From: Catellatospora sp. KI3
Lineage (GTDB): Bacteria > Actinomycetota > Actinomycetes > Mycobacteriales > Micromonosporaceae
Assembly: GCF_029948125.1 (NCBI RefSeq)
Contig: NZ_JASAMB010000006.1
Span: forward strand, 186,001-250,000
DNA length: 64,000 nt
Direction: 5' to 3'
Shown here: piece by piece, positions 1-64,000 of the stretch
Layout of the letters: the number at the start of each line of letters is the position of its first letter
Position numbering within the stretch: position 1 is the first letter of the stretch
Program-made: the position numbers and the translations under genes
Notes under the pieces: model-generated
Databases searched by the model: none
What the model was told of the DNA's origin: nothing
The model's input: the letters and a program-made list of their open reading frames with translations, nothing else

Positions 1-89
1 TCGCGGTCGCCGGTGCACGCGGACAGGGCGAGGGTGAGGCTGAGGCTGATCACCGCAGTGACCAGGCCGTGGCTGCGCCGTTGCGCCAT
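1..89 (-). CDS. Lipoprotein, N-terminal fragment (runs off window)
   Basis: Only the first 29 codons are in the window. They begin with ATG at 89, preceded by a GGGAG ribosome site seven bases upstream. The peptide has a basic start (MAQRRSH), a hydrophobic stretch and a lipobox LSAC followed by TGDR. This is the pattern of a lipoprotein signal peptide cleaved before Cys, so the mature protein would be tethered outside the membrane. Nothing can be said about function because the mature part lies outside the window. It is transcribed away from the idi/crtI pair in the same direction. Confidence 0.7.
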   Translation of the reverse strand, partial: MAQRRSHGLVTAVISLSLTLALSACTGDR

Positions 90-258
90 GGCCGCTCCCG
101 GGGGTGGAGTGGTGTCGCGGGCGGGAAGCCCCGGCGGTCCGCCGCGACGGCGACCACCGGCGACTGCTCACCAGCGGAGGGGAGCCCAGCGTGACACAGC
201 GGCGCAGGCTCTGCCAGGGGACGGCCGATGAAGTCTCGGCGGATCGCCGGGGACGGGG

Positions 259-801
259 CTAGGCGTTGTCCCCCAGCGCCACCTCGGTCACGCCGGCCAG
301 CCAGGGGGCGAAGTCGTCCGGGCTGCGGCCGAGCCAGGCGCGCAGGTCGGCCGGGGAGATCCAGCGCAGCGCGGCGACCTCGGCCGGGTCGGGCCGGGGC
401 GGTTCGGCGTCGGCGCCGAGGATGCCGAGCAGGACGTGGTCGTACTCGTCCTCGACCCGGCCGGTGTCCGGGTCGACGGCGCGGTAGCCGTACACCCCGA
501 TCTCGGTGAGTTCGACGGAGCGCACGCCGACCTCCTCGGCCAGGCGGCGCGCGGCGGCCGTGACGACCGGCTCGCCGGGGGCCGGGTGGCCGCAGGTGGC
601 GTTGGCCCAGCGCAGCGCGAACCGGGTCTTCACCGAGGCGCGCTGCTGCAGCAGCAGCCGCCCGGAGGCGTCCATCAGATGCACCGAGAAGGCGCGGTGC
701 CTGGTGCCCGGGGCGCTGTGCGCCTGACTGACAGTGGCCTTGCCGCAGGCCGTGCCGTCGGCATCGACCAGTTCGACCAGGTCTTCTTCCCGTGACCTCA
801 T
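259..801 (-). CDS. idi: Isopentenyl-diphosphate delta-isomerase, type I
   Basis: This 180-residue Nudix-fold enzyme interconverts isopentenyl and dimethylallyl diphosphate in isoprenoid synthesis. The family's active-site features are visible: Cys70 in WANATCGHP, metal-binding His28, His35 and His72, and the acidic pair Glu117/Glu119 in the EDEYDH motif. A Nudix-like helix (GEPVV..AARRLAEEVGV) follows the Cys. Length matches bacterial type I enzymes. Its ATG overlaps the stop of the upstream desaturase gene by four bases, so the two are probably translated together. The pairing suggests a role in carotenoid supply rather than only housekeeping prenyl synthesis. Confidence 0.95.
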   Translation of the reverse strand: MRSREEDLVELVDADGTACGKATVSQAHSAPGTRHRAFSVHLMDASGRLLLQQRASVKTRFALRWANATCGHPAPGEPVVTAAARRLAEEVGVRSVELTEIGVYGYRAVDPDTGRVEDEYDHVLLGILGADAEPPRPDPAEVAALRWISPADLRAWLGRSPDDFAPWLAGVTEVALGDNA

Positions 802-2225
802 GAGCGCGCTCCGATCACCCGACGCGCGGCCGCCCTACCCGAGATCAGGACCATCGGTACTCCGACGCCGGGGCGCGTGCCGGACCCCGTGAACACCACA
901 TTTGTCAGGGTCGGATGCAGGTTACCCGGCCGCAGGGGTCCGCTCTGCCGCAAGGTGTGCGCACTCGCGAACGGTGTGCCGAATGTCATACCCTGTCGGG
1001 CCCAGTCGTCGGGCGTGACCACATAGGACAAGGCCAGGTCGGCGCCCAGATCCAGGTAGCCGCGGGCCTCCAGGGTGGCCAGCAGCTCGCCGGCGTACCG
1101 GCGGCCTACCGGGCCGTCCCAGCGCACCGGCGCCGTCTTCAGGTTCGGCACCGGCACGGTCACCTGGTACGTCTGCCGCCCCGCCGGGGCCGCCCCCGGA
1201 TCGGTCCGGCTCGGGTTGGTGACCAGCACCGTCGGGTCGCTCATCAGCTCGCCCCGGTTGACCACCTCGTCGAACGTCCGCTGCCAGGACCGCCCGAAGT
1301 GCAGATTGTGGTGCGCGATCCGCTGGTAGCCGCCCCGGTCGTCCCGGGTGCCCAGGTGCAGCACCACGCACGAGGGCGCCGGCCGCAGCCGCCGCACCCG
1401 CGCCGGCGCCCCGCCCGGCAGCAGCCCGTACGCCGCGGGCAGGTCGGGATTCAGCACCACGGCGTCAGCGGTCAGCCGCTCCCCGTCCGCGGTGTGCACC
1501 GCCACCGCCCGGTCCCCTCGCGTCTCCACCCGCGTCACCTCCGTATGGAACCGGAAGCTCACCCCGTGCTTCTCCGCCGCCGCGGCCAGCGCCCTGGGCA
1601 CGGCGTTCATGCCGCCCCTCGGGTACCAGACCTCCGTCACCGTGTCGAGGTACGACGCGACCCGCGGGTCCCGCCCCGTCAGCAGGTTCCGGAAGGCGAA
1701 CAGGCGCTGCGTACGCGGATCGGCGAAGAAGTCGGTGAGCCGCCGCCGCGCGCCCTCGCTCGCCAGCGTGCGCCAGTGCCCGGCCGGATCACGCCGCTCG
1801 AACGACTGCAGCCGCCGCGCCCAGCGCAGGAACCGCAGGTAGCCCGCGGCCTCCTTGCCGCCGCAGAGGCGGGCGATCGCGGCCACCATCCGGTCGGGGT
1901 CGGCGTGCACGTCCAGCCTCGTCCCGTCGGGGAAGTGCGCCCGGTAGGCCGGGTCGAGGCGGATCAGCTCGATCCAGTCGTAGAGGTGCTCGCCGACCGC
2001 GTGCAGCGGTTCGGCCAGCAGCTCCGGCGATGTGATCATCGTGGGCCCGGTGTCGAAGCGGTGTCCGTCGAGTTCGAGCACCCCGACCTGCCCGCCGGGG
2101 TGCCCGCTCCGCTCCAACACGGTGACCTCGCGCCCTGCCCCTGCCAGGTGCAGCGCGCAGGCGAGCCCGCCCAGGCCGGCCCCCACCACGACGACATGAT
2201 TTGTCGGCCCTAGTACGGTTCGCAC
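798..2225 (-). CDS. CrtI-family carotenoid/phytoene desaturase-like FAD oxidoreductase
   Basis: A 475-residue flavoprotein with an N-terminal dinucleotide-binding loop (VVVVGAGLGG, about residues 11-20), an ERSGHPGG segment where family members bind FAD, and a C-terminal GTRPGVGVPMVLISGRAAA segment typical of CrtI desaturases. It likely removes hydrogens from a C40 (or related) polyene. GTG at 2225 is taken as the start because VRTVLGPTNHVVVVGAG fits the usual N-terminus; an upstream in-frame ATG at 2264 would add 13 residues and has a weak GAGAG site. It overlaps idi by four bases. No phytoene synthase is in view, so the exact substrate is open. Confidence 0.85.
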   Translation of the reverse strand: MRTVLGPTNHVVVVGAGLGGLACALHLAGAGREVTVLERSGHPGGQVGVLELDGHRFDTGPTMITSPELLAEPLHAVGEHLYDWIELIRLDPAYRAHFPDGTRLDVHADPDRMVAAIARLCGGKEAAGYLRFLRWARRLQSFERRDPAGHWRTLASEGARRRLTDFFADPRTQRLFAFRNLLTGRDPRVASYLDTVTEVWYPRGGMNAVPRALAAAAEKHGVSFRFHTEVTRVETRGDRAVAVHTADGERLTADAVVLNPDLPAAYGLLPGGAPARVRRLRPAPSCVVLHLGTRDDRGGYQRIAHHNLHFGRSWQRTFDEVVNRGELMSDPTVLVTNPSRTDPGAAPAGRQTYQVTVPVPNLKTAPVRWDGPVGRRYAGELLATLEARGYLDLGADLALSYVVTPDDWARQGMTFGTPFASAHTLRQSGPLRPGNLHPTLTNVVFTGSGTRPGVGVPMVLISGRAAARRVIGARS

Positions 2226-2323
2226 CGGTTCATGGTGGCACGTTCGGCCAGTCCGACACGCCATTCAGCCACTCTCTACCCGCCACCTAGCCGATATCTG
2301 ACAAATCGGACATCGGGGTGGGT

Positions 2324-2383
2324 GCAGTTTCGGGGAAGTTGCACGAACCCGGGCCAAGATTCCCGCACTTTCCCCGAAACTGC
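2324..2383. repeat. Dispersed composite palindrome, family A copy 1
   Basis: Sixty bases with outer arms GCAGTTTCGGGGAA and TTCCCCGAAACTGC in inverted orientation around a variable centre. Each arm is itself a near-palindrome (GCAGTTTC...GAAAstem). Four other copies lie at 8166, 30241, 46091 and 62634. This copy sits between the 3' end of the GH74 gene and the 5' end of the desaturase gene, both on the minus strand. Confidence 0.85.
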
Positions 2384-2395
2384 CCCAAAACGCGG

Positions 2396-2432
2396 GGACC
2401 GCCCCCACCCCTGGGTGGGGTGGGGGCGGTCC
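2396..2432 (-). terminator. Strong hairpin, GH74 gene terminator
   Basis: A perfect 15-bp stem (GGACCGCCCCCACCC with its complement) and a 7-base loop begin 11 bases past the stop of the GH74 gene. There is no U-run, which is usual for actinobacterial hairpin terminators. Confidence 0.8.
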
Positions 2433-2442
2433 GGGGCGGGCG

Positions 2443-5178
2443 TCAGAGGGCGGTGCAGGTGATCGGGGAGGGGACGGGGTTGGCGGTGGTGTAGTTGGCG
2501 TTGAAGCCGGGGTTGGCGGTGGAGCCGGGGGCGAGGCCGCCGTTCCAGGACTCGTTGGTGATCTGGACGGCCGCGCCGGTCTGGGTCTTGATGCCGCCCC
2601 AGAGCTGGCTGATGACCTGTCCGGCGGTGTAGTTGAAGTTGACCCGCCAGCCGGTGGTCGCCACCGTGCCGGTGCTGGTCACCACGATCTCGCCCTGGAA
2701 GCCGCCGGGCCACGAGTTGAGGATCTTGTACGTGGCGCTGCACGCCTTCCCACCCTGCGGCGACGGCGACGCGCTCGGCGAGACCGACGGCGACGGCGAG
2801 GCGCTGCGCGAGGGCGACGGAGACACCGACGGCGACGCCGAAGCCGACGGGGACGCCGAGGTCGAGGCGCTGGGCGAGGCCGACGGGATCACCGAGGTGT
2901 CGCCGTACAGGATGCCGCGGCCGTTGGTGCCCAGGTAGACGCGGCCGTACGTGCGCGGGTCGCCGGTGATCGAGTCGCCGGCGTTGCCCCACTGGTGCTG
3001 CGCGTCGTTGATGCGGACCCAGCTCGCGCCCGCGTCGTTGGAGCGGTACACGCCGCGTACGCCGTCGATGGTGGCCATGGTGTAGACCGCCATGTTGCTG
3101 CGGCCCGGCGCCGCCTTGCCGAAGCCGACGCCGACCGCGCTGGCCGAGGCGGCGAACTTGGTGAAGCTGGTGCCCGAGTTGGTCGAGCGGTAGAGGCCGG
3201 TGTCGCTGGCCAGCCACAGCTCGCCCTCCACGCCCGGGATCGCCTTGAACCCGGCGATGACGCCCAGGCCCGAGGCGGCCGCGGTGAAGCTCTGCCCGCC
3301 GTTGGTGCTGACGTAGACGGTGCCGTTGTACGCGGCGTAGAACTTGTTCGCGTTGACCCGGTCCGACTCCACCTTGGCGGTGGCCGGCGCGCCGCTGGCC
3401 TGGGTGAACGAGCCGCCGAAGCTGGTGGCGTAGAAGACGCCGTTGGCCTCGGTGCTCCACACCACGCGGGTGCCGTTGGCGTTCAGCGCGACGGTGCCGC
3501 CCTGGGCGCCGCTGGGCGAGCTGCCCGACCACCAGTTCGCGCCGCCGTCGCTGGACACGCCGATGTTGGTCTGACCGTTGGCGGTGCGCGCGCCCTTGCC
3601 GACCCGGACCACGTAGCTCGGGTTCGACTCGGCGTAGTCGAGGCTGTTGGTGCTGCCGAAGTACGGCATGTCGAACATGTCCGGGACCACGGTCAGGTCG
3701 GTGTGCCGGAAGCCGCCGATGTCACCGACGCCCGAGATCAGCGGGGCCGAGCCGGTCGGCGGGCTGATCAGGTCGAGTACGGCGGTCTCCTCCAGGCCCT
3801 TGATCACCGGGGCCAGGGCGACCGTGCCGCCGGTGTCCAGCGCGGTCAGGTTGGTGGTCCCGTAGATCGTCGCGCCGGTGCCGAACATCATCCGGTTCGA
3901 GTTGAACGGGTCGATCTCCAGCGCCTCGGTCATCCAGCCCAGCTTCGGCGACTGCTCCGGGGCCGACTTCTGCTCGTTGAAGTCCAGCCACGGCACTCCG
4001 CTGATGTTCAGGGTGTACTTGTTGGTGCGGTTCGGCCAGGCGTAGTCGTAGAACTGCTTCCACGTCGCGCCGCCGTCGGTGCTGCGCCAGATGAAGGTGT
4101 CCGGGTACCAGGAGCTGTAGCCGGTGACCATCAGCGTGCTCGGGTTCTGCTTGTCCACGGACAGGCCGGAGTAGCCGAACCAGTTGTTGTTGGTGTCGGT
4201 CGACGGGACCGGGCTGATCTGGGTCCAGGTGCCGGTCGACAGCTGCATCTTCCACACGTCGCCGTGGCCGCCGTCGTACGGGCCGCCCTTGTCGCTGGTG
4301 GTGATGTAGAGGTACCCGCCCGCGATCTCACCCTGGTGGGCCAGGAAGCCGGTCGGCTGTCCGGCCACCCGCTCCCAGCTGGTGCCGCCGTTGAGGCTGC
4401 GGTAGACCGTGTTCTGCAGGTCGGCCACGCCCACGTAGATGGCCTGGGTGGTGTTGCCCGCGGTGCCGGTGGACTTGTCGAACGCGACCCAGACCACGCC
4501 CTGGTTGTACGTCAGGTACTGGTTGGTGTCGGCGGCGTCCTGCACGTAGTTGCCGACGTTCGGGAAGTTGGTGACCTTGGCCCAGGTCACGCCCGAGTCG
4601 GTGCTGCGCCACAGGCCGTTGCCGGCCTCGGTGCCGAAGTAGAGGGTGCTGTTCTTGTTCGGGTCGATCGCGAGGCGCTCGCCCATGCCCCGGCCGGGCA
4701 TGTTGCCGCCGACCTTGAACGGCAGCGTGGTCGCCGCCCAGGTGGCGCCCTTGTCCGAGGAGCGCAGGATGGCGCCGTTGTTCGGGTCCCAGCTGTTCAG
4801 GTACATGCCGACCGCGGCGTACACCTTGTTGGTCTGCACCGGGTCGGTGGCCAGGCTCAGCACGCCGTTGTAGTTCCAGTTGTCCCAGCCCGCCCAGTCC
4901 AGCAGCGGGGTCCAGCTGCCGGCCGACTGGTTCCAGCGGTAGGCGCCGCCGATGTCGGTCCGGGCGTAGATCAGGTTCTGCTCGGTGGGGTTGAAGATGA
5001 TGCCGGGGACGAACCCGCCGCCGTCGATCCGGACGTTCTTCCAGGTGTACGGCTCAGACGCGGCGGCCAGCGCCGGTGTGCCACCGGCCAGCTGGGTCAC
5101 CACGGCCAGTGCGCCGGCGGCGAGGGTGGCGGCTACCGCACCGGCGAGGGTGCGGGTTCTTCGAGCACGCGTTGGCAT
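2443..5178 (-). CDS. Secreted GH74 xyloglucanase with C-terminal CBM2
   Basis: A 911-residue exported enzyme that should cut xyloglucan in plant cell wall. A basic, hydrophobic signal peptide spans about residues 1-40 (ends PALAAA). The double seven-bladed propeller of GH74 follows, with many Asp-box repeats (for example STDGGATW, SSDGGANW, STNGGQSF). The two catalytic aspartates of the family fall in TDIGG (Asp75) and GDIGGFRH (about residue 486). A Ser/Pro/Ala-rich linker (about 763-811) leads to a family 2 cellulose-binding module with one Cys near each end. ATG at 5178 has a GAGAGG site nine bases upstream. Whether it cuts inside chains or from ends cannot be told. Confidence 0.95.
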   Translation of the reverse strand: MPTRARRTRTLAGAVAATLAAGALAVVTQLAGGTPALAAASEPYTWKNVRIDGGGFVPGIIFNPTEQNLIYARTDIGGAYRWNQSAGSWTPLLDWAGWDNWNYNGVLSLATDPVQTNKVYAAVGMYLNSWDPNNGAILRSSDKGATWAATTLPFKVGGNMPGRGMGERLAIDPNKNSTLYFGTEAGNGLWRSTDSGVTWAKVTNFPNVGNYVQDAADTNQYLTYNQGVVWVAFDKSTGTAGNTTQAIYVGVADLQNTVYRSLNGGTSWERVAGQPTGFLAHQGEIAGGYLYITTSDKGGPYDGGHGDVWKMQLSTGTWTQISPVPSTDTNNNWFGYSGLSVDKQNPSTLMVTGYSSWYPDTFIWRSTDGGATWKQFYDYAWPNRTNKYTLNISGVPWLDFNEQKSAPEQSPKLGWMTEALEIDPFNSNRMMFGTGATIYGTTNLTALDTGGTVALAPVIKGLEETAVLDLISPPTGSAPLISGVGDIGGFRHTDLTVVPDMFDMPYFGSTNSLDYAESNPSYVVRVGKGARTANGQTNIGVSSDGGANWWSGSSPSGAQGGTVALNANGTRVVWSTEANGVFYATSFGGSFTQASGAPATAKVESDRVNANKFYAAYNGTVYVSTNGGQSFTAAASGLGVIAGFKAIPGVEGELWLASDTGLYRSTNSGTSFTKFAASASAVGVGFGKAAPGRSNMAVYTMATIDGVRGVYRSNDAGASWVRINDAQHQWGNAGDSITGDPRTYGRVYLGTNGRGILYGDTSVIPSASPSASTSASPSASASPSVSPSPSRSASPSPSVSPSASPSPQGGKACSATYKILNSWPGGFQGEIVVTSTGTVATTGWRVNFNYTAGQVISQLWGGIKTQTGAAVQITNESWNGGLAPGSTANPGFNANYTTANPVPSPITCTAL

Positions 5179-5466
5179 TGCGGCATTCCTCTCAGGGACG
5201 CGAGAAGGGACGTCGCCGCCGTGTACGGGGAGAGCGTGAAGCGGGCCCGGGCAGTGTCGACCGCCGCACTCACCCGTCGGTCGGCGACGGAGTTCGTGCT
5301 GCTGCGGGACTGCCCTCGGCGCACACGGCACCGGCCCCGTGGAGAGGTTCACACGGGGCGCCGAGCCGTGTCAATAGTTGGGGGTATCAACGAATTATCG
5401 GCTACGTTGACCAGCTGTTCTGATCCGGTGAGAGGGCTCTGACGGAAGATCAGGGATCGACGCGCG
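5179..5466. other. Intergenic region upstream of GH74 gene
   Basis: No gene is seen in these 288 bases. They should hold the GH74 promoter. A modest inverted repeat (ACACGG at 5351-5356, CCGTGT at 5366-5371) is the only symmetric site noticed. No CebR-like AGCGCT operator is present. Confidence 0.5.
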
Positions 5467-6120
5467 CTACTCGATGCGGTCCAGTGCGGGGTCCGGGCGC
5501 TCGCCCAGGAACTCGATCCAGCGCTGCTTGGCGCAGGGGTAGTGGACAGCCGACTCCACCAGGGTCAGGAAGTCGGTCATCGTGGTGGTGAACCGGCGGG
5601 CCAGCTCCGCGTCGCCGACAGCGCCCCGCTCGTCCATCGCCTGATGCGCCTGGGCCAGGGAGAACATCTCCGGGTACACCCGGGCGCCCAGGTGCTCCAG
5701 CGGCACGCGCAGCGCCCACAGGCCGCGGTTGCCACCCACCATGGACGGTGAGGCCGACATCAGCAGCACGTGCCGGGCGGCGAACGGCTGCGGCCGCAGC
5801 CGCGAGGCCCAGTCGATCAGGTTCTTCAGGCCGCCGGGCAGCGAGGCGTTGTACTCAGGTGCCGCGATCACCAGCGCGTCCGCCCCGGTCAGCGCGGCGC
5901 CGAAGGCGCCCACCGGGTCCGGCAGGCCCACCGCGGCCTCCTCGTCGCCGTCGTAGGTGGGCAGCGGCCAGTCGCGCATGTCGGCCAGGTGGACCTGGGC
6001 GCCGAGGCGGCCCGCCTCCGCCGCGGCGTACGCGGCCAGCTTGCGGTTCAGCGACTCGCGCCGCAGCGACCCGCCGAACACGAGCAGCCGCACCGGGCGG
6101 TCGGGCGACGAGTGGTCCAT
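5467..6120 (-). CDS. NAD(P)H-dependent FMN reductase family flavoprotein
   Basis: A 217-residue flavodoxin-fold reductase. The FMN phosphate loop GGSLRRESLNRKLA lies near the N-terminus (about residues 15-28), and the flavin-binding APEYNASLPGGLKNLIDW motif of this family is near residue 90. It would reduce FMN or quinone/azo-type substrates with NAD(P)H. ATG at 6120 is chosen; an in-frame TTG at 6132 is possible. The gene stands alone, so physiological substrate is unknown. Confidence 0.85.
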   Translation of the reverse strand: MDHSSPDRPVRLLVFGGSLRRESLNRKLAAYAAAEAGRLGAQVHLADMRDWPLPTYDGDEEAAVGLPDPVGAFGAALTGADALVIAAPEYNASLPGGLKNLIDWASRLRPQPFAARHVLLMSASPSMVGGNRGLWALRVPLEHLGARVYPEMFSLAQAHQAMDERGAVGDAELARRFTTTMTDFLTLVESAVHYPCAKQRWIEFLGERPDPALDRIE

Positions 6121-6292
6121 GCCGCCACTCAACCACCCGGGACGGCCCGGCGTCGGCGGATCGGGCGAACGCGGCCGCCCGAGATTGTCAGGTTTGGGGC
6201 GGGGACTGGGCCGCAGTGACGGAGTAGGGCACTATGACGGCGGCGCGGTGAGACGCGCCGGCTATACCCTTCAACCCCTCCGGAGCTCGATC

Positions 6293-6856
6293 ATGAGTGA
6301 ATACACCCCTCAGGTGAACCTGGTCAGCCGCACCGGTGCCGGTGTGGTCGGCGGCGTCGCCGGCGGGCTGTTCCTGGCCCTGGTGCTGCAGATCCTGGGC
6401 CACATCAAGCCGTACGCCCAGCTCGTGGGCGAGACCGATGCGTCGACCGCATGGGTGATGACCCTCGTCGTGGCCGGTGCGGGCGGCGGCCTGTTCGGCG
6501 CGTTCCTGGGCAAGTTCATCCGCGGGCAGATCATTCCCGCGATCGGTGTCGGCCTGGTCTACGGCATGATCACCTGGGTGCTGCTCGCCCTGATCGTGCT
6601 GCCGATCCGGGGCGACGGCGCGTTCCTGGGCATCGCCGACGCGGGCGGCATCTTCGTCCTCGGCGTCTACGTCATCTTCGGCGTGGCCACCTCGATCGTG
6701 TACGCCATGTTCGGCCCGCGCCGCCGCCACTACTACCGCCGCCGCCGCGAGTACGGCTTCGTCATGGCGATGCCGTCCATGTCGCGCCGGCGCCGCAAGT
6801 CCCGTCGCAGCCACGACGACATCGACATCGATGTGGACGTGGAGATCGACGACTGA
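6293..6856 (+). CDS. Membrane protein of unknown function with Arg-rich/acidic tail
   Basis: A 187-residue protein with four likely membrane segments (roughly residues 17-37, 53-78, 83-105 and 115-140), several Gly-rich. After the last segment come a dense basic stretch (GPRRRHYYRRRREYG, then MSRRRRKSRRSHDD) and a strikingly regular acidic end DIDIDVDVEIDD. The start at 6293 has CGGAG upstream; the reading frame is open further 5' but without support. I do not recognise the family. The charged tail would lie on the cytoplasmic side by the positive-inside rule. Confidence 0.7.
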   Translation: MSEYTPQVNLVSRTGAGVVGGVAGGLFLALVLQILGHIKPYAQLVGETDASTAWVMTLVVAGAGGGLFGAFLGKFIRGQIIPAIGVGLVYGMITWVLLALIVLPIRGDGAFLGIADAGGIFVLGVYVIFGVATSIVYAMFGPRRRHYYRRRREYGFVMAMPSMSRRRRKSRRSHDDIDIDVDVEIDD

Positions 6857-6872
6857 TCCCCGCTCTCGGATC

Positions 6873-6911
6873 CGGCCCGGGTACGCCCGCCCTCGCGGTG
6901 CGCACCCGGGC
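6873..6911. terminator. Bidirectional terminator hairpin
   Basis: GGCCCGGGT (6873-6881) pairs perfectly with ACCCGGGCC (6903-6911). It lies between two converging genes, ending at 6856 (+) and 6919 (-). Confidence 0.65.
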
Positions 6912-6918
6912 CGTTCTG

Positions 6919-7116
6919 TCACCGGACCAGTTCGGCCAGCACGTCGGCGGGGACCTCCACCACCGTCTCGTGCGCCGGGACGTCCAGCTGCGACAGCGCC
7001 TCCGGGTCCGTCACCCGCCAGCCCTGGACGACGAAGGTGCCCCGGTCGGTGCGGTAGAGCGACGGGCAGTTGGTGTCGCCGGACAGCGCCGTCTTGCGGA
7101 TGAACGTGAGCTGCAC
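6919..7116 (-). CDS. Small conserved-looking protein, 65 aa
   Basis: GTG at 7116 follows a clear AGGGGGA ribosome site. The 65-residue product starts MQLTFIRKTALSGDTNCPS and has a TFVVQGWRV beta-like core. Proteins of this type are common in actinomycetes, often near helix-turn-helix regulators, but no function is known to me. No partner gene is adjacent here. Confidence 0.65.
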   Translation of the reverse strand: MQLTFIRKTALSGDTNCPSLYRTDRGTFVVQGWRVTDPEALSQLDVPAHETVVEVPADVLAELVR

Positions 7117-7257
7117 TGGTCCCCCTGGCCTCGACGTCGAAACACCCTTATCGGGTATATCGGTAGCTTAGCCACGCCCACCCCGCGCCGCCGGGGAGAG
7201 GCGCGCCGCCGGGATGATCGATCGGAGGGCTCCGGTGTGGAGGGACTTCGGCTGCCT

Positions 7258-7273
7258 TGTGACCTAAGTCACG
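7258..7273. promoter_or_regulatory. CRP/FNR-type operator candidate
   Basis: TGTGA-CCTAAG-TCACG fits the CRP consensus TGTGA-N6-TCACA with one mismatch; the inner GTGAC/GTCAC arms are perfect. It lies 134 bases upstream of the PP2C gene and 142 bases upstream of the divergent small gene's start, so it could act on either. Confidence 0.5.
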
Positions 7274-7406
7274 TGATTGCGCACGGAATCGCCACATGCC
7301 GCCAAGAGCACATGGTCGAGGCCGCCGGGCGTGTCGCGAACCGCGCGAGGCAAGATACGTACATCCGCTAAAGACAAAGTCGTTCGCGATAGGCAGGCTA
7401 GACACC

Positions 7407-8126
7407 ATGAGCTTGATCCTGCGCGCCGTGACCGTCACCGACCCGGGTCTGGTTCGGGAGAACAACGAGGACTCGGCGTACGCGGGCCGTCGACTGATCG
7501 CCGTCGCGGACGGCATCGGCGGCTCCCCCTCCGGCGAGGTGGCCAGCCACATCGTCATCAACGAGCTCGCGCCGCTGGACGCCGAGCCCGCCGACGGTGA
7601 CCCGGCCGACCCCCTGCTGGCCCGCCTGGCGAGCGCCAACCAGCGCATCCGGGAGGTCACCGACGCCGACCCCGCCAGCGAGGGCATGGGTACGACGCTG
7701 ACGGTGCTCGTCTTCGACGACGGCCGCGCCACCCTGCTGCACGTCGGCGACTCCCGGGCGTACCTGCTGCACGAGGGCGAGCTCAGCCAGCTCACGGTCG
7801 ACGACACGCTGGTCCAGGCGATGATCGAGCGCGGGCTGCTCACGCCCGCCGAGGCCCGGGTGCACCCGCACCGGTCGATCATCACGCAGGCCGTGCAGGG
7901 CCGGGAGTTCACGCCGGTCATCCTCACGCTCCAGCTGCGGCCCGGCGACCGGGTCATGCTGTGCAGCGACGGCCTGTCCGACGTCGTCGACGACGAGGCG
8001 ATCGCCGACGTGATGTCCCGCGTGATCGACGTACGCCCGTGCGCCGACCGCTTGGTCTCGCTCGCCCTGGCCGGCGGCGCCCCGGACAACGTGACCGTGG
8101 TCGTCGCGGACGTGGTGACCGCCTAG
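7407..8126 (+). CDS. PP2C-family Ser/Thr protein phosphatase
   Basis: A 239-residue soluble PPM/PP2C phosphatase made almost only of the catalytic domain. Metal-binding motifs are intact: ENNEDSAY near residue 15, VADGIGG near 33, GMGTTLTVLVF near 94, HVGDSRAYL near 115, LCSDGLSD near 190 and GAPDNVTVVV near the end. It should remove phosphates from Ser/Thr kinase targets using two Mn/Mg ions. The start at 7407 has AGGCAGG upstream; a longer open frame to 7296 lacks a site. No kinase or FHA gene is beside it, unlike the usual pstP locus. Confidence 0.92.
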   Translation: MSLILRAVTVTDPGLVRENNEDSAYAGRRLIAVADGIGGSPSGEVASHIVINELAPLDAEPADGDPADPLLARLASANQRIREVTDADPASEGMGTTLTVLVFDDGRATLLHVGDSRAYLLHEGELSQLTVDDTLVQAMIERGLLTPAEARVHPHRSIITQAVQGREFTPVILTLQLRPGDRVMLCSDGLSDVVDDEAIADVMSRVIDVRPCADRLVSLALAGGAPDNVTVVVADVVTA

Positions 8127-8165
8127 ACCGCACCACCCCGCCCGCCCTTCGGCGGGTTGATCATG

Positions 8166-8223
8166 CACTTTCGGGGAGAGTGCTGGAATGGACGCCAAGA
8201 TTCCAGCACTTTCCCCGAAAGTG
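8166..8223. repeat. Dispersed composite palindrome, family A copy 2
   Basis: Arms CACTTTCGGGGA and TCCCCGAAAGTG in inverted orientation with an inner GTGCTGGAAT/ATTCCAGCAC pair. It lies between two converging genes. The bases just before it (GATCATGCACTT) resemble the outer part of the family C element at 42745. Confidence 0.85.
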
Positions 8224-8240
8224 TTTCCTGATCTTGACGC

Positions 8241-8259
8241 GCGTCGCGTGACGCGACGC
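8241..8259 (-). terminator. Hairpin downstream of lacI-type gene
   Basis: GCGTCGCG-TGA-CGCGACGC is a perfect 8-bp stem with a three-base loop, 34 bases beyond the stop of the LacI-type gene. Confidence 0.55.
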
Positions 8260-8292
8260 TCGGGTCGGGCATCGCGGCGGTGCCCCTGCCGG

Positions 8293-9342
8293 CTAGGCCG
8301 AGTCGCGCAGCACCAGTTCGGTGGGCAGCACGGTGGGTCCGTCGTCGACCTGCTCGCCGCGTACCGCCCCGAGCAGCCAGCGGGCGGCGACCGTGCCGAT
8401 CTGCTCCACCGGCTGGTGCACCGTCGTCAGCGCGGGCCGGATCTGCTCGGCCAGCGCGTGGTCGTCGAAGCCGACCACGGCCACGTCCTCCGGGATGCGG
8501 CGGCCTGCTTTGCGCAGGTAGCGCACGGCACCGGCGGCCATCACGTCCGAGGCGGCGAAGACCGCGTCCAGATGCGGGCGCTGGTCGAGCAGCCGCTGCA
8601 TGGCGTGCGCGGCCGAGGCCTGGCTCCAGTCGCCGTACGCGACGGGTGCGTCGTAGACGCCGATGGCCTGCATGGCGTCGCGGTAGCCGGCCAGCCGGTC
8701 CGCGCCGACGCCGGTGTCGGGCGGGGCGGCCAGGTGCGCGATCGAGCGGCGGCCCGTCGAGATCAGGTACTCGACGGCGGCGCGGGCCCCGCCCCGGTTG
8801 TCGGCGTCGACGTACGGCACCGGCTGGGGGCGCAGCGGCCGGCCGATCACCGTGACCGGCGTGCCGAGCGTCGCCAGCGTCGCGGCCAGCGGTAGCGGGC
8901 CGTGGTCGGAGACGATCATGATGCCGGAGACGTGGCCGCCCTGGAGGTATCGCCCGACCGTCTCGACCAGCGGGCCGCTGACCGTGGTGACCAGCAGCGG
9001 GATGCCGTGCTGGGCCAGCTCCAGTTCGGCGGCGCCGATGAGGCGGGCGAAGAACGGCTCGCTGAACAGCAGCCGGTGACCGGCGTGGATGACTGCGGCG
9101 AACGCGTTGACCTTGCGCTGGGCCTGGCCCCACGCGGCCCGGTGGCGGCGGTAGCCAAGGCTGCTCGCCGCGTCGCAGACCCGCTGGTACGCCTCGGCGC
9201 TGACCCGGCTGGAGTTGTTCAGCACCCGCGACGCGGTGGCGATGGAGACCCCGGCCGCCCGAGCGACTTCAGCCAGCGTGGGCGGGGTGGCGTTCAGCGA
9301 CTCCAACTCAGAAATGTCGATGGAAGCGCTCCCGTGGGTCAT
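8293..9342 (-). CDS. LacI-family transcriptional regulator
   Basis: A 349-residue regulator. A LacI helix-turn-helix with hinge occupies about residues 21-66 (TLAEVARAAGVSIATASRVLNN, split here at VSRV-like ASRV). A periplasmic-binding-protein-like sugar domain follows, ending GFDDHALAEQIRPALTTVHQP, a hallmark of the family. It is flanked by no sugar genes, so the effector is unknown. A CebR-like half-matching palindrome overlaps codons 3-8, which suggests self-regulation or that translation truly begins later. The helix-turn-helix has an unusually long leader of about 20 residues, which would fit a later start. Confidence 0.93.
   Translation of the reverse strand: MTHGSASIDISELESLNATPPTLAEVARAAGVSIATASRVLNNSSRVSAEAYQRVCDAASSLGYRRHRAAWGQAQRKVNAFAAVIHAGHRLLFSEPFFARLIGAAELELAQHGIPLLVTTVSGPLVETVGRYLQGGHVSGIMIVSDHGPLPLAATLATLGTPVTVIGRPLRPQPVPYVDADNRGGARAAVEYLISTGRRSIAHLAAPPDTGVGADRLAGYRDAMQAIGVYDAPVAYGDWSQASAAHAMQRLLDQRPHLDAVFAASDVMAAGAVRYLRKAGRRIPEDVAVVGFDDHALAEQIRPALTTVHQPVEQIGTVAARWLLGAVRGEQVDDGPTVLPTELVLRDSA
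9321..9334. promoter_or_regulatory. LacI/CebR-type operator candidate inside 5' coding end
   Basis: TGGAAGCGCTCCCG matches the actinobacterial cellulose/cellobiose regulator box TGGGAGCGCTCCCA at 12 of 14 bases, with a perfect GGxAGCGCTxCC core. It lies within codons 3-8 of the annotated regulator. Confidence 0.55.
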
Positions 9343-9438
9343 TCGTGCACCCTAACTCGGAACGGACCCGGACGCGATAGTCGACGATCGCTCGAGCTTG
9401 CGACAAGCGGTGTCGTGGTGGTGTCGAGGCCGGTGGGA

Positions 9439-9474
9439 CTGACGCGAATATGCTGTCAGTGCTATATTGAACGA
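9439..9474 (+). promoter_or_regulatory. Toxin-antitoxin promoter and operator
   Basis: CTGACG (9439-9444), an 18-base gap and TATATT (9463-9468) form a fair sigma-70-type promoter. The start GTG follows only six bases after TATATT, so the message would be leaderless. An inverted repeat AATAT (9447-9451) / ATATT (9464-9468) covers the -10 box and may be the antitoxin's operator. Confidence 0.55.
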
Positions 9475-9871
9475 GTGCTGATCGGCTGGTCGAGCGAGTT
9501 CGACAGGTGGCTGAGCGAGCTCGAACGGCGGGCCGAGGCGGGGTATGGCCGGGCCCGGGAACAACTCGACCTGGTGACGGCGCAACTGGAGTACCTGCAG
9601 GATCTCAAGGAAGCACCGACCGAGGACACGCCGACGCTCAAACGGGTCCGTCAGTCCGGCAGGTTTCCGTATGGCGGCTGTCGCATCCCCGTCGGGACGG
9701 CATGCGATCCGCTTGATCATCTGGTTTCCGCCGGAGGCACCACCGATGATCGTGCTGTTCGGTAATGACAAGGCCCAGATGGGCGACGTCTTCTACAACA
9801 GCGTCGGCAGCCGTGCCGATCAAGTGATCACGGCGTACCTCAGTCTGATTGATGGAGGCGACGATGACTAG
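9475..9871 (+). pseudogene. RelE/HigB-type toxin gene, twice frameshifted
   Basis: Translation from GTG 9475 gives a HigB/Gp49-like start (VLIGWSSEFDRWLSELERR...LKRVRQSGRFP). The family then needs VWRLSHPRRDGM, which lies in a different frame from base 9669, and then AIRLIIWFPPE...VLFGNDKAQMGD, in the third frame from base 9704. Each step is a shift by minus one, so two single bases appear to be missing, at about 9669 and 9702-9704. In the genomic frame the protein stops early or reads nonsense to 9765. The end (GGDDD, stop 9869-9871) overlaps the antitoxin start. Either an inactivated toxin or two sequencing errors; programmed shifting is less likely. Confidence 0.75.
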
Positions 9872-10241
9872 CCAGCCCGACCCTGCCGACTCCACCACTT
9901 TCGTCGGCACTGAAGCGGTGCAGGACCGGATCGCTCGGCTGCGGGGGAGGCGTGGCGCCGCCGAGCGCGTGGACGGGATTCGTGCCGAGATGGCCGAAGC
10001 CGACCGCGTCTACGCCGAGAACCTCGCTGCGGTGCGCAAGGCCGCGGACCTCACGCAGGTCGAGTTGGCCAAAGCCATGGGAGTGGCGCAGTCCGAGATC
10101 AGCCGCATCGAGAGCCGCCCTGACATGCTGCTGTCCACGCTTGCCGGCTACCTGGCGGCGGCTGGCGACCGGCCGCGTGTGGTGGTCACGATCGCAGGGC
10201 ACGACGTCGAGATGGACCTGACCCCGTTGATCAAGAGATGA
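9864..10241 (+). CDS. XRE-family antitoxin (HigA-like)
   Basis: A 125-residue protein with a helix-turn-helix (about residues 58-90: LRKAADLTQVELAKAMGVA-like, ending SEISRIESR) after a helical N-terminus (EMAEADRVYAENLAAVRKAA). This is the usual antitoxin partner of HigB/RelE-type toxins and represses its own operon. ATG 9864 has GGAGG seven bases upstream and lies within the overlap ATGACTAG with the toxin stop, indicating coupled translation. Its frame is intact although the toxin's is not, so it may survive as a lone DNA-binding or anti-addiction protein. Confidence 0.85.
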   Translation: MTSQPDPADSTTFVGTEAVQDRIARLRGRRGAAERVDGIRAEMAEADRVYAENLAAVRKAADLTQVELAKAMGVAQSEISRIESRPDMLLSTLAGYLAAAGDRPRVVVTIAGHDVEMDLTPLIKR

Positions 10242-10347
10242 CCGCACAGGCTGGGTGGGGCGCCGGGCTGCCTTCGCGCTGGGCCTGCGGCGCGTGTCAC
10301 CTTGGCGCCGACGCCCGTTGCTGGGCTCGCTGCCGTGCGGAGATCGA

Positions 10348-10375
10348 AAGCCCCTACCGGGACCGGTAGGGGCTT
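10348..10375 (-). terminator. tRNA-Lys terminator
   Basis: AAGCCCCTACCGG (10348-10360) pairs perfectly with CCGGTAGGGGCTT (10363-10375). It lies 12 bases past the 3' end of the minus-strand tRNA and may also stop antitoxin transcripts arriving from the left. Confidence 0.8.
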
Positions 10376-10387
10376 GACGTGCCGTGA

Positions 10388-10462
10388 TGGTGGGCCGCCA
10401 GGGACTCGAACCCTGAACCTACGGATTAAAAGTCCGCAGCTCTGCCATTGAGCTAGCAGCCC
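10388..10462 (-). tRNA. tRNA-Lys (anticodon TTT)
   Basis: Read on the minus strand it folds as a cloverleaf of 75 bases including an encoded CCA end. The acceptor stem GGGCTGC pairs with GCGGCCC, the anticodon arm reads GCGGA-CTTTTAA-TCCGT, and the T loop GGTTCGAGTCC is canonical. The loop bases 34-36 are TTT, so it reads lysine codons. Confidence 0.96.
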
Positions 10463-10635
10463 GTGCTGATCAGGCTACCGCACGACCCTTTTCGGCCCCA
10501 CCGAGAACCTTCGCCATTTCACTTCGTCAGGTTCTGAGGTGGTGTGGGCTGCGAGTCGCCCCGGGCGCCAGCCCCATCAACCCGCACCGCCGCCCGCTCG
10601 CACCTCGCAGGCAGACCGCATAGTCGTCAACGTCT

Positions 10636-11289
10636 ATGCAAGGATTCGGCCTCATAGAGTTCTCTGAGGTGATCCGGCGTCGGCGCATGGTGCGAAGGTT
10701 CGCCGACCGGCCGCTCGGATCGGAGACGGTCGACCGGATCCTGGCGAGCGCGCTGCGTGCTCCATCTGCTGGATTCGCGCAGGGCTGGGCCTTCCTCGCC
10801 CTCACCGAACCGGAGGATCTCGATCGATTCTGGCCGTTCGTCCCCAACCAGGTCCGGCACACTCCGGATCTGAGGAACGCGCCGCTCGTGGTCATTCCGC
10901 TCGCGCACAAGGCCGCCTACCTCGAGCGTTATGCGGAGCCGGACAAGCGTTGGGAGGACCGGGCGGAGTCGAGATGGCCTGCGCCGTACTGGCACATCGA
11001 TACCGGCATGGCGGCACTGATGATGCTGCTGACTGCTGTGGACGAAGGTCTTGGCGCCTTCTTCTTCTGGATCATGCCGCCCGTGTCGGAGCTTGAGGTC
11101 GACGGTGCGGTGCAGGTTCATCTGGCCGCGCTCCGGGCCGAGTTCGGCATTCCCGACGACTTCACTCCGATTGGCGCGATCGCCGTAGGGCATCGGGCAA
11201 CCGACCTGGAACCCCAGGATCCTCGACTGTCCCACCGTCGCCGCAGCATGGCGGATGTCGTGCATCGAGGTGGCTGGGGCAGGCACTGA
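10636..11289 (+). CDS. Nitroreductase-family flavoprotein
   Basis: A 217-residue FMN enzyme. The N-terminus EVIRRRRMVRRFADRPL holds the family's RR(R/S)xRxF FMN-phosphate site, APSAGFAQGW near residue 47 is the second FMN loop, and the C-terminal half has IGAIAVGHR. It would use NAD(P)H to reduce a nitro, quinone or dehalogenation-type substrate. An inverted repeat GCATAG (10618-10623) / CTATGC (10634-10639) includes the start codon; no ribosome site is visible. Its codons are visibly less G/C-rich at third positions than its neighbours, in line with the toxin-antitoxin pair, so it may have been acquired. Confidence 0.85.
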   Translation: MQGFGLIEFSEVIRRRRMVRRFADRPLGSETVDRILASALRAPSAGFAQGWAFLALTEPEDLDRFWPFVPNQVRHTPDLRNAPLVVIPLAHKAAYLERYAEPDKRWEDRAESRWPAPYWHIDTGMAALMMLLTAVDEGLGAFFFWIMPPVSELEVDGAVQVHLAALRAEFGIPDDFTPIGAIAVGHRATDLEPQDPRLSHRRRSMADVVHRGGWGRH

Positions 11290-11328
11290 GGCGTGGTCGG
11301 CACGCTCCGTACTCGCATTCGCCAGTGG

Positions 11329-11356
11329 GCCGGGGGTGCAGGCTGCACTCCCCGGC
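11329..11356. terminator. Bidirectional terminator hairpin
   Basis: GCCGGGGGTGCA pairs with TGCACTCCCCGGC across a three-base loop with one bulge. It lies between the converging nitroreductase and lyase-like genes, seven bases from the latter's stop. Confidence 0.7.
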
Positions 11357-11362
11357 TCTCGC

Positions 11363-13072
11363 TCAGAGCGTGGTCTCGCCGGATACGCCGAAGAAGTCGT
11401 GCCACTTCGCGCCGCCGGAGAACGATGTGCCGGTGGACAGGCCCACGTAGACGTCGTTGGTGCTGCCCTTGGTGAAGACGATGACGTCGTCGCGGCCGTC
11501 GCCGTTCACGTCACCCAGGTACGGGAACTCCCCCGCCGTGCAGAAGAAGTCGTTCCACTTCACCGTCGTCCCGAGGAACGCGCTCCCGTTGGAGGCGGCG
11601 ACGTACACGTCGGCGTTGGCGTCGCAGGTGAAGGTGACGATGTCGGCCTTCCCGTCGCCGGTCACGTCGCCGATGCGCGGCTGCTCGGCCCCGACCGCGA
11701 ACAGGTCGTGCCAGATCGCGGCGGTCCCGAACGAGCTGCCGGTGGACAGCGCCACCCACACGTCGGCGTTGGCGCCCTGGGTGAAGGTGACGATGTCCGC
11801 CCGGCCGTCGCCGTTCACGTCGCCCAGGCCCGGGTACTCGCCGGCCACCGAGAAGAACTCGTGCCATTTCACCGCGGGGCCGAAGGAGGTGCCGGTGGAC
11901 AGGGCGACCCAGACGTCGGCGTTGCCGTCGTGGCTAAAGCTGACCAGGTCGGCCTTGCCGTCGCCGTTGACGTCGGCGACCGCGGGCACCTGGGCGCCGG
12001 GTGAGAAGGAGTCGTGCCACTTCGCGCCGCCGGAGAACGCGGTGCCGGTGGACAGGCCTACATATACGTCGTCGGTCGTGCCCTTGGCGAAGGTGACGAT
12101 GTCGTCCTTGCCGTCGCCGTTCACATCGCCGGTGGACTGCTGCTCGCCGTCGAGGCCGAAGAAGTCGTTCCACTTCACGCTGGTGCCGGTGAAGGCGGTG
12201 CCTGTCGAGGTCGCGGCGTACACGTCGGCGAGGGTGCCCTTGGTGAAGGTGACGATGTCGCTGCGGCCGTCGCCGTTGACGTCGGTGGCCGAGCCGGCGT
12301 GGTATTCGGCGCCGGTGACCGGCGGCGGCGTGGTGCTGCCAGGGGTGGCGATGACCAGGTTCTTCATGTATCGCGCACCGGCCTGGCTGATCGCGGTGCT
12401 GCGGTAGAGGCCGGTCTTGAGGTAGCTGGTCTGGCCGGAGTACAGCGTCCCGGCGCCCTTGGGGTGCTGGCCGAAGACGGTCTGCGTGCCGTTGTACCAG
12501 GCGTCCATGACCGCGGTGCTCGCGTTGACGGAGAACTTGACCCGCACGGTGATGGTGATGGGCACCCCCGTGACGGCGTTGCCGATGTCGTACGACCAGG
12601 CGCCGTTGTTGCCGTCGAGGGCGTACCTGCCGTGCCCGATCTTGATCTCGATGGGCGGCGAGCCGGTGGAGGCGTTCTTGAACTGCATGACCCCCTGCCA
12701 GTCGCCGGTGCCGGTCGGGAAGCCGGGGGCCAGGTAGTCGGTGAACCGGACGATGTAGGTCTGGCCCTCGGTGATGTTCTGGGCCGCGGTGGGTTGCGAC
12801 TCGTTGCGCTGCTGCCCGCCGGCCAGGTAGAAGCGCGCGGCCCGGCCCTGGCCGTCGGGCGAGTTCTGGATCGTCGGCCGGGCGACGGCGCCCTGCGGCT
12901 GGTCGTTCCACGGGGTGTCCAGCCAGCCGGCCCAGCCGTTGCTGAAGTCGGTCGACCAGATGACGTTCATGCCGGGTTCCGGCTCGGCGGTCGCCGGTGC
13001 TGCCGGCGCGGCGGCGACACCGGCGGCGGCGAGCGCCACGGCGGCCAGTACGCGGCTCAGTGGGGTGCGCAT
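11363..13072 (-). CDS. Secreted polysaccharide-lyase-like protein with six FG-GAP repeats
   Basis: A 569-residue exported protein. A signal peptide ends near residue 29 (APATAEPEP). The N-terminal domain (about 33-245) resembles the jelly-roll lyases of the heparin lyase I type (DFSNGWAGW, GGQQRNESQP, TDYLAPGF, MQFKN, IEIKIGHGRY), suggesting cutting of an acidic polysaccharide; this is by motif memory and not certain. A short Pro/Thr linker leads to six repeats of about 50 residues, each with a calcium-binding DVNGDGR/K-DIV loop (one is DVTGDGK), as in FG-GAP/VCBS propellers used for glycan or surface binding. ATG 13072 has GGAAG upstream. Confidence 0.7.
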   Translation of the reverse strand: MRTPLSRVLAAVALAAAGVAAAPAAPATAEPEPGMNVIWSTDFSNGWAGWLDTPWNDQPQGAVARPTIQNSPDGQGRAARFYLAGGQQRNESQPTAAQNITEGQTYIVRFTDYLAPGFPTGTGDWQGVMQFKNASTGSPPIEIKIGHGRYALDGNNGAWSYDIGNAVTGVPITITVRVKFSVNASTAVMDAWYNGTQTVFGQHPKGAGTLYSGQTSYLKTGLYRSTAISQAGARYMKNLVIATPGSTTPPPVTGAEYHAGSATDVNGDGRSDIVTFTKGTLADVYAATSTGTAFTGTSVKWNDFFGLDGEQQSTGDVNGDGKDDIVTFAKGTTDDVYVGLSTGTAFSGGAKWHDSFSPGAQVPAVADVNGDGKADLVSFSHDGNADVWVALSTGTSFGPAVKWHEFFSVAGEYPGLGDVNGDGRADIVTFTQGANADVWVALSTGSSFGTAAIWHDLFAVGAEQPRIGDVTGDGKADIVTFTCDANADVYVAASNGSAFLGTTVKWNDFFCTAGEFPYLGDVNGDGRDDVIVFTKGSTNDVYVGLSTGTSFSGGAKWHDFFGVSGETTL

Positions 13073-13108
13073 GGAAACTTCCGTCCTCGGAGGTGGCGAA
13101 AAGTTTCC
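13073..13108 (-). promoter_or_regulatory. Inverted repeat against the lyase-like gene start
   Basis: GGAAACTT (13073-13080) and AAGTTTCC (13101-13108) are perfect 8-bp inverted arms, 20 bases apart, immediately upstream of the start codon. As RNA they would form a hairpin holding the ribosome site; as DNA they could be an operator. Confidence 0.4.
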
Positions 13109-13464
13109 TCAGTAAACCAGTCAAGAAAATAAACTTCAATGACGATGATCGCTGTGTATGAGCGGTCACCGGTGGGTGACATTGCGTGGCGGTGGCGGAT
13201 TCTGTCGCCAACCGGACCTCTCGTGTGCGGTGAAACACAGGGTGCGCGGCAACGGGTCCGACCAGGGTGAATACGTGGTGGATCTTCGCGCGGCAGGGGC
13301 TGCTGGCTGCGGTTATGCCCGGTGGATGTCTGGTGTGGTCGGTCCGGATGCCTTTACTCTTCCACTGCGAACATCCGGTTAACGACCTGTTATAGCCCGG
13401 TCGGCTATTGCCAGGAAACGAAGAGGCCATTCCAGACCGGGCGGTCACCTGACAGGGTCTCCGT
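13109..13464. other. Divergent intergenic region with leader hairpins
   Basis: No convincing gene lies in this stretch between the divergent lyase-like and propeller/PKD genes. On the plus strand it holds two perfect inverted repeats: CCGGATG (13344-13350) / CATCCGG (13372-13378), and GCCCGGTC (13395-13402) / GACCGGGC (13435-13442). With the hairpin plus U-run at 13465 they make a three-hairpin leader that I cannot match to any riboswitch class I know. Confidence 0.5.
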
Positions 13465-13490
13465 AGGCTTCCCAGGGGAGCCTGTTTTTT
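13465..13490 (+). terminator. Intrinsic terminator or attenuator in 5' leader
   Basis: AGGCTTCCC-A-GGGGAGCCT forms a stem with one mismatch and is followed at once by TGTTTTTT. A U-run of six is rare in this genome. It stands just 28-40 bases before the start of the long secreted protein gene on the same strand, so it is placed to attenuate that gene rather than end another. Confidence 0.65.
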
Positions 13491-13517
13491 CTGTACTCAA
13501 TCAAGATTCCTAGGGGT

Positions 13518-16500
13518 GTGGGGGTCACTGTGCGCGCGCGCAAGAGCGTGGCATCTGTCGTAGCAGCTTCCTTAGCCGGAGCGCTGCCTGTTCTGGCTGT
13601 GGTCGCGTTCAACGTCGCCACCGCCCCGGCCGCATCCGCGGCCCAGCCCAAGCCTGGGCACACGAAGCTGGTGCCGGACATCCCGCGGACGAACACGCCG
13701 CGGATCACCACCGGCGAGATCACGGACATCGAGTACATCGGCAACCGGGTCTTCATCGCCGGCACCTTCACGTCGATCCGCAACAACACGTCGACGAACA
13801 CGACCAACTACAACCAGGCCTACGTCGCGTCGTACAACATCGACACGGGCCTGGTCGACACCGCCTTCAAGCCGGTCTTCGCCGGCGGCGGCGTGACCGA
13901 GATCGAGGCGTCGCCCGACGGCACGAAGCTGTTCGTGGCCGGCCGCTTCACCACCATCAACGGTGTGTCGAAGAAGAAGGTCGCCTCGATCAGCCCGACC
14001 ACCGGCGCGCCGGTCGCGGGCTTCACCGCCAACGCCAACGGCGCGGGCACCACGCTGGCGGCGACGAACACCACGCTGTACATCGGCGGCCAGTTCACCA
14101 CCATCAACAACGTGGCGAAGGTCGGCCTGGCCGCGGTCAACGCGTCCACCGGCGCCGTGGTGACCGGCTTCTCCAACGACCTCTCCGGCGGTATCGGCGT
14201 CGACGGCGCCCTCACCGTGCAGGCGCTGGTGCTCTCGCACGACGACAGCAAGCTGATGGTCGTGCACACCGGCCGCAAGATCGCGGGCCAGGACCGCTAC
14301 GGCGTCGGCCTGATCGGCACCTCGAACAACCAGCTGCTGCCCTGGCGCACCCGGCTGTGGGAGGACAACCTCCAGTTCGTCGGCGGCATCCAGCGGGCGT
14401 ACGCGGGCGACATCGCCCCCAACGACCAGTACATGGTCGTCACCAGCGGCTCCGGCGGCGACCGTCCCCCGGTCAACGACACGGTGATCGCGTTCCCGAT
14501 CGCGGGCAACGACAACGTGCAGCCGCTGTGGATCTCGCGCTGCTTCGACTCGGTGTACTCGGTCGCGGTCGCGGAGAACGCGGTCTACGTCGGCGGCCAC
14601 TTCTCGTGGAACGAGTCGCAGCTGGCGCCGGACCCGTGGCCGGGTCTGGACAACGTCGGCTACGGCACCGGCCAGGGCCTCGGCGGCTACGGCCTCGGTG
14701 ACGCGGTGGTGCGGCGCGACCACATCGGCGCGCTCGACCCGACCAACGGCAAGGCGCTGGAGTGGAACCCGGGCTCGAACTCGTTCGAGGGCAACAAGGC
14801 CATGCTGGTCACCCCGCGCGGTCTGTTCGCCGGTGGCGACGCGACCACCCAGGGCGGCTACAACGTCGGCCGGGTCGCGTTCTACGACTTCAACACCATC
14901 CCGGCCGCCTCGCCGTACGACACCAAGATCACGTCTCCGGTCGAGGGTTACGTCTTCCCGGCCGGGCAGCAGTTCACGCTGACGGGCACGGCGACCGCGA
15001 CCAGCGGCGTCTCGCGCGTCCAGCTTGAGATCATCGACACCGCCAACAACCGGTACCTGCAGAAGGACCTGGTCACCTGGGGTGCCGCGACCGTGATCAA
15101 CACGAACCTGGCGTCGCCGAACGCGGTCAACACGACCTGGTCGCTGCCGCTGACCGTCGCGGGCAACCACGCGATCAAGGTGCAGGCCAAGGCGTTCGCG
15201 GTCAACGGCAGCAGTGACGCGACCAAGGCGATCAAGAAGTTCGAGACGTTCAGCCTCGACGACCGGACCCCGTCCGCCTCGATCTCCGGCCCGTCCAGCC
15301 CGGTCATGACCACCACGTTCACGGTCACCGGTACGGCGACCGACGACCACGGTGTCAACTCGCTCAGCTATACGCTGCGCGACACCAACACCAACCGGTA
15401 CGTGCAGGACGACGGCTCGGCCGGCGCCACCTACAACTCGTTCCGGATCACGCCGGACGTGGTGGGCGGCACCAACACCACCTGGTCGGTCGAGGTCGAG
15501 GTCCCGTACGAGGGCTCGTGGCAGATGCAGGTCGTGCCGGTGGACACCTCCGGCCAGTCGTCGCTGGACACCAGCGACCGCACCTGGATCGTCAGCACCA
15601 CCGGCATCGCGCCGTCGGTCAACGTCACCGCGCCCGCGGTGATGAACCCGCCGACCGCGACCGCGCCGCTGACCGTGGCGCCCGGCGGCAAGCTGACCTT
15701 CTCCGGTTCGGCCTCCGACGACCAGAACCTGTTCAGCGTCGAGATCCAGCTGCGCAACAGCACCACGCGCGAGAACCTGGCCTCGGACGGCACCTGGAGC
15801 ACCGACGTGCAGGCGGGCTGGTTCCGCGTCACGCCGCTGAACCTCAACGCCACCACCACCAACTGGTCGTGGACCACGCCGTTCAACCTGAAGCAGGGCA
15901 CGTACTCGTTCTCGGTCAAGGCCGTGGACGACGTGGGTCTGGAGACCAGCAGCGGCAACCAGGGCAAGCTCACGATCAACGCGCAGATCCCCGGCGACAC
16001 TCCGCCGAACGGCCTGCTCAACGTGACGGGCAACCAGGTCAGCCAGGTGCTCAACCTGAACATCGCCGGCACCGCGACCGACGACAAGGGCGTGGCGAGC
16101 GTCAAGGTCGCCTTCCGGGAGACCACCAGCAGCCGGTACCTGCAGGCCGACGGCACGCTCAGCGCCGCGTTCGCCACCCGCGACGCGGTCCTGGCCACGC
16201 CGAACGGCACCAGCACCACCTGGACCCTCGGCGTGAACCTGCCCAGCCAGGGCAACTACTCCGTGACCGCGTACGCCTACGACAACGCGGGCCAGCAGGA
16301 CACCAGCACCACCGGCGCGACGGCCACCTACCAGATCTTCCCGGGTGACCTGCCGCCGACCGTGACGGCGAACCTGATGGCGCCGCAGGAGGGTGCGACG
16401 TTCACCGACGCGCGCATCTTCGTCAGCGGCCGGGTCGAGGACGACCAGCAGATCGCGCAGGCCCAGGTGGCGATCGTGGACAGCAACGGCCGGTACATGA

Positions 16501-17222
16501 GCTCGTCCGGCACGTTCACGAGCACCTCCGAGAGCTGGCGGTCGGCGTTCCTCAACTCGCCCGGCTCGCCCGGCTCGAACTACTCGTACACCACCCCGGT
16601 CATCCCGGCCGGCAGCTACACCGTCCGGGTGCGCGGCGTCGACCAGCACGGGTTCGCCACGAACCCGACTGCCGACGTGCACGTGACCGTGACCGTCCCG
16701 CCGAACAACCCGCCGGTGGCCAACTTCACCGTGTCGTGCGCGCAGAACGTCTGCACCTTCGACGGCCGCACCTCGACCGATGAGAACACCCCGGCGCTGA
16801 CGTACTCGTGGAACTTCGGCCAGGGCTCCGGCTCGGGCGCGGTCGCCACGAAGACGTACACCTCGGCGGCGACGTTCAACGTGGTGCTGACGGTGACCGA
16901 CGAGTACGGCGCGACCGCCACCAAGACCACGCCGGTGACCGTCACGGAGCCCGCGGGCAACGTGGCACCAGTGGCCGTGATCGGCACCCCGTCGTGCGCC
17001 CTGCTGGTGTGCAACTTCTCCGGCGCGGCCTCGACGGACGCCAACGTGGGCGACACCCGTACCTACGCCTGGAACTGGGGCGACGGCACGGCGCAGAGCA
17101 CCTCCGCCTCCCCCTCGCACACCTTCGCGGCGGCGGGCACCTACACGGTGACCCTGACCGTCACGGACGGCTGGGGCAAGTTCACGACCGCAACGGTGCA
17201 GGTGACCGTCTCGGCCGTGTAA
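13518..17222 (+). CDS. Large secreted protein: propeller-like repeats, five Ig-like repeats, two PKD domains
   Basis: A 1234-residue exported protein. The signal peptide ends near residue 42 (APAASAAQ). Residues about 65-470 hold repeated FIAGTFTSI / FVAGRFTTINGV / YIGGQFTTINNV strands, as in delta-60 or propeller proteins. Five repeats of about 110 residues follow, each with a TGTATDDxG or similar strand and most with an NRYLQ/SRYLQ/GRYMS turn. Two PKD domains close the protein (YSWNFGQG and YAWNWGDG), each with a Cys pair. There is no membrane anchor or catalytic motif I recognise. A second GTG at 13530 has a better GGGGG site five bases upstream and may be the true start. Probably surface adhesion or glycan binding. 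Confidence 0.85.
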   Translation: MGVTVRARKSVASVVAASLAGALPVLAVVAFNVATAPAASAAQPKPGHTKLVPDIPRTNTPRITTGEITDIEYIGNRVFIAGTFTSIRNNTSTNTTNYNQAYVASYNIDTGLVDTAFKPVFAGGGVTEIEASPDGTKLFVAGRFTTINGVSKKKVASISPTTGAPVAGFTANANGAGTTLAATNTTLYIGGQFTTINNVAKVGLAAVNASTGAVVTGFSNDLSGGIGVDGALTVQALVLSHDDSKLMVVHTGRKIAGQDRYGVGLIGTSNNQLLPWRTRLWEDNLQFVGGIQRAYAGDIAPNDQYMVVTSGSGGDRPPVNDTVIAFPIAGNDNVQPLWISRCFDSVYSVAVAENAVYVGGHFSWNESQLAPDPWPGLDNVGYGTGQGLGGYGLGDAVVRRDHIGALDPTNGKALEWNPGSNSFEGNKAMLVTPRGLFAGGDATTQGGYNVGRVAFYDFNTIPAASPYDTKITSPVEGYVFPAGQQFTLTGTATATSGVSRVQLEIIDTANNRYLQKDLVTWGAATVINTNLASPNAVNTTWSLPLTVAGNHAIKVQAKAFAVNGSSDATKAIKKFETFSLDDRTPSASISGPSSPVMTTTFTVTGTATDDHGVNSLSYTLRDTNTNRYVQDDGSAGATYNSFRITPDVVGGTNTTWSVEVEVPYEGSWQMQVVPVDTSGQSSLDTSDRTWIVSTTGIAPSVNVTAPAVMNPPTATAPLTVAPGGKLTFSGSASDDQNLFSVEIQLRNSTTRENLASDGTWSTDVQAGWFRVTPLNLNATTTNWSWTTPFNLKQGTYSFSVKAVDDVGLETSSGNQGKLTINAQIPGDTPPNGLLNVTGNQVSQVLNLNIAGTATDDKGVASVKVAFRETTSSRYLQADGTLSAAFATRDAVLATPNGTSTTWTLGVNLPSQGNYSVTAYAYDNAGQQDTSTTGATATYQIFPGDLPPTVTANLMAPQEGATFTDARIFVSGRVEDDQQIAQAQVAIVDSNGRYMSSSGTFTSTSESWRSAFLNSPGSPGSNYSYTTPVIPAGSYTVRVRGVDQHGFATNPTADVHVTVTVPPNNPPVANFTVSCAQNVCTFDGRTSTDENTPALTYSWNFGQGSGSGAVATKTYTSAATFNVVLTVTDEYGATATKTTPVTVTEPAGNVAPVAVIGTPSCALLVCNFSGAASTDANVGDTRTYAWNWGDGTAQSTSASPSHTFAAAGTYTVTLTVTDGWGKFTTATVQVTVSAV

Positions 17223-17235
17223 TACGCGGTGACCG

Positions 17236-17272
17236 AGACGCCCCCTGCCGGGTCATCCGGCAGGGGGCGTCT
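17236..17272. terminator. Bidirectional terminator hairpin
   Basis: A perfect 16-bp stem (AGACGCCCCCTGCCGG and its complement) with a five-base loop sits between two converging genes, 14 bases past the stop of the long secreted protein. Confidence 0.85.
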
Positions 17273-17292
17273 CCGTTCAGCGGTACGGCCGA

Positions 17293-19401
17293 TCAGCCGG
17301 CCAGGCCGAACCGGTCCAGGGTCCAGGCGGCCACGAACGCCTCCTCGCGCCACGCGTCGTAGCGGCCCGACGGGCCGCCGTGCCCGGCGCCCAGCTCGGT
17401 CTTGAGCAGGTATTCGCCGTTCGGGGCGGTGGCGCGCAGCTTCGCGATCCACTTGGCGGGCTCGCTGTAGCGGACCCGGGTGTCGTTGAGGCTGGTCACC
17501 GCCAGGATGGCCGGGTACTTCAGGTCGGCCACGTTCTCGTACGGCGAGTAGCCCTTCATGTACGCGTACACCTCGGGGGACTCCAGCGGGTTGCCCCACT
17601 CCTCCCACTCGGTGACCGTCAGCGGCAGCGACGGGTCGAGGATCGACGACAGCGGGTCCACGAACGGCACCTGCGCCACGATCCCGGCGAACGCGTCCGG
17701 GGCCAGGTTGGCGATGGCGCCCATGAGCAGGCCGCCCGCCGAGCCGCCCCGGGCGACGATCCGCTCGGCGCCGGTCCAGCCCGTGTTCGCCAGGTGCCGG
17801 GCGCACGCGACGAAGTCGGTGAAGGTGTTGCGCTTGAGCAGCATCTTGCCCTCGTCGTACCAGCGGCGGCCCAGTTCGCCGCCGCCGCGCACGTGCGCGA
17901 CCGCGTAGACGACGCCCCGGTCGAGCAGGGACAGCCGCGGGATGGAGAACCACGGATCCATGCTCGACTCGTACGAGCCGTAGCCGTACAGCAGGCACGG
18001 GTTGGCGCCGTCGAGCTTCGTGCCCGCCCGGCACACCACCGAGATCGGCACCTGGGTGCCGTCCTCGGCCGTCGCCCAGACCCGGTGCTGCTCGTAGCGG
18101 GCCGGGTCGTACGGCACCCCGGCCGGGCCGGGCAGCACCGGCTTCTGCTTGCGCAGCAGCAGGGCGCCGGTGGCCAGGTCGTAGTCGTAGATCGAGTCCG
18201 GCGTCACCATCGAGGCGTAGCCCAGCCGCAGCTGCGTCGCGTGGTAGTCGGGGTTCGTCGACAGGTTCACCGTGTACAGCGGCTCGGGGAAGGTCAGGTC
18301 GACCGGGTCGGCCCCGGCCGGCAGCAGGCGCAGGCCGGTCAGGCCCTCGCGGCGCAGCGACACCACGAGCAGGTCGTGGAAGGCGTCGACGTCGTCGAGG
18401 CGTACCCCCGGCTCGTGCGCGATCAGCTCGCGCCACTCCGCCGGGCTGTCCACCGACGCCTCGGCCAGGGTGAAGTCCTCCGCGTCCCGGTTGTGCAGGA
18501 TCAGCAGCCGGTCGCCCTGCGCCTCGACCGAGTACTCCAGCCCCTGCACCCGCGGCTTGACCACCTGCGGCGCCGCGGCCGGCTGGTCGGCCGGGATCAG
18601 CCACACCTCGCTGGTGACCTTGCTGTGCACGTCGATGTGGATGAACCGCTGCGAGCGGCCCAGCTCCACGCCGATCCAGAACCGCTCGTCGGGCTCCTCG
18701 AACACCAGCTCGTCCGGGCCGGTGGTGCCGACCGCGTGCCGCCACACCTTGTGCGGGCGCCACGCCTCGTCGACGGTCAGGTAGAACAGCGTCGAGCCGT
18801 CCGCCGACCAGGCCGAGCCGTAGAAGGTGCCGGTCACCTCATCGGGCCGCAGCTCGCCGGTGGTCAGGTCCTTCACCCGGAGGGTGAACCGCTCACTGCC
18901 GTCGAAGTCGGTCGAGTACGCCAGCAGCTTCCCGTCCGGGCTGATGTTGTATGTCCCGAGCGAGAAGTAGTCGTGCCCCTCGGCCAGCACGTTGCCGTCG
19001 AGCAGGATCTCCTCGCCGGCCAGCGGCGCGCCGTCCGGCGGGATCGGCGGGGCGGTCTCGCCCTCGGCGACGGCCCGGCGGCAGAAGATGCTGTACTGCC
19101 TGCCCTCCTCGGTGCGGTTGTAGTACCAGTAGGAGCCCTTGCGGACCGGGACCGACAGGTCGGTCTCCTGGGTCCGGCCCTTGATCTCGTTGAAGAGGGT
19201 CTCGCGCAGGCCGGACAGGTGCGCGGTGGCCGCGTCGGTCCAGGCGTTCTCCGCCTTGAGGTAGTCGAGGACGGCGGGATCCTCCTTCACCTCCAGCCAC
19301 GCGTACTCGTCGAGGACGTCGTCGCCGTGGTGGCTGCGGGTGCTCGCCATCCGCTGGGCGGTCGGAGGCGTTCCGGGCGCGCCGAGGAGATCGGAAGTCA
19401 T
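17293..19401 (-). CDS. ptrB: Oligopeptidase B-like S9 serine peptidase
   Basis: A 702-residue prolyl-oligopeptidase-family enzyme, cytosolic by lack of a signal peptide. An N-terminal propeller precedes an alpha/beta-hydrolase domain with nucleophile Ser about 552 in GGSAGG, acid Asp about 640 in SLNDTRVRY and His about 672 in GAGHGG. These residues and the YGSYESSMDP segment fit oligopeptidase B, which cuts short peptides after Arg/Lys. The start ATG 19401 is chosen because the upstream open frame to 19482 lacks family character. The gene diverges from the GlcE-like gene across a region holding an SOS-like box. Confidence 0.93.
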   Translation of the reverse strand: MTSDLLGAPGTPPTAQRMASTRSHHGDDVLDEYAWLEVKEDPAVLDYLKAENAWTDAATAHLSGLRETLFNEIKGRTQETDLSVPVRKGSYWYYNRTEEGRQYSIFCRRAVAEGETAPPIPPDGAPLAGEEILLDGNVLAEGHDYFSLGTYNISPDGKLLAYSTDFDGSERFTLRVKDLTTGELRPDEVTGTFYGSAWSADGSTLFYLTVDEAWRPHKVWRHAVGTTGPDELVFEEPDERFWIGVELGRSQRFIHIDVHSKVTSEVWLIPADQPAAAPQVVKPRVQGLEYSVEAQGDRLLILHNRDAEDFTLAEASVDSPAEWRELIAHEPGVRLDDVDAFHDLLVVSLRREGLTGLRLLPAGADPVDLTFPEPLYTVNLSTNPDYHATQLRLGYASMVTPDSIYDYDLATGALLLRKQKPVLPGPAGVPYDPARYEQHRVWATAEDGTQVPISVVCRAGTKLDGANPCLLYGYGSYESSMDPWFSIPRLSLLDRGVVYAVAHVRGGGELGRRWYDEGKMLLKRNTFTDFVACARHLANTGWTGAERIVARGGSAGGLLMGAIANLAPDAFAGIVAQVPFVDPLSSILDPSLPLTVTEWEEWGNPLESPEVYAYMKGYSPYENVADLKYPAILAVTSLNDTRVRYSEPAKWIAKLRATAPNGEYLLKTELGAGHGGPSGRYDAWREEAFVAAWTLDRFGLAG

Positions 19402-19472
19402 GGCGGTAACGCTACCGGGCGGCGGCGCGGGCCAGCGGCGGTGATTGCCCGACAGCAGCGCGTTGCGTACTA

Positions 19473-19488
19473 TCGAACACATGTTCGA
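19473..19488. promoter_or_regulatory. LexA SOS-box candidate
   Basis: TCGAACA-CA-TGTTCGA is a perfect palindrome and matches the Gram-positive/actinobacterial LexA box CGAAC-N4-GTTCG. It lies 71 bases upstream of ptrB and 135 bases upstream of the GlcE-like gene, neither of which is a known DNA damage gene. Confidence 0.6.
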
Positions 19489-19523
19489 ATCATTCGGGCT
19501 GCGATCTGGCCCGAGAAGTGAGT

Positions 19524-19542
19524 TTTTCCACTATGCGGAAAA
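19524..19542. promoter_or_regulatory. IclR-type operator candidate
   Basis: TTTTCC-ACTATGC-GGAAAA is a perfect inverted repeat 81 bases before the GlcE-like gene. The TTCC...GGAA layout with this spacing resembles sites of IclR-family regulators, which often govern glyoxylate-linked genes; the match is from memory. Confidence 0.45.
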
Positions 19543-19623
19543 GTGACTCTCTGGCGTATCGCATCCCGGCCTCCGCGGGAGTCAACTTGTCATGGACGGG
19601 CACCATCGCGGTTGGAGCGTGAG

Positions 19624-20811
19624 ATGACGGCACCGGTGCGTGAGGAGTCCAACGTGGACGAGCTGTCGGGGCTGTGCCCGGTCCGCCCGGGCGACCGGCT
19701 CGACGGCATGGCCGTGCGGCGTTTCGCCAGCCCGCGCGACGTGTCGGAGGCCGCCGCGGTGATGGGCTGCGCGTACCGGACGGGGCTGTCGGTGCTGCCG
19801 TACGGCGGCGGTTCGAAGCTCGCCTGGGCCGACCCGGCCGCCTCGGTCGACCTCGTGGTGGAGACCGTCGGGCTGGCCCGGACCGGCTACGACACCGCCA
19901 GCGACCAGATCACCGTCGGGGCGGGCGAGTCTGTCGCGGCCGCCCAGGACACGGTGGCCCGGTTCGGGCGCCGCCTGGCCCTGGACCCGCCCACCGACCG
20001 GGCCACGCTCGGCGGCGTGCTGGCCACGGCCGAGTTCGGCCCGCTGGCCCACCTGTACGGCCCACCCGCGGTGCAGGTCGCCGACGCGACCGTGGTGCTG
20101 CCCAACGGCACCGTCACCACCCTGGCCGACCGGGCCCGGCTGCTCGGCACCGGCGTGTTCGACCTCCGCTGGACGAACCCGGGCCGGCCGCACCACGCCA
20201 GCCTGATCATCGACGTCACGCTGCGGACGTACCCGCAGCCTCCGGCCTCGGCCTGGGTGGTGTGCCCGGTCGAGCAGCCGCTGCGCGTGCCCGAGCTGCG
20301 CGAGGAGGTGCTCGCCGCGCACCTCGCCCCGACCGCGATCGAGCTGGACCTGCCCGGCATCCGGCGCGGCGCGCAGGCCTCGGCCCGCCGCGACGCCACC
20401 GGCACCCTCGCGGTGCTGTTCGAGGGCTCCGAGGTGAGCGTGGCCGACCGCACCCGGCGGCTGCTTGAGCGCCTGGGTGACCGCGCCCACCTGGCCCGGC
20501 GCCCGCCGGTGTGGTGGGGGCGCTACCCGTTCCGGTCCGACGAGGTGGCGGTGAAGCTGCACGTCCCGGACGGCTACCTGCACTCCATCTGCTACGTGCT
20601 GGCCGACGCGGTCGGCATGCCGGTGCCGGTGCGCGGGAGCATCGGGTTCGGGCACGCCTGGGCCGCGATCCCCGGTGACCTGCCCGTCAACCAGCTCGCC
20701 ATCGTGCTGGAGACGCTGCGCGAGGTGCTGCTGGCCCGCAGCGGCTCCGCTGTGGTGCAGGCCGCCCCCGCGCACCTGCGCGAGCCGCTGGCCGCCTACC
20801 GCGTGCCATAA
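19624..20811 (+). CDS. FAD-binding oxidoreductase, GlcE-like
   Basis: A 395-residue protein of the FAD-linked oxidase (PCMH) type. The FAD-binding half shows [11 protein letters not shown] near residue 50, an [10 protein letters not shown] strand, [18 protein letters not shown] near 115 and LYGP/VLPNGTV segments. Size and layout match the small GlcE subunit of glycolate oxidase, or a stand-alone alcohol/hydroxyacid oxidase; GlcD and GlcF are not in the window. ATG 19624 has TGGAG seven bases upstream. It is followed 10 bases later by hemL, so the two may share a message. Confidence 0.8.
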
Positions 20812-20821
20812 TCCACCTGCT

Positions 20822-22144
20822 GTGATCGACACGAATGAGCCGGTGGATCGCTACCCGGCAGACGCACCCGCCTCCCAGGAGCTCTTCGACCGGGCGGCCG
20901 CCATCGTGCCGGGCGGGGTGAACTCGCCCGTCCGGGCGTTCCGCGCCGTCGGCGGCGTGCCCCGGTTCATGGTCCGCGGCGAGGGTCCCTGGCTGTTCGA
21001 CGCCGACGGCCGCCGCTACGTCGACCTGGTCTGCTCGTGGGGGCCGCTGCTGCTTGGCCACGCCCACCCGGAGGTGGTCGGCGCCATCCAGGCTGCCGCG
21101 GTCCGGGGCACCAGCTTCGGCACGCCCACCCCGGGCGAGGTCGAGCTGGCCGAGGAGCTGGTCGCGCGGACCGCCGCCGAGCAGATCCGGCTGGTCAACT
21201 CGGGCACCGAGGCCACCATGTCGGCGATCCGGCTGGCGCGCGGGTTCACCGGGCGCACCAAGATCATCAAGTTCGCCGGGTGCTACCACGGGCACGTGGA
21301 CGCGCTGCTGGCCGCGGCGGGGTCCGGCGTGGCCACGCTGGCGCTGCCGGACACGCCCGGGGTGACCGGTGCCGGGGCGAGCGAGACCATCGTGCTGCCC
21401 TACAACGACCTGGCCGCCGTCGAGCAGGCGTTCACGGCGCACGGGCCGGACATCGCGGCGGTGATCACCGAGGCGGCCGCCGGCAACATGGGCGTGGTCG
21501 CGCCGCTGCCGGGCTTCAACGCCGGGCTGGCCGAGATCGCGCACCGCCACGGCGCGCTGCTGATCATCGACGAGGTGATGACCGGCTTCCGGGTCTCCCG
21601 CTCCGGCTGGCACGGGCTGGAGCCCGTGGACGCCGACCTGTGGACGTTCGGCAAGGTCATGGGCGGCGGCCTGCCCGCCGCCGCGTTCGGCGGCCGGGCC
21701 GAGGTCATGTCCCGGCTGGCCCCGGCCGGGCCGGTCTACCAGGCGGGCACGCTGTCGGGCAACCCGCTGGCCTGCGCCGCGGGCCTGGCCACGCTGCGGC
21801 TGGCCGACGACGCGCTCTACGCCCGGCTCGACGCCACCGCCGCGACCATCGGGCAGCTGGCCGCCAAGGCGCTGGCCGAGGCGGGCGTGCCGCACCGGCT
21901 GGCCACCGCGGGCAGCATGTTCTCGATCTTCTTCACCGACGCCGACGTGCGCGACTACGACGGGGCGAAGACGCAGAACGTGGACGCGTTCCGGGCCTTC
22001 TTCCACAGCATGCTGGCCCAGGGGGTCTACCTGCCGCCGAGCGCGTACGAGTCGTGGTTCGTCTCCGGGGCCATCGGCGACGAGGCGCTGGACCACATCG
22101 CCCGCGCGCTGCCGCACGCCGCCCGCGCCGCGGCTGCGGCCTGA
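20822..22144 (+). CDS. hemL: Glutamate-1-semialdehyde 2,1-aminomutase
   Basis: A 440-residue PLP enzyme of the class III aminotransferase fold that makes 5-aminolevulinate for heme and B12. Conserved features: [11 protein letters not shown] at the N-terminus, [30 protein letters not shown], the DEVMTGFR segment and the PLP lysine (about 276) in TFGKVMGGG, then [13 protein letters not shown] 20822 is the start that keeps the usual N-terminus. It heads a run of genes into cytochrome c maturation, which fits a shared need for heme. Confidence 0.97.
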
Positions 22145-22157
22145 ACCGGGCCGAGCC

Positions 22158-22787
22158 ATGCGAACCACGGTCCACCTGCTGCGCCACGGTGAGGTGCACA
22201 ACCCCACCAAGATCCTGTACGGCCGCCTGCCCGGTTTCCAGCTCTCCGACCTCGGCCGCCAGATGGCCAAGGCCGCCGCGTCGGCACTGGCCGAGCACGA
22301 TGTGATGTACGTCGTCTCCAGCCCGCTGGAGCGGGCGATCGAGACCGCCCAGCCGATGGCCGAGCAGTTCAACCTGCCGATCGCGACCGACCCGGACCTG
22401 ATCGAGAGCTCGAACTACTTCGAGGGCATGCGGGTCGGCGCCGGGGACGGCGCGCTGCGCGACCCGCGCCACTGGCGGGTGCTGCACAACCCGTTCCGGC
22501 CCAGCTGGGGCGAGGCATACCGGGACATCGCGGTGCGGATGACCCGCGCGCTGCACGCCGCCCGCGACGCCGCCCGGGGGCACGAGGCCGTCTGCGTCTC
22601 GCACCAGCTTCCGATCTGGACCCTGCGTACCGCGCTGGAGGGCCGCCGCCTCTGGCACGACCCGCGCCGCCGCCAGTGCGGGCTGGCCAGCCTGACCTCG
22701 TTCGTCTTCGAGGACGACCGGTTGGCGCAGATCACATACGCCGAACCGGCGGCCCACCTGGGACCCGGAGCCGGACGCGGGGCATGA
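22158..22787 (+). CDS. Histidine phosphatase (phosphoglycerate mutase-like)
   Basis: A 209-residue protein with the phospho-accepting LLRHGE motif at residues 7-12, a second conserved Arg in SSPLERAIETAQ and a C-terminal catalytic His in CVSHQLPIW. It is a phosphatase of broad or unknown substrate. Its position between hemL and resA is commonly seen in actinobacteria. The stop overlaps the resA start (ATGA), so it is cotranslated with the cytochrome c genes. Confidence 0.88.
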   Translation: MRTTVHLLRHGEVHNPTKILYGRLPGFQLSDLGRQMAKAAASALAEHDVMYVVSSPLERAIETAQPMAEQFNLPIATDPDLIESSNYFEGMRVGAGDGALRDPRHWRVLHNPFRPSWGEAYRDIAVRMTRALHAARDAARGHEAVCVSHQLPIWTLRTALEGRRLWHDPRRRQCGLASLTSFVFEDDRLAQITYAEPAAHLGPGAGRGA

Positions 22788-23356
22788 TGGGGCGCGTGAT
22801 GCCTCCCCCGCACACCTCCCGCCGCGCGGTGCTGGCCCTCGCCGGTGCCGCCCTGCTCGCGCTGACCGGCTGCGGCGGCGCGGACGACGCCGACACCGCC
22901 CTGGTGCTGCGCATCGCGCCGGGCGACCGCAAGCCCGCGCCCGCGGTCTCCGGTGACCTGCTCACCGGCGGCAGCTACGACCTGGCCGCGCTGCGCGGCA
23001 AGGTGGTCGTGCTGAACTTCTGGGCCAGCTGGTGCCCGCCGTGCCGGCGCGAGGCGCCCGATCTGGAACTGGTCTACCAGGCGACCAAGACGTCCGGGGT
23101 CGAGTTCGTCGGCGTCAACCACCGCGACGGCCGGGACGCGGCCAAGGCGTTCGAGTCCGCCAAGACCAGCTTCCCGAGCATCTTCGACCCGGCCGGCCGG
23201 CTGGCCCTGCGGTTCACCGAGATACCGCCGGCCGGCACCCCGACCACCCTGATCATCGACCGGCAGGGCCGGGTGGCCGCCGCGATCCGCAAGGCGACCT
23301 CGGTCGACGAGCTCAGCCCCATCGTGCGGGAGATCGCCGCCGAGCAGGCCTCCTGA
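22784..23356 (+). CDS. resA: ResA/TlpA-family thiol-disulfide lipoprotein
   Basis: A 190-residue exported thioredoxin-fold protein. A signal peptide ends in lipobox LTGC, so it is membrane tethered outside. The redox site [13 protein letters not shown] is near residue 85 and a cis-Pro loop [11 protein letters not shown] near 150. It keeps apocytochrome c haem-binding cysteines reduced. ATG starts at 22784, 22787 and 22799 are all possible; the first overlaps the previous stop. It is the first of four cytochrome c maturation genes. Confidence 0.92.
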
Positions 23357-24150
23357 TGGCCGTGCCGTCCACAGAGCCGGACTTCGCCTCGGTCGTCACC
23401 GGCGGACCGCTGATCGCGGCCGTGGCCGTCGCCGCGCTGGCCGGGCTGGCCAGCTTCCTGTCGCCGTGCGTGCTGCCGCTGGTGCCCGGCTACCTGTCGT
23501 ACGTCACCGGCCTGGTCGGCGCCGACCTCGACGCGACGCTGGGCGAGGACCGCAGCGGTGAGGGCACCCGCCGCCAGGGCCGGGTCGTGGCCGGGACGCT
23601 GCTGTTCATCGCGGGCTTCGCGGCCGTCTTCCTCACCACCACCCTCGTACTGGCGCAGGTCGGCCGGATGCTGCTCACGCACGACCGGCTGCTGGAGACC
23701 GTCGTCGGTGCGCTGATCGTGGTGATGGGCCTGGCCTTCGTGGGCGTGCTGCCGGGGCTGGACACGCAGTGGCGCATCCAGCGCCTGCCGCAGGCCGGGC
23801 TGTGGGGCGCACCCGTGTTCGGCGCCGTGTTCGCGCTGAGCTGGGCGCCGTGCGTGTCGCCGACGCTGGGTGCGGTGGGGATGCTGGCCACCGTCAGCGG
23901 CGACACCGCCCGCGCGGCCGTGCTCGGCCTCGCCTACTGCCTGGGCATCGGCATCCCGTTCCTGGCCCTCGGGCTGGGCATGCGCCGCCTCGGCGGGATG
24001 GTCGGCTTCATCCGGCGCAACTCGCGCTGGGTCACCCGCATCGGCGGGGCCATGCTGATCATCGTCGGGGTGGCCCTGATGAGCGGCGCCTGGGGCGACT
24101 TCGTTATCTGGCTGAAGACCAACGTCGGCGTGGGCGAGGTGAGCATATGA
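23356..24150 (+). CDS. ccdA: Cytochrome c biogenesis protein CcdA
   Basis: A 264-residue polytopic membrane protein with about six helices that passes electrons from cytosolic thioredoxin to ResA. The two redox cysteines lie in SFLSPCVLPLVPGYLSY and ALSWAPCVSPTLGAV, each in a membrane helix flanked by proline, exactly as in the DsbD/CcdA family. Its ATG overlaps the resA stop by one base and its stop overlaps the resB start. Confidence 0.95.
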   Translation: MAVPSTEPDFASVVTGGPLIAAVAVAALAGLASFLSPCVLPLVPGYLSYVTGLVGADLDATLGEDRSGEGTRRQGRVVAGTLLFIAGFAAVFLTTTLVLAQVGRMLLTHDRLLETVVGALIVVMGLAFVGVLPGLDTQWRIQRLPQAGLWGAPVFGAVFALSWAPCVSPTLGAVGMLATVSGDTARAAVLGLAYCLGIGIPFLALGLGMRRLGGMVGFIRRNSRWVTRIGGAMLIIVGVALMSGAWGDFVIWLKTNVGVGEVSI

Positions 24151-25697
24151 GCACCGACGTCGACGCGCCGGTGGAGACGGGGCGCGCGGGGCCGCCGTCG
24201 GGGCGTACCCCCCGGTTCGTGGTGGCCGCGCTCGTCGCGGCCCGCAACGCCTGGCGCCAGCTGACCAGCATGCGCACCGCGCTGGTGCTGCTGTTCCTGC
24301 TCGCCGTCGCGGCCATCCCCGGCTCGATCCTGCCCCAGTACTCGGTCAACCGGGAGGCCGTGGACCGGTACCGCGCGGCCCACCCGGACCTGGCGCCGGT
24401 GCTGGCGAAGCTGTGGGGCTTCGAGGTCTACTCCTCGCCCTGGTTCGCCGCGATCTACCTGCTGCTGTTCACCTCGCTGATCGGCTGCATCACGCCCCGG
24501 CTGGCCGAGCACGCCCGCGCCCTGCGCACCCCGCCGCCGGACGCGCCCCGGCGGCTGGAGCGGCTGCCGCACTCGGCCGAGCTGGCCGTCGCCGACGAGA
24601 GCGCGGCCCGCGCCGCGCTCAAGGGCTGGCGCACGGTACGCCGGGAGCAGCCCGACGGCACCGTCACCCTCGCCGCCGAGAAGGGCTACCTCAAGGAAGC
24701 CGGCAACCTGCTGTTCCACAGCTCGCTGCTGGTCATCCTGGTCGGCGTCGGGATCGGCGCGCAGTGGGGCTGGCACGCCAACCGGCTCGTCGTGACCGGC
24801 CCCGACCAGGCGTTCTGCAACACCCTGCAGCAGTACGACGACTACGGGCTCGGCCCGCAGGTCGGCCCCGGCGACCTGGCCGACTTCTGCCTCGAGCTGA
24901 CCGGCTTCAAGGCCGACTTCCGCGAGAACGGCAGCCCCATCTCGTTCGAGGCGACCACGCAGGTCACCGATGCGCACGGCCGCGATCTAGGCAGCCGCAC
25001 CTTCGCGGTGAACCACCCGCTGCGGCTGGACGGCGCGAACGTGTACCTGCTCGGCCACGGCTACGCCCCGGTGCTGCGCTACACCGACGCCAAGGGCGTC
25101 ACCCAGCAGACCGTGGTCCCGTTCCCGTTCACCGACGCGACGCTGACCAGCCAGGGCGTGGCGATGTTCCCCGACGCCAACGGCGGGGCCAAGGACGCGC
25201 AGCTCGGGTTCGACGGCCTCTACCTGCCGACCCGCGACAAGGCGCCGTACGCGGTCTCGGACTTCCCGCTGGAGCGCAGCCCGGTGCTGGTGCTCACCGC
25301 CTACCGCGGCGACCTGGGGCTGGACGCCGGGATCACCGGCTCGGTCTACGAGCTGGACCAGCGGCAGATCGAGACCGGGCGGCTCAAGCGCTTCGGCGAC
25401 GCCAAGCTGCTGCGCAAGGGCGAGACCTGGACGCTGCCGGACGGCAGCCGGCTGGAGTTCGTCGGCACCCGCCAGTGGATCACCGTGTCGATCCGGCACG
25501 ACCCGGGCGAGCAGATCGTGCTCGTCGGCGTGATCCTGCTGCTGGTCGGGCTGCCGCTGTCACTGTACGGCCGGCGCCGCCGGGTGTGGCTGAAGCTGCG
25601 CCCCGACGGCACGGCGCAGGCCGGGGGCCTGCCACGCACCGAATACCCCGGATTCGAAGACGAGTTCGCCTCGCTGGTCGAAAGGTGGCGACGCTAA
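24147..25697 (+). CDS. resB: Cytochrome c biogenesis protein ResB (Ccs1)
   Basis: A 516-residue membrane protein of the System II haem ligation complex. Three helices lie in the first 210 residues (around 45-66, 103-122 and 190-208), then a large outer domain, then a last helix near 455-475 and a basic tail. Conserved pieces include PGSILPQYSVN, the GHGYAPVLRYTD segment of the outer domain and QWITVSIRHDPGEQ before the last helix. With CcsB it carries haem out and attaches it to CXXCH motifs. ATGA overlap with ccdA. Confidence 0.95.
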   Translation: MSTDVDAPVETGRAGPPSGRTPRFVVAALVAARNAWRQLTSMRTALVLLFLLAVAAIPGSILPQYSVNREAVDRYRAAHPDLAPVLAKLWGFEVYSSPWFAAIYLLLFTSLIGCITPRLAEHARALRTPPPDAPRRLERLPHSAELAVADESAARAALKGWRTVRREQPDGTVTLAAEKGYLKEAGNLLFHSSLLVILVGVGIGAQWGWHANRLVVTGPDQAFCNTLQQYDDYGLGPQVGPGDLADFCLELTGFKADFRENGSPISFEATTQVTDAHGRDLGSRTFAVNHPLRLDGANVYLLGHGYAPVLRYTDAKGVTQQTVVPFPFTDATLTSQGVAMFPDANGGAKDAQLGFDGLYLPTRDKAPYAVSDFPLERSPVLVLTAYRGDLGLDAGITGSVYELDQRQIETGRLKRFGDAKLLRKGETWTLPDGSRLEFVGTRQWITVSIRHDPGEQIVLVGVILLLVGLPLSLYGRRRRVWLKLRPDGTAQAGGLPRTEYPGFEDEFASLVERWRR

Positions 25698-26675
25698 GTG
25701 GCTGCGCTCTCCGACAACCTCCTCATCGTCACGATCATGTCGTACGTCGTGGCGATGCTGCTGCACGCCGCCGAGTACTCCTTCGGCGGCCGCGGCGTGA
25801 TCGCCAAGGCGGCCGCCGCCCCGGCCCGGGAACTGGTCGGCGCGGGCGGCCCGCCGGTGGTGGAGGAGTCGCCGTACGCGGCCCCGCCCGCCCCGGCCGC
25901 GCCGCGCCGCCGGATCAACGCTGAGCTGATCGGCCGGGCCGCGGCGGTCGTCACCGCCGTCGGCGCGCTGGCCCACGTCGGCACCATCGCTACCCGCGCG
26001 CTGGCCGCGGGCCGGGTGCCGTGGGGCAACATGTACGAGTACGTCCTCGCGGTCACCCTGCTCGGCGTGGCCGTCTGGCTGGTCACGCTGTGGCGCAACC
26101 CGCAGGTGCGGCACCTGGGCCTGTTCGTGATGCTGGTCGAGGTGCTGCTCGTCGGCGTCGCCGGGATGGTGCTGTACACGCCGGTCGGGCCGCTGGTGCC
26201 GGCGCTGGACTCGTACTGGTTCGTGGTGCACATCGGCGCGGTCGCGACCTCGTCGTCGCTGTTCCTGGTCGGCGGCGCCGCCTCGGCGATGTACCTGGTC
26301 CGCTCCGGCTACGACGCGGGCAAGCGGGGCTTCCTGTACGCCTTCGGCGCCCGGCTGGCCAACGCGGAGGCCGTCGAGCGGCTGTCGTTCCGGCTGCACG
26401 CGTTCGCGTTCCCGATCTGGACCTTCGGCGTCACCGCGGGCGCGATCTGGGCCGAGGCGGCCTGGGGGCGCTACTGGGGGTGGGACCCGAAGGAGGTCTG
26501 GGCGTTCATCTCGTGGGTCGTCTACGCCGCCTACCTGCACGCCCGCGCCACGCCCAGCGTGAAGCGCTCGGTCACCGCGTGGATCGCGGTCCTCGGCTTC
26601 GTCACGATGCTGATGAACCTCTTCGGGGTCAACATCTTCTTCACCGGCCTCCACTCGTACGGCGGCCTGGACTAG
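25698..26675 (+). CDS. ccsB: Cytochrome c biogenesis protein CcsB (haem ligation subunit)
   Basis: A 325-residue polytopic protein carrying the tryptophan-rich haem-handling motif WGRYWGWDPKEVW (about 257-269) and flanking helices with the conserved histidines (VHIGAVATSS and the YLHAR/GLHSYGG end). It joins covalently haem and apocytochrome with ResB. GTG 25698 directly follows the resB stop, with an AAAGGTGG site inside resB. It ends the operon and is followed at once by two palindromic repeats that probably terminate it. Confidence 0.95.
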   Translation: MAALSDNLLIVTIMSYVVAMLLHAAEYSFGGRGVIAKAAAAPARELVGAGGPPVVEESPYAAPPAPAAPRRRINAELIGRAAAVVTAVGALAHVGTIATRALAAGRVPWGNMYEYVLAVTLLGVAVWLVTLWRNPQVRHLGLFVMLVEVLLVGVAGMVLYTPVGPLVPALDSYWFVVHIGAVATSSSLFLVGGAASAMYLVRSGYDAGKRGFLYAFGARLANAEAVERLSFRLHAFAFPIWTFGVTAGAIWAEAAWGRYWGWDPKEVWAFISWVVYAAYLHARATPSVKRSVTAWIAVLGFVTMLMNLFGVNIFFTGLHSYGGLD

Positions 26676-26700
26676 CGCACGCTCCCACCTCCTCCGGAGG

Positions 26701-26752
26701 TAAGGAAGGGCCCCTTCTTCTCGCTTTGCGAGGTAGAAGGGGCCCTTCTTAA
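26701..26752. repeat. Dispersed composite palindrome, family B copy 1
   Basis: A 52-base unit: TAAGGAAGGGCCCCTTCTT, a spacer with CGCTTTG, then TAGAAGGGGCCCTTCTTAA. Both halves hold the perfect palindrome AAGGGGCCCTT or its variant and the whole unit is an inverted repeat. Other copies: 26790, 46219, 51180, 57124, 57226, 62993. It lies 25 bases past the ccsB stop. Confidence 0.9.
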
Positions 26753-26789
26753 CGTGCGCGTCGGAGTGGTGGGCGCGCCGGAGCGGTAG

Positions 26790-26840
26790 TTAAGAAGGGG
26801 CCCTTGTTCTACGGAAAGCGATAAGAAGGGACCCTTCCTT
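26790..26840. repeat. Dispersed composite palindrome, family B copy 2 (opposite orientation)
   Basis: The reverse-oriented unit (TTAAGAAGGGGCCCTTG...AAGAAGGGACCCTTCCTT), six bases from the stop of the converging lipoprotein gene. Copies 1 and 2 make an inverted pair about 37 bases apart, as do copies 5 and 6 at 57 kb. Confidence 0.9.
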
Positions 26841-26846
26841 TCGCTT

Positions 26847-27695
26847 TCAGCAGGTGCGGGCGGACCAGGAGTCGTACGGGCGCAGCCAGCGGAGGCAGTA
26901 GCCGTCCGCGGGGGCGCCGGGGGTGGTCGGGATGTCGCCCTGCCAGGGGCGCAGCGGGCCGGCGGGGCCGTCCTTGAGCTGGACGGAGTCGACGGACAGC
27001 TCCGGCAGGGCCAGGGCGGCGGGCTGGGCGGGGTCGGTGTGCAGCTCGACGTACTGCTCGATGCGGGCGCGGCCGGTCAGCGGCAGGGCCTGTTCGGCCA
27101 GCAGGTGCCACGAGTCGCCCCACCACAGCCAGGCCTGCCAGCGGGGGCGTTCGGTGTCGCCCTCGGTCTGCAGGTAGACCCAGAGGCGCTCGCCGGGCAG
27201 GACCGCGTACTGGTCGTAGAAGGACCAGGCACTGGTGTTCGTGTCGTACGTGTAGACGCGCTGGCGGCCGTCGCCGGACCAGCCGGTCTCGGTCCACCCG
27301 GCCTCCAGCCAGGCCACGTCGGCGGGGCCGTCGCCGGACTTGGCCATGAACCGGGCCGCGACGAAGTCCATCGTGCCGGGGCGTACGCCGGTGTCGCGCA
27401 CCTCGATCCGGCCGAGGACCCCGGACCAGCGTCCGGCCGACGTCGCACCGAGGTGGTGGTAGCCGGGGCTGGGCACCGGCAGCGACGGCTCGGCCGAGGC
27501 GCCGGGCGGGTGCAGGACCGGCTGGAGCTGGGTCGCGCGGGCGCGGCAGGCGTTGGCGCGGCTCGGCGGGGCGGTGGGGGCGTGCGTGGAGGCGGCTTCG
27601 TCGCGCGGGCACCAGGGCAGATCAGGCTCGGCGGGGGTACAGCCGACGAGCGCCGCCAGCAGCAGTGCCAGCAGGCCCGCGATGGGGGGCTTCAC
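26847..27695 (-). CDS. Secreted lipoprotein of unknown function
   Basis: A 282-residue protein starting GTG (VKPPIAG) with lipobox LVGC near residue 20, so it should be anchored outside the membrane. The mature part is rich in Trp and aromatic residues (WGDSWHLL, WLWWGD, YDSWSARTC) and looks like an all-beta domain; four or more Cys are spaced so as to allow disulfides (the last residue is Cys). I do not recognise the family. It diverges from the UbiD-type gene with 54 bases between starts. Confidence 0.75.
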   Translation of the reverse strand: MKPPIAGLLALLLAALVGCTPAEPDLPWCPRDEAASTHAPTAPPSRANACRARATQLQPVLHPPGASAEPSLPVPSPGYHHLGATSAGRWSGVLGRIEVRDTGVRPGTMDFVAARFMAKSGDGPADVAWLEAGWTETGWSGDGRQRVYTYDTNTSAWSFYDQYAVLPGERLWVYLQTEGDTERPRWQAWLWWGDSWHLLAEQALPLTGRARIEQYVELHTDPAQPAALALPELSVDSVQLKDGPAGPLRPWQGDIPTTPGAPADGYCLRWLRPYDSWSARTC

Positions 27696-27736
27696 ATCTG
27701 CGTCAACTGCGCGCGGAACCCCCGGTGACGCCACTC

Positions 27737-27749
27737 TAGGATGGCGGGC
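27737..27749 (+). promoter_or_regulatory. Leaderless -10 element before mqnL-like gene
   Basis: TAGGAT lies seven bases before ATG 27750, the spacing expected when transcription starts at the start codon. This decides the start at 27750 over ATG 27741, which lies inside the hexamer region. Confidence 0.5.
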
Positions 27750-29213
27750 ATGGCCGCACCGCGCTTTCCCTTCGACGACCTGCAGGGTTTCCTCGACGCG
27801 CTGGAGCGCGCCGGGGAGCTGCACCGGGTCAAGGCCCCCGTCGACCCGACCCTGGAGATCAGCGAGATCGTCACCCGTACGGTGCGCGCGAAGGGCCCGG
27901 CGCTGCTGTTCGAGCGGCCCACGCGCGGCTCCATGCCGCTGGCGATCAACATCTTCGGCTCGGACCGCCGGATGGCGATGGCGCTCGGGGTGAAGGACTT
28001 CGACGAGATCGGCGCCCGGATCGGCGCGCTGGTCAAGCCGGAGCTGCCGGTCGGTTTCAGCGGCATGATGGACGGCCTGGGCAAGGTGATGCAGCTCAAG
28101 TCGCTGCCGCCGAAGAAGGTCAAGACCGCGCCGTGCCAGGAGGTCGTGCTCAAGGGCTCCGACGTCGATCTGAACCTGCTGCCGGGGCTGGTGATGTGGC
28201 CGGGGGACGGCGGGATCTACCACAACTACGGGTTGACCCATACCAAGCACCCGGAAACCGGCAAGCGGAACCTGGGGCTCTACCGGCTGCAGCAGCACTC
28301 GCACAACACGGTGGGCATGCACTGGCAGATCCACAAGGACTCGACCGCGCACCACGCGGTGGCCGAGCGGCGCGGCGAGCGCCTGCCGGTGGCGATCGCG
28401 TTCGGCAGCGACCCGGTGGTGTCGTACTCGGCGAGCGCGCCGCTGCCCGGTGACATCGACGAGTACCTGTTCGCCGGGTTCCTGCGCGGGGAGCGGGTGG
28501 AGCTGGTCGACTGCCTGACCGTGCCGCTGCAGGTGCCCGCCGGCGCCAACGTGATCCTGGAGGGCTGGGTCGAGCCCGGCGAGCGGCTGCCCGAGGGCCC
28601 GTTCGGCGACCACACCGGCTTCTACACCCCGGTCGAGCCGTTCCCGGTGCTGCACGTCGAGTGCATGACCATGCGGCGCGACCCGGTCTACCACTCGATC
28701 ATCACGAGCAAGCCGCCGCAGGAGGACGGGCCGATCGGCCGCGCCACCGAGCGCATCTTCCTGCCGCTGATCAAGATCCTGGTGCCGGACATCGTCGACT
28801 ACCACATGCCCGAGGCGGGCGTGTTCCACAACTGCCTCATCGTCGCGATCAACAAGCGGTACCCGAAGCACGCGCAGAAGGTGATGAGCGCGGTCTGGGG
28901 CGCCCACCTGCTCAGCCTCACCAAGCTGATCGTGGTGGTCGACGACGACTGCGACCCGCGCGACCTGCAGGAGGTGGCGTTCCGCGCCTTCGGCAACGTC
29001 GACTACGCGCACGACCTGGTGCTGACCCAGGGGCCGGTCGACCACCTCGACCACGCGTCGTACCAGCAGTTCTGGGGCGGCAAGGCCGGGGTCGACGCGA
29101 CCCGCAAGCTGCCCACCGAGGGCTACACGCGCGGCTGGCCGGAGGAGATGCGGATGTCCCCCGAGATCGTCTCCAAGGTCGACAAGCGCTGGAAGGAGTA
29201 CGGGTTCAAGTGA
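27750..29213 (+). CDS. UbiD-family decarboxylase for menaquinone (MqnL-like)
   Basis: A 487-residue prenyl-FMN-dependent decarboxylase. Family features include GLVMWPGDGGIYHNYGLTHT (split here), RLQQHSHNTVGMHWQIHKD and the catalytic acid region PEGPFGDHTGFYTP, where the Glu-Arg-Glu network sits with ERLPEGPFG. Its neighbour is a UbiA-type prenyltransferase with overlapping start, and UbiX lies downstream. In the futalosine pathway a UbiD-like enzyme (MqnL, with MqnM in some genomes) decarboxylates the prenylated naphthoate; that role is an inference from context. No MqnM-type second subunit is seen here. Confidence 0.9.
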   Translation: MAAPRFPFDDLQGFLDALERAGELHRVKAPVDPTLEISEIVTRTVRAKGPALLFERPTRGSMPLAINIFGSDRRMAMALGVKDFDEIGARIGALVKPELPVGFSGMMDGLGKVMQLKSLPPKKVKTAPCQEVVLKGSDVDLNLLPGLVMWPGDGGIYHNYGLTHTKHPETGKRNLGLYRLQQHSHNTVGMHWQIHKDSTAHHAVAERRGERLPVAIAFGSDPVVSYSASAPLPGDIDEYLFAGFLRGERVELVDCLTVPLQVPAGANVILEGWVEPGERLPEGPFGDHTGFYTPVEPFPVLHVECMTMRRDPVYHSIITSKPPQEDGPIGRATERIFLPLIKILVPDIVDYHMPEAGVFHNCLIVAINKRYPKHAQKVMSAVWGAHLLSLTKLIVVVDDDCDPRDLQEVAFRAFGNVDYAHDLVLTQGPVDHLDHASYQQFWGGKAGVDATRKLPTEGYTRGWPEEMRMSPEIVSKVDKRWKEYGFK

Positions 29214-30112
29214 GCGCCACCGCCACTGTCGCCGAGAAGCCGAGCGGAGGCCACGTCAAGGCCTTCCTCAAGCTGGTCGCGATCGAGCACTCCGTGTTCG
29301 CGCTGCCCTTCGCCTACCTGTCCGCGTTCGTCGCGATGGACCGGACCCTTGGCCGCGTCGACTGGATCACGCTGCTGCTGATCACGGCCGCGATGGTCGG
29401 CGCGCGTACCTTCGCCATGGCCGCCAACCGGATCATCGACCGGCACATCGACGCCCGCAACCCGCGTACCGCCAAGCGGGAGCTGGTCACCGGCGCGGTG
29501 AGCGTGAAGACCGCCTGGGCGGGCGCGATCGTGGCGCTGGTGGTGTTCATGGGCGCCGCGCTGGCGCTCAACCCGCTGTGCGCGCTGCTCGCCCCGCTGG
29601 CCGTGGTCCCGCTGGTGCTCTACCCGTACGGCAAGCGCTTCACCGACTGGCCGCACGCGATCCTCGCGCTCGCGCAGGCGGTCGGCCCGATCGGTGCCTG
29701 GCTGGGCGTCACCGGCGCCTTCGCCGGGTCCGGCCCGGCCTGGCTGCTGGGCCTGGCGGTCGGCCTGTGGATCGGCGGCTTCGACCTGATCTACGCCTGC
29801 CAGGACGCCGAGGTCGACCGGCAGATCGGCGTCCGCAGCGTGCCCGCCCGGTACGGCGTGGCCAACGCGCTGCGCATCTCCACCGCCGTGCACGTGCTCA
29901 CGTTCATCCTGTTCGTGCTGTTCGGGGTATGGGTCGGCCTCGGCTGGCCGTGGTGGATCGGCCTGGCGCTGACGGCCGCCGCGTTCGCCTACCAGCACAT
30001 CATCGTGACCCCGACCGACCTCTCCAAGGTCAACCGGGCCTTCTTCACCGCGAACGGCTTCGTCGGCATCGCCCTGTTCGCCTTCGCGATGCTGGCCCTG
30101 CTCCTCGGCTGA
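29210..30112 (+). CDS. UbiA-family prenyltransferase for menaquinone (MqnP-like)
   Basis: A 300-residue polytopic enzyme that moves a polyprenyl chain onto an aromatic acceptor. The first Asp-rich motif is NRIIDRHIDARNPRTAKRE and the second DLIYACQDAEVDRQIGVRS, both with the expected Asp spacing for Mg-diphosphate binding; about eight membrane helices surround them. Its GTG start overlaps the UbiD-type stop (GTGA). In genomes with the futalosine route this gene (mqnP) prenylates 1,4-dihydroxy-6-naphthoate, which fits mqnA, mqnC and mqnE elsewhere in this window. Confidence 0.9.
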   Translation: MSATATVAEKPSGGHVKAFLKLVAIEHSVFALPFAYLSAFVAMDRTLGRVDWITLLLITAAMVGARTFAMAANRIIDRHIDARNPRTAKRELVTGAVSVKTAWAGAIVALVVFMGAALALNPLCALLAPLAVVPLVLYPYGKRFTDWPHAILALAQAVGPIGAWLGVTGAFAGSGPAWLLGLAVGLWIGGFDLIYACQDAEVDRQIGVRSVPARYGVANALRISTAVHVLTFILFVLFGVWVGLGWPWWIGLALTAAAFAYQHIIVTPTDLSKVNRAFFTANGFVGIALFAFAMLALLLG

Positions 30113-30180
30113 CCCGTTCACCTCGTGGCGCGCGTCCCATTCGGGCCGCGCCGCGTCGTATCCGGGGCGCGGCGCGCCGC

Positions 30181-30210
30181 GCTGGGCCGCGCTGGGCCGC
30201 GCTGGGCCGC
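30181..30210. repeat. Short tandem repeat
   Basis: Three exact copies of the 10-base unit GCTGGGCCGC in the convergent gap between the prenyltransferase and UbiX genes. Confidence 0.8.
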
Positions 30211-30240
30211 GCCGCGCCGCGCCGGGCGCTCAAGATCCGC

Positions 30241-30300
30241 GCAGTTTCGGGGAAAGTGCGCGAATCTTGGCCCCCATTCCTGCACTTTCCCCGAAACTGC
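30241..30300. repeat. Dispersed composite palindrome, family A copy 3
   Basis: Sixty bases with arms GCAGTTTCGGGGAAAGTGC and GCACTTTCCCCGAAACTGC, perfectly inverted over 19 bases, with a variable centre. Convergent gap between mqnP-like and ubiX genes. Confidence 0.9.
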
Positions 30301-30350
30301 ACTCGCCCGCGCCGCGCGTTCGGGCCGCGCCCGGTGGGTGGGGCGGGGGG

Positions 30351-30995
30351 TCAGGTCGCGCGGGTGCCGAGGTGGCCGGTCCAGCGGGTGAGGAGGTCGT
30401 GGTCGACGCCTACCGCGTCGAGGGCCTTGCCGGCGACGAAGTCGATGAGGCGCTGGGCGTCGGCCTTGGCGCCGATGCCGTAGAAGCCGGGGCTGGCGGG
30501 CAGCACCACCGCGCCGGAGTCGATCAGCTCGACCAGGTGCAGCAGGTGGCTGCGGGTGACCGGGGTCTCGCGCGGCACGACCACGACCGGCCGCCGCTCC
30601 TTGAGGTTCACCTCGGCGGCCCGCTGCAGCAGGTCCTTGGACAGCCCGAGCGCGATGCCCGCGCAGGCCGCCGTCGACGCCGGTACGACGATCATGCCCT
30701 TGGCCCGGTACGACCCGCTGCTCGGCCCCGCCGCGAGGTCCCCGGCGGGCCAGTACCGCAGGTCCGCGCCGTCGAGCGGGCACTCCAGCCACTGTCCGAG
30801 GTCCTCGCGCCAGTGCGCGTCGCGCAGCGAGTGCCCCGTCTCGTCGAGGATGGTCAGCCGCGCCGCCCGGGACACCACCAGGTCGACCGCGTGCCCCCCG
30901 GCCAGCAGCGCCCGCAGCACCGCCGCCGCGTACGGGGTCCCGGACGCGCCGGACACCCCCACGATCCAAGGTGTGCGGTGCGGTGCGGCGGACAT
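30351..30995 (-). CDS. ubiX: UbiX-family flavin prenyltransferase
   Basis: A 214-residue flavoprotein that joins dimethylallyl phosphate to FMN, giving the prenyl-FMN cofactor of UbiD enzymes. The FMN-binding GVSGASGTPYAAAVL motif is at the N-terminus, PASTAACAGIALGLSKDLL in the middle and the PRETPVTRSHLLHL segment near 140. It converges on the mqnP-like gene and most likely serves the UbiD-type decarboxylase 1.1 kb away. Confidence 0.93.
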   Translation of the reverse strand: MSAAPHRTPWIVGVSGASGTPYAAAVLRALLAGGHAVDLVVSRAARLTILDETGHSLRDAHWREDLGQWLECPLDGADLRYWPAGDLAAGPSSGSYRAKGMIVVPASTAACAGIALGLSKDLLQRAAEVNLKERRPVVVVPRETPVTRSHLLHLVELIDSGAVVLPASPGFYGIGAKADAQRLIDFVAGKALDAVGVDHDLLTRWTGHLGTRAT

Positions 30996-31040
30996 GCCCC
31001 GACAGTAGCCGCCCCGTTGACCTGGCGACGCGCGGCCGCC

Positions 31041-31051
31041 TAGCCTCGATC
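31041..31051 (+). promoter_or_regulatory. Leaderless -10 element before SRPBCC gene
   Basis: TAGCCT lies five bases before ATG 31052 and no ribosome site is visible. Confidence 0.4.
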
Positions 31052-31513
31052 ATGACCGATCGATCAGCGACCTTGCGGGTGCCGATGCGGATCGTGATCG
31101 ACCGCCCGGTCGACCAGGTCTTCGCTTTCCTGTCGGACCTGCGCAACGACGCGAAGTGGTGGGGCGGGGTCCGCGCGGCGGCCCGCCTGTCCGGCGACGG
31201 CGGCGTGGGCACCGTGTACGAGCTGGACACCGTGCTGCTGGGCGTGCGCGACCGGATCCGGATCGAGGTGACCGCGCACGAGCCGCCGCTGCGGCAGAGC
31301 ATCCGGGTGCGGCAGGGGCGGCTGCCGTACACCGCGCACTACGAGTGGACCGCGCTGGCGCCGGGCCGCACCGGGTTCCGGCTGGTCGCCGAGGTGGAGG
31401 CGGTCCGGCCGTGGTCGTGGCTGGGGCCGCTGCTGTGCCCGGTGCTGTCGCTGCTGGGCTGGCGCTACCTGCGGCGGGTGCCGCGCATCCTGGCCGCGAC
31501 GGCGGCCGGGTAG
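31052..31513 (+). CDS. SRPBCC-fold (polyketide cyclase/START-like) protein
   Basis: A 153-residue protein with the START-like pattern: IVIDRPVDQVFAFLSDLRNDAKWW at the N-terminus, then alternating strands and a final helix (WRYLRRVPRILA). Such proteins bind small hydrophobic ligands. The fold is clear, the ligand is not. A Trp-rich segment (RPWSWLGPLLCPVLSLLGW) near the C-terminus is hydrophobic enough to touch membrane. It diverges from ubiX. Confidence 0.8.
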   Translation: MTDRSATLRVPMRIVIDRPVDQVFAFLSDLRNDAKWWGGVRAAARLSGDGGVGTVYELDTVLLGVRDRIRIEVTAHEPPLRQSIRVRQGRLPYTAHYEWTALAPGRTGFRLVAEVEAVRPWSWLGPLLCPVLSLLGWRYLRRVPRILAATAAG

Positions 31514-31554
31514 TCGGCGTTCTGCCGGCGGCCATACCGGCCGACCAGGGCTTA

Positions 31555-31566
31555 TAGCATGGCGAG
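31555..31566 (+). promoter_or_regulatory. Leaderless -10 element before araC-type gene
   Basis: TAGCAT lies six bases before GTG 31567. Confidence 0.45.
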
Positions 31567-31980
31567 GTGAGCCGGGAGAGTGAGGAACTGAACCGGCGCC
31601 TGCTGCGCGCCCGTGATGCGATGGACCGCGCCTACGGCCAGCCGTTGGACGTCCGGGCCGTCGCGGCGGTGGCCCACATGTCGTCGGCGCACTTCAGCCG
31701 GTCCTTCCGCGCCGTGTTCGGCGAGACGCCGCACCGCTATCTGCAGCGGCGGCGGGTGGAGCGCTCGATGTTCCTGCTGCGGGAGCCCGGTCGCAGCGTC
31801 ACCGACGTCTGCTTCGAAGTCGGCTTCGCCAGCCTCGGGACCTTCAGCCGGACCTTCCGGGAGATCGTCGGGCAGACCCCGTCGGAGTACCGGGGCGGCC
31901 ACGGGCCGGTGGGGGTGCCGAACTGCGCCCTGATGGCCCACACCCGGCCCCGGGCGGCGGCCGTCCCGGCCGCGGCATGA
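31567..31980 (+). CDS. Short AraC-family transcriptional regulator
   Basis: A 137-residue protein made of the AraC DNA-binding domain only: first helix-turn-helix AVAAVAHMSSAHFSRSFRAVFG, linker TPHRYLQRRRVERSMFLL, second helix-turn-helix VTDVCFEVGFASLGTFSRTFR ending GQTPSEYR. There is no ligand domain. A VOC-family gene follows 82 bases later on the same strand; AraC-VOC pairs of this layout are frequent in actinobacteria and the regulator probably controls that gene. Confidence 0.92.
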   Translation: MSRESEELNRRLLRARDAMDRAYGQPLDVRAVAAVAHMSSAHFSRSFRAVFGETPHRYLQRRRVERSMFLLREPGRSVTDVCFEVGFASLGTFSRTFREIVGQTPSEYRGGHGPVGVPNCALMAHTRPRAAAVPAAA

Positions 31981-32062
31981 TCCAGCAGTTCTGGATAAGC
32001 ACTGGTCGGACGGGCTGCCCTAGCCTGGCGAAACGTTGCTCGCGGACCCGAGGAGAACCCAC

Positions 32063-32470
32063 ATGATCACGAAACTGAACGTCGCATCGATCTACGTGCT
32101 GGATAAGGACGAGGCGCTGGACTTCTACGTCGGCAAGCTCGGACTGGAGAAGGGCAACGACGTCCAGCAGGGCTCCTACCGCTGGCTGACCGTACGCGTC
32201 CCCGGGGCCGACGGCACCGAGATATCCCTGGAGCAGCCGGGTGCCCCGCTGCACGACGAAGCCACGGCCGAGCAGCTTCGGGAGCTGGTCACGAAGGGTG
32301 CGCTGACCGGCCTCGTGCTCATCAGCGACGACGTGCGGGGACTGTACGAGACGCTCAGGGCGGGCGGCTTCACGGACTTCACCCAGGAGCCCACCGACCA
32401 CTTCTACGGCACCGACATGGGCCTGCGGGATCCGTTCGGCAACCAGATCCGGATCCTCCAGCAGGGGTGA
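32063..32470 (+). CDS. VOC-family (glyoxalase/bleomycin-resistance-like) protein
   Basis: A 135-residue metalloprotein of the vicinal oxygen chelate fold with the two beta-alpha-beta units visible: VASIYVLDKDEALDFYVGKLGLEK and LVLISDDVRGLYETLRAGG, ending DPFGNQIRILQQ. It could be a dioxygenase, isomerase or binding protein. ATG 32063 has GAGGAGA nine bases upstream; a TAGCCT -10 box at 32021-32026 gives it a normal leader. It converges on the next gene with only three bases between stops. Confidence 0.9.
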   Translation: MITKLNVASIYVLDKDEALDFYVGKLGLEKGNDVQQGSYRWLTVRVPGADGTEISLEQPGAPLHDEATAEQLRELVTKGALTGLVLISDDVRGLYETLRAGGFTDFTQEPTDHFYGTDMGLRDPFGNQIRILQQG

Positions 32471-32473
32471 CGG

Positions 32474-33820
32474 TCAGACCGCGTACTCGCCGATGGGGTC
32501 GGTGTGGCGGTGGGCGTACATGCGCTCGTGGAAGCGGACGAAGCGGTCCACGACGGTGCCCGCGCGGCGGTCGCCGAGCCGCTCGTCCAGCTCCGCCAGG
32601 CTGCCGGCCAGTCGGGCGCTGTGCTGGGCGTACAGGCCGGCGTAGTAGCTGAGGCTGTCGGCCAGGGCCCGCAGCGCGCCCTCGGCGTCGCCGGCCCGGC
32701 GCATGTGCCACAGCGCGAGGTTGCTCTCGGCGTTGTCGATGTCCTTCTGCAGCCGCGTGAACAGCGGGTCGGGCTCGGGGCTGGTGGAGGTGGTCGCGGT
32801 GGCGAGCACGTTGAGCGCGTCCTCGGCGGTGCTCGCGCCGACCTGCGCGCAGCCGGCCGCCAGTCGCTGGATCAGGGAGTTCTGCTGCAGCGCGGGCAGC
32901 CGCAGCAGCCGGGAGCCGATGTCGTTCTGCAGCCGGACCAGGACGGCGGCGTCGGCGTACAGGTCGGCCATCGTGCCGTCGGCCAGCGCGCGCAGGTAGC
33001 CGGGCACGGGCACCAGGACCTCGCAGAGCACCCCGATGAAGTAGCCCAGGGTCGGGGTGACCAGGATGCTGTGCTCGCCGAGCACGGCCAGCTCCAGGCG
33101 GGACAGGTGGGTGGCGCGCAGGGTCCGGTCGGCGGCCCGGTAGCGGTCGGCCAGCCCCTGCCGGACCAGGGTGGCGGTGTCGGTGTCGGCGAGCGCGGCG
33201 ATGAGGTCGCGGCAGCTCTCGATGTTGGCGATCAGCGCGGACCAGACGCCGTACTCGAGTTCGTCGAGCATGGGGGCGGTGCGGCCGAGGGATTCGACGT
33301 GGCGCGCGTACTCCTCGGCCATACCGGCGTGCTTGGCGCGGGCCAGGCTCAGGTCGAAGCCGGAGGCGTGCCGCGCGGCTTCGCGCGCGGGCCCGGCGAG
33401 CAGGAGCATGGCGGGGGTACGCTGCGCCGGCGCGAGCGTCTGCAGCATGGCCCGGTTGAGGGAGCTGACGAGGTCGAGCCGCTCCTGCTGGACGGCGTCG
33501 AGGCGGGGCGAGCCGAGCCCGATGGCCAGGTTGTCGGAGACCACCTCGAAGACCTGGTACGCGTTCATGAGCCCGGCGAAGTGCAGCAGCACCGGCCAGT
33601 CGTCCTCCTCGACCAGGCCGGTGAGCAGACCGTTGGTCATGGTGACCAGCTGGATCACGCCGGAGCTCTGCAGGTACTCGTGGCGGCGGGGGTTGTCCGC
33701 GGAGTAGGCCCAGGCGGTGAAGTCGCGGTACGGCCCGGCGGGCATGTGCCGTGTCACGGCGTCTTCCAGGGCCGTGCAGGTCGCGGCGAGTAGCTGGGCG
33801 GCGCGCCGGTTGGTTGGCAT
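32474..33820 (-). CDS. Helical protein of unknown function
   Basis: A 448-residue, nearly all-helical, soluble protein that I do not recognise. A segment VRLQNDIGSRLLRL recalls the NDxxSxxxE metal motif of class I terpene synthases but the last acid is replaced, and no DDxxD motif is found, apart from EEDDW near residue 70. So it may be a degenerate member of that fold or something unrelated. ATG 33820 is used; a GTG at 33856 would add 12 residues. It lies alone between the VOC gene and bldC. Confidence 0.65.
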   Translation of the reverse strand: MPTNRRAAQLLAATCTALEDAVTRHMPAGPYRDFTAWAYSADNPRRHEYLQSSGVIQLVTMTNGLLTGLVEEDDWPVLLHFAGLMNAYQVFEVVSDNLAIGLGSPRLDAVQQERLDLVSSLNRAMLQTLAPAQRTPAMLLLAGPAREAARHASGFDLSLARAKHAGMAEEYARHVESLGRTAPMLDELEYGVWSALIANIESCRDLIAALADTDTATLVRQGLADRYRAADRTLRATHLSRLELAVLGEHSILVTPTLGYFIGVLCEVLVPVPGYLRALADGTMADLYADAAVLVRLQNDIGSRLLRLPALQQNSLIQRLAAGCAQVGASTAEDALNVLATATTSTSPEPDPLFTRLQKDIDNAESNLALWHMRRAGDAEGALRALADSLSYYAGLYAQHSARLAGSLAELDERLGDRRAGTVVDRFVRFHERMYAHRHTDPIGEYAV

Positions 33821-33973
33821 GCGGCGACTCGTATCCTCAGGTCCGGCACGGGCCACGCCGGTACGGTGGCCCGTGGTAGGCGCCGGGTCAGCGCCGCGTG
33901 ATGAGGTTACGACTCAGAGGGTTGTCCTGTCCTCCCCCGTCCGCAAAGAACTGTCGGGGTTGGACGGAGCCTT

Positions 33974-34252
33974 TCAGTACGTGGGCCGTCCCGCGGTCGG
34001 CCGGGCGGCGCCGTTGCCGCCTGGGGCGGGCTGCCCGGACGGGGCGGGTGGCGGCGGGACTTCCTCGTCTTCGAACTCGCCTTCGCCCTCGAGCAGGGCC
34101 CGCACCTCCGACTCGCGGAACCGGCGGTGCCCGCCGGGTGTGCGGATGCTGCCGATGCGTCCGGCCGCTGCCCATCTGGTCACCGTCTTTGGGTCGACCC
34201 GGAACAGCGCGGCCACCTCGCCAGGTGTCAACAGGCGGTCTCCCGTGTCCAC
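33974..34252 (-). CDS. bldC: BldC-family MerR-like DNA-binding protein
   Basis: A 92-residue regulator. Residues about 5-55 (LLTPGEVAALFRVDPKTVTRWA, then GRIGSIRTPGGHRRFRESEVRALL) are very close to Streptomyces BldC, which holds off sporulation genes by binding direct repeats as a filament. This copy has an extra Pro/Glu-rich tail of about 25 residues (EFEDEEVPPPPAPSGQPAPGG). GTG 34252 is chosen because AGGAGG sits five bases upstream; GTG 34258 overlaps that site. It suggests a differentiating actinomycete. The divergent gene is an Lrp-type regulator. Confidence 0.92.
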   Translation of the reverse strand: MDTGDRLLTPGEVAALFRVDPKTVTRWAAAGRIGSIRTPGGHRRFRESEVRALLEGEGEFEDEEVPPPPAPSGQPAPGGNGAARPTAGRPTY

Positions 34253-34328
34253 GCCCACCTCCTCGCGTCTACGAAGCCGGTACGGGTCGCCCCGGGCCGC
34301 CTCCGCTGGGCCGTACGCCCAATTAGAG

Positions 34329-34399
34329 CACCATCGACAGATGGTGTCCCCAAAATGGTTGTATGCACCTTTTGGGGGGTTCGCTTACTACGTTGCGAA
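34329..34399. promoter_or_regulatory. Three tandem perfect inverted repeats in bldC-lrp divergent region
   Basis: CACCAT/ATGGTG (34329-34346, six-base gap), CCCCAAAA/TTTTGGGG (34348-34377, 14-base gap) and TTCGC/GCGAA (34380-34399, 10-base gap) follow each other within 71 bases of the AT-richest DNA in this part of the window. They are likely operators for one or both flanking regulators. Confidence 0.65.
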
Positions 34400-34473
34400 C
34401 CTCATTCGTATATTGCCCGAAGATCGGCACCTCCGTGCCCACTCTGGAAGAAACTGCCTCTAAGGTGCTCTGT

Positions 34474-34920
34474 GTGGACGCCATCGACCGCAACCTTCTC
34501 GACCTGCTGCGCGGCAACGCCCGCCTCTCGTACGCCGAACTGGCGCGCCAGGTGGGCCTGTCCGCACCCGCGGTGCATGACCGCGTCGGCAAGCTGGAGG
34601 CGTCCGGCGTGATCCGCGGCTACCACGCCGACGTCGAGCCCAGCTCGATCGAGCTGGGCGTCACCGCGCTCATCGGCATCGTGGCCGACTCGGGCGCCGA
34701 CAGCGAGAGCCTTCGCGAGTCGCTGCGCGAGTTCCCCGAGCTGGAGTCCTGCTACTTCATGGCTGGCGAGGAGTCGTACCTGGTGAAGGCGCGCGTCGGC
34801 ACGATCAGCGAGCTGGAGCACCTGATCGTGAAGCTGCAGCGCACCCCGGGCGTGGCCCGCACCCGCACCGCGATCGCCCTCAGCACCACCTGGGAAGGCC
34901 GCCCCCGCCCGCTGACCTGA
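34474..34920 (+). CDS. Lrp/AsnC-family transcriptional regulator
   Basis: A 148-residue regulator with an N-terminal helix-turn-helix ([25 protein letters not shown], then [21 protein letters not shown]) and a C-terminal ligand domain ([28 protein letters not shown]). GTG 34474 is chosen because AAGG lies six bases upstream and the usual MDAIDR start follows; GTGs at 34435 and 34465 are alternatives. The cysteine desulfhydrase gene follows 44 bases later, so the ligand may be cysteine or a relative, as in DecR/CyuR systems. Confidence 0.93.
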
Positions 34921-34952
34921 GCCGCCGCTGGCTGGGGAGCCGATCGCGCTGC

Positions 34953-34964
34953 TACGGTCCGAGC
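34953..34964 (+). promoter_or_regulatory. Leaderless -10 element before desulfhydrase gene
   Basis: TACGGT lies six bases before ATG 34965, so the desulfhydrase can be made from its own leaderless message. Confidence 0.45.
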
Positions 34965-36056
34965 ATGGAGCAGCTTGATCGGTGTTGTGACGACGACCGG
35001 GCCTGGGTGACCGAGGCGATCACGCGGGTCGTCGCCGACGCCAACCGCAGCGCCGACACCCACCTGCTGCCGTTCCCGCTGCCCGCGTCTTGGGGCATCG
35101 ACCTCTACCTGAAGGACGAGTCGGTGCACCCCACCGGCTCGCTCAAGCACCGCCTGGCCCGCTCGCTGTTCCTGTACGCCCTGAGCAACGGCTGGATCCG
35201 CTCCGGCACCGCCATCGTCGAGGCGTCGTCGGGCTCGACGGCGATCTCCGAGGCGTACTTCGCGCGGATGCTGGGCCTGCCGTTCGTGGCGGTGATGCCC
35301 GCGACGACCAGCAAGGAGAAGTGCGAGCTGATCGAGTTCCAGGGCGGCGAGTGCCACCTGGTGGCCGATCCGTCGCAGGTGGTCGTCGAGGCGCGCTGGC
35401 TGGCCGAGGACCGCGGCGGGCACTTCATGGACCAGTTCACCTACGCCGAGCGGGCCACCGACTGGCGCGGCAACAACAACATCGCCGAGTCCATCTACCA
35501 GCAGATGTCGCTGGAGCGGCACCCGGTCCCCCGCTGGATCGTGGTCGGCGCGGGCACCGGCGGCACCTCCGCCACCATCGGCCGGTACGTGCGCTACCAG
35601 CGCCACTGCACGAAGGTCTGCGTGGTGGACCCGGAGAACTCGGCGTTCTACCCGGCGTACGAGACGGCGGACTGGTCGGTGGCGACCGGTAAGGGCTCGC
35701 GGATCGAGGGCATCGGCCGTCCCCGGGTCGAGCCGTCGTTCCAGCCCGCGGTCGTGGACCGGATGGTCCGGGTGCCCGACGCCGGCTCGCTGGCCGCGAT
35801 GCGCGTCGCCTCCGAACTGCTGGGGCGCCGGGTCGGCGGCTCGACCGGCACGAACCTGTGGGGCGTGTTCGGCCTCGTCGCGGAGATGCTCGACCGGGGC
35901 GAGACCGGCTCGGTGGTGACGCTGCTGTGCGACGGCGGCGAGCGCTACGCCAACACGTACTACGACGACCACTGGCTGGCCGAGCAGGGCCTGCAGCTGG
36001 CGGCCCCGCTGGGCGTGGTGCGCCACTTCCTGGCCACCGGCGCCTGGCAGGGCTGA
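34965..36056 (+). CDS. PLP-dependent cysteine desulfhydrase (Cds1-like)
   Basis: A 363-residue fold-type II PLP enzyme of the cysteine synthase family. The PLP lysine is in [11 protein letters not shown] (about residue 62), the substrate loop is [17 protein letters not shown] and the phosphate loop [16 protein letters not shown]. Length and the C-terminal [16 protein letters not shown] segment fit the mycobacterial Cds1 type, which releases sulfide from cysteine, rather than a biosynthetic CysK/CysM. It follows an Lrp-type regulator and precedes two perfect palindromes. Confidence 0.87.
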
Positions 36057-36071
36057 CCACCGCACTTCAGC

Positions 36072-36115
36072 GCCCACACCTGTGGGGGTGTACGTACACC
36101 CCCACAGGTGTGGGC
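36072..36115. terminator. Perfect 44-base palindrome, no loop
   Basis: GCCCACACCTGTGGGGGTGTAC is followed directly by its exact reverse complement. It starts 15 bases past the desulfhydrase stop. It can end transcription from the left, and with the next hairpin from both sides. Confidence 0.85.
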
Positions 36116-36141
36116 CCGCACCGCAAGCCGTCCGTGGAAAG

Positions 36142-36179
36142 CGCCAGCGGCGCCGGTCGGTCGACCGGCGCCGCTGGCG
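36142..36179. terminator. Perfect 18-bp hairpin, two-base loop
   Basis: CGCCAGCGGCGCCGGTCG pairs without a mismatch with 36162-36179. It lies 25 bases past the stop of the converging helicase gene. Confidence 0.85.
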
Positions 36180-36203
36180 GCACTGCTTGCCTGCTGTCTG
36201 CGG

Positions 36204-37889
36204 TCAGGCGGTGGGCTGGGCCGAAGCCGGGCGCCGCTCGGTGAACTGGCGCGGACCGCGCTCGCCGCCCCGGTAACCACCCCGGTCGCCGCCGAAGCTG
36301 CGCTCGCCGCCGCGGAAGCCCCGGTCGCCACCCCGGTCGCCGCCGAAGCTGCGCTCGCCGCCCCGGTAACCGCCGCGCTCGCCGCCGCCGAAGCTGCCGC
36401 GCTCGCCGCCGCCGCTGAAGCCGCGGTCGCCGCCGCCGAAGCTGCCGCGCTCGCCGCCCCGGTAACCGCGGTCGCCGCCGAAGCTGCGCTCGCCACCGCG
36501 GTAGCCCCGGTCGCCGCCGCGGTCGCCGCGGAAGCCGCCCCGGTCGCCGCCGCGGAAGTCGCGGCCGCCGTCACGGCGCGGGCCGCGGCCGAAGCGGGGC
36601 TCCGGCTCGTCCACGACCGGCTTGCCGGAGGGCTCCTTGGCCCCGGTCAGCTCGACCAGCTTCTCGTCGTTGTACCGCAGCCGGTGCTCGGCGGGCTTCT
36701 CGACGCCGGCCTTCTCCATCATGGCCAGGGTGGACCGGCGCTGCTTGGGCAGCACCAGCGTGGCCACCGCGCCGGACTCGCCCGCGCGGGCGGTGCGACC
36801 GGCCCGGTGCAGGTAGTCCTTGGGGTCCTTCGGCGGGTCCACGTGCACGACCAGCGAGACGCCGTCGACGTGGATGCCGCGCGCGGCGACGTCCGTGGCG
36901 ACCAGGACGCTCATCCGGCCTTCCTTGAACTCGGCCAGCGTGCGGGTGCGCACCCGCTGGGTCTTGCCGCCGTGCAGGCCGCCCGCGCGTACGCCGACCT
37001 CGCGCAGCTGCTCGACGAGCCGGTCGACGCCCATCTGGGTCCGCGCGAACATGATCGTCCGGCCGGGACGGTTGGCGACGGCGGCCGTCACCTTGAACTT
37101 CTCCTGCGGCGCGATCAGCAGCATCAGGTGGTCCATGGTGGACACCGAGGCGGCCGGCGGCGCGGTGGAGTGGGTGACCGGGTCGGTCATGAACCGCTTG
37201 ACCAGCGTGTCCACGTCACCGTCCAGAGTGGCCGAGAAGAGCAGGCGCTGGCCCTCGGCCGGGCACTTGCCCATCAGCTCGGTGACCTCGGGCAGGAAGC
37301 CCATGTCGGCCATCTGGTCCGCCTCGTCAAGCACGGTGACCTCGATGTCGTCCAGGGCGCAGGCGCCCCGCTCGATCAGGTCGCCGAGCCGGCCGGGCGT
37401 CGCGACCATCAGGTCGAGGCCGCGCTGCAGGCCGATGATCTGCCGGTCGTACGGCACGCCGCCGACGGCGGTGCCGAGGTAGAGCTCCATCGCCTTGGCC
37501 AGCGGGCGCAGCGCGTCGGCGACCTGCATCGCCAGCTCGCGCGTGGGCACCAGGATCAGGGCCTTGGGGTGGTGCGGCCGGGCCGGCTTGCCCTGCGCGA
37601 GGCGGGCCAGCAGCGGCAGTCCGAACGCGAGGGTCTTGCCCGAGCCGGTCTGGCCGCGGCCCAGCACGTCGCGCCCGGCGAGCGCGTCGGGCAGGGTGGC
37701 GGCCTGGATCTCGAACGGGCGGGTGATGCCGGCGCGGTCGAGTTCGCGGACCAGCGGGCGCGGCAGGCCGAGCTCGGCGAAGCTGGGCACGGCGGTCTCG
37801 GTGTCGGCCGCGGGCTGCACGGCGGAGTCGTCGCCCTCGATCGCGATGTCGAAGACGGACGGGAACAGGGCAGGGTCGTGCTGAGTCAA
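36204..37889 (-). CDS. DEAD-box RNA helicase with Arg/Gly-rich tail
   Basis: A 561-residue helicase. Motifs in order: [10 protein letters not shown] with Q motif PFEIQ, Walker [25 protein letters not shown] (VLDEADQM), SAT, then ARGIHVDGV and [10 protein letters not shown]. It unwinds structured RNA, likely in ribosome assembly or at low temperature. The last 150 or so residues are near-perfect repeats of [22 protein letters not shown] and similar, a flexible RNA-binding RGG-type tail; the DNA there is correspondingly repetitive (about 36260-36570). The start codon is TTG at 37889, with AGAGG nine bases upstream. Confidence 0.95.
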
Positions 37890-38087
37890 AGCGTGATACC
37901 TCTCGGGTGGCGCATCCCCGCGCCGCGCGGCCTAGTGCCGCTGCAAGTCACCCGCAGGAACGCTCGAGGGCGCGGTGAGCGCGCCCAGATCAACCCGATG
38001 AGTGTACGGGTTCGCCGATGCGCCCCGCCCAGCATTACCCCGACGGTGTATCCAGAGTCACGCCGGATGCCCGGTTGTTCCGATTCG
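37890..38087. other. 5' region of helicase gene
   Basis: 198 bases between the NlpC/P60 stop and the helicase start. It would form the helicase promoter and leader. No repeat or known RNA motif was seen. Confidence 0.4.
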
Positions 38088-39488
38088 TTACTGCGGCTCG
38101 GTGGAGGGCGGAATGCTCTCGGCGACCGGGCTCGGCGACGCGGGCGGCTGGGGCGACGGCGACGGGGAAGCCGCCGGCGAAGGGCTGGCGCTGGCGCTGG
38201 CACTCGGGCTGGGGCTGCTGGAAGCGCTCGGCGAGGCCGAGGCCGACGGGCTGGCGCTGGCGCTCGGCGACGGGCTGGCGCTCGCGGAGGCGGACGGCGT
38301 CGGCACGCTCGGGGCCGGCAGCGCGTCGACCACGCGCGTCGCGAAGTCGACACTGTAGAGGTTCACCGGTGCGATCTTCACCACATCGCCGGTGGTGCGC
38401 GCGTGCACCATGCGCCCGTTGCCCAGGTACATGCCGACATGGTGGATGGTGCGCCAGTCGCCCGGATCGGTGGCGAAGAACAGCAGGTCGCCCGGGAGCA
38501 GCGCGTACTTGCTGACGGTCTTCTGCCGGGTGCCGTAGTACTGGTCCTTGGCGACCCGGTTGAGGGTGATGCCCGCCGACCGGTACGACGCCCAGACCAG
38601 GCCGGAGCAGTCGAAGGAGTTCGGACCCTCGTTGCCCCACACGTACGGCTTGCCGCGCTGGGCGAGCGCGTGCATGACCGCCTGGCGGGCCTTCGGCGCG
38701 GCCACCAGGCCCGCGTTGCTCTGCCCGGCGTCGTAGTTCGCGCCGAGGTTCTGCTCCTCCAGCTCGCGGCGCCGGTCCTCTTCGGACTGCAGCTCGGCCA
38801 GGCGGCGCTTCAGCTCGAGGAACGCGGCCTCCTTGCGCGCGCACTCCTTGACCAGGGCGGTCAGCTCGGTGGTGAGCTTGTGCTCGGTGTCGGTCGCGGC
38901 GGCGAGCACGCCGAACGCCTGCCGCTCCTCGGTCTGGACGCGGGCCAGGTCGCGCAGCGCCGCCTCGGTGGCGGGCGGGGCGTCGGCCGTGCGCGGCAGC
39001 AGCTTGTTCAGCTCGCCCCACTGGCCCAGCGAGTGGTCCAGCTGCGGCTGGTGGGCCGAGTGCTGGTAGGCCGCGACGGCGGCCTTCTCGGCGGCCTGCT
39101 TGGCCTCCCGCAGCCGGTCGGCGGCGTTGCGCCAGGCGTAGTCGGCGATGGCCTTGGCCACCATGGCGTTGCTGTACTGCTGCTGCAGTTCGCTGCGGCG
39201 CGCGTGCAGCACCGACAGCTCCAGGTCCGCCGCGTAGTACTGCGCGTTGAGGGCGTCCTTGGGGGTGGTGGGCAGCGCCACCGGCATGCTGAGCCGCCCG
39301 GCGGGAAGCATCGGCGGGGTGTCGAACGAGGGGCGGGCACCGATGTCGGGCACGGCCGTGATCTTCGAGCCGACGGGCGGGTCGGCCGCCGCGGGCAGCG
39401 CCACGCCACCGGCGATGAGCGCGCTCAGCACGGCTGACCCCAGGGCAGCCTGACCGTGACGTCCGGTCACACGACGACGGTTCGACAT
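38088..39488 (-). CDS. NlpC/P60 cell wall hydrolase with coiled coil and Ser/Pro tail
   Basis: A 466-residue exported endopeptidase. A signal peptide ends near residue 36 (PAAADPP). A long charged coiled coil (about 75-235: LSVLHARRSELQQQY, AWRNAADRLREAKQAAEKAA, KRRLAELQSEEDRRRELEEQ) precedes the NlpC/P60 domain (about 250-370) with nucleophile Cys in NSFDCSGLVW and His in HHVGMYLG. It should cut peptide crosslinks in peptidoglycan, as RipA-type enzymes do. The end is about 80 residues of SASASPSPSAS type, unusual at this side of the enzyme. ATG 39488 has GGGG six bases upstream. Confidence 0.92.
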   Translation of the reverse strand: MSNRRRVTGRHGQAALGSAVLSALIAGGVALPAAADPPVGSKITAVPDIGARPSFDTPPMLPAGRLSMPVALPTTPKDALNAQYYAADLELSVLHARRSELQQQYSNAMVAKAIADYAWRNAADRLREAKQAAEKAAVAAYQHSAHQPQLDHSLGQWGELNKLLPRTADAPPATEAALRDLARVQTEERQAFGVLAAATDTEHKLTTELTALVKECARKEAAFLELKRRLAELQSEEDRRRELEEQNLGANYDAGQSNAGLVAAPKARQAVMHALAQRGKPYVWGNEGPNSFDCSGLVWASYRSAGITLNRVAKDQYYGTRQKTVSKYALLPGDLLFFATDPGDWRTIHHVGMYLGNGRMVHARTTGDVVKIAPVNLYSVDFATRVVDALPAPSVPTPSASASASPSPSASASPSASASPSASSSPSPSASASASPSPAASPSPSPQPPASPSPVAESIPPSTEPQ

Positions 39489-39636
39489 CGCAGGCCCCAT
39501 CCTCCCCGTTGGTCCCTAGAAGTTCCTACCTGAAAAGCCCCTCACTGTCGACCCTGTCCGGTGTCGACCAGGCATCAGTCAGGTGTCCGGTTGGCGTCCG
39601 GGACAGGGCTGGGTAAGGGGTTCGGCGGGGGCGTCG

Positions 39637-39649
39637 TACGCTGGCTGCC
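39637..39649 (+). promoter_or_regulatory. Leaderless -10 element before mqnE
   Basis: TACGCT lies seven bases before ATG 39650 and no ribosome site is present. Confidence 0.45.
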
Positions 39650-40819
39650 ATGGACGTGGGTTTGAAGCGTGAGCTGGAACAGAAGGTCTACGCGGGCGAG
39701 CGCCTGACGCGCGAGGACGGCGAGGCCCTGTACGCGAGTGACGATCTGGCCTGGCTGGGTCGCCTGGCGCACCACGTCCGGACGGAGAAGAACGGCGACC
39801 GGGTGATGTTCAACGTCAACCGGCACCTGAACCTGACGAACGTCTGCTCGGCCAGCTGCGCGTACTGCTCGTTCCAGCGCAAGCCGGGTGAGAAGGACGC
39901 CTACACCATGCGGGTGGAGCAGGCGGTCGCCAAGGCGCTGGAGATGAAGGACGAGCAGCTGACCGAGCTGCACATCGTCAACGGCCTGCACCCGACCCTG
40001 CCGTGGCGCTACTACCCGCGCGTGCTCAAGGAGCTGAAGCAGGCGCTGCCGGACGTCAAGCTCAAGGCGTTCACCGCGACCGAGGTGCAGTGGTTCGAGA
40101 AGATCTCCGGCCTGACCGCCGACGCGATCCTCGACGAGCTGATGGAGGCCGGGCTGGAGTCGCTGACCGGCGGCGGCGCCGAGATATTCGACTGGGAGGT
40201 CCGGCAGCACATCGTCGACCACGCCTGCCACTGGGAGGACTGGTCGCGCATCCACCGGCTGGCGCACAGCAAGGGCCTGCGCACCCCCTCCACGATGCTG
40301 TACGGCCACATCGAGGAGCCGCGCCACCGCGTCGACCACGTGCTGCGCCTGCGCGAGCTGCAGGACGAGACGGGCGGCTTCACCGTCTTCATCCCGCTGC
40401 GCTACCAGCACGACTTCCACGACAGCGCCGACGGCAAGATCCGCAACCGGATCCAGGCCCGCACCACGATGGCGTCGCCGGCCGAGTCGCTGAAGACGTT
40501 CGCGGTGTCGCGCCTGATGCTGGACAACTTCGACCACGTGAAGTGCTTCTGGGTCATGCACGGCCTGTCGCTGGCGCAGCTGTCGCTGAACTTCGGCGTG
40601 GACGACCTGGACGGCTCGGTGGTGGAGTACAAGATCACCCACGACGCCGACTCGTACGGCACGCCGAACACCATGCACCGCGACGACCTGCTGCACCTGA
40701 TCTGGGACGCGGGCTTCACCCCGGTCGAGCGGGACACCCGCTACCAGGTCGTGCGCGAGTACGGCGCCCCGCAGAGCATGGCCGAGCGCCGGTCGCAGCC
40801 GCAGCAGGTCTGGGCCTGA
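39650..40819 (+). CDS. mqnE: Aminofutalosine synthase (radical SAM)
   Basis: A 389-residue radical SAM enzyme of the futalosine route to menaquinone; it joins the MqnA product to the adenosyl group of SAM. The 4Fe-4S motif CSASCAYCSF is near residue 70, preceded by NVNRHLNLTNVC as in MqnE/MqnC enzymes. HIVNGLHPTLPWRYY and the C-terminal NFGVDDLDGSVVEYKITHDA region are typical for MqnE, while the paralogue at 58812 reads as MqnC. Two small membrane protein genes follow. Confidence 0.95.
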   Translation: MDVGLKRELEQKVYAGERLTREDGEALYASDDLAWLGRLAHHVRTEKNGDRVMFNVNRHLNLTNVCSASCAYCSFQRKPGEKDAYTMRVEQAVAKALEMKDEQLTELHIVNGLHPTLPWRYYPRVLKELKQALPDVKLKAFTATEVQWFEKISGLTADAILDELMEAGLESLTGGGAEIFDWEVRQHIVDHACHWEDWSRIHRLAHSKGLRTPSTMLYGHIEEPRHRVDHVLRLRELQDETGGFTVFIPLRYQHDFHDSADGKIRNRIQARTTMASPAESLKTFAVSRLMLDNFDHVKCFWVMHGLSLAQLSLNFGVDDLDGSVVEYKITHDADSYGTPNTMHRDDLLHLIWDAGFTPVERDTRYQVVREYGAPQSMAERRSQPQQVWA

Positions 40820-40824
40820 GCGGC

Positions 40825-41238
40825 GTGGCCGAGTCGGCGGCCCGGGGTCCCAAGCGGGACGAGGCGGGCAGGTTCGTCGCGTTGACAGACCTGCTCGCGT
40901 TCACGGTGGTCGGAGTGCTGCTGTCCGTGGCGGCGATGGCCGTCTTCGACGGGGCCTTCGCCCTGCTCGGGCTGGGCCGCTTCGGCTCGATCAACGGCTG
41001 GCTGGCCGCCGTGTTCCCCGCCATGATCTTCGTGGAGCAGTTCCGGTCGGCGCGGGAGCTGTCGGGGCGCCTGCCCATCGCGCTGCTCGCGGCCGTGCTC
41101 GGCATCGGTCTGGGCCTGCTGGCCGCGGGCCTGGCCGCCGGGCTGCCCGCGCTGGTCTCCGGTGCGCTGGGCGCGCTGGTCGCCACCGTGCTCTACGCGG
41201 TGGTGTGGCACGTGGGCCTTGCGTTCGTGAATCGCTGA
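40825..41238 (+). CDS. Small membrane protein of unknown function
   Basis: A 137-residue protein with about four hydrophobic segments (around residues 22-48, 52-70, 84-105 and 108-133), rich in Ala, Leu and Gly. GTG 40825 is six bases past the mqnE stop, so it is probably cotranscribed. No family is recognised. It could assist membrane steps of quinone synthesis, but only position suggests that. Confidence 0.7.
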   Translation: MAESAARGPKRDEAGRFVALTDLLAFTVVGVLLSVAAMAVFDGAFALLGLGRFGSINGWLAAVFPAMIFVEQFRSARELSGRLPIALLAAVLGIGLGLLAAGLAAGLPALVSGALGALVATVLYAVVWHVGLAFVNR

Positions 41239-41246
41239 CTAGCCGA

Positions 41247-41258
41247 TACCCTGGTCCG
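41247..41258 (+). promoter_or_regulatory. Leaderless -10 element before DUF4229-like gene
   Basis: TACCCT lies six bases before GTG 41259. Confidence 0.4.
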
Positions 41259-41543
41259 GTGAGTCCTGCAGTCAAGTACACGCTGGCCAGGTTGGGCCTG
41301 TTCGCTGCCGTCTTCGCGGCGGCGTGGTTCGTGCCCGGCATCAGCGTGCTGGTCAAGTTGATGATCGCCATCGTGGTGTCCGCGGCGGCGGGCTGGTTCC
41401 TGCTGCGCAACCTGCGCGACGAGGTCAGCGCGCAGGTCGAGGGCGCGGTGGACCGCCGCCGCGAGCAGAAGGAGCAGCTGCGCGCGGCGCTGGCCGGGGA
41501 GACCGCCGACGCCGGCGCGGAGACGGAGAAGTCACACTCGTGA
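41259..41543 (+). CDS. DUF4229-like small membrane protein
   Basis: A 94-residue protein with two membrane helices (about 5-25 and 30-50) followed by a charged amphipathic tail (RNLRDEVSAQVEGAVDRRREQKEQLRAAL, given here in pieces) likely on the cytoplasmic side. The layout matches the DUF4229 family found next to menaquinone genes in many actinobacteria. Its function is unknown. GTG 41259 is preferred over an upstream ATG-like frame because it has a -10 hexamer at the right spacing. Confidence 0.75.
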   Translation: MSPAVKYTLARLGLFAAVFAAAWFVPGISVLVKLMIAIVVSAAAGWFLLRNLRDEVSAQVEGAVDRRREQKEQLRAALAGETADAGAETEKSHS

Positions 41544-41579
41544 CTTCGGCATTGCGGTGCGGACGGCGGCATGTACTAG

Positions 41580-41683
41580 CGTGTCGCTGACCGCTCCGCA
41601 GCGAAGCCGGTGCGAACCCGGCGCTGTCCCGCAACTGTGATCTCGTCCCCACCGGGGACGGGCAAGCCAGGTCGCCTGCGACG
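41580..41683 (+). ncRNA. Cobalamin riboswitch aptamer
   Basis: The conserved landmarks of the B12 element are in order: GAAGCCGGTGCGAACCCGGC, GCTGTCCCGCAACTGTGA, a variable hairpin (GTCCCCACCGGGGAC), and the B12 box AAGCCAGGTCGCCTGC. Outer stem bases TCGC / GCGA close the aptamer. It precedes btuFCD on the same strand, so adenosyl- or other cobalamin would shut off B12 uptake. Confidence 0.95.
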
Positions 41684-41745
41684 GTCGCGAACAACGCTCT
41701 CGAGGAAGGGCGTCTCGCAGACCGGGCGCCCCTTGTGACTCCTGC

Positions 41746-41777
41746 CCTGTCGGCGAAGACCTACCTCGACCGACAGG
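41746..41777 (+). promoter_or_regulatory. Riboswitch expression platform: hairpin holding the ribosome site
   Basis: CCTGTCGG (41746-41753) pairs perfectly with CCGACAGG (41770-41777), whose last bases are part of the Shine-Dalgarno AGGAGG (41775-41780) of btuF. This suggests control of translation rather than transcription ending; no U-run is present. Confidence 0.7.
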
Positions 41778-41786
41778 AGGACCACC

Positions 41787-42728
41787 GTGTTCCAGCACCG
41801 CTTCAGCCGCCGCCTGCTCGGCGCGCTCGCCGCGACCGGCCTCGTGGCCGCGCTCGCCGCCTGCGCCACCGCCGAGGACCCGGCCGCCGCCCCCAGCCCG
41901 TCCAGCGCCGCCGCCGCGTACCCCGTGACGGTCGGTTCGGTCACCCTCCCGGCCCAGCCGGTGAAGATCGTCTCGCTGTCGCCGACCGCGACCGAGATGC
42001 TGTTCGCCATCGGCGCGGGCGGGCAGGTCGCCGCCGTCGACGAGCAGTCGACCTTCCCGGCCGACGCGCCGAAGACGAACCTGTCCGGCTACCAGCCCAA
42101 CGCCGAGGCGATCGCGGCGAAGAACCCCGACCTGGTGGTGCTCAGCGGCGACGCCAACAACGTGGTCGCGCAGCTCACCACCCTGAAGATCCCGGTCTTC
42201 GTGGCTCCGGCCGCGGTGACCCTGGACGACTCGTACGCGCAGATCAACGACCTGGGCAAGCTGACCGGCCACGCCGACCAGGCCGCCGCGCTGGCGAAGC
42301 AGATGAAGGACGACATCGCCAAGCTGGTCAAGGACCTGCCGCAGCGCAGCAAGCCGCTGACCTACTACTACGAGCTCGACCCGACCCTGTACTCGGTCAC
42401 CTCGAAGACCTTCATCGGCTCGCTGTTCACCCTGGCCGGCCTCACCAACGTCGCCGACGCGGCCGACCCCAAGGGCAGCGGCTACCCGCAGCTCACCGCC
42501 GAGTCCCTGATCAAGTCGAACCCCGACCTGATCTTCCTCGCGGACACCAAGTGCTGCGCCCAGAACGCCGACTCGGTCAAGGCCCGCGCCGGCTGGGCCG
42601 CCCTCACCGCCGTCACCAAGAACCAGGTCATCGCCCTCGACGACGACATCGCCTCCCGCTGGGGCCCCCGCGTCGTCGACCTGGTCCGCGCCATCACCCA
42701 GGCCACCACCCCCATCCCGGCCGCCTGA
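41787..42728 (+). CDS. btuF: Cobalamin ABC transporter substrate-binding lipoprotein
   Basis: A 313-residue exported binding protein. Lipobox LAAC is near residue 28. The class III binding-protein fold is shown by VKIVSLSPTATEMLFAIGAG, the linking helix (about 145-165) and the C-terminal WAALTAVTKNQVIALDDD. The Cys pair DTKCCAQN near residue 255 is notable. The riboswitch upstream and permease/ATPase downstream make cobalamin the expected ligand. GTG 41787 follows AGGAGG by six bases. Confidence 0.92.
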   Translation: MFQHRFSRRLLGALAATGLVAALAACATAEDPAAAPSPSSAAAAYPVTVGSVTLPAQPVKIVSLSPTATEMLFAIGAGGQVAAVDEQSTFPADAPKTNLSGYQPNAEAIAAKNPDLVVLSGDANNVVAQLTTLKIPVFVAPAAVTLDDSYAQINDLGKLTGHADQAAALAKQMKDDIAKLVKDLPQRSKPLTYYYELDPTLYSVTSKTFIGSLFTLAGLTNVADAADPKGSGYPQLTAESLIKSNPDLIFLADTKCCAQNADSVKARAGWAALTAVTKNQVIALDDDIASRWGPRVVDLVRAITQATTPIPAA

Positions 42729-42744
42729 CCCCCTCTCGTCCGTC

Positions 42745-42799
42745 GATCATGAACTTATGGCACGGCTCGACGGCGTGTCCCCGCCATAAGTTCATGATC
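42745..42799. repeat. Composite palindrome, family C (single copy here)
   Basis: GATCATGAACTTATGGC (42745-42761) and its perfect reverse complement (42783-42799) flank a 21-base centre; three more outer bases also pair after one mismatch. It splits btuF from btuC and may act as a partial terminator or as an mRNA stabiliser inside the operon. Confidence 0.8.
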
Positions 42800-42819
42800 A
42801 ACGACAGACTTGGTGCGAG

Positions 42820-43845
42820 GTGAGCGTGCGAGCGGCTGGGCTGCGGGTGGGGTGGCTGATCGGCGGGGTCGGCGCCGTCGTGGTCGCGCTGATCGCGGCG
42901 GTGGCGTTCGGGCCGGTGTCGCTGCCGCCCGGGTCGGTCGCCGTCGAGCTGCTCAACCTCATTCCGGGGGTACGGCTGAACTCCGGCCTCAACCCCCGCG
43001 AGATCGCCATCATCACCGAGATCCGGCTGCCCCGCGCCGTGCTCGGGCTGCTCGTCGGGGCGATGCTGGCCCTGGCCGGCGGCTGCTACCAGGGCGTCTT
43101 CCGCAACCCGCTGGCCGACCCGTACCTGCTCGGCGTCGCCGCCGGGGCGGGGCTGGGCGCCACCATGGCCATCGCGTTCGACGAGCGGGCCCTGCTCGCC
43201 CCGGCCGCCTTCCTCGGCGCGGCCGGGTCGGTGCTGGTTACGTACCTGCTGGGCATGGCCGGGGGGCGGGACCGGTCGTCGGCGACGCTGATCCTGGCCG
43301 GGGTGGCCGTGTCGAGCTTCCTCGCCGCGATTCAGACGTACCTGCTGCAGCGCAACGTCGACACCATCCGCGAGGTGTACTCCTGGCTGCTCGGGCGGCT
43401 GTCCACCGACGGGTGGCACGAGGTGCGGCTGCTGCTGCCGTACGCGCTGCTGACCGGGGTGGTCGTGCTCGCCCTGCGCCGGGAGCTGGACGTGCTCAGC
43501 GTCGGCGACGACGAGGCCGCCGGGCTGGGGCTGCACCCGCAGCGGTCGCGGCTCATCCTGCTGGCCGCCGCCTCGCTGGGCACCGCCGCGGCGGTCGCCG
43601 TCTCAGGGCTGATCGGCTTCGTCGGGATCATCGTCCCGCACGTGGTACGGCTGCTCGCCGGTGGCTCGTACCGGTCGATCCTGCCGCTGTCCCTGCTCTT
43701 CGGCGCCGCCTTCCTGACCCTGTGCGACCTGGCCGCCCGCACCCTGATCGCGCCCGGCGAGCTGCCCATCGGCGTGGTCACCGCGTTCTTCGGCGCGCCG
43801 TTCTTCGTGCTGGTGCTGCGCACCAGCCGGCAGGTGAGCCTGTAG
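42820..43845 (+). CDS. btuC: Cobalamin ABC transporter permease (FecCD family)
   Basis: A 341-residue permease with about ten helices. Family motifs: LRAxLGLLVGAMLALAGGCYQGVFRNPLADPYLLG-like segment (here RLPRAVLGLLVGAML then NPLADPYLLGV), and near the end GLIGFVGIIVPHVVRLL, the loop that touches the ATPase. GTG 42820 is used; a second GTG lies two codons later. It partners BtuF and BtuD for B12 uptake. Confidence 0.95.
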   Translation: MSVRAAGLRVGWLIGGVGAVVVALIAAVAFGPVSLPPGSVAVELLNLIPGVRLNSGLNPREIAIITEIRLPRAVLGLLVGAMLALAGGCYQGVFRNPLADPYLLGVAAGAGLGATMAIAFDERALLAPAAFLGAAGSVLVTYLLGMAGGRDRSSATLILAGVAVSSFLAAIQTYLLQRNVDTIREVYSWLLGRLSTDGWHEVRLLLPYALLTGVVVLALRRELDVLSVGDDEAAGLGLHPQRSRLILLAAASLGTAAAVAVSGLIGFVGIIVPHVVRLLAGGSYRSILPLSLLFGAAFLTLCDLAARTLIAPGELPIGVVTAFFGAPFFVLVLRTSRQVSL

Positions 43846-44613
43846 ATGCTGGTCATCGAAGGGGTACGGGTCACCCTCGGCGGCACCGAGATCCTGCACG
43901 GGGTGGACCTCAGCGTCGCCGCGGGCGAGTGGGTGACCGTCATCGGCCCCAACGGCGCGGGCAAGTCCACCCTGCTCAAAGCGCTCAGCGGTACGGTCCC
44001 GCACACCGGCGTGGTGACCGTGGACGGTACGGGCACCACCGCGCTGCCGCGCCGCCGCCGCGCCCAGCTCGTCGCCACCGTCGCCCAGCAGCCGGTGGTT
44101 CCGCCCGGCATGCGGGTGCTCGACTACGTGCTGCTCGGGCGCACCCCGTACATCCCGACCCTGGGCCGCGAGTCCGCGCGCGACCTGGCCAAGGTCGAGC
44201 AGACGCTGCACCAGCTCGACCTGCACCGGTTCGCCGGGCGCGAGCTGGCCACCCTCTCCGGCGGCGAGCGGCAGCGGGTCTTCCTGGCCCGCGCGCTGGC
44301 CCAGGACGCGCCGCTGCTGCTGCTCGACGAGCCCACCTCGGCCCTGGACATCGGGCACCAGCAGGAGGTGCTGGAGCTGGTCGACCGGCTGCGCCGCGAG
44401 CACTCGCTGACCGTGCTGGCCACCATGCACGACCTGTCCGTGGCCGGCGAGTACGCCGACCGGCTGGTGCTGCTCGCCGACGGCCGGGTCGCCGCCGACG
44501 GGCCGCCCGAGCAGGTGCTCACCGAGGAGCTGCTGGCCCGCCACTACCGCGCGCGGGTACGCGTCATCGCGGGCGAGTTCGGCCCGATCGTGGTGCCGGT
44601 GCGGCTCAGCTGA
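43846..44613 (+). CDS. btuD: Cobalamin ABC transporter ATPase
   Basis: A 255-residue ABC ATPase with Walker A GPNGAGKST (residues about 34-42), Q-loop VAQQPV, signature LSGGERQRV, Walker B LLLLDEPTSALD and switch His in ATMHDLS. ATG 43846 directly follows the btuC stop (TAGATG). Its own stop overlaps the 3' end of the converging PLP gene by eight bases. Confidence 0.95.
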   Translation: MLVIEGVRVTLGGTEILHGVDLSVAAGEWVTVIGPNGAGKSTLLKALSGTVPHTGVVTVDGTGTTALPRRRRAQLVATVAQQPVVPPGMRVLDYVLLGRTPYIPTLGRESARDLAKVEQTLHQLDLHRFAGRELATLSGGERQRVFLARALAQDAPLLLLDEPTSALDIGHQQEVLELVDRLRREHSLTVLATMHDLSVAGEYADRLVLLADGRVAADGPPEQVLTEELLARHYRARVRVIAGEFGPIVVPVRLS

Positions 44614-45916
44614 GCGCCCGCACCGCCGCCACCGCCCGGTCGACCTCCTCGACGCTGTTCACGATGCTGGTGCCCAACCGCAGACAGGACGGGTTGTACG
44701 GGGTCGCGCTGGCGGCGATGCCCTGGGCGCGCATCGCCTGCACCGCCGCGGCGGGCTGCGTACCGGGGATGTCGCAGCACACCAGGCCCGCCGACACGGC
44801 GGGCGAACGCGGCGTGATCAGCTTGAGTCCCGGGATCTGGGCCAGGCCCGCCTTCAGCGTGGCGGCCAGCTGCGCGGTACGGGCGGCGACCCGGTCGCGC
44901 CCCAGCGCGTTGTGGAACGCGAACGCCTCGCGCAGCGCCCAGCGGTGCTCGAACGCGTGGTAGCCGCCCGGCGACGGCGGCACCGCCCCGGCCGGACCAG
45001 GTCCGAACCCCATCCAGGCGCCGATGCTGGCGTTGTCGAACGGCGGGATGACCGGCCGGAACCGCTGCCAGGCGGCCTCGGTACCCCAGACCATGCCGGT
45101 GCCGCGCGGCCCGAACAGCCACTTGTGGCAGCCCGAGACCAGGAAGTCGCAGCCCAGCTCCGCCGGCCCCGCGTCGACCGCGCCGAAGCCGTGCACGCCG
45201 TCCACGCACAGCAGCGCCTTCTCCTGCGGCGAGCGGCTCCGGTTCACCTCGGCCAGGGCGGTGGCGATCTCCCGGACCGGCAGGCGTACGCCGGTGCTGG
45301 AGTGCACCCAGGTCACCGCGACCACCCGGGTCTTCGGGGTGACGGCGGCGAGCAGGGCGCCGACCATCTCGTCCACGCCGGCTGCGGCCGGGTCCCGGTA
45401 GAGGCGGGCGCGGCGCACCGTGACGCCGTCGCGGGCCGCGCGCAGCCGCAGCGACTCGTGGGTGGAGTAGAAGTCGTGCTCGGTGGTCAGCACCTCGTCG
45501 CCGGAGGCCAGCGCCAGGCCGCCGTAGAGCAGGCCGAGGCCCATCGTGGTGGAGTCGGTGAGGTACAGCTCGCCGTGGGCGCCCAGGTACTTCGCCGCCT
45601 CCTGGGTGATCTGGGCGTCGCGGGCGACCTCGTTGGCGTGCAGGTAGGTCAGCGGGTCGCGGTCGAGCTGGGCACGGTGGGCGTCAATCGCGGCGCGTAC
45701 GGTCGCGGGCGGGCTGGCGAAGACGAACGCGTCGAAGTGCGCCACGGCGGGATCGAGCACGAACTGCGCGCGCACACTGGCCCAGTCCTGCGGATCCAGC
45801 GGCGGCGGGGTGGCCTGGCCGGTCGGCTTCGGAGGGTCGTCGTCGCACGCCGCGAGCGCACCCAGCGCCGCCGTTCCCGCCGCCGCGCCGAGCACCAGCC
45901 GCCGACTGACCGCCAT
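44606..45916 (-). CDS. Exported class V aminotransferase-fold PLP enzyme
   Basis: A 436-residue PLP enzyme of the isopenicillin-N epimerase/cysteine desulfurase type. PLP lysine is in SGCHKWLFGPRGTGM (about residue 240), with VDGVHGFGAVD before it. The N-terminus MAVSRRLVLGAAAGTAALGALAAC is a twin-arginine-like signal with a lipobox (LAAC at about residues 21-24), so the folded enzyme is probably exported and lipid-anchored, unusual for a PLP enzyme. ATGs at 45934 and 45943 are alternatives that keep the RR motif. Substrate unknown. A very long open frame joining it to HelD is an artefact. Confidence 0.85.
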   Translation of the reverse strand: MAVSRRLVLGAAAGTAALGALAACDDDPPKPTGQATPPPLDPQDWASVRAQFVLDPAVAHFDAFVFASPPATVRAAIDAHRAQLDRDPLTYLHANEVARDAQITQEAAKYLGAHGELYLTDSTTMGLGLLYGGLALASGDEVLTTEHDFYSTHESLRLRAARDGVTVRRARLYRDPAAAGVDEMVGALLAAVTPKTRVVAVTWVHSSTGVRLPVREIATALAEVNRSRSPQEKALLCVDGVHGFGAVDAGPAELGCDFLVSGCHKWLFGPRGTGMVWGTEAAWQRFRPVIPPFDNASIGAWMGFGPGPAGAVPPSPGGYHAFEHRWALREAFAFHNALGRDRVAARTAQLAATLKAGLAQIPGLKLITPRSPAVSAGLVCCDIPGTQPAAAVQAMRAQGIAASATPYNPSCLRLGTSIVNSVEEVDRAVAAVRALS

Positions 45917-46090
45917 GTCCCCGATCCATGCCATGCCCTTCATGGCAGCACGCCCACCCCGCCCGCCACCACACCCCGAACCCACTCGCCGCGAAAGCGT
46001 TAGACGCCGTTGCGCGAGCCTCACGCGCCGCGCCCGCACCCGCGCCGCGCCCGCGCCGCGCCCGCACCCGCACCCGCGCTGCGTGGTGCT

Positions 46091-46150
46091 GCAGTTTCGG
46101 GGAAAGTGCTGGAATTCGGGCCAATATTCGCGCAGTTTCCCCGAAACTGC
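46091..46150. repeat. Dispersed composite palindrome, family A copy 4
   Basis: Arms GCAGTTTCGGGGAAA and TTTCCCCGAAACTGC in inverted orientation. With family B copy 3 it fills most of the 350-base gap between helD and the PLP enzyme gene; the remaining part (45944-46090) is a run of GCGCCGCGCCC-like low-complexity DNA with no gene seen. Confidence 0.9.
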
Positions 46151-46218
46151 ACGCCGCTTTGGCCGCACCAGCGCCCGACAGGGGCGCCGCTGGCGTTCTG
46201 CGGCGGTGTGGTGCGGGT

Positions 46219-46269
46219 TGGGAAGGGGCCCTTCTACATCGGAAATCGATAAGAAGGGTCCCTTCCTTA
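46219..46269. repeat. Dispersed composite palindrome, family B copy 3
   Basis: Reverse-oriented unit with GGAAGGGGCCCTT and AAGAAGGGTCCCTTCCTTA. Its outer TTA (46267-46269) is the TAA stop codon of helD, so the repeat abuts and even supplies the gene end. Confidence 0.9.
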
Positions 46270-48294
46270 GCGCAGGGCGGTGGGGAGGGGGGCGGTGTGG
46301 AGGACGGTGAGGCTGGTGACGGCGCGGGTGAGGGCGACGTAGAGGCGGTGCAGCCCGCGCGGCTCGGCGGCGACGATGGCGGCGGGTTCGACGACGATGA
46401 CGTGGTCGTACTCCAGGCCCTTGACCAGGGTGGCGGGGACGACGACGAGTCGCCCGTCGCCGTCGAGGTCGGACGGGTCGAGGCCCGCCTCGCGCAGCTG
46501 GGCCGTGATCGCCGGGACGTCGGCGTCGGCGGCGATCACGCCGATGGAGCCCTCCAGGGTCAGCGCGGCGCGGGCGGCGGCGGCCACGTCGGCGGACTCG
46601 GTGATGTCCAGGGAGCCGTCGCGGCGCAGCGAGCGCGCGGGCGGGACCTGCACGTCCAGCTCGGGCAGCAGCTTGTTGGCCAGGGCCACCACTGCGGCGG
46701 GCACCCGGAAGCCGGTGCTCAGCGCCACGATCCGCCCGTCGGGGCGGCCCAGGTGGGTGAGCGTGTCGCGCCAGTCGCGGGCCGACCAGGGGGCGGTGCC
46801 CTGGGCGAGGTCGCCGAGGATGGTGAGCGAGCCGTGGGTGCTGCGCCGGGCCAGCGCGCGGGCCTGCATCGGGGACAGGTCCTGCGCCTCGTCGACGACG
46901 ATGTGGCCGAAGCCGGGCTGCCGGTCGAGCAGGCCGGCCACCTCGTCGATCAGGACCGCGTCGGCGGCGCTGAACTTGGCCTGCTTGACCGTACGCGGGG
47001 CGGTGGGCCAGCGCAGGGCCTCCTGCTCGGCCTCGGTGAGGATGCCGTCGGCGGCGGCGCGCAGCCGCTCGGGGTCGCCCAGCAGCTCGGCCACGACCTG
47101 CGGCGCCGCGACGGCGGGCCAGCAATGGTCTAGCAGTTCGACGACGGGCTTGGCCTTGCCGATCCTGCGGAGCCAGCTGTCGGAGGGGGACTCGGCGCGC
47201 CGGGCCTCGGACTGGCGCTGGAGCAGGGCCACGACGCGGGCGCGCACCCGGTCCCGGCCGACGGCGTAGCCGGGCTGCTCGCGGCGTACCTCGTCGACGA
47301 CGCGGCGCAGCACGCCCTCGTCGATCCGCCACCGGTAGGAGCCGTCGGAGATGGTGATCGGGCCCTGGGGCCGGTCGATCCGGTTCCACAGCGCCCGGTG
47401 CAGCACCTGTGCCATACGCGGGTCGTGTTTGAGGGCGGCGGTCGCGTCGGAGTCGGTGCCTCTGACCGGGGTCTCCAGCAGGTCGGTGATGGTGGCCTGC
47501 TCGACCTCGATCTCGCCGAGCGCGGGCAGCACCGCCGAGATGTAGTTTAGGAACGACCGGTTCGGCCCGATGATCATCACGCCGGAGCGGCGCAGCCGCT
47601 CCCGGTGCAGGTAGAGCAGGTACGCGGCGCGGTGCAGGCCTACCGCGGTCTTCCCGGTGCCGGGCGCGCCCTGTACGCAGATGGTGTCCGCCAGCTCGGC
47701 CCGGACCAGCTCGTCCTGCTCGGGCTGGATGGTCGCGACGATGTCGCGCATCGGCCCGACGCGGGGCCGCTCGATCTCGGCGGTGAGGATGGCGCTGCCG
47801 GTGCCCAGCTCCTGCCCCTGGTCGAGCTGCTCGTCCTCGAAGCTGGTCAGGGTGGTCGGCGCGCCGGGCGCGCCGGGCGCCCAGCCGAACCGGCGCCGCA
47901 CCGCGACGCCCTGCGGCTCGCTCGCGCTGGCCTGGTAGAACCGCTGCGACATGGGCGCGCGCCAGTCGAGCACCAGCGGCTCGCCCGCCGCGTCGGTGAC
48001 GTGGCGGCGGCCGATGTGCCACACCTCGGGCTCGGCCATGGTCAGCTTGCCGAAGAACAGCGGCGCGGCCGGATCGTCGGTCAGCTCCTTGATCCGCTGG
48101 GCCATCTGCCGTCCGAGCTGCTCGGCGGTGTACGCATCCCCGGCGACCCGGTCGCCGACATGGAACAGCTCCTCGGCGCGGTTGCGCATCGCGGCCAGCG
48201 CGGCGCGGGACACGGCCAGGTGCCCGCGTTCGGTGTCGAGGTCGGCCGGGCCGTCGAGGGCGCGGCGGATCGCGGGGGAGATGTCGGTGTGCAT
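46267..48294 (-). CDS. HelD/HelR-type UvrD-like ATPase
   Basis: A 675-residue superfamily 1 helicase-like protein. Walker A is QGAPGTGKTAVGLHRAAYLLY (about residues 207-227, split), Walker B IVVDEAQDLSPMQ, with later motifs LSTGFRVP and LVKGLEYDHVIVVEP and the end RLYVALTRAVTSL. The long N-terminal charged helical arm (YTAEQLGRQMAQRIKEL) fits HelD, which inserts into RNA polymerase and frees stalled complexes; some actinobacterial versions (HelR) protect against rifampicin. No rifamycin-associated element was seen upstream. ATG 48294 has AGAGGA upstream. Confidence 0.9.
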   Translation of the reverse strand: MHTDISPAIRRALDGPADLDTERGHLAVSRAALAAMRNRAEELFHVGDRVAGDAYTAEQLGRQMAQRIKELTDDPAAPLFFGKLTMAEPEVWHIGRRHVTDAAGEPLVLDWRAPMSQRFYQASASEPQGVAVRRRFGWAPGAPGAPTTLTSFEDEQLDQGQELGTGSAILTAEIERPRVGPMRDIVATIQPEQDELVRAELADTICVQGAPGTGKTAVGLHRAAYLLYLHRERLRRSGVMIIGPNRSFLNYISAVLPALGEIEVEQATITDLLETPVRGTDSDATAALKHDPRMAQVLHRALWNRIDRPQGPITISDGSYRWRIDEGVLRRVVDEVRREQPGYAVGRDRVRARVVALLQRQSEARRAESPSDSWLRRIGKAKPVVELLDHCWPAVAAPQVVAELLGDPERLRAAADGILTEAEQEALRWPTAPRTVKQAKFSAADAVLIDEVAGLLDRQPGFGHIVVDEAQDLSPMQARALARRSTHGSLTILGDLAQGTAPWSARDWRDTLTHLGRPDGRIVALSTGFRVPAAVVALANKLLPELDVQVPPARSLRRDGSLDITESADVAAAARAALTLEGSIGVIAADADVPAITAQLREAGLDPSDLDGDGRLVVVPATLVKGLEYDHVIVVEPAAIVAAEPRGLHRLYVALTRAVTSLTVLHTAPLPTALR

Positions 48295-48439
48295 GGCCGT
48301 TTCCTCTGGTCGTCGGCGGATGAAGCGGCCGCCCGGCTCTGCGCCTGTGGGGCGGGCGCTGTCGGCTGTGCCAGAGAGGAGGGAATCGACCGACCATGCT
48401 AGTTCCTCATTCGGCGCCCGCACGTGATTTTCTTTACGG

Positions 48440-49012
48440 GTGAGCGCTGGGGAACAGTTGAGGATCACGGATCCAGCGGTGATGCGCGCGTTGGCGCACC
48501 CCGCCCGAATCGCGATCATGGAGCACCTGGCCGGGAGCGTCGACGACGTGACGGCCACCGAGTGCGCCGGGGTGGTGGGCCTGTCGCCGAGTGCGACGAG
48601 CTACCACCTGCGCGCCCTGGCGAAGGCGGGCCTCATCGAGGACGCGCCGAGCCGGGGCGACGGGCGCGAGCGCGTCTGGCGGACCAGGATGCGCGGGTAC
48701 TCCATAGAGCTGGAAGGAAGCGCCGACTCCGAGGCCAAGGCGGCCGAGCGGGCGGTGACCGACGTCTTCCTGGCGCGCGGGGACGAGCGGGTCCGGCAGT
48801 GGGTGGCGCGGTCGGCCGACGAGGCGCCGGAGTGGTACGACGCGGCGCTGATGAGCGAGACGGTGCTGATGGTGACCGCGGCCGAGCTCAAGGAGATCAC
48901 CGAGAACATGCTGGCGATGCTGGCGCCGTACAAGCGGAGCGTGCGGCAGAACGATCCGCCCGAGGGGGCGCGGCGCGCGCTGCTGCAGGTGCGGGCGGTC
49001 CCGCTCGACTGA
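48440..49012 (+). CDS. ArsR-type helix-turn-helix regulator
   Basis: A 190-residue regulator with an N-terminal winged helix (MRALAHPARIAIMEHLAG, then LSPSATSYHLRALAKAGLIE and ERVWRT) and a helical C-terminal half. This two-part layout is common in regulators beside MFS exporters. The MFS gene starts 46 bases after its stop, behind its own promoter overlaid by a long palindrome that this protein is the best candidate to bind. GTG 48440 start. Confidence 0.88.
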   Translation: MSAGEQLRITDPAVMRALAHPARIAIMEHLAGSVDDVTATECAGVVGLSPSATSYHLRALAKAGLIEDAPSRGDGRERVWRTRMRGYSIELEGSADSEAKAAERAVTDVFLARGDERVRQWVARSADEAPEWYDAALMSETVLMVTAAELKEITENMLAMLAPYKRSVRQNDPPEGARRALLQVRAVPLD

Positions 49013-49022
49013 GAGAGGTCTA

Positions 49023-49058
49023 TTGCCCCACCGGGATGTGAAAGACATACTGTGAAGC

Positions 49059-49080
<22 letters not shown>
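49023..49080 (+). promoter_or_regulatory. Promoter and long palindromic operator over the MFS start codon
   Basis: TTGCCC (49023-49028), a 17-base gap and CATACT (49046-49051) form a promoter; ATG follows seven bases later. Perfect arms GTGAAAGACAT (49038-49048) and ATGTCTTTCAC (49059-49069) flank 10 bases, and outer CCCACCG-x-GA / TC-x-CGGTGGG extends the symmetry to 49027-49080. The palindrome covers the -10 box, the presumed start of transcription and codons 1-7. Confidence 0.75.
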
Positions 49081-51168
<2,088 letters not shown>

Positions 51169-51179
51169 CCCAGAGCGGC

Positions 51180-51231
51180 AAGGAAGGGGCCCTTCTTATC
51201 GCTTTCCGATGTAGAAGGGCCCCTTCTTAAC
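51180..51231. repeat. Dispersed composite palindrome, family B copy 4
   Basis: AAGGAAGGGGCCCTTCTT, a centre with CGCTTTCCGATG, then TAGAAGGGCCCCTTCTTAA. Twelve bases past the mqnA stop, in a convergent gap. Confidence 0.9.
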
Positions 51232-51274
51232 CCGCGACGCCCGGCCCGGCCCCGGTCGGGTCGGGTCGGGTCGC

Positions 51275-52225
51275 TCAGACGAGGTCGGTGCGGGTGCGGA
51301 GTTGGGTGGCGATGGACCTGGCGGTGTCGCCGCCGGTGGTCCAGGGCTTGCTCAGCGGGGGGCGGGTCAGCACGGCCATGGTCCAGGTGCTGCCCAGGGC
51401 CATGCAGTTGACCGTCCAGAAGCCGAGGGCCTGCCGGTCGACCCAGCCGTTCTTGATGGCGATGTCCTTCTGCTCGGCGGCGGGCCAGGCCTTGCGGATG
51501 CCGAAGTCGCCGGTGCCGCGTACCTGGCGCATCTCGTTGACGAGCCAGTTCGTCCACTTGGGGCCGGCGGCGGTGCCGTTGCCGATGCAGTGGGCGATGC
51601 GACAGGTGTCGCGGGCCGACAGTGCCGTGGTGCTCCAGCCGTCTCCGGCCTTGGAGTCGGTGAGCTTGCAGATGGAGACCAGGCGGCCGATCGTCGCCGA
51701 CTTGCCGAGCTCGCCGTAGAGCGTCGAGGCGGGCTCGTTGGCGCTGTCGCGGATCATCGTGCTGATCATGTTCATCCGCGCGGTGCTGGGCGTGGTGCCC
51801 GACTCGGTGGCGCGCCGGAGGTAGTCGGCGGCCAGCCAGGCTTTGATCATCGACGCGGTCATGTTGGTCTGGTGGAAGTTCGGCGAGCCGATGATGCGGC
51901 CGGTCTGCCGGTCCATCAGCGCCCAGCTCCACCAGCCCGAGGTGTTGACGCTGACCAGGCCGGTCGTCGACTCGGTGAGGGCGGCGTGCGCCACGCCGGG
52001 CTTGCCCGGCTGCACCGGTACCACCGCGGCGGCCTCGCGGCTGGCGGCGGGCGACGGCGTCGGCACCGCCGACGGGCTGGGCGAGCTCGCCGGGAAGCTG
52101 GCGCCGAGCATCTCCGGGGTGCCCCTCCCGCCACGGGAGGCCAGCCAGAAGCCGCCACCGGCCAGTGCGGCCAGGCCGGCGCCGCCGGTCAGCAGGGCAC
52201 GGCGTCGGTTCATCATCTGCGTCAT
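51275..52225 (-). CDS. Exported serine hydrolase of the beta-lactamase/PBP fold (1)
   Basis: A 316-residue protein with an N-terminal NRRRALLTGGAGLAALAGGG signal of Tat type (three Arg) and a low-complexity PSPSA stretch. The catalytic SxxK is TASMIKAWL (Ser about 122), a SxN-like RDSANEPA motif follows near 150 and a KxG-like AIKNGW near 260. This order fits class A beta-lactamase-like serine hydrolases or small PBPs. It has two Cys pairs likely to form disulfides. ATG 52225 has GGAG seven bases upstream. A paralogue lies directly upstream on the same strand. Confidence 0.85.
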   Translation of the reverse strand: MTQMMNRRRALLTGGAGLAALAGGGFWLASRGGRGTPEMLGASFPASSPSPSAVPTPSPAASREAAAVVPVQPGKPGVAHAALTESTTGLVSVNTSGWWSWALMDRQTGRIIGSPNFHQTNMTASMIKAWLAADYLRRATESGTTPSTARMNMISTMIRDSANEPASTLYGELGKSATIGRLVSICKLTDSKAGDGWSTTALSARDTCRIAHCIGNGTAAGPKWTNWLVNEMRQVRGTGDFGIRKAWPAAEQKDIAIKNGWVDRQALGFWTVNCMALGSTWTMAVLTRPPLSKPWTTGGDTARSIATQLRTRTDLV

Positions 52226-52268
52226 GAGGGGACTCCGGGGGGAGGGGTGGTGCGGAGGGGCGTGGTGC

Positions 52269-52279
52269 GGGGGGGGGGG
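52269..52279. repeat. G11 homopolymer
   Basis: Eleven consecutive G between the two serine hydrolase genes. Such a run can vary in length by slippage, or be misread in assembly; it lies between the end of one gene and the start of the next. Confidence 0.8.
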
Positions 52280-52298
52280 TGAGGCGGGGGCGCTGGGG

Positions 52299-53306
52299 TC
52301 AGGCTCGGGGCAGGAGCTGTCCGGCGACGCTGGCGCAGACGTCGGCACCGTACTGCAGGCCGTTTGCGACGGGGTAACGGGTCATCACGCTCATGATCCA
52401 GTCGTCGCTGATGGCCAGGCAGTTCAGGTGCCAGCTGCTGTCCGCGCCGATGGCGGTCCAGCCGTTCTTGATGGCGAGGGTGCGGGCGAGGGTGCTCGGT
52501 ACGCCGTCGATGATGCCCCACCGGCCGCCGCCGCGGGTGGCCTGCTGGTCGGCGCGGGCGGTGCTGCCCTCGACCCGCTGCATCTCGGACAGCACCCAGC
52601 CGGTCCACTCGGCTCCGGCGGCGGTGCCGTCGGCGACGCAGGAGGCCAGCCGCAGCGCGTCGCGCGGCGACATCTGGGTGCGGCTCCACCAGGACTTGTA
52701 CGCCGAGGTGTCGGTCATGCCGCACATCTGGATCATGCGGTGCACCGACTCGTCGCTGCCGTTGGCGACGTACAGGGCCTGGGCGGCGCGGTCGTCGGAG
52801 TGCCGGATCGCGTCGCTGGCCTTGGTGAGCCAGTCCTGCGTGACGGTCTGCCCGCTGTCGGCGGCGCGCCGCAGGTAGTCCGAGACCAGCCAAATCTTGA
52901 TCATTGATTCGGTGCTGCTGGTCTGGTGCGCGTTCTCGGCGGCGACGACCTCGCCGGTGTGCCGGTCGAGCATCGCCCAGCCGAGGTAGTCGCCCTTGAA
53001 GTCGACGGTCACCGGGCCCGGCACCAGCGACCGGCTCTCCTTCGTGTTGCTGACCGGGCGCTGCGCCCGCACCTCGGGTGCCTTCGTCGCCGGGCTGGCC
53101 GAGGCGGGGGTGCTCGGGGTCGCCGGGGTGCTGGGCGCGGCCGGGACGGGGTCCGGGCTCGCCGCGGGCTGGGACTGGGCCGGGACAGCGCTCACCACGG
53201 TGGCCTCCGAGCCGGTGAGGGCCGATGCCGCGGATGGGATCAGCACTGCCAGGACCATAACGCCGAGCGCCGTGGTCGTGGCGGTGAAGGGTGTGCGCCG
53301 GGGCAT
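52299..53306 (-). CDS. Exported serine hydrolase of the beta-lactamase/PBP fold (2)
   Basis: A 335-residue paralogue of the downstream gene. Signal peptide to about residue 30, then a Pro/Ala/Ser-rich linker (PAAPSTPATPSTPASAS) to about residue 75. Motifs line up with the first copy: SxxK in TESMIKIWL (Ser about 134), SDDRAAQ, CVADGTAAGAEWTGWVLSEM and AIKNGW. The two keep the same Cys spacing (RMIQMCGM...LASCVADG and HLNCLA). They probably act on the cell wall or on beta-lactams. The linker suggests the domain reaches into the wall. Confidence 0.85.
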   Translation of the reverse strand: MPRRTPFTATTTALGVMVLAVLIPSAASALTGSEATVVSAVPAQSQPAASPDPVPAAPSTPATPSTPASASPATKAPEVRAQRPVSNTKESRSLVPGPVTVDFKGDYLGWAMLDRHTGEVVAAENAHQTSSTESMIKIWLVSDYLRRAADSGQTVTQDWLTKASDAIRHSDDRAAQALYVANGSDESVHRMIQMCGMTDTSAYKSWWSRTQMSPRDALRLASCVADGTAAGAEWTGWVLSEMQRVEGSTARADQQATRGGGRWGIIDGVPSTLARTLAIKNGWTAIGADSSWHLNCLAISDDWIMSVMTRYPVANGLQYGADVCASVAGQLLPRA

Positions 53307-53570
53307 GGGGGTGCTCCTGGGGGTGACGTCGCTGTCAGGGGGTGGTGCCCGTCCCGGCAGGGGTGGTCGCCGGAACGCGGTCAAAGGTAGGCCGGATCGC
53401 TGGGAGCTGCCTTTATGCCGGTCTTGCCCGAGCGTGAACCGGCTTGTTCCGGTGATGCTTGTCACTCGGCGGCAGTACCCGGCGGGGCGCATGGAACCAG
53501 GATGCGCAGGTGGGTGCGCTGCTTGTGACAGTTGTTGCGGCGATTGGCGAGAAGCTGTAACACTGACCGC

Positions 53571-54608
53571 ATGGAGACCCCGCTGCCCGGTGTCGCGGGC
53601 GCCGACAGCCTGCTCGGAGAGGTCGAGGAGGCGGAGGCCGACCTGCGTGCCGCCGCCGACCGCGCCCTGGACGGCCCGGCCTCGTTCGACGCCGTGATCG
53701 CCGCCGACCAGAAGATCGAGCCGCGCGACGTGATGCCCGACGCCTACCGGGCCGGGCTGATCCGCCAGATCGCCCAGCACGCCCACTCCGAGATCATCGG
53801 CATGCAGCCCGAGGGCAACTGGATCAGCCGCGCGCCCACGCTGCGCCGCAAGGCGATCCTGCTGGCCAAGGTGCAGGACGAGGCGGGCCACGGGCTGTAC
53901 CTCTACGCCGCCGCCGAGACCCTGGGCGTCAGCCGCGAGGAGCTGAACGAGGCGCTGCTCACGGGTAAGCAGAAGTACAGCTCGATCTTCAACTACCCCA
54001 CGCTGAGCTGGGCCGACGTCGGCACGATCGGCTGGCTGGTGGACGGGGCGGCGATCGTCAACCAGGTGCCGCTCTGCCGCTGCTCGTACGGGCCGTACGC
54101 CCGCGCCATGATCCGGGTGTGCAAGGAGGAGTCCTTCCACCAGCGCCAGGGCTACCAGTCGCTGTACGTGCTGGCCCAGGGCACCCCGGCGCAGAAGGCC
54201 ATGGCCCAGGAGGCGGTGGACCGCTGGTGGTACCCGTCGCTGGCCATGTTCGGCCCGCCGGACGCCGACTCGACGCACTCCGCGCAGTCGATGGCGTGGA
54301 AGGTCAAGCGGTTCTCCAACGACGAGCTGCGCCAGCGCTTCGTCGACATGTGCGTGCCGCAGGCGGAGATCCTCGGGCTCACCCTGCCCGACCCGGACCT
54401 GCGCTGGAATTCCGAGCGCGGCCACTACGACTACACCTCGCCGGACTTCGACGAGCTGATGCGCGTGGTGAAGGGCGACGGCCCGTGCAACCGGCAGCGG
54501 ATGGCGCACCGCAACCGCGCCCACGCCGACGGCGCCTGGGTGCGCGAGGCCGCCGCCGCGTACGCGGCCAAGCAGAGCAGCAAGCGGAAGGAACTGGTGG
54601 ACGCATGA
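53571..54608 (+). CDS. paaA: 1,2-phenylacetyl-CoA epoxidase, catalytic subunit PaaA
   Basis: A 345-residue ferritin-like diiron protein that epoxidises phenylacetyl-CoA. Iron ligands fall in [22 protein letters not shown] and [11 protein letters not shown], the expected E...ExxH pairs. The lysine-bridge and CoA-binding surroundings RYNY-like segment appear as [17 protein letters not shown]. It is the first of five genes in a tight operon, each overlapping the next by ATGA or GTGA. No paaK, paaG, paaZ or regulator is beside it. Confidence 0.96.
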
Positions 54609-54886
54609 GTGCCGAACCCTTGTGGGAGGTGTTCGTCCGGCCCCGGCGCGGGCTGGCGCACACGCATGTCGGGAGCCTGCACGCCCCCGACGCGGCGATG
54701 GCCCTGCGGCACGCGCGCGACCTGTACACCCGCCGCCAGGAGGGCGTCTCGCTCTGGGTCGTCCCGGCCGCCGAGATCACCGCGTCGAGCCCGGACGAGA
54801 AGGACCCGTTCTTCGACCCGGCCGCCGACAAGATCTACCGGCACCCGACCTTCTACGAGCTGCCCGAAGGGGTGGCGCACCTGTGA
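54605..54886 (+). CDS. paaB: 1,2-phenylacetyl-CoA epoxidase subunit PaaB
   Basis: A 93-residue small subunit. [23 protein letters not shown] and the ending [24 protein letters not shown] are typical of PaaB, which bridges the two halves of the PaaAC complex. ATGA overlap with paaA. Confidence 0.95.
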
Positions 54887-55593
54887 GCGGCACACCTGAC
54901 CTGCTGGCCCTCGGCGACGACGCGCTCATCGCGGCGCAGCGGCTGGCCGAGTGGGTGTCGCGCGCGCCCACGCTGGAGGAGGACGTGGCGCTGGCCAACA
55001 TCGCCCTCGACCAGCTCGGCGCGGCCCGGCTGCTGCTGACGGCCGCGGGCGAGCGGATGGCTCCGCCGCGTACCGAGGATGAACTGGCTTTTCTGCGCGA
55101 CGACCACGCCTTCCGCAACTGCCTGCTGGTGGAGCTGCCGCTCGGCCCGGCCCGGGGCGACCTGGACTTCGGCTGGACCACGGCCTGGCTGCTGCTGCTG
55201 TCGGCGGCGCAGCTGCTGCGCTACACCGACCTGGCCGCCTCGGGCGACGAGCTGGCGGCGGCGATCGGGGCCAAGGCGGTCAAGGAGTCGACGTACCACC
55301 TGGACCACGCCTCGCAGTGGGTGGTGCGGCTGGGCGACGGCACGCCGGAGTCGCACCGCCGGATGCAGGACGCGCTGGACGCGGTGTGGCCGTACGCGCA
55401 CGAGCTGACCGAGGGCGTCCGCGAGCGCTGGCTGGCGCTGGTGGAGCCGGTGCTGGAGGCGGCGACGCTGACCCGGCCCGCCGACCGGTGGACCCCGTCC
55501 GGCGGGCGGCTCGGGCAGCACACCGAGCACCTGAGCTACCTGCTGGCCGAGATGCAGTCGCTGCACCGCGCGCACCCGGGGGCGTCCTGGTGA
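54883..55593 (+). CDS. paaC: 1,2-phenylacetyl-CoA epoxidase structural subunit PaaC
   Basis: A 236-residue ferritin-like protein that pairs with PaaA but lacks a full iron site. LGDDALIAAQRLAEWVSRAPTLEEDVALANIALDQLGAARLL (seen in parts) and the YHLDHASQWVVRLGDGT segment are typical. GTGA overlap with paaB. Confidence 0.95.
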   Translation: MSGTPDLLALGDDALIAAQRLAEWVSRAPTLEEDVALANIALDQLGAARLLLTAAGERMAPPRTEDELAFLRDDHAFRNCLLVELPLGPARGDLDFGWTTAWLLLLSAAQLLRYTDLAASGDELAAAIGAKAVKESTYHLDHASQWVVRLGDGTPESHRRMQDALDAVWPYAHELTEGVRERWLALVEPVLEAATLTRPADRWTPSGGRLGQHTEHLSYLLAEMQSLHRAHPGASW

Positions 55594-56063
55594 ACGGCAC
55601 CGCGCTGCGCGATCCGCTGGAGCTGGCCGGGGCCGTGCCCGACCCGGAGCTGCGCGTGGTCACCATCGCCGAGCTGGGCATCCTGCGCGGCGTGGAGACC
55701 GGCGCCGACGGCCGGGTCACCGCGGTCATCACGCCGACGTACTCGGGCTGCCCGGCGATGGACGCCATCGCCGACGACGTCCGGGCGGCGCTGGCGGCGG
55801 GCGGGTACCCGGACGCGCGGGTGCGCACGGTGCTCAGCCCGGCCTGGTCCACCGACATGATCACCGAGTCGGGTTGGGCGGCGCTGCGCCGCGCGGGCAT
55901 CGCCGCGCCGGGCGAGCACGGCACGCCGTCGTGCCCGCACTGCGCGGGCGGCGCCGGCGGGCCGGTGGTCGTGCAGCTCAGCCGGTACGCCTCGACGCCG
56001 TGCCAATCGCTGTGGCGCTGCCACGGCTGCCTGGAACCGTTCAATGCGATCAAGAAGCTGTGA
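55590..56063 (+). CDS. paaD: PaaD, iron-sulfur assembly-type protein of the epoxidase operon
   Basis: A 157-residue protein with an N-terminal MIP18/DUF59 domain (VPDPELRVVTIAELGILRGV, TPTYSGCPAMDAI) and a C-terminal zinc-ribbon-like CPHC...C...CHGC set (SCPHCAGG near 125, RCHGCLEPF near the end). It matures the epoxidase, probably its Fe or Fe-S sites. GTGA overlap with paaC. Confidence 0.94.
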   Translation: MNGTALRDPLELAGAVPDPELRVVTIAELGILRGVETGADGRVTAVITPTYSGCPAMDAIADDVRAALAAGGYPDARVRTVLSPAWSTDMITESGWAALRRAGIAAPGEHGTPSCPHCAGGAGGPVVVQLSRYASTPCQSLWRCHGCLEPFNAIKKL

Positions 56064-56066
56064 GCC

Positions 56067-57119
56067 GTGAGCACGACATTCCATGAGCTGACCGTGGCCT
56101 CGGTCGAGCAGCTGACCCCGTCGGCCGTGGCGCTGACCCTGGCCGTGCCCGCGCCGCTGCGCGAGGTGTTCGCGTTCCGGCCCGGCCAGCACCTGACGGT
56201 GCGGCTGGACGAGACCGAGCGGCGGTCGTACTCGATCTGCTCGACCCCGGCCGACCTGCGCGAGCACGGACTGCTCACGGTAGGGGTGAAGCGGGTGCCC
56301 GGCGGCGCCTTCTCCACCCGGGCGCAGGAGTTCACGCCGGGGGAGCGGCTGGCCGTGCTGCCGCCGCTGGGCCGGTTCACCACCGAACTCGACCCGTCCC
56401 GCACCCGCCGCTACGGCGCGATCGTCGCCGGATCCGGGATCACCCCGGTGCTGTCGCTGGTCGCGACCGCTCTGGCGACCGAGCCGGGCAGCACGTTCAC
56501 GGTGCTCTGCGGCAACCGCAGCGCGGCCGAGGTGATGTTCGCCGACGCACTGGCCGATCTGAAGGACCGCTTCCCTGGGCGGCTGCAGCTGGTGCACGTG
56601 CTGTCGCGCGAGATGCAGCCCAGCGAGCTGCTGTCCGGGCGGCTGGACACCGAGCGGACCACGGCGCTGCTCAAGGCGTTCGAGCTGGCGGCGGTGGACG
56701 AGTGGTTCCTGTGCGGGCCGCTGGGCGTGGTGCGCTCGGCCCGGGAGGCGCTGGCCGCGGTCGGGGCGACCGGGCGGGCGCACGTGGAGCTGTTCCACGC
56801 CGAGGAGCCGCCGCCCCCGGCCGCCGAGGCGGGCACGGGCGGGACGGTCGGCGTGCAGATCGTGCTGGACGGCCGGTCGACCGAGTTCGCGATGGAGCGC
56901 GGCGAGCGGGTGCTGGACGCGGCCCTGCGGCACCGGGGCGAGCTGCCGTACGCCTGCAAGGGCGGCGTCTGCTCGACCTGCCGCGCGAAGGTGGTGTCCG
57001 GGTCAGTGGAGATGGCGGCGAACTGGGCGCTGGAGCCCGAGGAGCTGGCCGCCGGCTACGTCCTCACCTGCCAGTCCACCCCCACCACCGATGAACTGGC
57101 ACTCGACTTCGACGCCTGA
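56067..57119 (+). CDS. paaE: 1,2-phenylacetyl-CoA epoxidase reductase subunit PaaE
   Basis: A 350-residue three-domain reductase: FAD-binding (RSYSICSTP near 52), NAD(P)H-binding (IVAGSGITPVLSL near 115, WFLCGPLG near 215) and a C-terminal plant-type 2Fe-2S ferredoxin (PYACKGGVCSTCRAKV, then LTCQS). It passes electrons from NADPH to PaaA. GTG 56067, three bases past paaD. The gene ends at a pair of inverted family B repeats. Confidence 0.95.
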   Translation: MSTTFHELTVASVEQLTPSAVALTLAVPAPLREVFAFRPGQHLTVRLDETERRSYSICSTPADLREHGLLTVGVKRVPGGAFSTRAQEFTPGERLAVLPPLGRFTTELDPSRTRRYGAIVAGSGITPVLSLVATALATEPGSTFTVLCGNRSAAEVMFADALADLKDRFPGRLQLVHVLSREMQPSELLSGRLDTERTTALLKAFELAAVDEWFLCGPLGVVRSAREALAAVGATGRAHVELFHAEEPPPPAAEAGTGGTVGVQIVLDGRSTEFAMERGERVLDAALRHRGELPYACKGGVCSTCRAKVVSGSVEMAANWALEPEELAAGYVLTCQSTPTTDELALDFDA

Positions 57120-57123
57120 AGGC

Positions 57124-57178
57124 GTTAAGGAAGGGCCCCTTCTTATCGCTTTCCGATGTAGAAGGGGCCCTTCTTAAC
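57124..57178. repeat. Dispersed composite palindrome, family B copy 5
   Basis: The fullest copy: GTTAAGGAAGGGCCCCTTCTT, centre ATCGCTTTCCGATG, then TAGAAGGGGCCCTTCTTAAC (split by this description). It begins five bases past the paaE stop. Confidence 0.9.
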
Positions 57179-57225
57179 GTGCCCTGTCGGGCGGCCGAGC
57201 GACGTCCGGCCGCCACTGTCGAGCG

Positions 57226-57279
57226 GTTAAGAAGGGCCCCTTGTTCTACGGAATGCGATAAGAAGGGCCCCTTCCTTAC
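57226..57279. repeat. Dispersed composite palindrome, family B copy 6 (opposite orientation)
   Basis: Reverse-oriented unit ending one base before the stop of the converging esterase gene. Copies 5 and 6 are an inverted pair separated by 47 bases, which themselves contain a short inverted repeat (GGCGGCCG / CGGCCGCC). Confidence 0.9.
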
Positions 57280-57280
57280 C

Positions 57281-58141
57281 TCAGGGCTGGGGGTGGGCGG
57301 TGAAGAAGGCCCAGATGAGGGTGTTGGCGTCTACCGGGTGAGCGCCCCCGTCGGGCCACTCGTGGCCCATGCCGATCACGCTGTAGACGACGTGCTCCGT
57401 ACCGTTGCCGCAGCTCGCGGTGTATCGGTGCGCCTTGCCGTGCGGGCCGGTCAGCGTCTGCACCGCCGGTTCGCCGCAGGCGGCCAGGCGGCGCCACTGG
57501 TTGTTGGTGCCGGGCCAGGAGCCGGCGAACCGGTCCGTGCTGCCCTGGAAGGTGAGCAGGGATACGGGGGCCGCCAGCGGCCCGGCGCCGTCCGGCTCGG
57601 TCTCGTTGCGGCCGCTGACCGGGGCGAGGGCGCCGAAGCGGCCGGGCAGGTCGCGGGCGAGCCGGTAGGTGAAGGCGGCGCCGTTGGAGAAGCCGGCGGC
57701 GTAGGTCCGCTTCGGATCGGCGCCCCACTCCTTGACCAGGTGGTCGAGTAGCGCGCCGATGAAGCCGACGTCGTCGGCGCCGCCCGTGCGCGAGGTGTTC
57801 CAGCGGTCGCCGAACCCCTGGGGGTACGCGACGAGGAAGCCCTTCGTGTCGGCGAGCGGTGACATCCGGCTGGTCCGCTCGGCGTCAGTGCTCTTGCCCG
57901 GCTGGCCGTGGAAGACCAGGACCAGGGGCAGCGCGGTGCCCGGCGTCCAGCCGGGCGGGGCGTGCAGCCGGTAGTCGCGGCGTACGCCGCCGTGCATCAG
58001 GGCGAGGTCGTGGTCGCCCGGTCCGGGCTGCTCCGGCGGCAGGCTGACCGCCGGGCTGGGCGCGGCCGCGGGAGGCGTCCCGGTCGCGGCGCAGCCCGTG
58101 AGTACGGTGGCGAGGGTCAGCAGCACGGCGAACTGTTTCAC
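57281..58141 (-). CDS. Lipoprotein esterase of the PHB depolymerase/feruloyl esterase type
   Basis: A 286-residue alpha/beta hydrolase with lipobox LTGC near residue 17, so outside and membrane-tethered. The oxyanion strand LVLVFHGQPG, nucleophile AAGFSNGAAFTYRLA (Ser about 155) and catalytic His in VIGMGHEWPDG fit the LpqC/PHB depolymerase family. A Cys pair (LAACGEP, TASCGNG) is probably a disulfide. The true substrate may be an acyl or feruloyl ester. GTG 58141 has GGGGGA seven bases upstream. It diverges from padR-mqnC. Confidence 0.87.
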   Translation of the reverse strand: MKQFAVLLTLATVLTGCAATGTPPAAAPSPAVSLPPEQPGPGDHDLALMHGGVRRDYRLHAPPGWTPGTALPLVLVFHGQPGKSTDAERTSRMSPLADTKGFLVAYPQGFGDRWNTSRTGGADDVGFIGALLDHLVKEWGADPKRTYAAGFSNGAAFTYRLARDLPGRFGALAPVSGRNETEPDGAGPLAAPVSLLTFQGSTDRFAGSWPGTNNQWRRLAACGEPAVQTLTGPHGKAHRYTASCGNGTEHVVYSVIGMGHEWPDGGAHPVDANTLIWAFFTAHPQP

Positions 58142-58151
58142 GTGAATCCCC

Positions 58152-58185
58152 CTATGTCAGAGTTGACATGTCAGAAGTTACATAG
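58152..58185. promoter_or_regulatory. PadR operator candidate
   Basis: CTATGT (58152-58157) and ACATAG (58180-58185) are inverted arms around the 10-base palindrome TGACATGTCA (58164-58173); inside, GTCAGAGTT and GTCAGAAGTT form a direct repeat. The ATGT...ACAT layout is the usual PadR target. It lies between the esterase start and the padR start. Confidence 0.65.
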
Positions 58186-58197
58186 TGAGGAGGCGCG

Positions 58198-58815
58198 ATG
58201 CGGGCGCGCGACGGTGACGATTCGGTATCGGTGTCCGGTTCGGCGCTCGGCTACGCCCTGCTCTCGCTGCTCACCCGGGGTCCGGCCACCGGATACCAGC
58301 TGACCCAGCGGATGAAGTCCCCCATCGGCCACTTCTGGACCGCCCAGCACAGCCAGATCTACCCGGAGCTGGCCCGGCTGGCCGCTGCCGGCTGGGTCGA
58401 GGCGGCCGAGGGCGACGGCCCCGGGCCACGGCAGAAGAAGACCTACACGCTGACCCCGGACGGGCTGGCCGCGCTGCGGGAGTGGCTGCCCCGGCCGCCG
58501 GTGGTGGCCCCGCGCAGCGAGACCGTGCTCAAGGCGTACGCGGCCAACAGCGCCGACCCGGCCGCCATGGCCGACCTGTACGGCGGCATCGCCGCCCGGC
58601 AGCGCAGCCTGCTCGACGAGTGGACGCGCGAGGCGGCCATGCTGCGAGACGCGGGTCACGACGATCCGGCCCACCCCGGCTTCGGCAACTACGCGGTGCT
58701 GCTCATGGGCATCGAGTCGGCCCGCAGCACGGCCGCGTGGGCCGACTGGCTCGTGACCTGCCTGCGGACCGGCCGTGCCGTCGGGTTCGGGGACCCGATA
58801 CCCTCGGGGGCGTGA
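58198..58815 (+). CDS. PadR-family transcriptional regulator
   Basis: A 205-residue regulator with the PadR winged helix (ALGYALLSLLTRGPATGYQLTQRM, given in parts, then HSQIYPELARLAAAGWVE and KKTYTLTPDGLAALREWL) and a helical dimer domain. ATG 58198 has GAGGAGG seven bases upstream. Its stop overlaps the mqnC start (GTGA), so the regulator and a menaquinone gene share a message. It probably represses itself and the divergent esterase. Confidence 0.92.
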   Translation: MRARDGDDSVSVSGSALGYALLSLLTRGPATGYQLTQRMKSPIGHFWTAQHSQIYPELARLAAAGWVEAAEGDGPGPRQKKTYTLTPDGLAALREWLPRPPVVAPRSETVLKAYAANSADPAAMADLYGGIAARQRSLLDEWTREAAMLRDAGHDDPAHPGFGNYAVLLMGIESARSTAAWADWLVTCLRTGRAVGFGDPIPSGA

Positions 58816-60002
58816 GTGCGAACCGGGAGATCGACAGCATCGTGCAGCGGGCCGCCGACGGCGGCCGCATCAGCGCCGAGGAGGCGCTGCTGCTCTACAC
58901 CGAGGCACCGTTCCACGCGCTCGGCGAGGCGGCGGACGCGGTGCGGCGGCGGCGCTACCCGGACGGCATCGTCACGTACCTGATCGACCGCAACATCAAC
59001 TACACCAACGTGTGCGTCACCGCGTGCAAGTTCTGCGCCTTCTACCGGGCGCCCAAGCACGCCGAGGGCTGGACCCACGACACCGCCGAGATCCTGCGCC
59101 GCTGCGGCGAGGCGGTCGAGCTCGGCGCCACCCAGGTCATGCTGCAGGGCGGCCACCACCCGGACTACGGCGTGGAGTACTACGAGAACCTGTTCTCGTC
59201 GGTCAAGCAGGCGTACCCGGACCTGATGATCCACTCGATCGGGCCCAGCGAGATCCTGCACATGGCCAAGGTCTCCGGCGTCTCCATCGAGGACGCGGTG
59301 ATCCGGATCAAGGCGGCGGGCCTGGACTCGATCGCGGGCGCCGGCGCCGAGATGCTGCCCGACCGGCCGCGCAAGGCGATCGCCCCGCTCAAGGAGTCCG
59401 GCGCGCGCTGGCTGGAGGTCATGGAGGTCGCGCACCGCCACGGCGTCGAGTCGACCGCCACCATGATGATGGGCACCGGCGAGACCAACGCCGAGCGCAT
59501 CGAGCACCTGACGATGATCCGCGACGTCCAGGACCGGACCGGCGGCTTCCGCGCGTTCATCCCGTGGACGTACCAGCCGGAGAACAACCACCTGAAGGGC
59601 CGCACCCAGGCGACCAGCCTGGAGTACCTGCGCCTGATCGCGGTGGCCCGCCTGTTCTTCGACAACGTTGCCCACCTGCAGGCCTCCTGGCTCACCACCG
59701 GCAAGGACGTGGGCCAGCTCGCGCTGCACATGGGCGTGGACGACCTGGGCTCGATCATGCTCGAGGAGAACGTCATCTCCTCGGCCGGTGCCAAGCACCG
59801 GTCCAACCTGGTCGACCTGGTGCAGCTGATCCGCACCGCCGGGCGCATCCCGGCCCAGCGCGACACGCTCTACCGCCACCTCAACGTGCACTGGACCCCG
59901 GCCGACGACCCGACCGACGAGCGCGTCACCTCGCACTTCTCGTCGATCGCGATCCCGGGCGGCGGCGTCGGCAAGACGCTGCCGCTGGTGGAGGCGCGCT
60001 AG
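58812..60002 (+). CDS. mqnC: Cyclic dehypoxanthinyl futalosine synthase (radical SAM)
   Basis: A 396-residue radical SAM enzyme that cyclises dehypoxanthinylfutalosine in the futalosine pathway. The cluster motif CVTACKFCAFYR is near residue 72, preceded by IDRNINYTNVC. LQGGHHPDYGVEYYENL, SIGPSEILHMAKVSG and the late GVDDLGSIMLEENVISSAG are MqnC features. GTG 58812 overlaps the padR stop. Confidence 0.95.
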   Translation: MSANREIDSIVQRAADGGRISAEEALLLYTEAPFHALGEAADAVRRRRYPDGIVTYLIDRNINYTNVCVTACKFCAFYRAPKHAEGWTHDTAEILRRCGEAVELGATQVMLQGGHHPDYGVEYYENLFSSVKQAYPDLMIHSIGPSEILHMAKVSGVSIEDAVIRIKAAGLDSIAGAGAEMLPDRPRKAIAPLKESGARWLEVMEVAHRHGVESTATMMMGTGETNAERIEHLTMIRDVQDRTGGFRAFIPWTYQPENNHLKGRTQATSLEYLRLIAVARLFFDNVAHLQASWLTTGKDVGQLALHMGVDDLGSIMLEENVISSAGAKHRSNLVDLVQLIRTAGRIPAQRDTLYRHLNVHWTPADDPTDERVTSHFSSIAIPGGGVGKTLPLVEAR

Positions 60003-60063
60003 CGGATCCGCATCCGTCAAGATCCGCCCGATCGGCCCATGTGGCCGGTCGGGCGGCGCCGCC

Positions 60064-60075
60064 TATCGTCCACGA
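60064..60075 (+). promoter_or_regulatory. Leaderless -10 element before surface protein gene 1
   Basis: TATCGT lies six bases before ATG 60076. The stretch TATCGTCCACG plus TGCGTGAACGGGGAACG is shared with the paralogue at 60961, so the promoter was copied with the gene. Confidence 0.55.
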
Positions 60076-60909
60076 ATGCGTGAACGGGGAACGCTTCAGG
60101 CTGTCCGCTGTGCGGCTGCCCTACTGGCAGGGGCGGCGCTGCTGCTCGGATCGGGCGCGCCGGCATGGGCCGACGGTCCGGCGGATCTGGCGCTGCGCTC
60201 GTACGCGGTCCACGGGGTCGACGTCGGCGAAGGCGCGCGGGTGCCGCTGGCCGTGCACAACTACGGCCCCGCTGAGCCGCTGCCGACGGCCATGGTGGAG
60301 GTGTCGGCGCCGCCCGGGACCCGCATCCACCGCTCCTCGACCCCGCCGGACGTCCCGCCATGCCAGTTCTTGGAGGGCGACACCCGGATGCGCTGCCGCC
60401 TGGGCACCCTGTGGCGCGGGCAGGCCATCCCCGTCGGCGGATCCAGCGGCCTGATCACGATCGTCTTCGACGTACGCGCCGACTTCGTCTCGCCCGCCGA
60501 GGGCTGGGCCGAGGTGCAGTGCAGCTGCGACCCCTACCCGGCCAACAACCGGGTCGCGATCGTCCTGAACGGTGAGAATCCGCCACTGCCGAAGCCCGGG
60601 CCGCGATCGTCCGCGTCCAGCAAGCCGGCGGCGTCGGTCAAGCCGTCCGCGTCGCTGCGGGCCTCGCGCGCCGCCTCGCCCCTCGCCTCGACCGCGACCA
60701 CGTCGCCCACCGGTGACTCGGAAGCAGCGCCGACGGGACCGATGCCGGAGCTCACGCCCGACCCGACTGCCGAGGTGGATTCGGCCACGGCCCCGCCTGG
60801 CTCCTCGGGGCCGGACCTGGTCCTGCTCGCCGGCATCGCCATCGTGCTGCTCGCGCTGGCGGGACTCGGCGGCGCGGTGTACGTGTGGCGCCGTGACCGA
60901 ACGGAGTAG
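60076..60909 (+). CDS. Anchored surface protein with CARDB/DUF11-like domain (paralogue 1)
   Basis: A 277-residue exported protein: signal peptide to about residue 32 (APAWADG), one beta domain (DLALRSYAVHGVDVGEGARVPLAVHNYGP, seen in parts) with three or more Cys (PPCQFLEG, MRCRLG, VQCSCDPYPANN), a Ser/Pro/Thr linker (about 165-235), a C-terminal helix (DLVLLAGIAIVLLALAGLGGA) and a short basic end WRRDRTE. It thus spans the wall from a membrane anchor. The beta domain is of the type found in adhesive or scaffold repeats. Function unknown. Confidence 0.75.
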   Translation: MRERGTLQAVRCAAALLAGAALLLGSGAPAWADGPADLALRSYAVHGVDVGEGARVPLAVHNYGPAEPLPTAMVEVSAPPGTRIHRSSTPPDVPPCQFLEGDTRMRCRLGTLWRGQAIPVGGSSGLITIVFDVRADFVSPAEGWAEVQCSCDPYPANNRVAIVLNGENPPLPKPGPRSSASSKPAASVKPSASLRASRAASPLASTATTSPTGDSEAAPTGPMPELTPDPTAEVDSATAPPGSSGPDLVLLAGIAIVLLALAGLGGAVYVWRRDRTE

Positions 60910-60960
60910 CGATCGGGCGTTGTGACCGATCAGCCCATTTTCCGGCGTCTTGCCGATGTC

Positions 60961-60972
60961 TATCGTCCACGC
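60961..60972 (+). promoter_or_regulatory. Leaderless -10 element before surface protein gene 2
   Basis: TATCGT lies six bases before GTG 60973, the same spacing as in paralogue 1. Confidence 0.55.
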
Positions 60973-61746
60973 GTGCGTGAACGGGGAACGTCTCTGGCGG
61001 TGCGGGCCGCGACCGTGCTGCTGTCGGCCACGGTGCTGGTGCTCGGGTCCGCCCTGCCGTCGTCGGCGGCGGGCAAGGCCGACCTGGCGCTGCGGTCGTA
61101 CGCGGTGCGGGAGGTCAAGCTCGGCGACACCGTGACCATGAAGCTCGGCGTGATCGACTTCGGGCCGGACGCCCCGGCGTCGACCGCCCGCCTGATCCTG
61201 CAGGCGCCTCGCGGCACCCGCATCGTCCGCGGCTCGGTCGACCACGGCGGGGGCGCCTGCGAGATCAACTCGACGGACACCAGGGTCGTGTGCACGCTGA
61301 CCCGCACCCAGCAGTGGAAAGACGTCCAGCCGGGCGGTCCCATGGTGTGGGGCACGTTCCAGCTGCTGGTCGTGGGCAAGATCGGGTCGGTCGGGTCGGC
61401 GGTGGTGAGCTGCGCCTGCGATCCGTACACGCGCAACAACCGGACCGCCCTGGTGCTCAACGGCAACAACCCGCCCGCGCCCAAGCCCGGTCCGCAGACC
61501 TCGCCGACGCCCTCGAAGTCGGCCGAGCCGTCCGCCTCGCCCAGCGCGGAACCGACCGAACCCAGCCCGGCCGTGCCGACCGAGGCCGAGGTGCCCGCCA
61601 CGGACGCGTCCGCGCCGGACGAGGACGGATCCGGCGTCGACCTGCTCTTCGTCATCGGCGGGTTGGCGGTGGCGGTGGCGCTGGCCGGGCTCGGCTACGC
61701 GGTCTACCTGTGGCGCAACAGCGACGAAGAGGAAGACGAGGGCTGA
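60973..61746 (+). CDS. Anchored surface protein with CARDB/DUF11-like domain (paralogue 2)
   Basis: A 257-residue paralogue of the previous gene. The first codons (RERGT) and the beta domain line up (DLALRSYAVREVKLGDTVT; ACEINSTDTRVVCTLTR; SCACDPYTRNNRTALVLNG), then a Ser/Pro/Glu linker, a membrane helix (VDLLFVIGGLAVAVALAGLGYAVYL, in parts) and an acidic end SDEEEDEG where copy 1 is basic. GTG 60973 is chosen over GTG 60922 because it matches the start of copy 1. Function unknown. Confidence 0.75.
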   Translation: MRERGTSLAVRAATVLLSATVLVLGSALPSSAAGKADLALRSYAVREVKLGDTVTMKLGVIDFGPDAPASTARLILQAPRGTRIVRGSVDHGGGACEINSTDTRVVCTLTRTQQWKDVQPGGPMVWGTFQLLVVGKIGSVGSAVVSCACDPYTRNNRTALVLNGNNPPAPKPGPQTSPTPSKSAEPSASPSAEPTEPSPAVPTEAEVPATDASAPDEDGSGVDLLFVIGGLAVAVALAGLGYAVYLWRNSDEEEDEG

Positions 61747-61887
61747 GCGGGCCGCCTGCCGCCGGGTACCTGCCGCGGCACGGCGCACCGAGCAGGGCGG
61801 CTGAGTCCCGCGCTCGCCGGAGTGTCGTGGCGGACGTCTGGGTGAGCCGGATGCGCGGGCGTCGCGGCGGTTTGGCAGAGTGGCGCC

Positions 61888-62580
61888 ATGACGCGCGCAG
61901 ACCTGGACAAAGAGCCGAACGAGATCGCCGCGATGTTCGACGGCGTGGCCGAGAAGTACGACAAGACCAACTCGGTGCTGTCGTTCGGCCAGGACAAGTC
62001 GTGGCGGCGCGCGACCCGGTCCGCCCTGGACCTCAAGCCGGGCGAGAAGGTGCTCGACCTCGGCGCGGGCACCGGCGTCTCCACCGAGGAGCTGGCCCGC
62101 TCCGGCGCGTACGTGGTCGGCGCCGACCTGTCGCTGGGCATGCTCCGGGTCGGTCGGCGCACCCGGCCGCACGTGCCGCTGGTCGCGGGCGACGCGCTGG
62201 CGCTGCCCTTCGCCGACCAGACCTTCGACGCGGTGACCACCTCGTTCGTGATCCGCAACGTGGCGAACACCCCGGCGGCGCTGCGGGAACTGGCCCGGGT
62301 CACCAAGCCGGGCGGCCGCCTGGTCATCTGCGAGTTCTCGCACCCGACCAACGGCGCGTTCCGCACCGCGTACCTGCAGTACCTGATGCGCTCGCTGCCC
62401 GCCGTGGCGCGCAAGGTCTCCAGCAACCCCGACGCGTACGTGTACCTGGCCGAGTCGATCCGGGCCTGGCCCGACCAGCGCGAGTTCGCCGCGATCATCG
62501 GCGAGAACAACTGGTCCCAGGTGAAGTGGCGCAACCTCACCGGCGGCATCGTCGCCCTCCACCGCGCCACCCGCCCCTGA
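61888..62580 (+). CDS. menG: Demethylmenaquinone methyltransferase
   Basis: A 230-residue SAM methyltransferase of the UbiE/MenG family that makes the last step to menaquinone. Features: [26 protein letters not shown] at the N-terminus, SAM loop [15 protein letters not shown] near residue 55, [22 protein letters not shown] (in parts) and the GGIVALHRA end. CAGAGT lies six bases before ATG 61888, again a possible leaderless start. Confidence 0.95.
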
Positions 62581-62585
62581 CCCAC

Positions 62586-62610
62586 CGCCCCGCCCCGCCC
62601 CGCCCCGCCC
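62586..62610. repeat. Pentanucleotide tandem repeat
   Basis: Five exact copies of CGCCC just past the menG stop, followed by a GCGCGGGGCGCGGCGCC stretch able to fold back. Confidence 0.85.
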
Positions 62611-62633
62611 CGCGCGGGGCGCGGCGCCGTTCG

Positions 62634-62695
62634 TGCAGTTTCGGGGAAACTGCACGAATCATGAGCGCGATTCGCGCAGTTTCCCCGAAACTGCA
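62634..62695. repeat. Dispersed composite palindrome, family A copy 5
   Basis: The most symmetric copy: both halves are perfect small palindromes (GCAGTTTC-GGG-GAAACTGC and GCAGTTTC-CCC-GAAACTGC) and the two halves are inverted to each other around 20 or so variable bases. Confidence 0.92.
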
Positions 62696-62749
62696 CCCTG
62701 CCCCACCCGCCCGGGTCACGATCGGAGGGTGGGGTATGAGGAGAGCGCG

Positions 62750-62959
62750 GTGATCGGGCCGCTCGGGGGCGGGTTCGGCGAGCCCCCGGTGCGCGTGGCG
62801 GATCTCGAAGAGGCGGCGCGGCGCCGAGCGGCGGCCAGACGAGCCGCAGCGGCGGCAACCCACCCCGCCACGCCCACGCCGACGTCGCCCGCTCAAGCAC
62901 CACCCGAACCGACCGAACCCGAGCCGACCCGCCTCCAGCGCCAGCGTGCCACCGAGTGA
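62750..62959 (+). CDS. Small protein of unknown function, 69 aa
   Basis: GTG 62750 follows a strong GAGGAG site with six bases between. The product starts VIGPLGGGFGEPPVRVADLEEAARRRAAARRAAAA (in parts) and ends in a Pro/Glu/Thr-rich tail. The Ala/Arg run could form a helix. No family is recognised; support is the ribosome site and coding-like start only. Confidence 0.45.
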   Translation: MIGPLGGGFGEPPVRVADLEEAARRRAAARRAAAAATHPATPTPTSPAQAPPEPTEPEPTRLQRQRATE

Positions 62960-62992
62960 CGAGCACCGGGTGCCGAACTCCTGGTGACGAGC

Positions 62993-63043
62993 AAGGAAGG
63001 GCCCCTTCTTCTCGCATTGCGTAGAGGAAGGGTCCCTTCTTAA
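62993..63043. repeat. Dispersed composite palindrome, family B copy 7
   Basis: AAGGAAGGGCCCCTTCTT, centre CTCGCATTGCGTAG, then AGGAAGGGTCCCTTCTTAA. Convergent gap between the small ORF and the LPXTG gene. Confidence 0.88.
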
Positions 63044-63131
63044 CCCGGTGGCCAGGCCCGCGTGCATAGGCACGTGGGCACCACAGGTTCGGTCAGCCGG
63101 TCAGTCGGTCGCCGGTCAGTCGGACAGCTGG

Positions 63132-64000
63132 TCAGGCGCGGCGGCGGCGGGCGAGCACCAGCAGGATGGCGCCGCCGAGGGCGACGGCGGCTCCGGCGCC
63201 CGCGACGCTGACCGCGCTGAAGCCGGTCCGCGGCAGGTCGCCGCCGCTGCCACCGTCGCCGTCCGCGACCGGCGGGGCCGAGGTCGGCGTAGTCGTACCG
63301 GTGGCCGAGGGCGACACGGCGGCGGACTTCGACGGGCTTGCCGACGCCGTTGCGCTCTTGCTCGCCGACGGCGCGGGCCCGGCCGTCAGGCTCGGACCGG
63401 CACCGGGACTGCTGCTGGCGCTGGCGCTGGCACTGGCACTGAGGCCGGGGCTGGCGCTGGCGCTGGCGGTGGGGCTCGCGGTGCGGCTCGGGCTCGCGCC
63501 GGCGGAGGGCGAGGCCGATGCCGAGGGCTTCGGGCTGGTCGACGCGCTGGGCGTCGGGCTGGGCACCGCCTTGGCGGGCCGGACGGCGACCTCGGCGTAG
63601 TTGTCGTCCGGGTTGTCGTCCTCCTGGTCGAGGCTCTCGTACGCCCAGTCGTCGGCGAACGCGAAGACGAAGTTCTCCGCGTTCTCGGTGAGCTTGACGG
63701 TGACCTTGCGGGTGGCGGTGGCCCCGGCCTTGAGCGAGTCCAGCTCGCAGTCGAAGTAGACCTCCGGCTCGGCGAACTCCTGTGCGGCGGCGGCCTCGGC
63801 CGCCGGCTCGTCGAGGTTGAACTCGAGGCACTCGGCGGGCTTGGCCACGACCTGGACGCCGGGGGTGGTGAGGAACCCGTAGTAGGGCTCCTTGGCGTCG
63901 GCCGTACCCCGGTTGGTGATGGTGAACGTCAGCTCGGCGACCTTGCCGACCTGGACCTCGGTTGTACGCGGGGACGCGGTGAACGTGATGTCGCGCTTCG
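63132..64000 (-). CDS. LPXTG cell-wall-anchored protein, C-terminal part (runs off window)
   Basis: The open frame continues past the right edge, so only the last 289 residues or so are seen. They begin inside a CARDB/DUF11-like beta domain (FTASPRTTEVQVGKVAELTF, TNRGTADAKEPYYGF), continue with an acidic segment (YESLDQEDDNPDDNYAEV), then about 100 residues of SASASPS type, and end with sorting signal LPRTG, a hydrophobic helix (VAGAGAAVALGGAILLVLA) and RRRRA. A sortase should attach it to peptidoglycan. A GTG at 63848 is internal, not the start. It resembles the two anchored proteins at 60-61.7 kb in layout but uses sortase anchoring. Confidence 0.88.
   Translation of the reverse strand, partial: KRDITFTASPRTTEVQVGKVAELTFTITNRGTADAKEPYYGFLTTPGVQVVAKPAECLEFNLDEPAAEAAAAQEFAEPEVYFDCELDSLKAGATATRKVTVKLTENAENFVFAFADDWAYESLDQEDDNPDDNYAEVAVRPAKAVPSPTPSASTSPKPSASASPSAGASPSRTASPTASASASPGLSASASASASSSPGAGPSLTAGPAPSASKSATASASPSKSAAVSPSATGTTTPTSAPPVADGDGGSGGDLPRTGFSAVSVAGAGAAVALGGAILLVLARRRRA

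Follow-up and report, generated by a model that had tools for sequence, protein, structure and literature searches.

A 54-base inverted repeat lies over the predicted promoter and the start codon of a putative exporter gene of Catellatospora sp. KI3, and the question it raises is what such a palindrome does in such a place. It was found in a 64,000-nt stretch of the genome, the window, whose positions are used as coordinates below. The original prediction described a substrate-responsive switch on a leaderless message, working either by repressor binding or by RNA folding that hides the start codon, with an ArsR-like gene directly upstream and an MFS exporter gene downstream. Both gene assignments were borne out by Pfam. 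The product of 48440-49012 (+ strand; 190 amino acids, with a winged helix and a C-terminal region) passed the cut-offs of HTH_5 (arsR; 36.8 bits, cut-off 22) and HTH_20 (34 bits, cut-off 27), and the name ArsR-like appears valid at the family level, metal sensing being without support. Its score against the NCBIfam metalloregulator model NF033788 was 47.2 bits, below the cut-off of 55, and a metal-sensing ArsR/SmtB identity was rejected for this reason. The single Cys of the window regulator is Leu in locus L048 in a five-sequence alignment. A regulator structure modelled from five sequences had a mean pLDDT of 64.1, with about 78-92 in the winged-helix part and below 50 in the C-terminal part, and the C-terminal half of the model is unusable. 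The product of 49059-50291 (+ strand; N-terminus MSFTSRW) passed the cut-offs of MFS_1 (105.2 bits, cut-off 33.4) and MFS_3, the models by which a DHA3-type MFS exporter was recognised, and scored 123.4 bits with the H+ antiporter model TIGR00900, below the curated cut-off of 319.6.

The repeat finder placed the two 25-nt arms at 49027-49051 and 49056-49080, 4 nt apart, with 22 of 25 positions paired (88%). The inner arms, GTGAAAGACAT (49038-49048) and ATGTCTTTCAC (49059-49069), are perfect, and the right arm spans codons 1-7 of the MFS gene (MSFTSRW). The predicted 54-base extent, the perfect 11-bp arms and the coding of the first seven residues by the right arm were thus all found as described. 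In 20 first-order Markov sequences of window length, the best repeat with 25-nt arms (loop 0-12) had 18-21 of 25 positions paired, and the 22 of 25 seen here exceeds the best of all 20. Seven distinct places in the window, this one included, reach at least 21 of 25; one (46121) equals it, one (42772) is lower and four (near 8195, 30271, 36094 and 62665) score above it, so the perfection of the palindrome alone proves little. The bare repeat is unexceptional in the window, and it is distinguished by its placement and conservation. A search of the 8.2-Mb genome for the 11-10-11 motif with up to 3 mismatches gave this one site.

Loss of the arms at orthologous loci would have refuted the original prediction, which passed this check. 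A regulator match was present in all 11 genomes of the genus and, at E 1e-25, in 230 of 300 genomes of the family. The loci analysed were those among the matches listed in the family search plus 100 more. We oriented 149 loci with a regulator match, of which 125 had an MFS match (the duplicate of the window excluded) and 23 had none. We scored the motif over 21 fixed positions and counted it as carried from 15 upward; on this basis 121 of the 125 arsR-MFS loci keep TGTGAA-N8-TTCGAA-N8-TTCACA or something close to it, and arm pairs covary. The 119 distinct loci, a set that leans toward the closest relatives of the window's arsR, gave the consensus CAGnTGTGAAGGATTATTTTCGAAGTATGTCCTTCACAnCTG, with the start codon at motif positions 22-24 (ATG in 117, GTG in one and ATC in one, L091). 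For genus g12 and others in which the arsR match was weaker, the sites alone were read. Loci L042 and L144 lacked the motif, and one genotype (L003 = L045; G009, Catellatospora tritici) had lost 1 bp between the first and middle half-sites. Despite this loss the downstream unit over the ATG is intact in L003/L045; the regulator of L045 is 94% identical to that of the window. In L091 (G226), where the ATC may be a real variant or a sequencing error, an in-frame GTG lies 21 nt upstream of it, inside the left arm. A gene 3' of the MFS gene (50320-51168), which we take to be mqnA-like, had a match in 105 of the 119 motif loci, some of the others being too short to tell.

Within the genus, an MFS match (E 1e-30) was found in 3 of 11 genomes, and the motif adjoins arsR in those three only, with 0 mismatches in G000 and G008 and the 1-bp loss in G009. 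The remaining 8 of 11 genomes keep arsR without an adjacent MFS match, so arsR must have, or must have had, another role there. At L005, L010 and L012, mqnA follows arsR. No second operator was found upstream of arsR in 118 loci (mean best-unit score 6.36, against 6.59 in shuffled sequences), which leaves autoregulation of arsR unsupported in this family. Two paralogous arsR genes of the genus have palindromes of their own beside them, a perfect 38-nt one around TTTATAAA (L018) and AAGATATCTTTGCAAAGACATCTT (L019). These were read as lying just downstream; both are minus-strand rows, and the palindromes may instead flank the gene at its opposite end.

The conserved motif consists of three hexamers 14 bp apart, that is, two overlapping 20-bp units with the middle hexamer common to both. 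In the window, half-site 1 is TGTGAA (49037-49042, + strand), whose columns are 96-100% conserved in the 119 loci. The shared middle half-site (49051-49056, + strand; consensus columns 14-19) is TGTGAA, or TTCGAA in most relatives. Half-site 3 (49065-49070, − strand; consensus columns 28-33) reads TTCACG on the + strand, within codons 3-4. The TGTGAA that the window's genus has as its middle hexamer makes the downstream unit nearly perfect and weakens the upstream one. Symmetry and the separate units of locus L154 suggest that TGTGAA-N8-TTCACG (49051-49070), over the start codon, is a downstream dimer site. In L154 the motif is split into two separate 20-bp units, TGTGAAAATTCCCTTTCGCA and TGTGAAAGAGTATTTTCACA, upstream of the ATG. 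There TATTTT remains 6 nt ahead of the ATG, and the N-terminus is MALLADPP instead of MSFTS; this one variant found in nature suggests that MSFTS comes with the operator and not with the transporter.

With this architecture, the repeat at 49027-49080 is very probably the DNA operator of the ArsR-type repressor encoded next to it, and two dimers would share its central half-site. We infer ArsR binding, the pair of dimers, repression, a leaderless start and release by ligand. Two ArsR dimers would sit side by side on overlapping 20-bp sites, the upstream unit containing the -10 box and the downstream unit the transcript start together with codons 1-5. As long as ligand is missing, ArsR on its site would keep RNA polymerase from the -10 box and the start; ligand would release ArsR and permit a leaderless mRNA that begins at the AUG. 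Substrate-responsive switching of the exporter would follow by inference from the family.

The putative promoter that had been read from the window, TTGCCC-17-CATACT with the ATG seven bases after the -10 box, matches the sequence: TTGCCC (49023-49028, + strand), 17 nt, CATACT (49046-49051, + strand; TACTGT at 49048-49053 is an alternative), 7 nt and the ATG at 49059. A sigma-70 consensus scan of 48350-49200 reported neither a promoter nor a terminator; the case for a promoter is therefore comparative and does not lean on consensus strength. TTG stands at the same offset, 14 nt ahead of the motif, in 86 of the 119 loci. TAnnnT occupies motif positions 10-15 in 115 of the 119, as TATTTT in 80. 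The 4 that depart from this exact register include the window's own genus; the window has CATACT 7 nt before the ATG instead. In the stretch 5' of the ATG, AGGAG, GGAGG and GAGGT were absent in all 119 loci. The accessible part of PMC3160421 gives TANNNT about 12 bp before the start as a mark of bacterial leaderless genes, and it and that of PMC4633059 describe leaderless genes of Actinobacteria by the same element with no Shine-Dalgarno sequence. As a rule the 119 loci have these features together with an ATG or GTG start. The leaderless geometry of the original prediction is supported by the TAnnnT register and the missing Shine-Dalgarno-like core, and the mRNA of the MFS gene is predicted to start at the ATG.

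Only 7.9% of 49,816 codons in the gene bodies have A or T as the third base, but codon 4 has one of them in 115 of the 119 loci, codon 5 likewise in 115, and both codons do in 111. Thr at codon 4 is written ACA in 85 of 88 cases, a codon used for 2.9% of Thr in the bodies, and Ser at codon 5 is TCT in 58 of 60 cases, which is 1.2% of Ser in the bodies. According to the accessible part of PMC4633059, mycobacterial leaderless initiation has no preference downstream of the start codon, and translation therefore fails to explain the bias at codons 4 and 5. The joint constraint on operator and protein that had been proposed is supported by these counts. Since the downstream half-site is coding, the operator would fix the first residues (MSFTS) and force rare codons; the binding site of a repressor thus appears to dictate the start of the pump protein.

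Covariation of the arms is counted among the evidence for the operator. Along the palindrome diagonal, complementarity had z values of 10.3 (-1/34), 8.8 (-5/38), 6.1 (-4/37) and 3.6 (-6/39), and the largest of 132 off-diagonal cells reached 5.2 and 4.6. These off-diagonal values indicate that kinship inflates z; the pair -6/39 is indistinguishable from them and the three others stand out. We therefore claim no covariation from -6/39 outward. Position -1 is not part of the MFS gene, and position 34 opens codon 5; the pair -1/34 is A-T in 43 loci, T-A in 40, G-C in 10 and G-T in 16. In a FastTree phylogeny built from regulator and transporter together, -1/34 underwent 6 paired-to-paired double changes and 4 more from G-T, all on single branches. 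The 6/27 pair was G-C in 102, G-T in 12, A-T in 4 and A-C in 1 of the 119 loci, and A-T in 11 and G-T in 1 of the 12 sites of genus g12. The -5/38 pair covaries outside the 34-bp core, with all pair types occurring. Simple base-specific recognition does not predict this, and it counts against the operator reading; a weak hairpin function, lineage-specific contacts and mutational self-correction of palindromes are candidate causes.

The pair types at -5/38 would suit a hairpin in which the two arms pair in an arsR read-through mRNA and hold the AUG, with the exporter translated from its own leaderless mRNA only, or only once the hairpin has opened. The read-through RNA of the window folds at -48.3 kcal/mol (z -7.83; matched by none of 200 shuffles), but such a hairpin arises from any DNA palindrome. 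Averaged over the AUG, the pairing probability exceeded 0.5 in 96 of the 119 loci, and yet all three of its bases were paired (>0.5) in just 19. In 86 of the 119 loci none of the five inner pairs, those around the -10 box and the ATG, is intact; the palindrome is broken where the promoter and the start codon require other bases. Arm mismatches were more often G.T than A.C in raw counts, and on the tree the right arm changed 38 times to G.U and 4 times to A.C. This excess is confounded with codons, since 19 of the 38 changes were ACA to GCA and 9 were synonymous TCC to TCT, and the non-coding left arm had no G.U preference (5 changes to G.U, 4 to A.C). The hairpin as a conserved function, for which the raw G.T excess had looked supportive, was rejected; on the tree, the non-coding arm did not sustain that impression. 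In addition, the left arm is absent from the leaderless mRNA, whose 81-nt fold had a z of only -0.63. Some counts lean toward RNA, but a conserved RNA-hairpin function is hard to reconcile with the data, and we regard the hairpin as a very unlikely explanation of the repeat.

Placements of the motif outside the family appear to decide best between DNA and RNA. We searched widely for TGTGAAN8TTCGAAN8TTCRCA with at most 1 mismatch. The pattern was found in 191 of the 300 family genomes, usually at a single site in each, and the reversed-pattern control was found in none among the rows listed for them. It occurred in 64 of 397 genomes of the order sample (5 outside the family), in 2 of 345 of the class sample (1 outside; the reversed control matched in one genome, G893, with 5 per strand) and in 3 of 246 of the phylum sample, where the third match (G841) looked like chance. 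In f5 (L200) arsR is upstream, the MFS protein begins with MPFVS and the TTG is 1 nt off. In f2 (L201) and f107 (L234) arsR is divergent, the MFS proteins begin with MSFTS and MSFTP, and the TTG is at the same offset. In 2 of 16 genomes of family f23 (L231 and L232) the motif lies over the ATG of arsR itself in the same register, with TTGAC at the same offset. These arsR genes start with MTFRDSFELTDPG or MSFRDSFELTDPG (MTFRD/MSFRD), and an MFS gene lies directly 3' of each. In f15 (L197-L199) the motif lies 10-14 nt 5' of the start of a leadered arsR, with 16, 12 and 13 of 17 symmetric pairs, respectively; at L197, AGGAG stands immediately before the arsR ATG, and MFS follows arsR.

With arsR divergent in L201 and L234, both arms cannot lie in a sense arsR read-through, and still the arms persist there, as they do with the element on arsR itself. 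What these placements have in common is arsR plus an efflux gene, not an RNA context. Thus, of the two mechanisms originally put forward, repressor binding is the predicted one that the comparative data support, and folding that hides the start codon is disfavoured by the motif with divergent arsR, on the arsR start, upstream of a leadered arsR and split in L154. A combined scheme, in which the palindrome is the operator and also, as a hairpin in arsR read-through mRNA, silences internal initiation, draws on all that speaks for the operator and for the hairpin and on the covariation past the 34-bp core; none of the data require it, and we think this secondary role unlikely.

The same placements bear on which protein would bind. 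At L209, L210 and L211 the operator stays by the MFS gene with the arsR match 1-2 kb off, as would be expected of an operator for another regulator with arsR as a bystander. Against this, arsR is the constant partner across placements, including those with the motif on the arsR start and directly upstream of it, and a bystander arsR is thus very improbable. The placements on, upstream of and divergent from arsR tie the motif to this gene, and ArsR as the regulator would fit them. The strong stem and the company of other palindromic repeat families in the window would suit an arsR terminator, a mobile repeat or a structural one. This reading is contradicted already by the present results, namely a single copy in each genome, one type of location and a fixed register to the ATG, and has next to no probability; the terminator was rejected, as the scan of 48350-49200 found no terminator-like site.

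ArsR-regulated efflux genes and leaderless genes are each known kinds. ArsR/SmtB repressors of efflux genes act at inverted repeats of GAA/TTC half-sites that overlie the promoters of their targets, a form that the repeat here shares. Like CzrA, SmtB, NmtR and ArsR, the window regulator is a winged-helix ArsR family protein encoded beside an efflux gene. Unlike them, it has 190 amino acids with a long C-terminal region and misses the metalloregulator cut-off, its target is an MFS gene, and the operator would extend over the start codon and codons 2-5. Foldseek matches of the low-confidence regulator model were 1uly/2cwe (P. horikoshii), 4g6q (Kribbella), 4omz (NolR) and 3jth (HlyU); the likeness to ArsR homologues of the NolR, HlyU and PH1932 type is at 15-26% identity, with the C-terminal half of the model unreliable. 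From the leaderless genes of Actinobacteria, in the accessible parts of PMC3160421 and PMC4633059, the locus differs in that a conserved 34-bp operator, which would constrain codons 2-5, is merged into its predicted leaderless start. No description of such a fused ArsR-operator and leaderless-start cassette was found in the open literature, subscription papers lying mostly outside the search.

It is possible, if somewhat short of probable, that the element is a portable promoter-operator-start cassette of about 50 bp, placed on MFS and arsR genes in different classes of the phylum, which makes the gene it fronts leaderless and ArsR-controlled and writes M-S/T-F at its start. It would run TTG, 14 nt, TGTGAA, N8 holding the -10 box, TTCGAA, NN-ATG-NNN, TTCACA. 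Two unrelated proteins (MFS and ArsR) would then share an N-terminal peptide because they share one operator. About 34 bp appear to carry promoter, operator, transcript start, start codon and peptide together, a case of overlapping codes, and hundreds of genomes show how the conflict is settled, with the palindrome broken at the -10 box and the ATG and rare codons retained. The motif may serve as a predicted regulon marker, and its locus offers a ready genetic test of DNA versus RNA control. It also advises caution, as conserved N-terminal residues may reflect an operator and not protein function.

Other palindromic families were seen in the window. A 76-nt palindromic repeat (GCAGTTTCGGGGAAA ... 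TTTCCCCGAAACTGC) has five copies, with 63-79% identity to the reference copy, at 2321-2396, 8162-8237, 30238-30313, 46088-46163 and 62632-62707. Hairpin families with AAGGGCCCCTT arms, some as facing pairs 90-100 nt apart, lie at 26696-26840, 46217-46268, 51174-51235, 57121-57283 and 62987-63048. A gapless palindrome around CCCACACCTGTGGGGGTGTAC/GTACACCCCCACAGGTGTGGG, with 23 of 25 positions paired, occupies 36069-36118.
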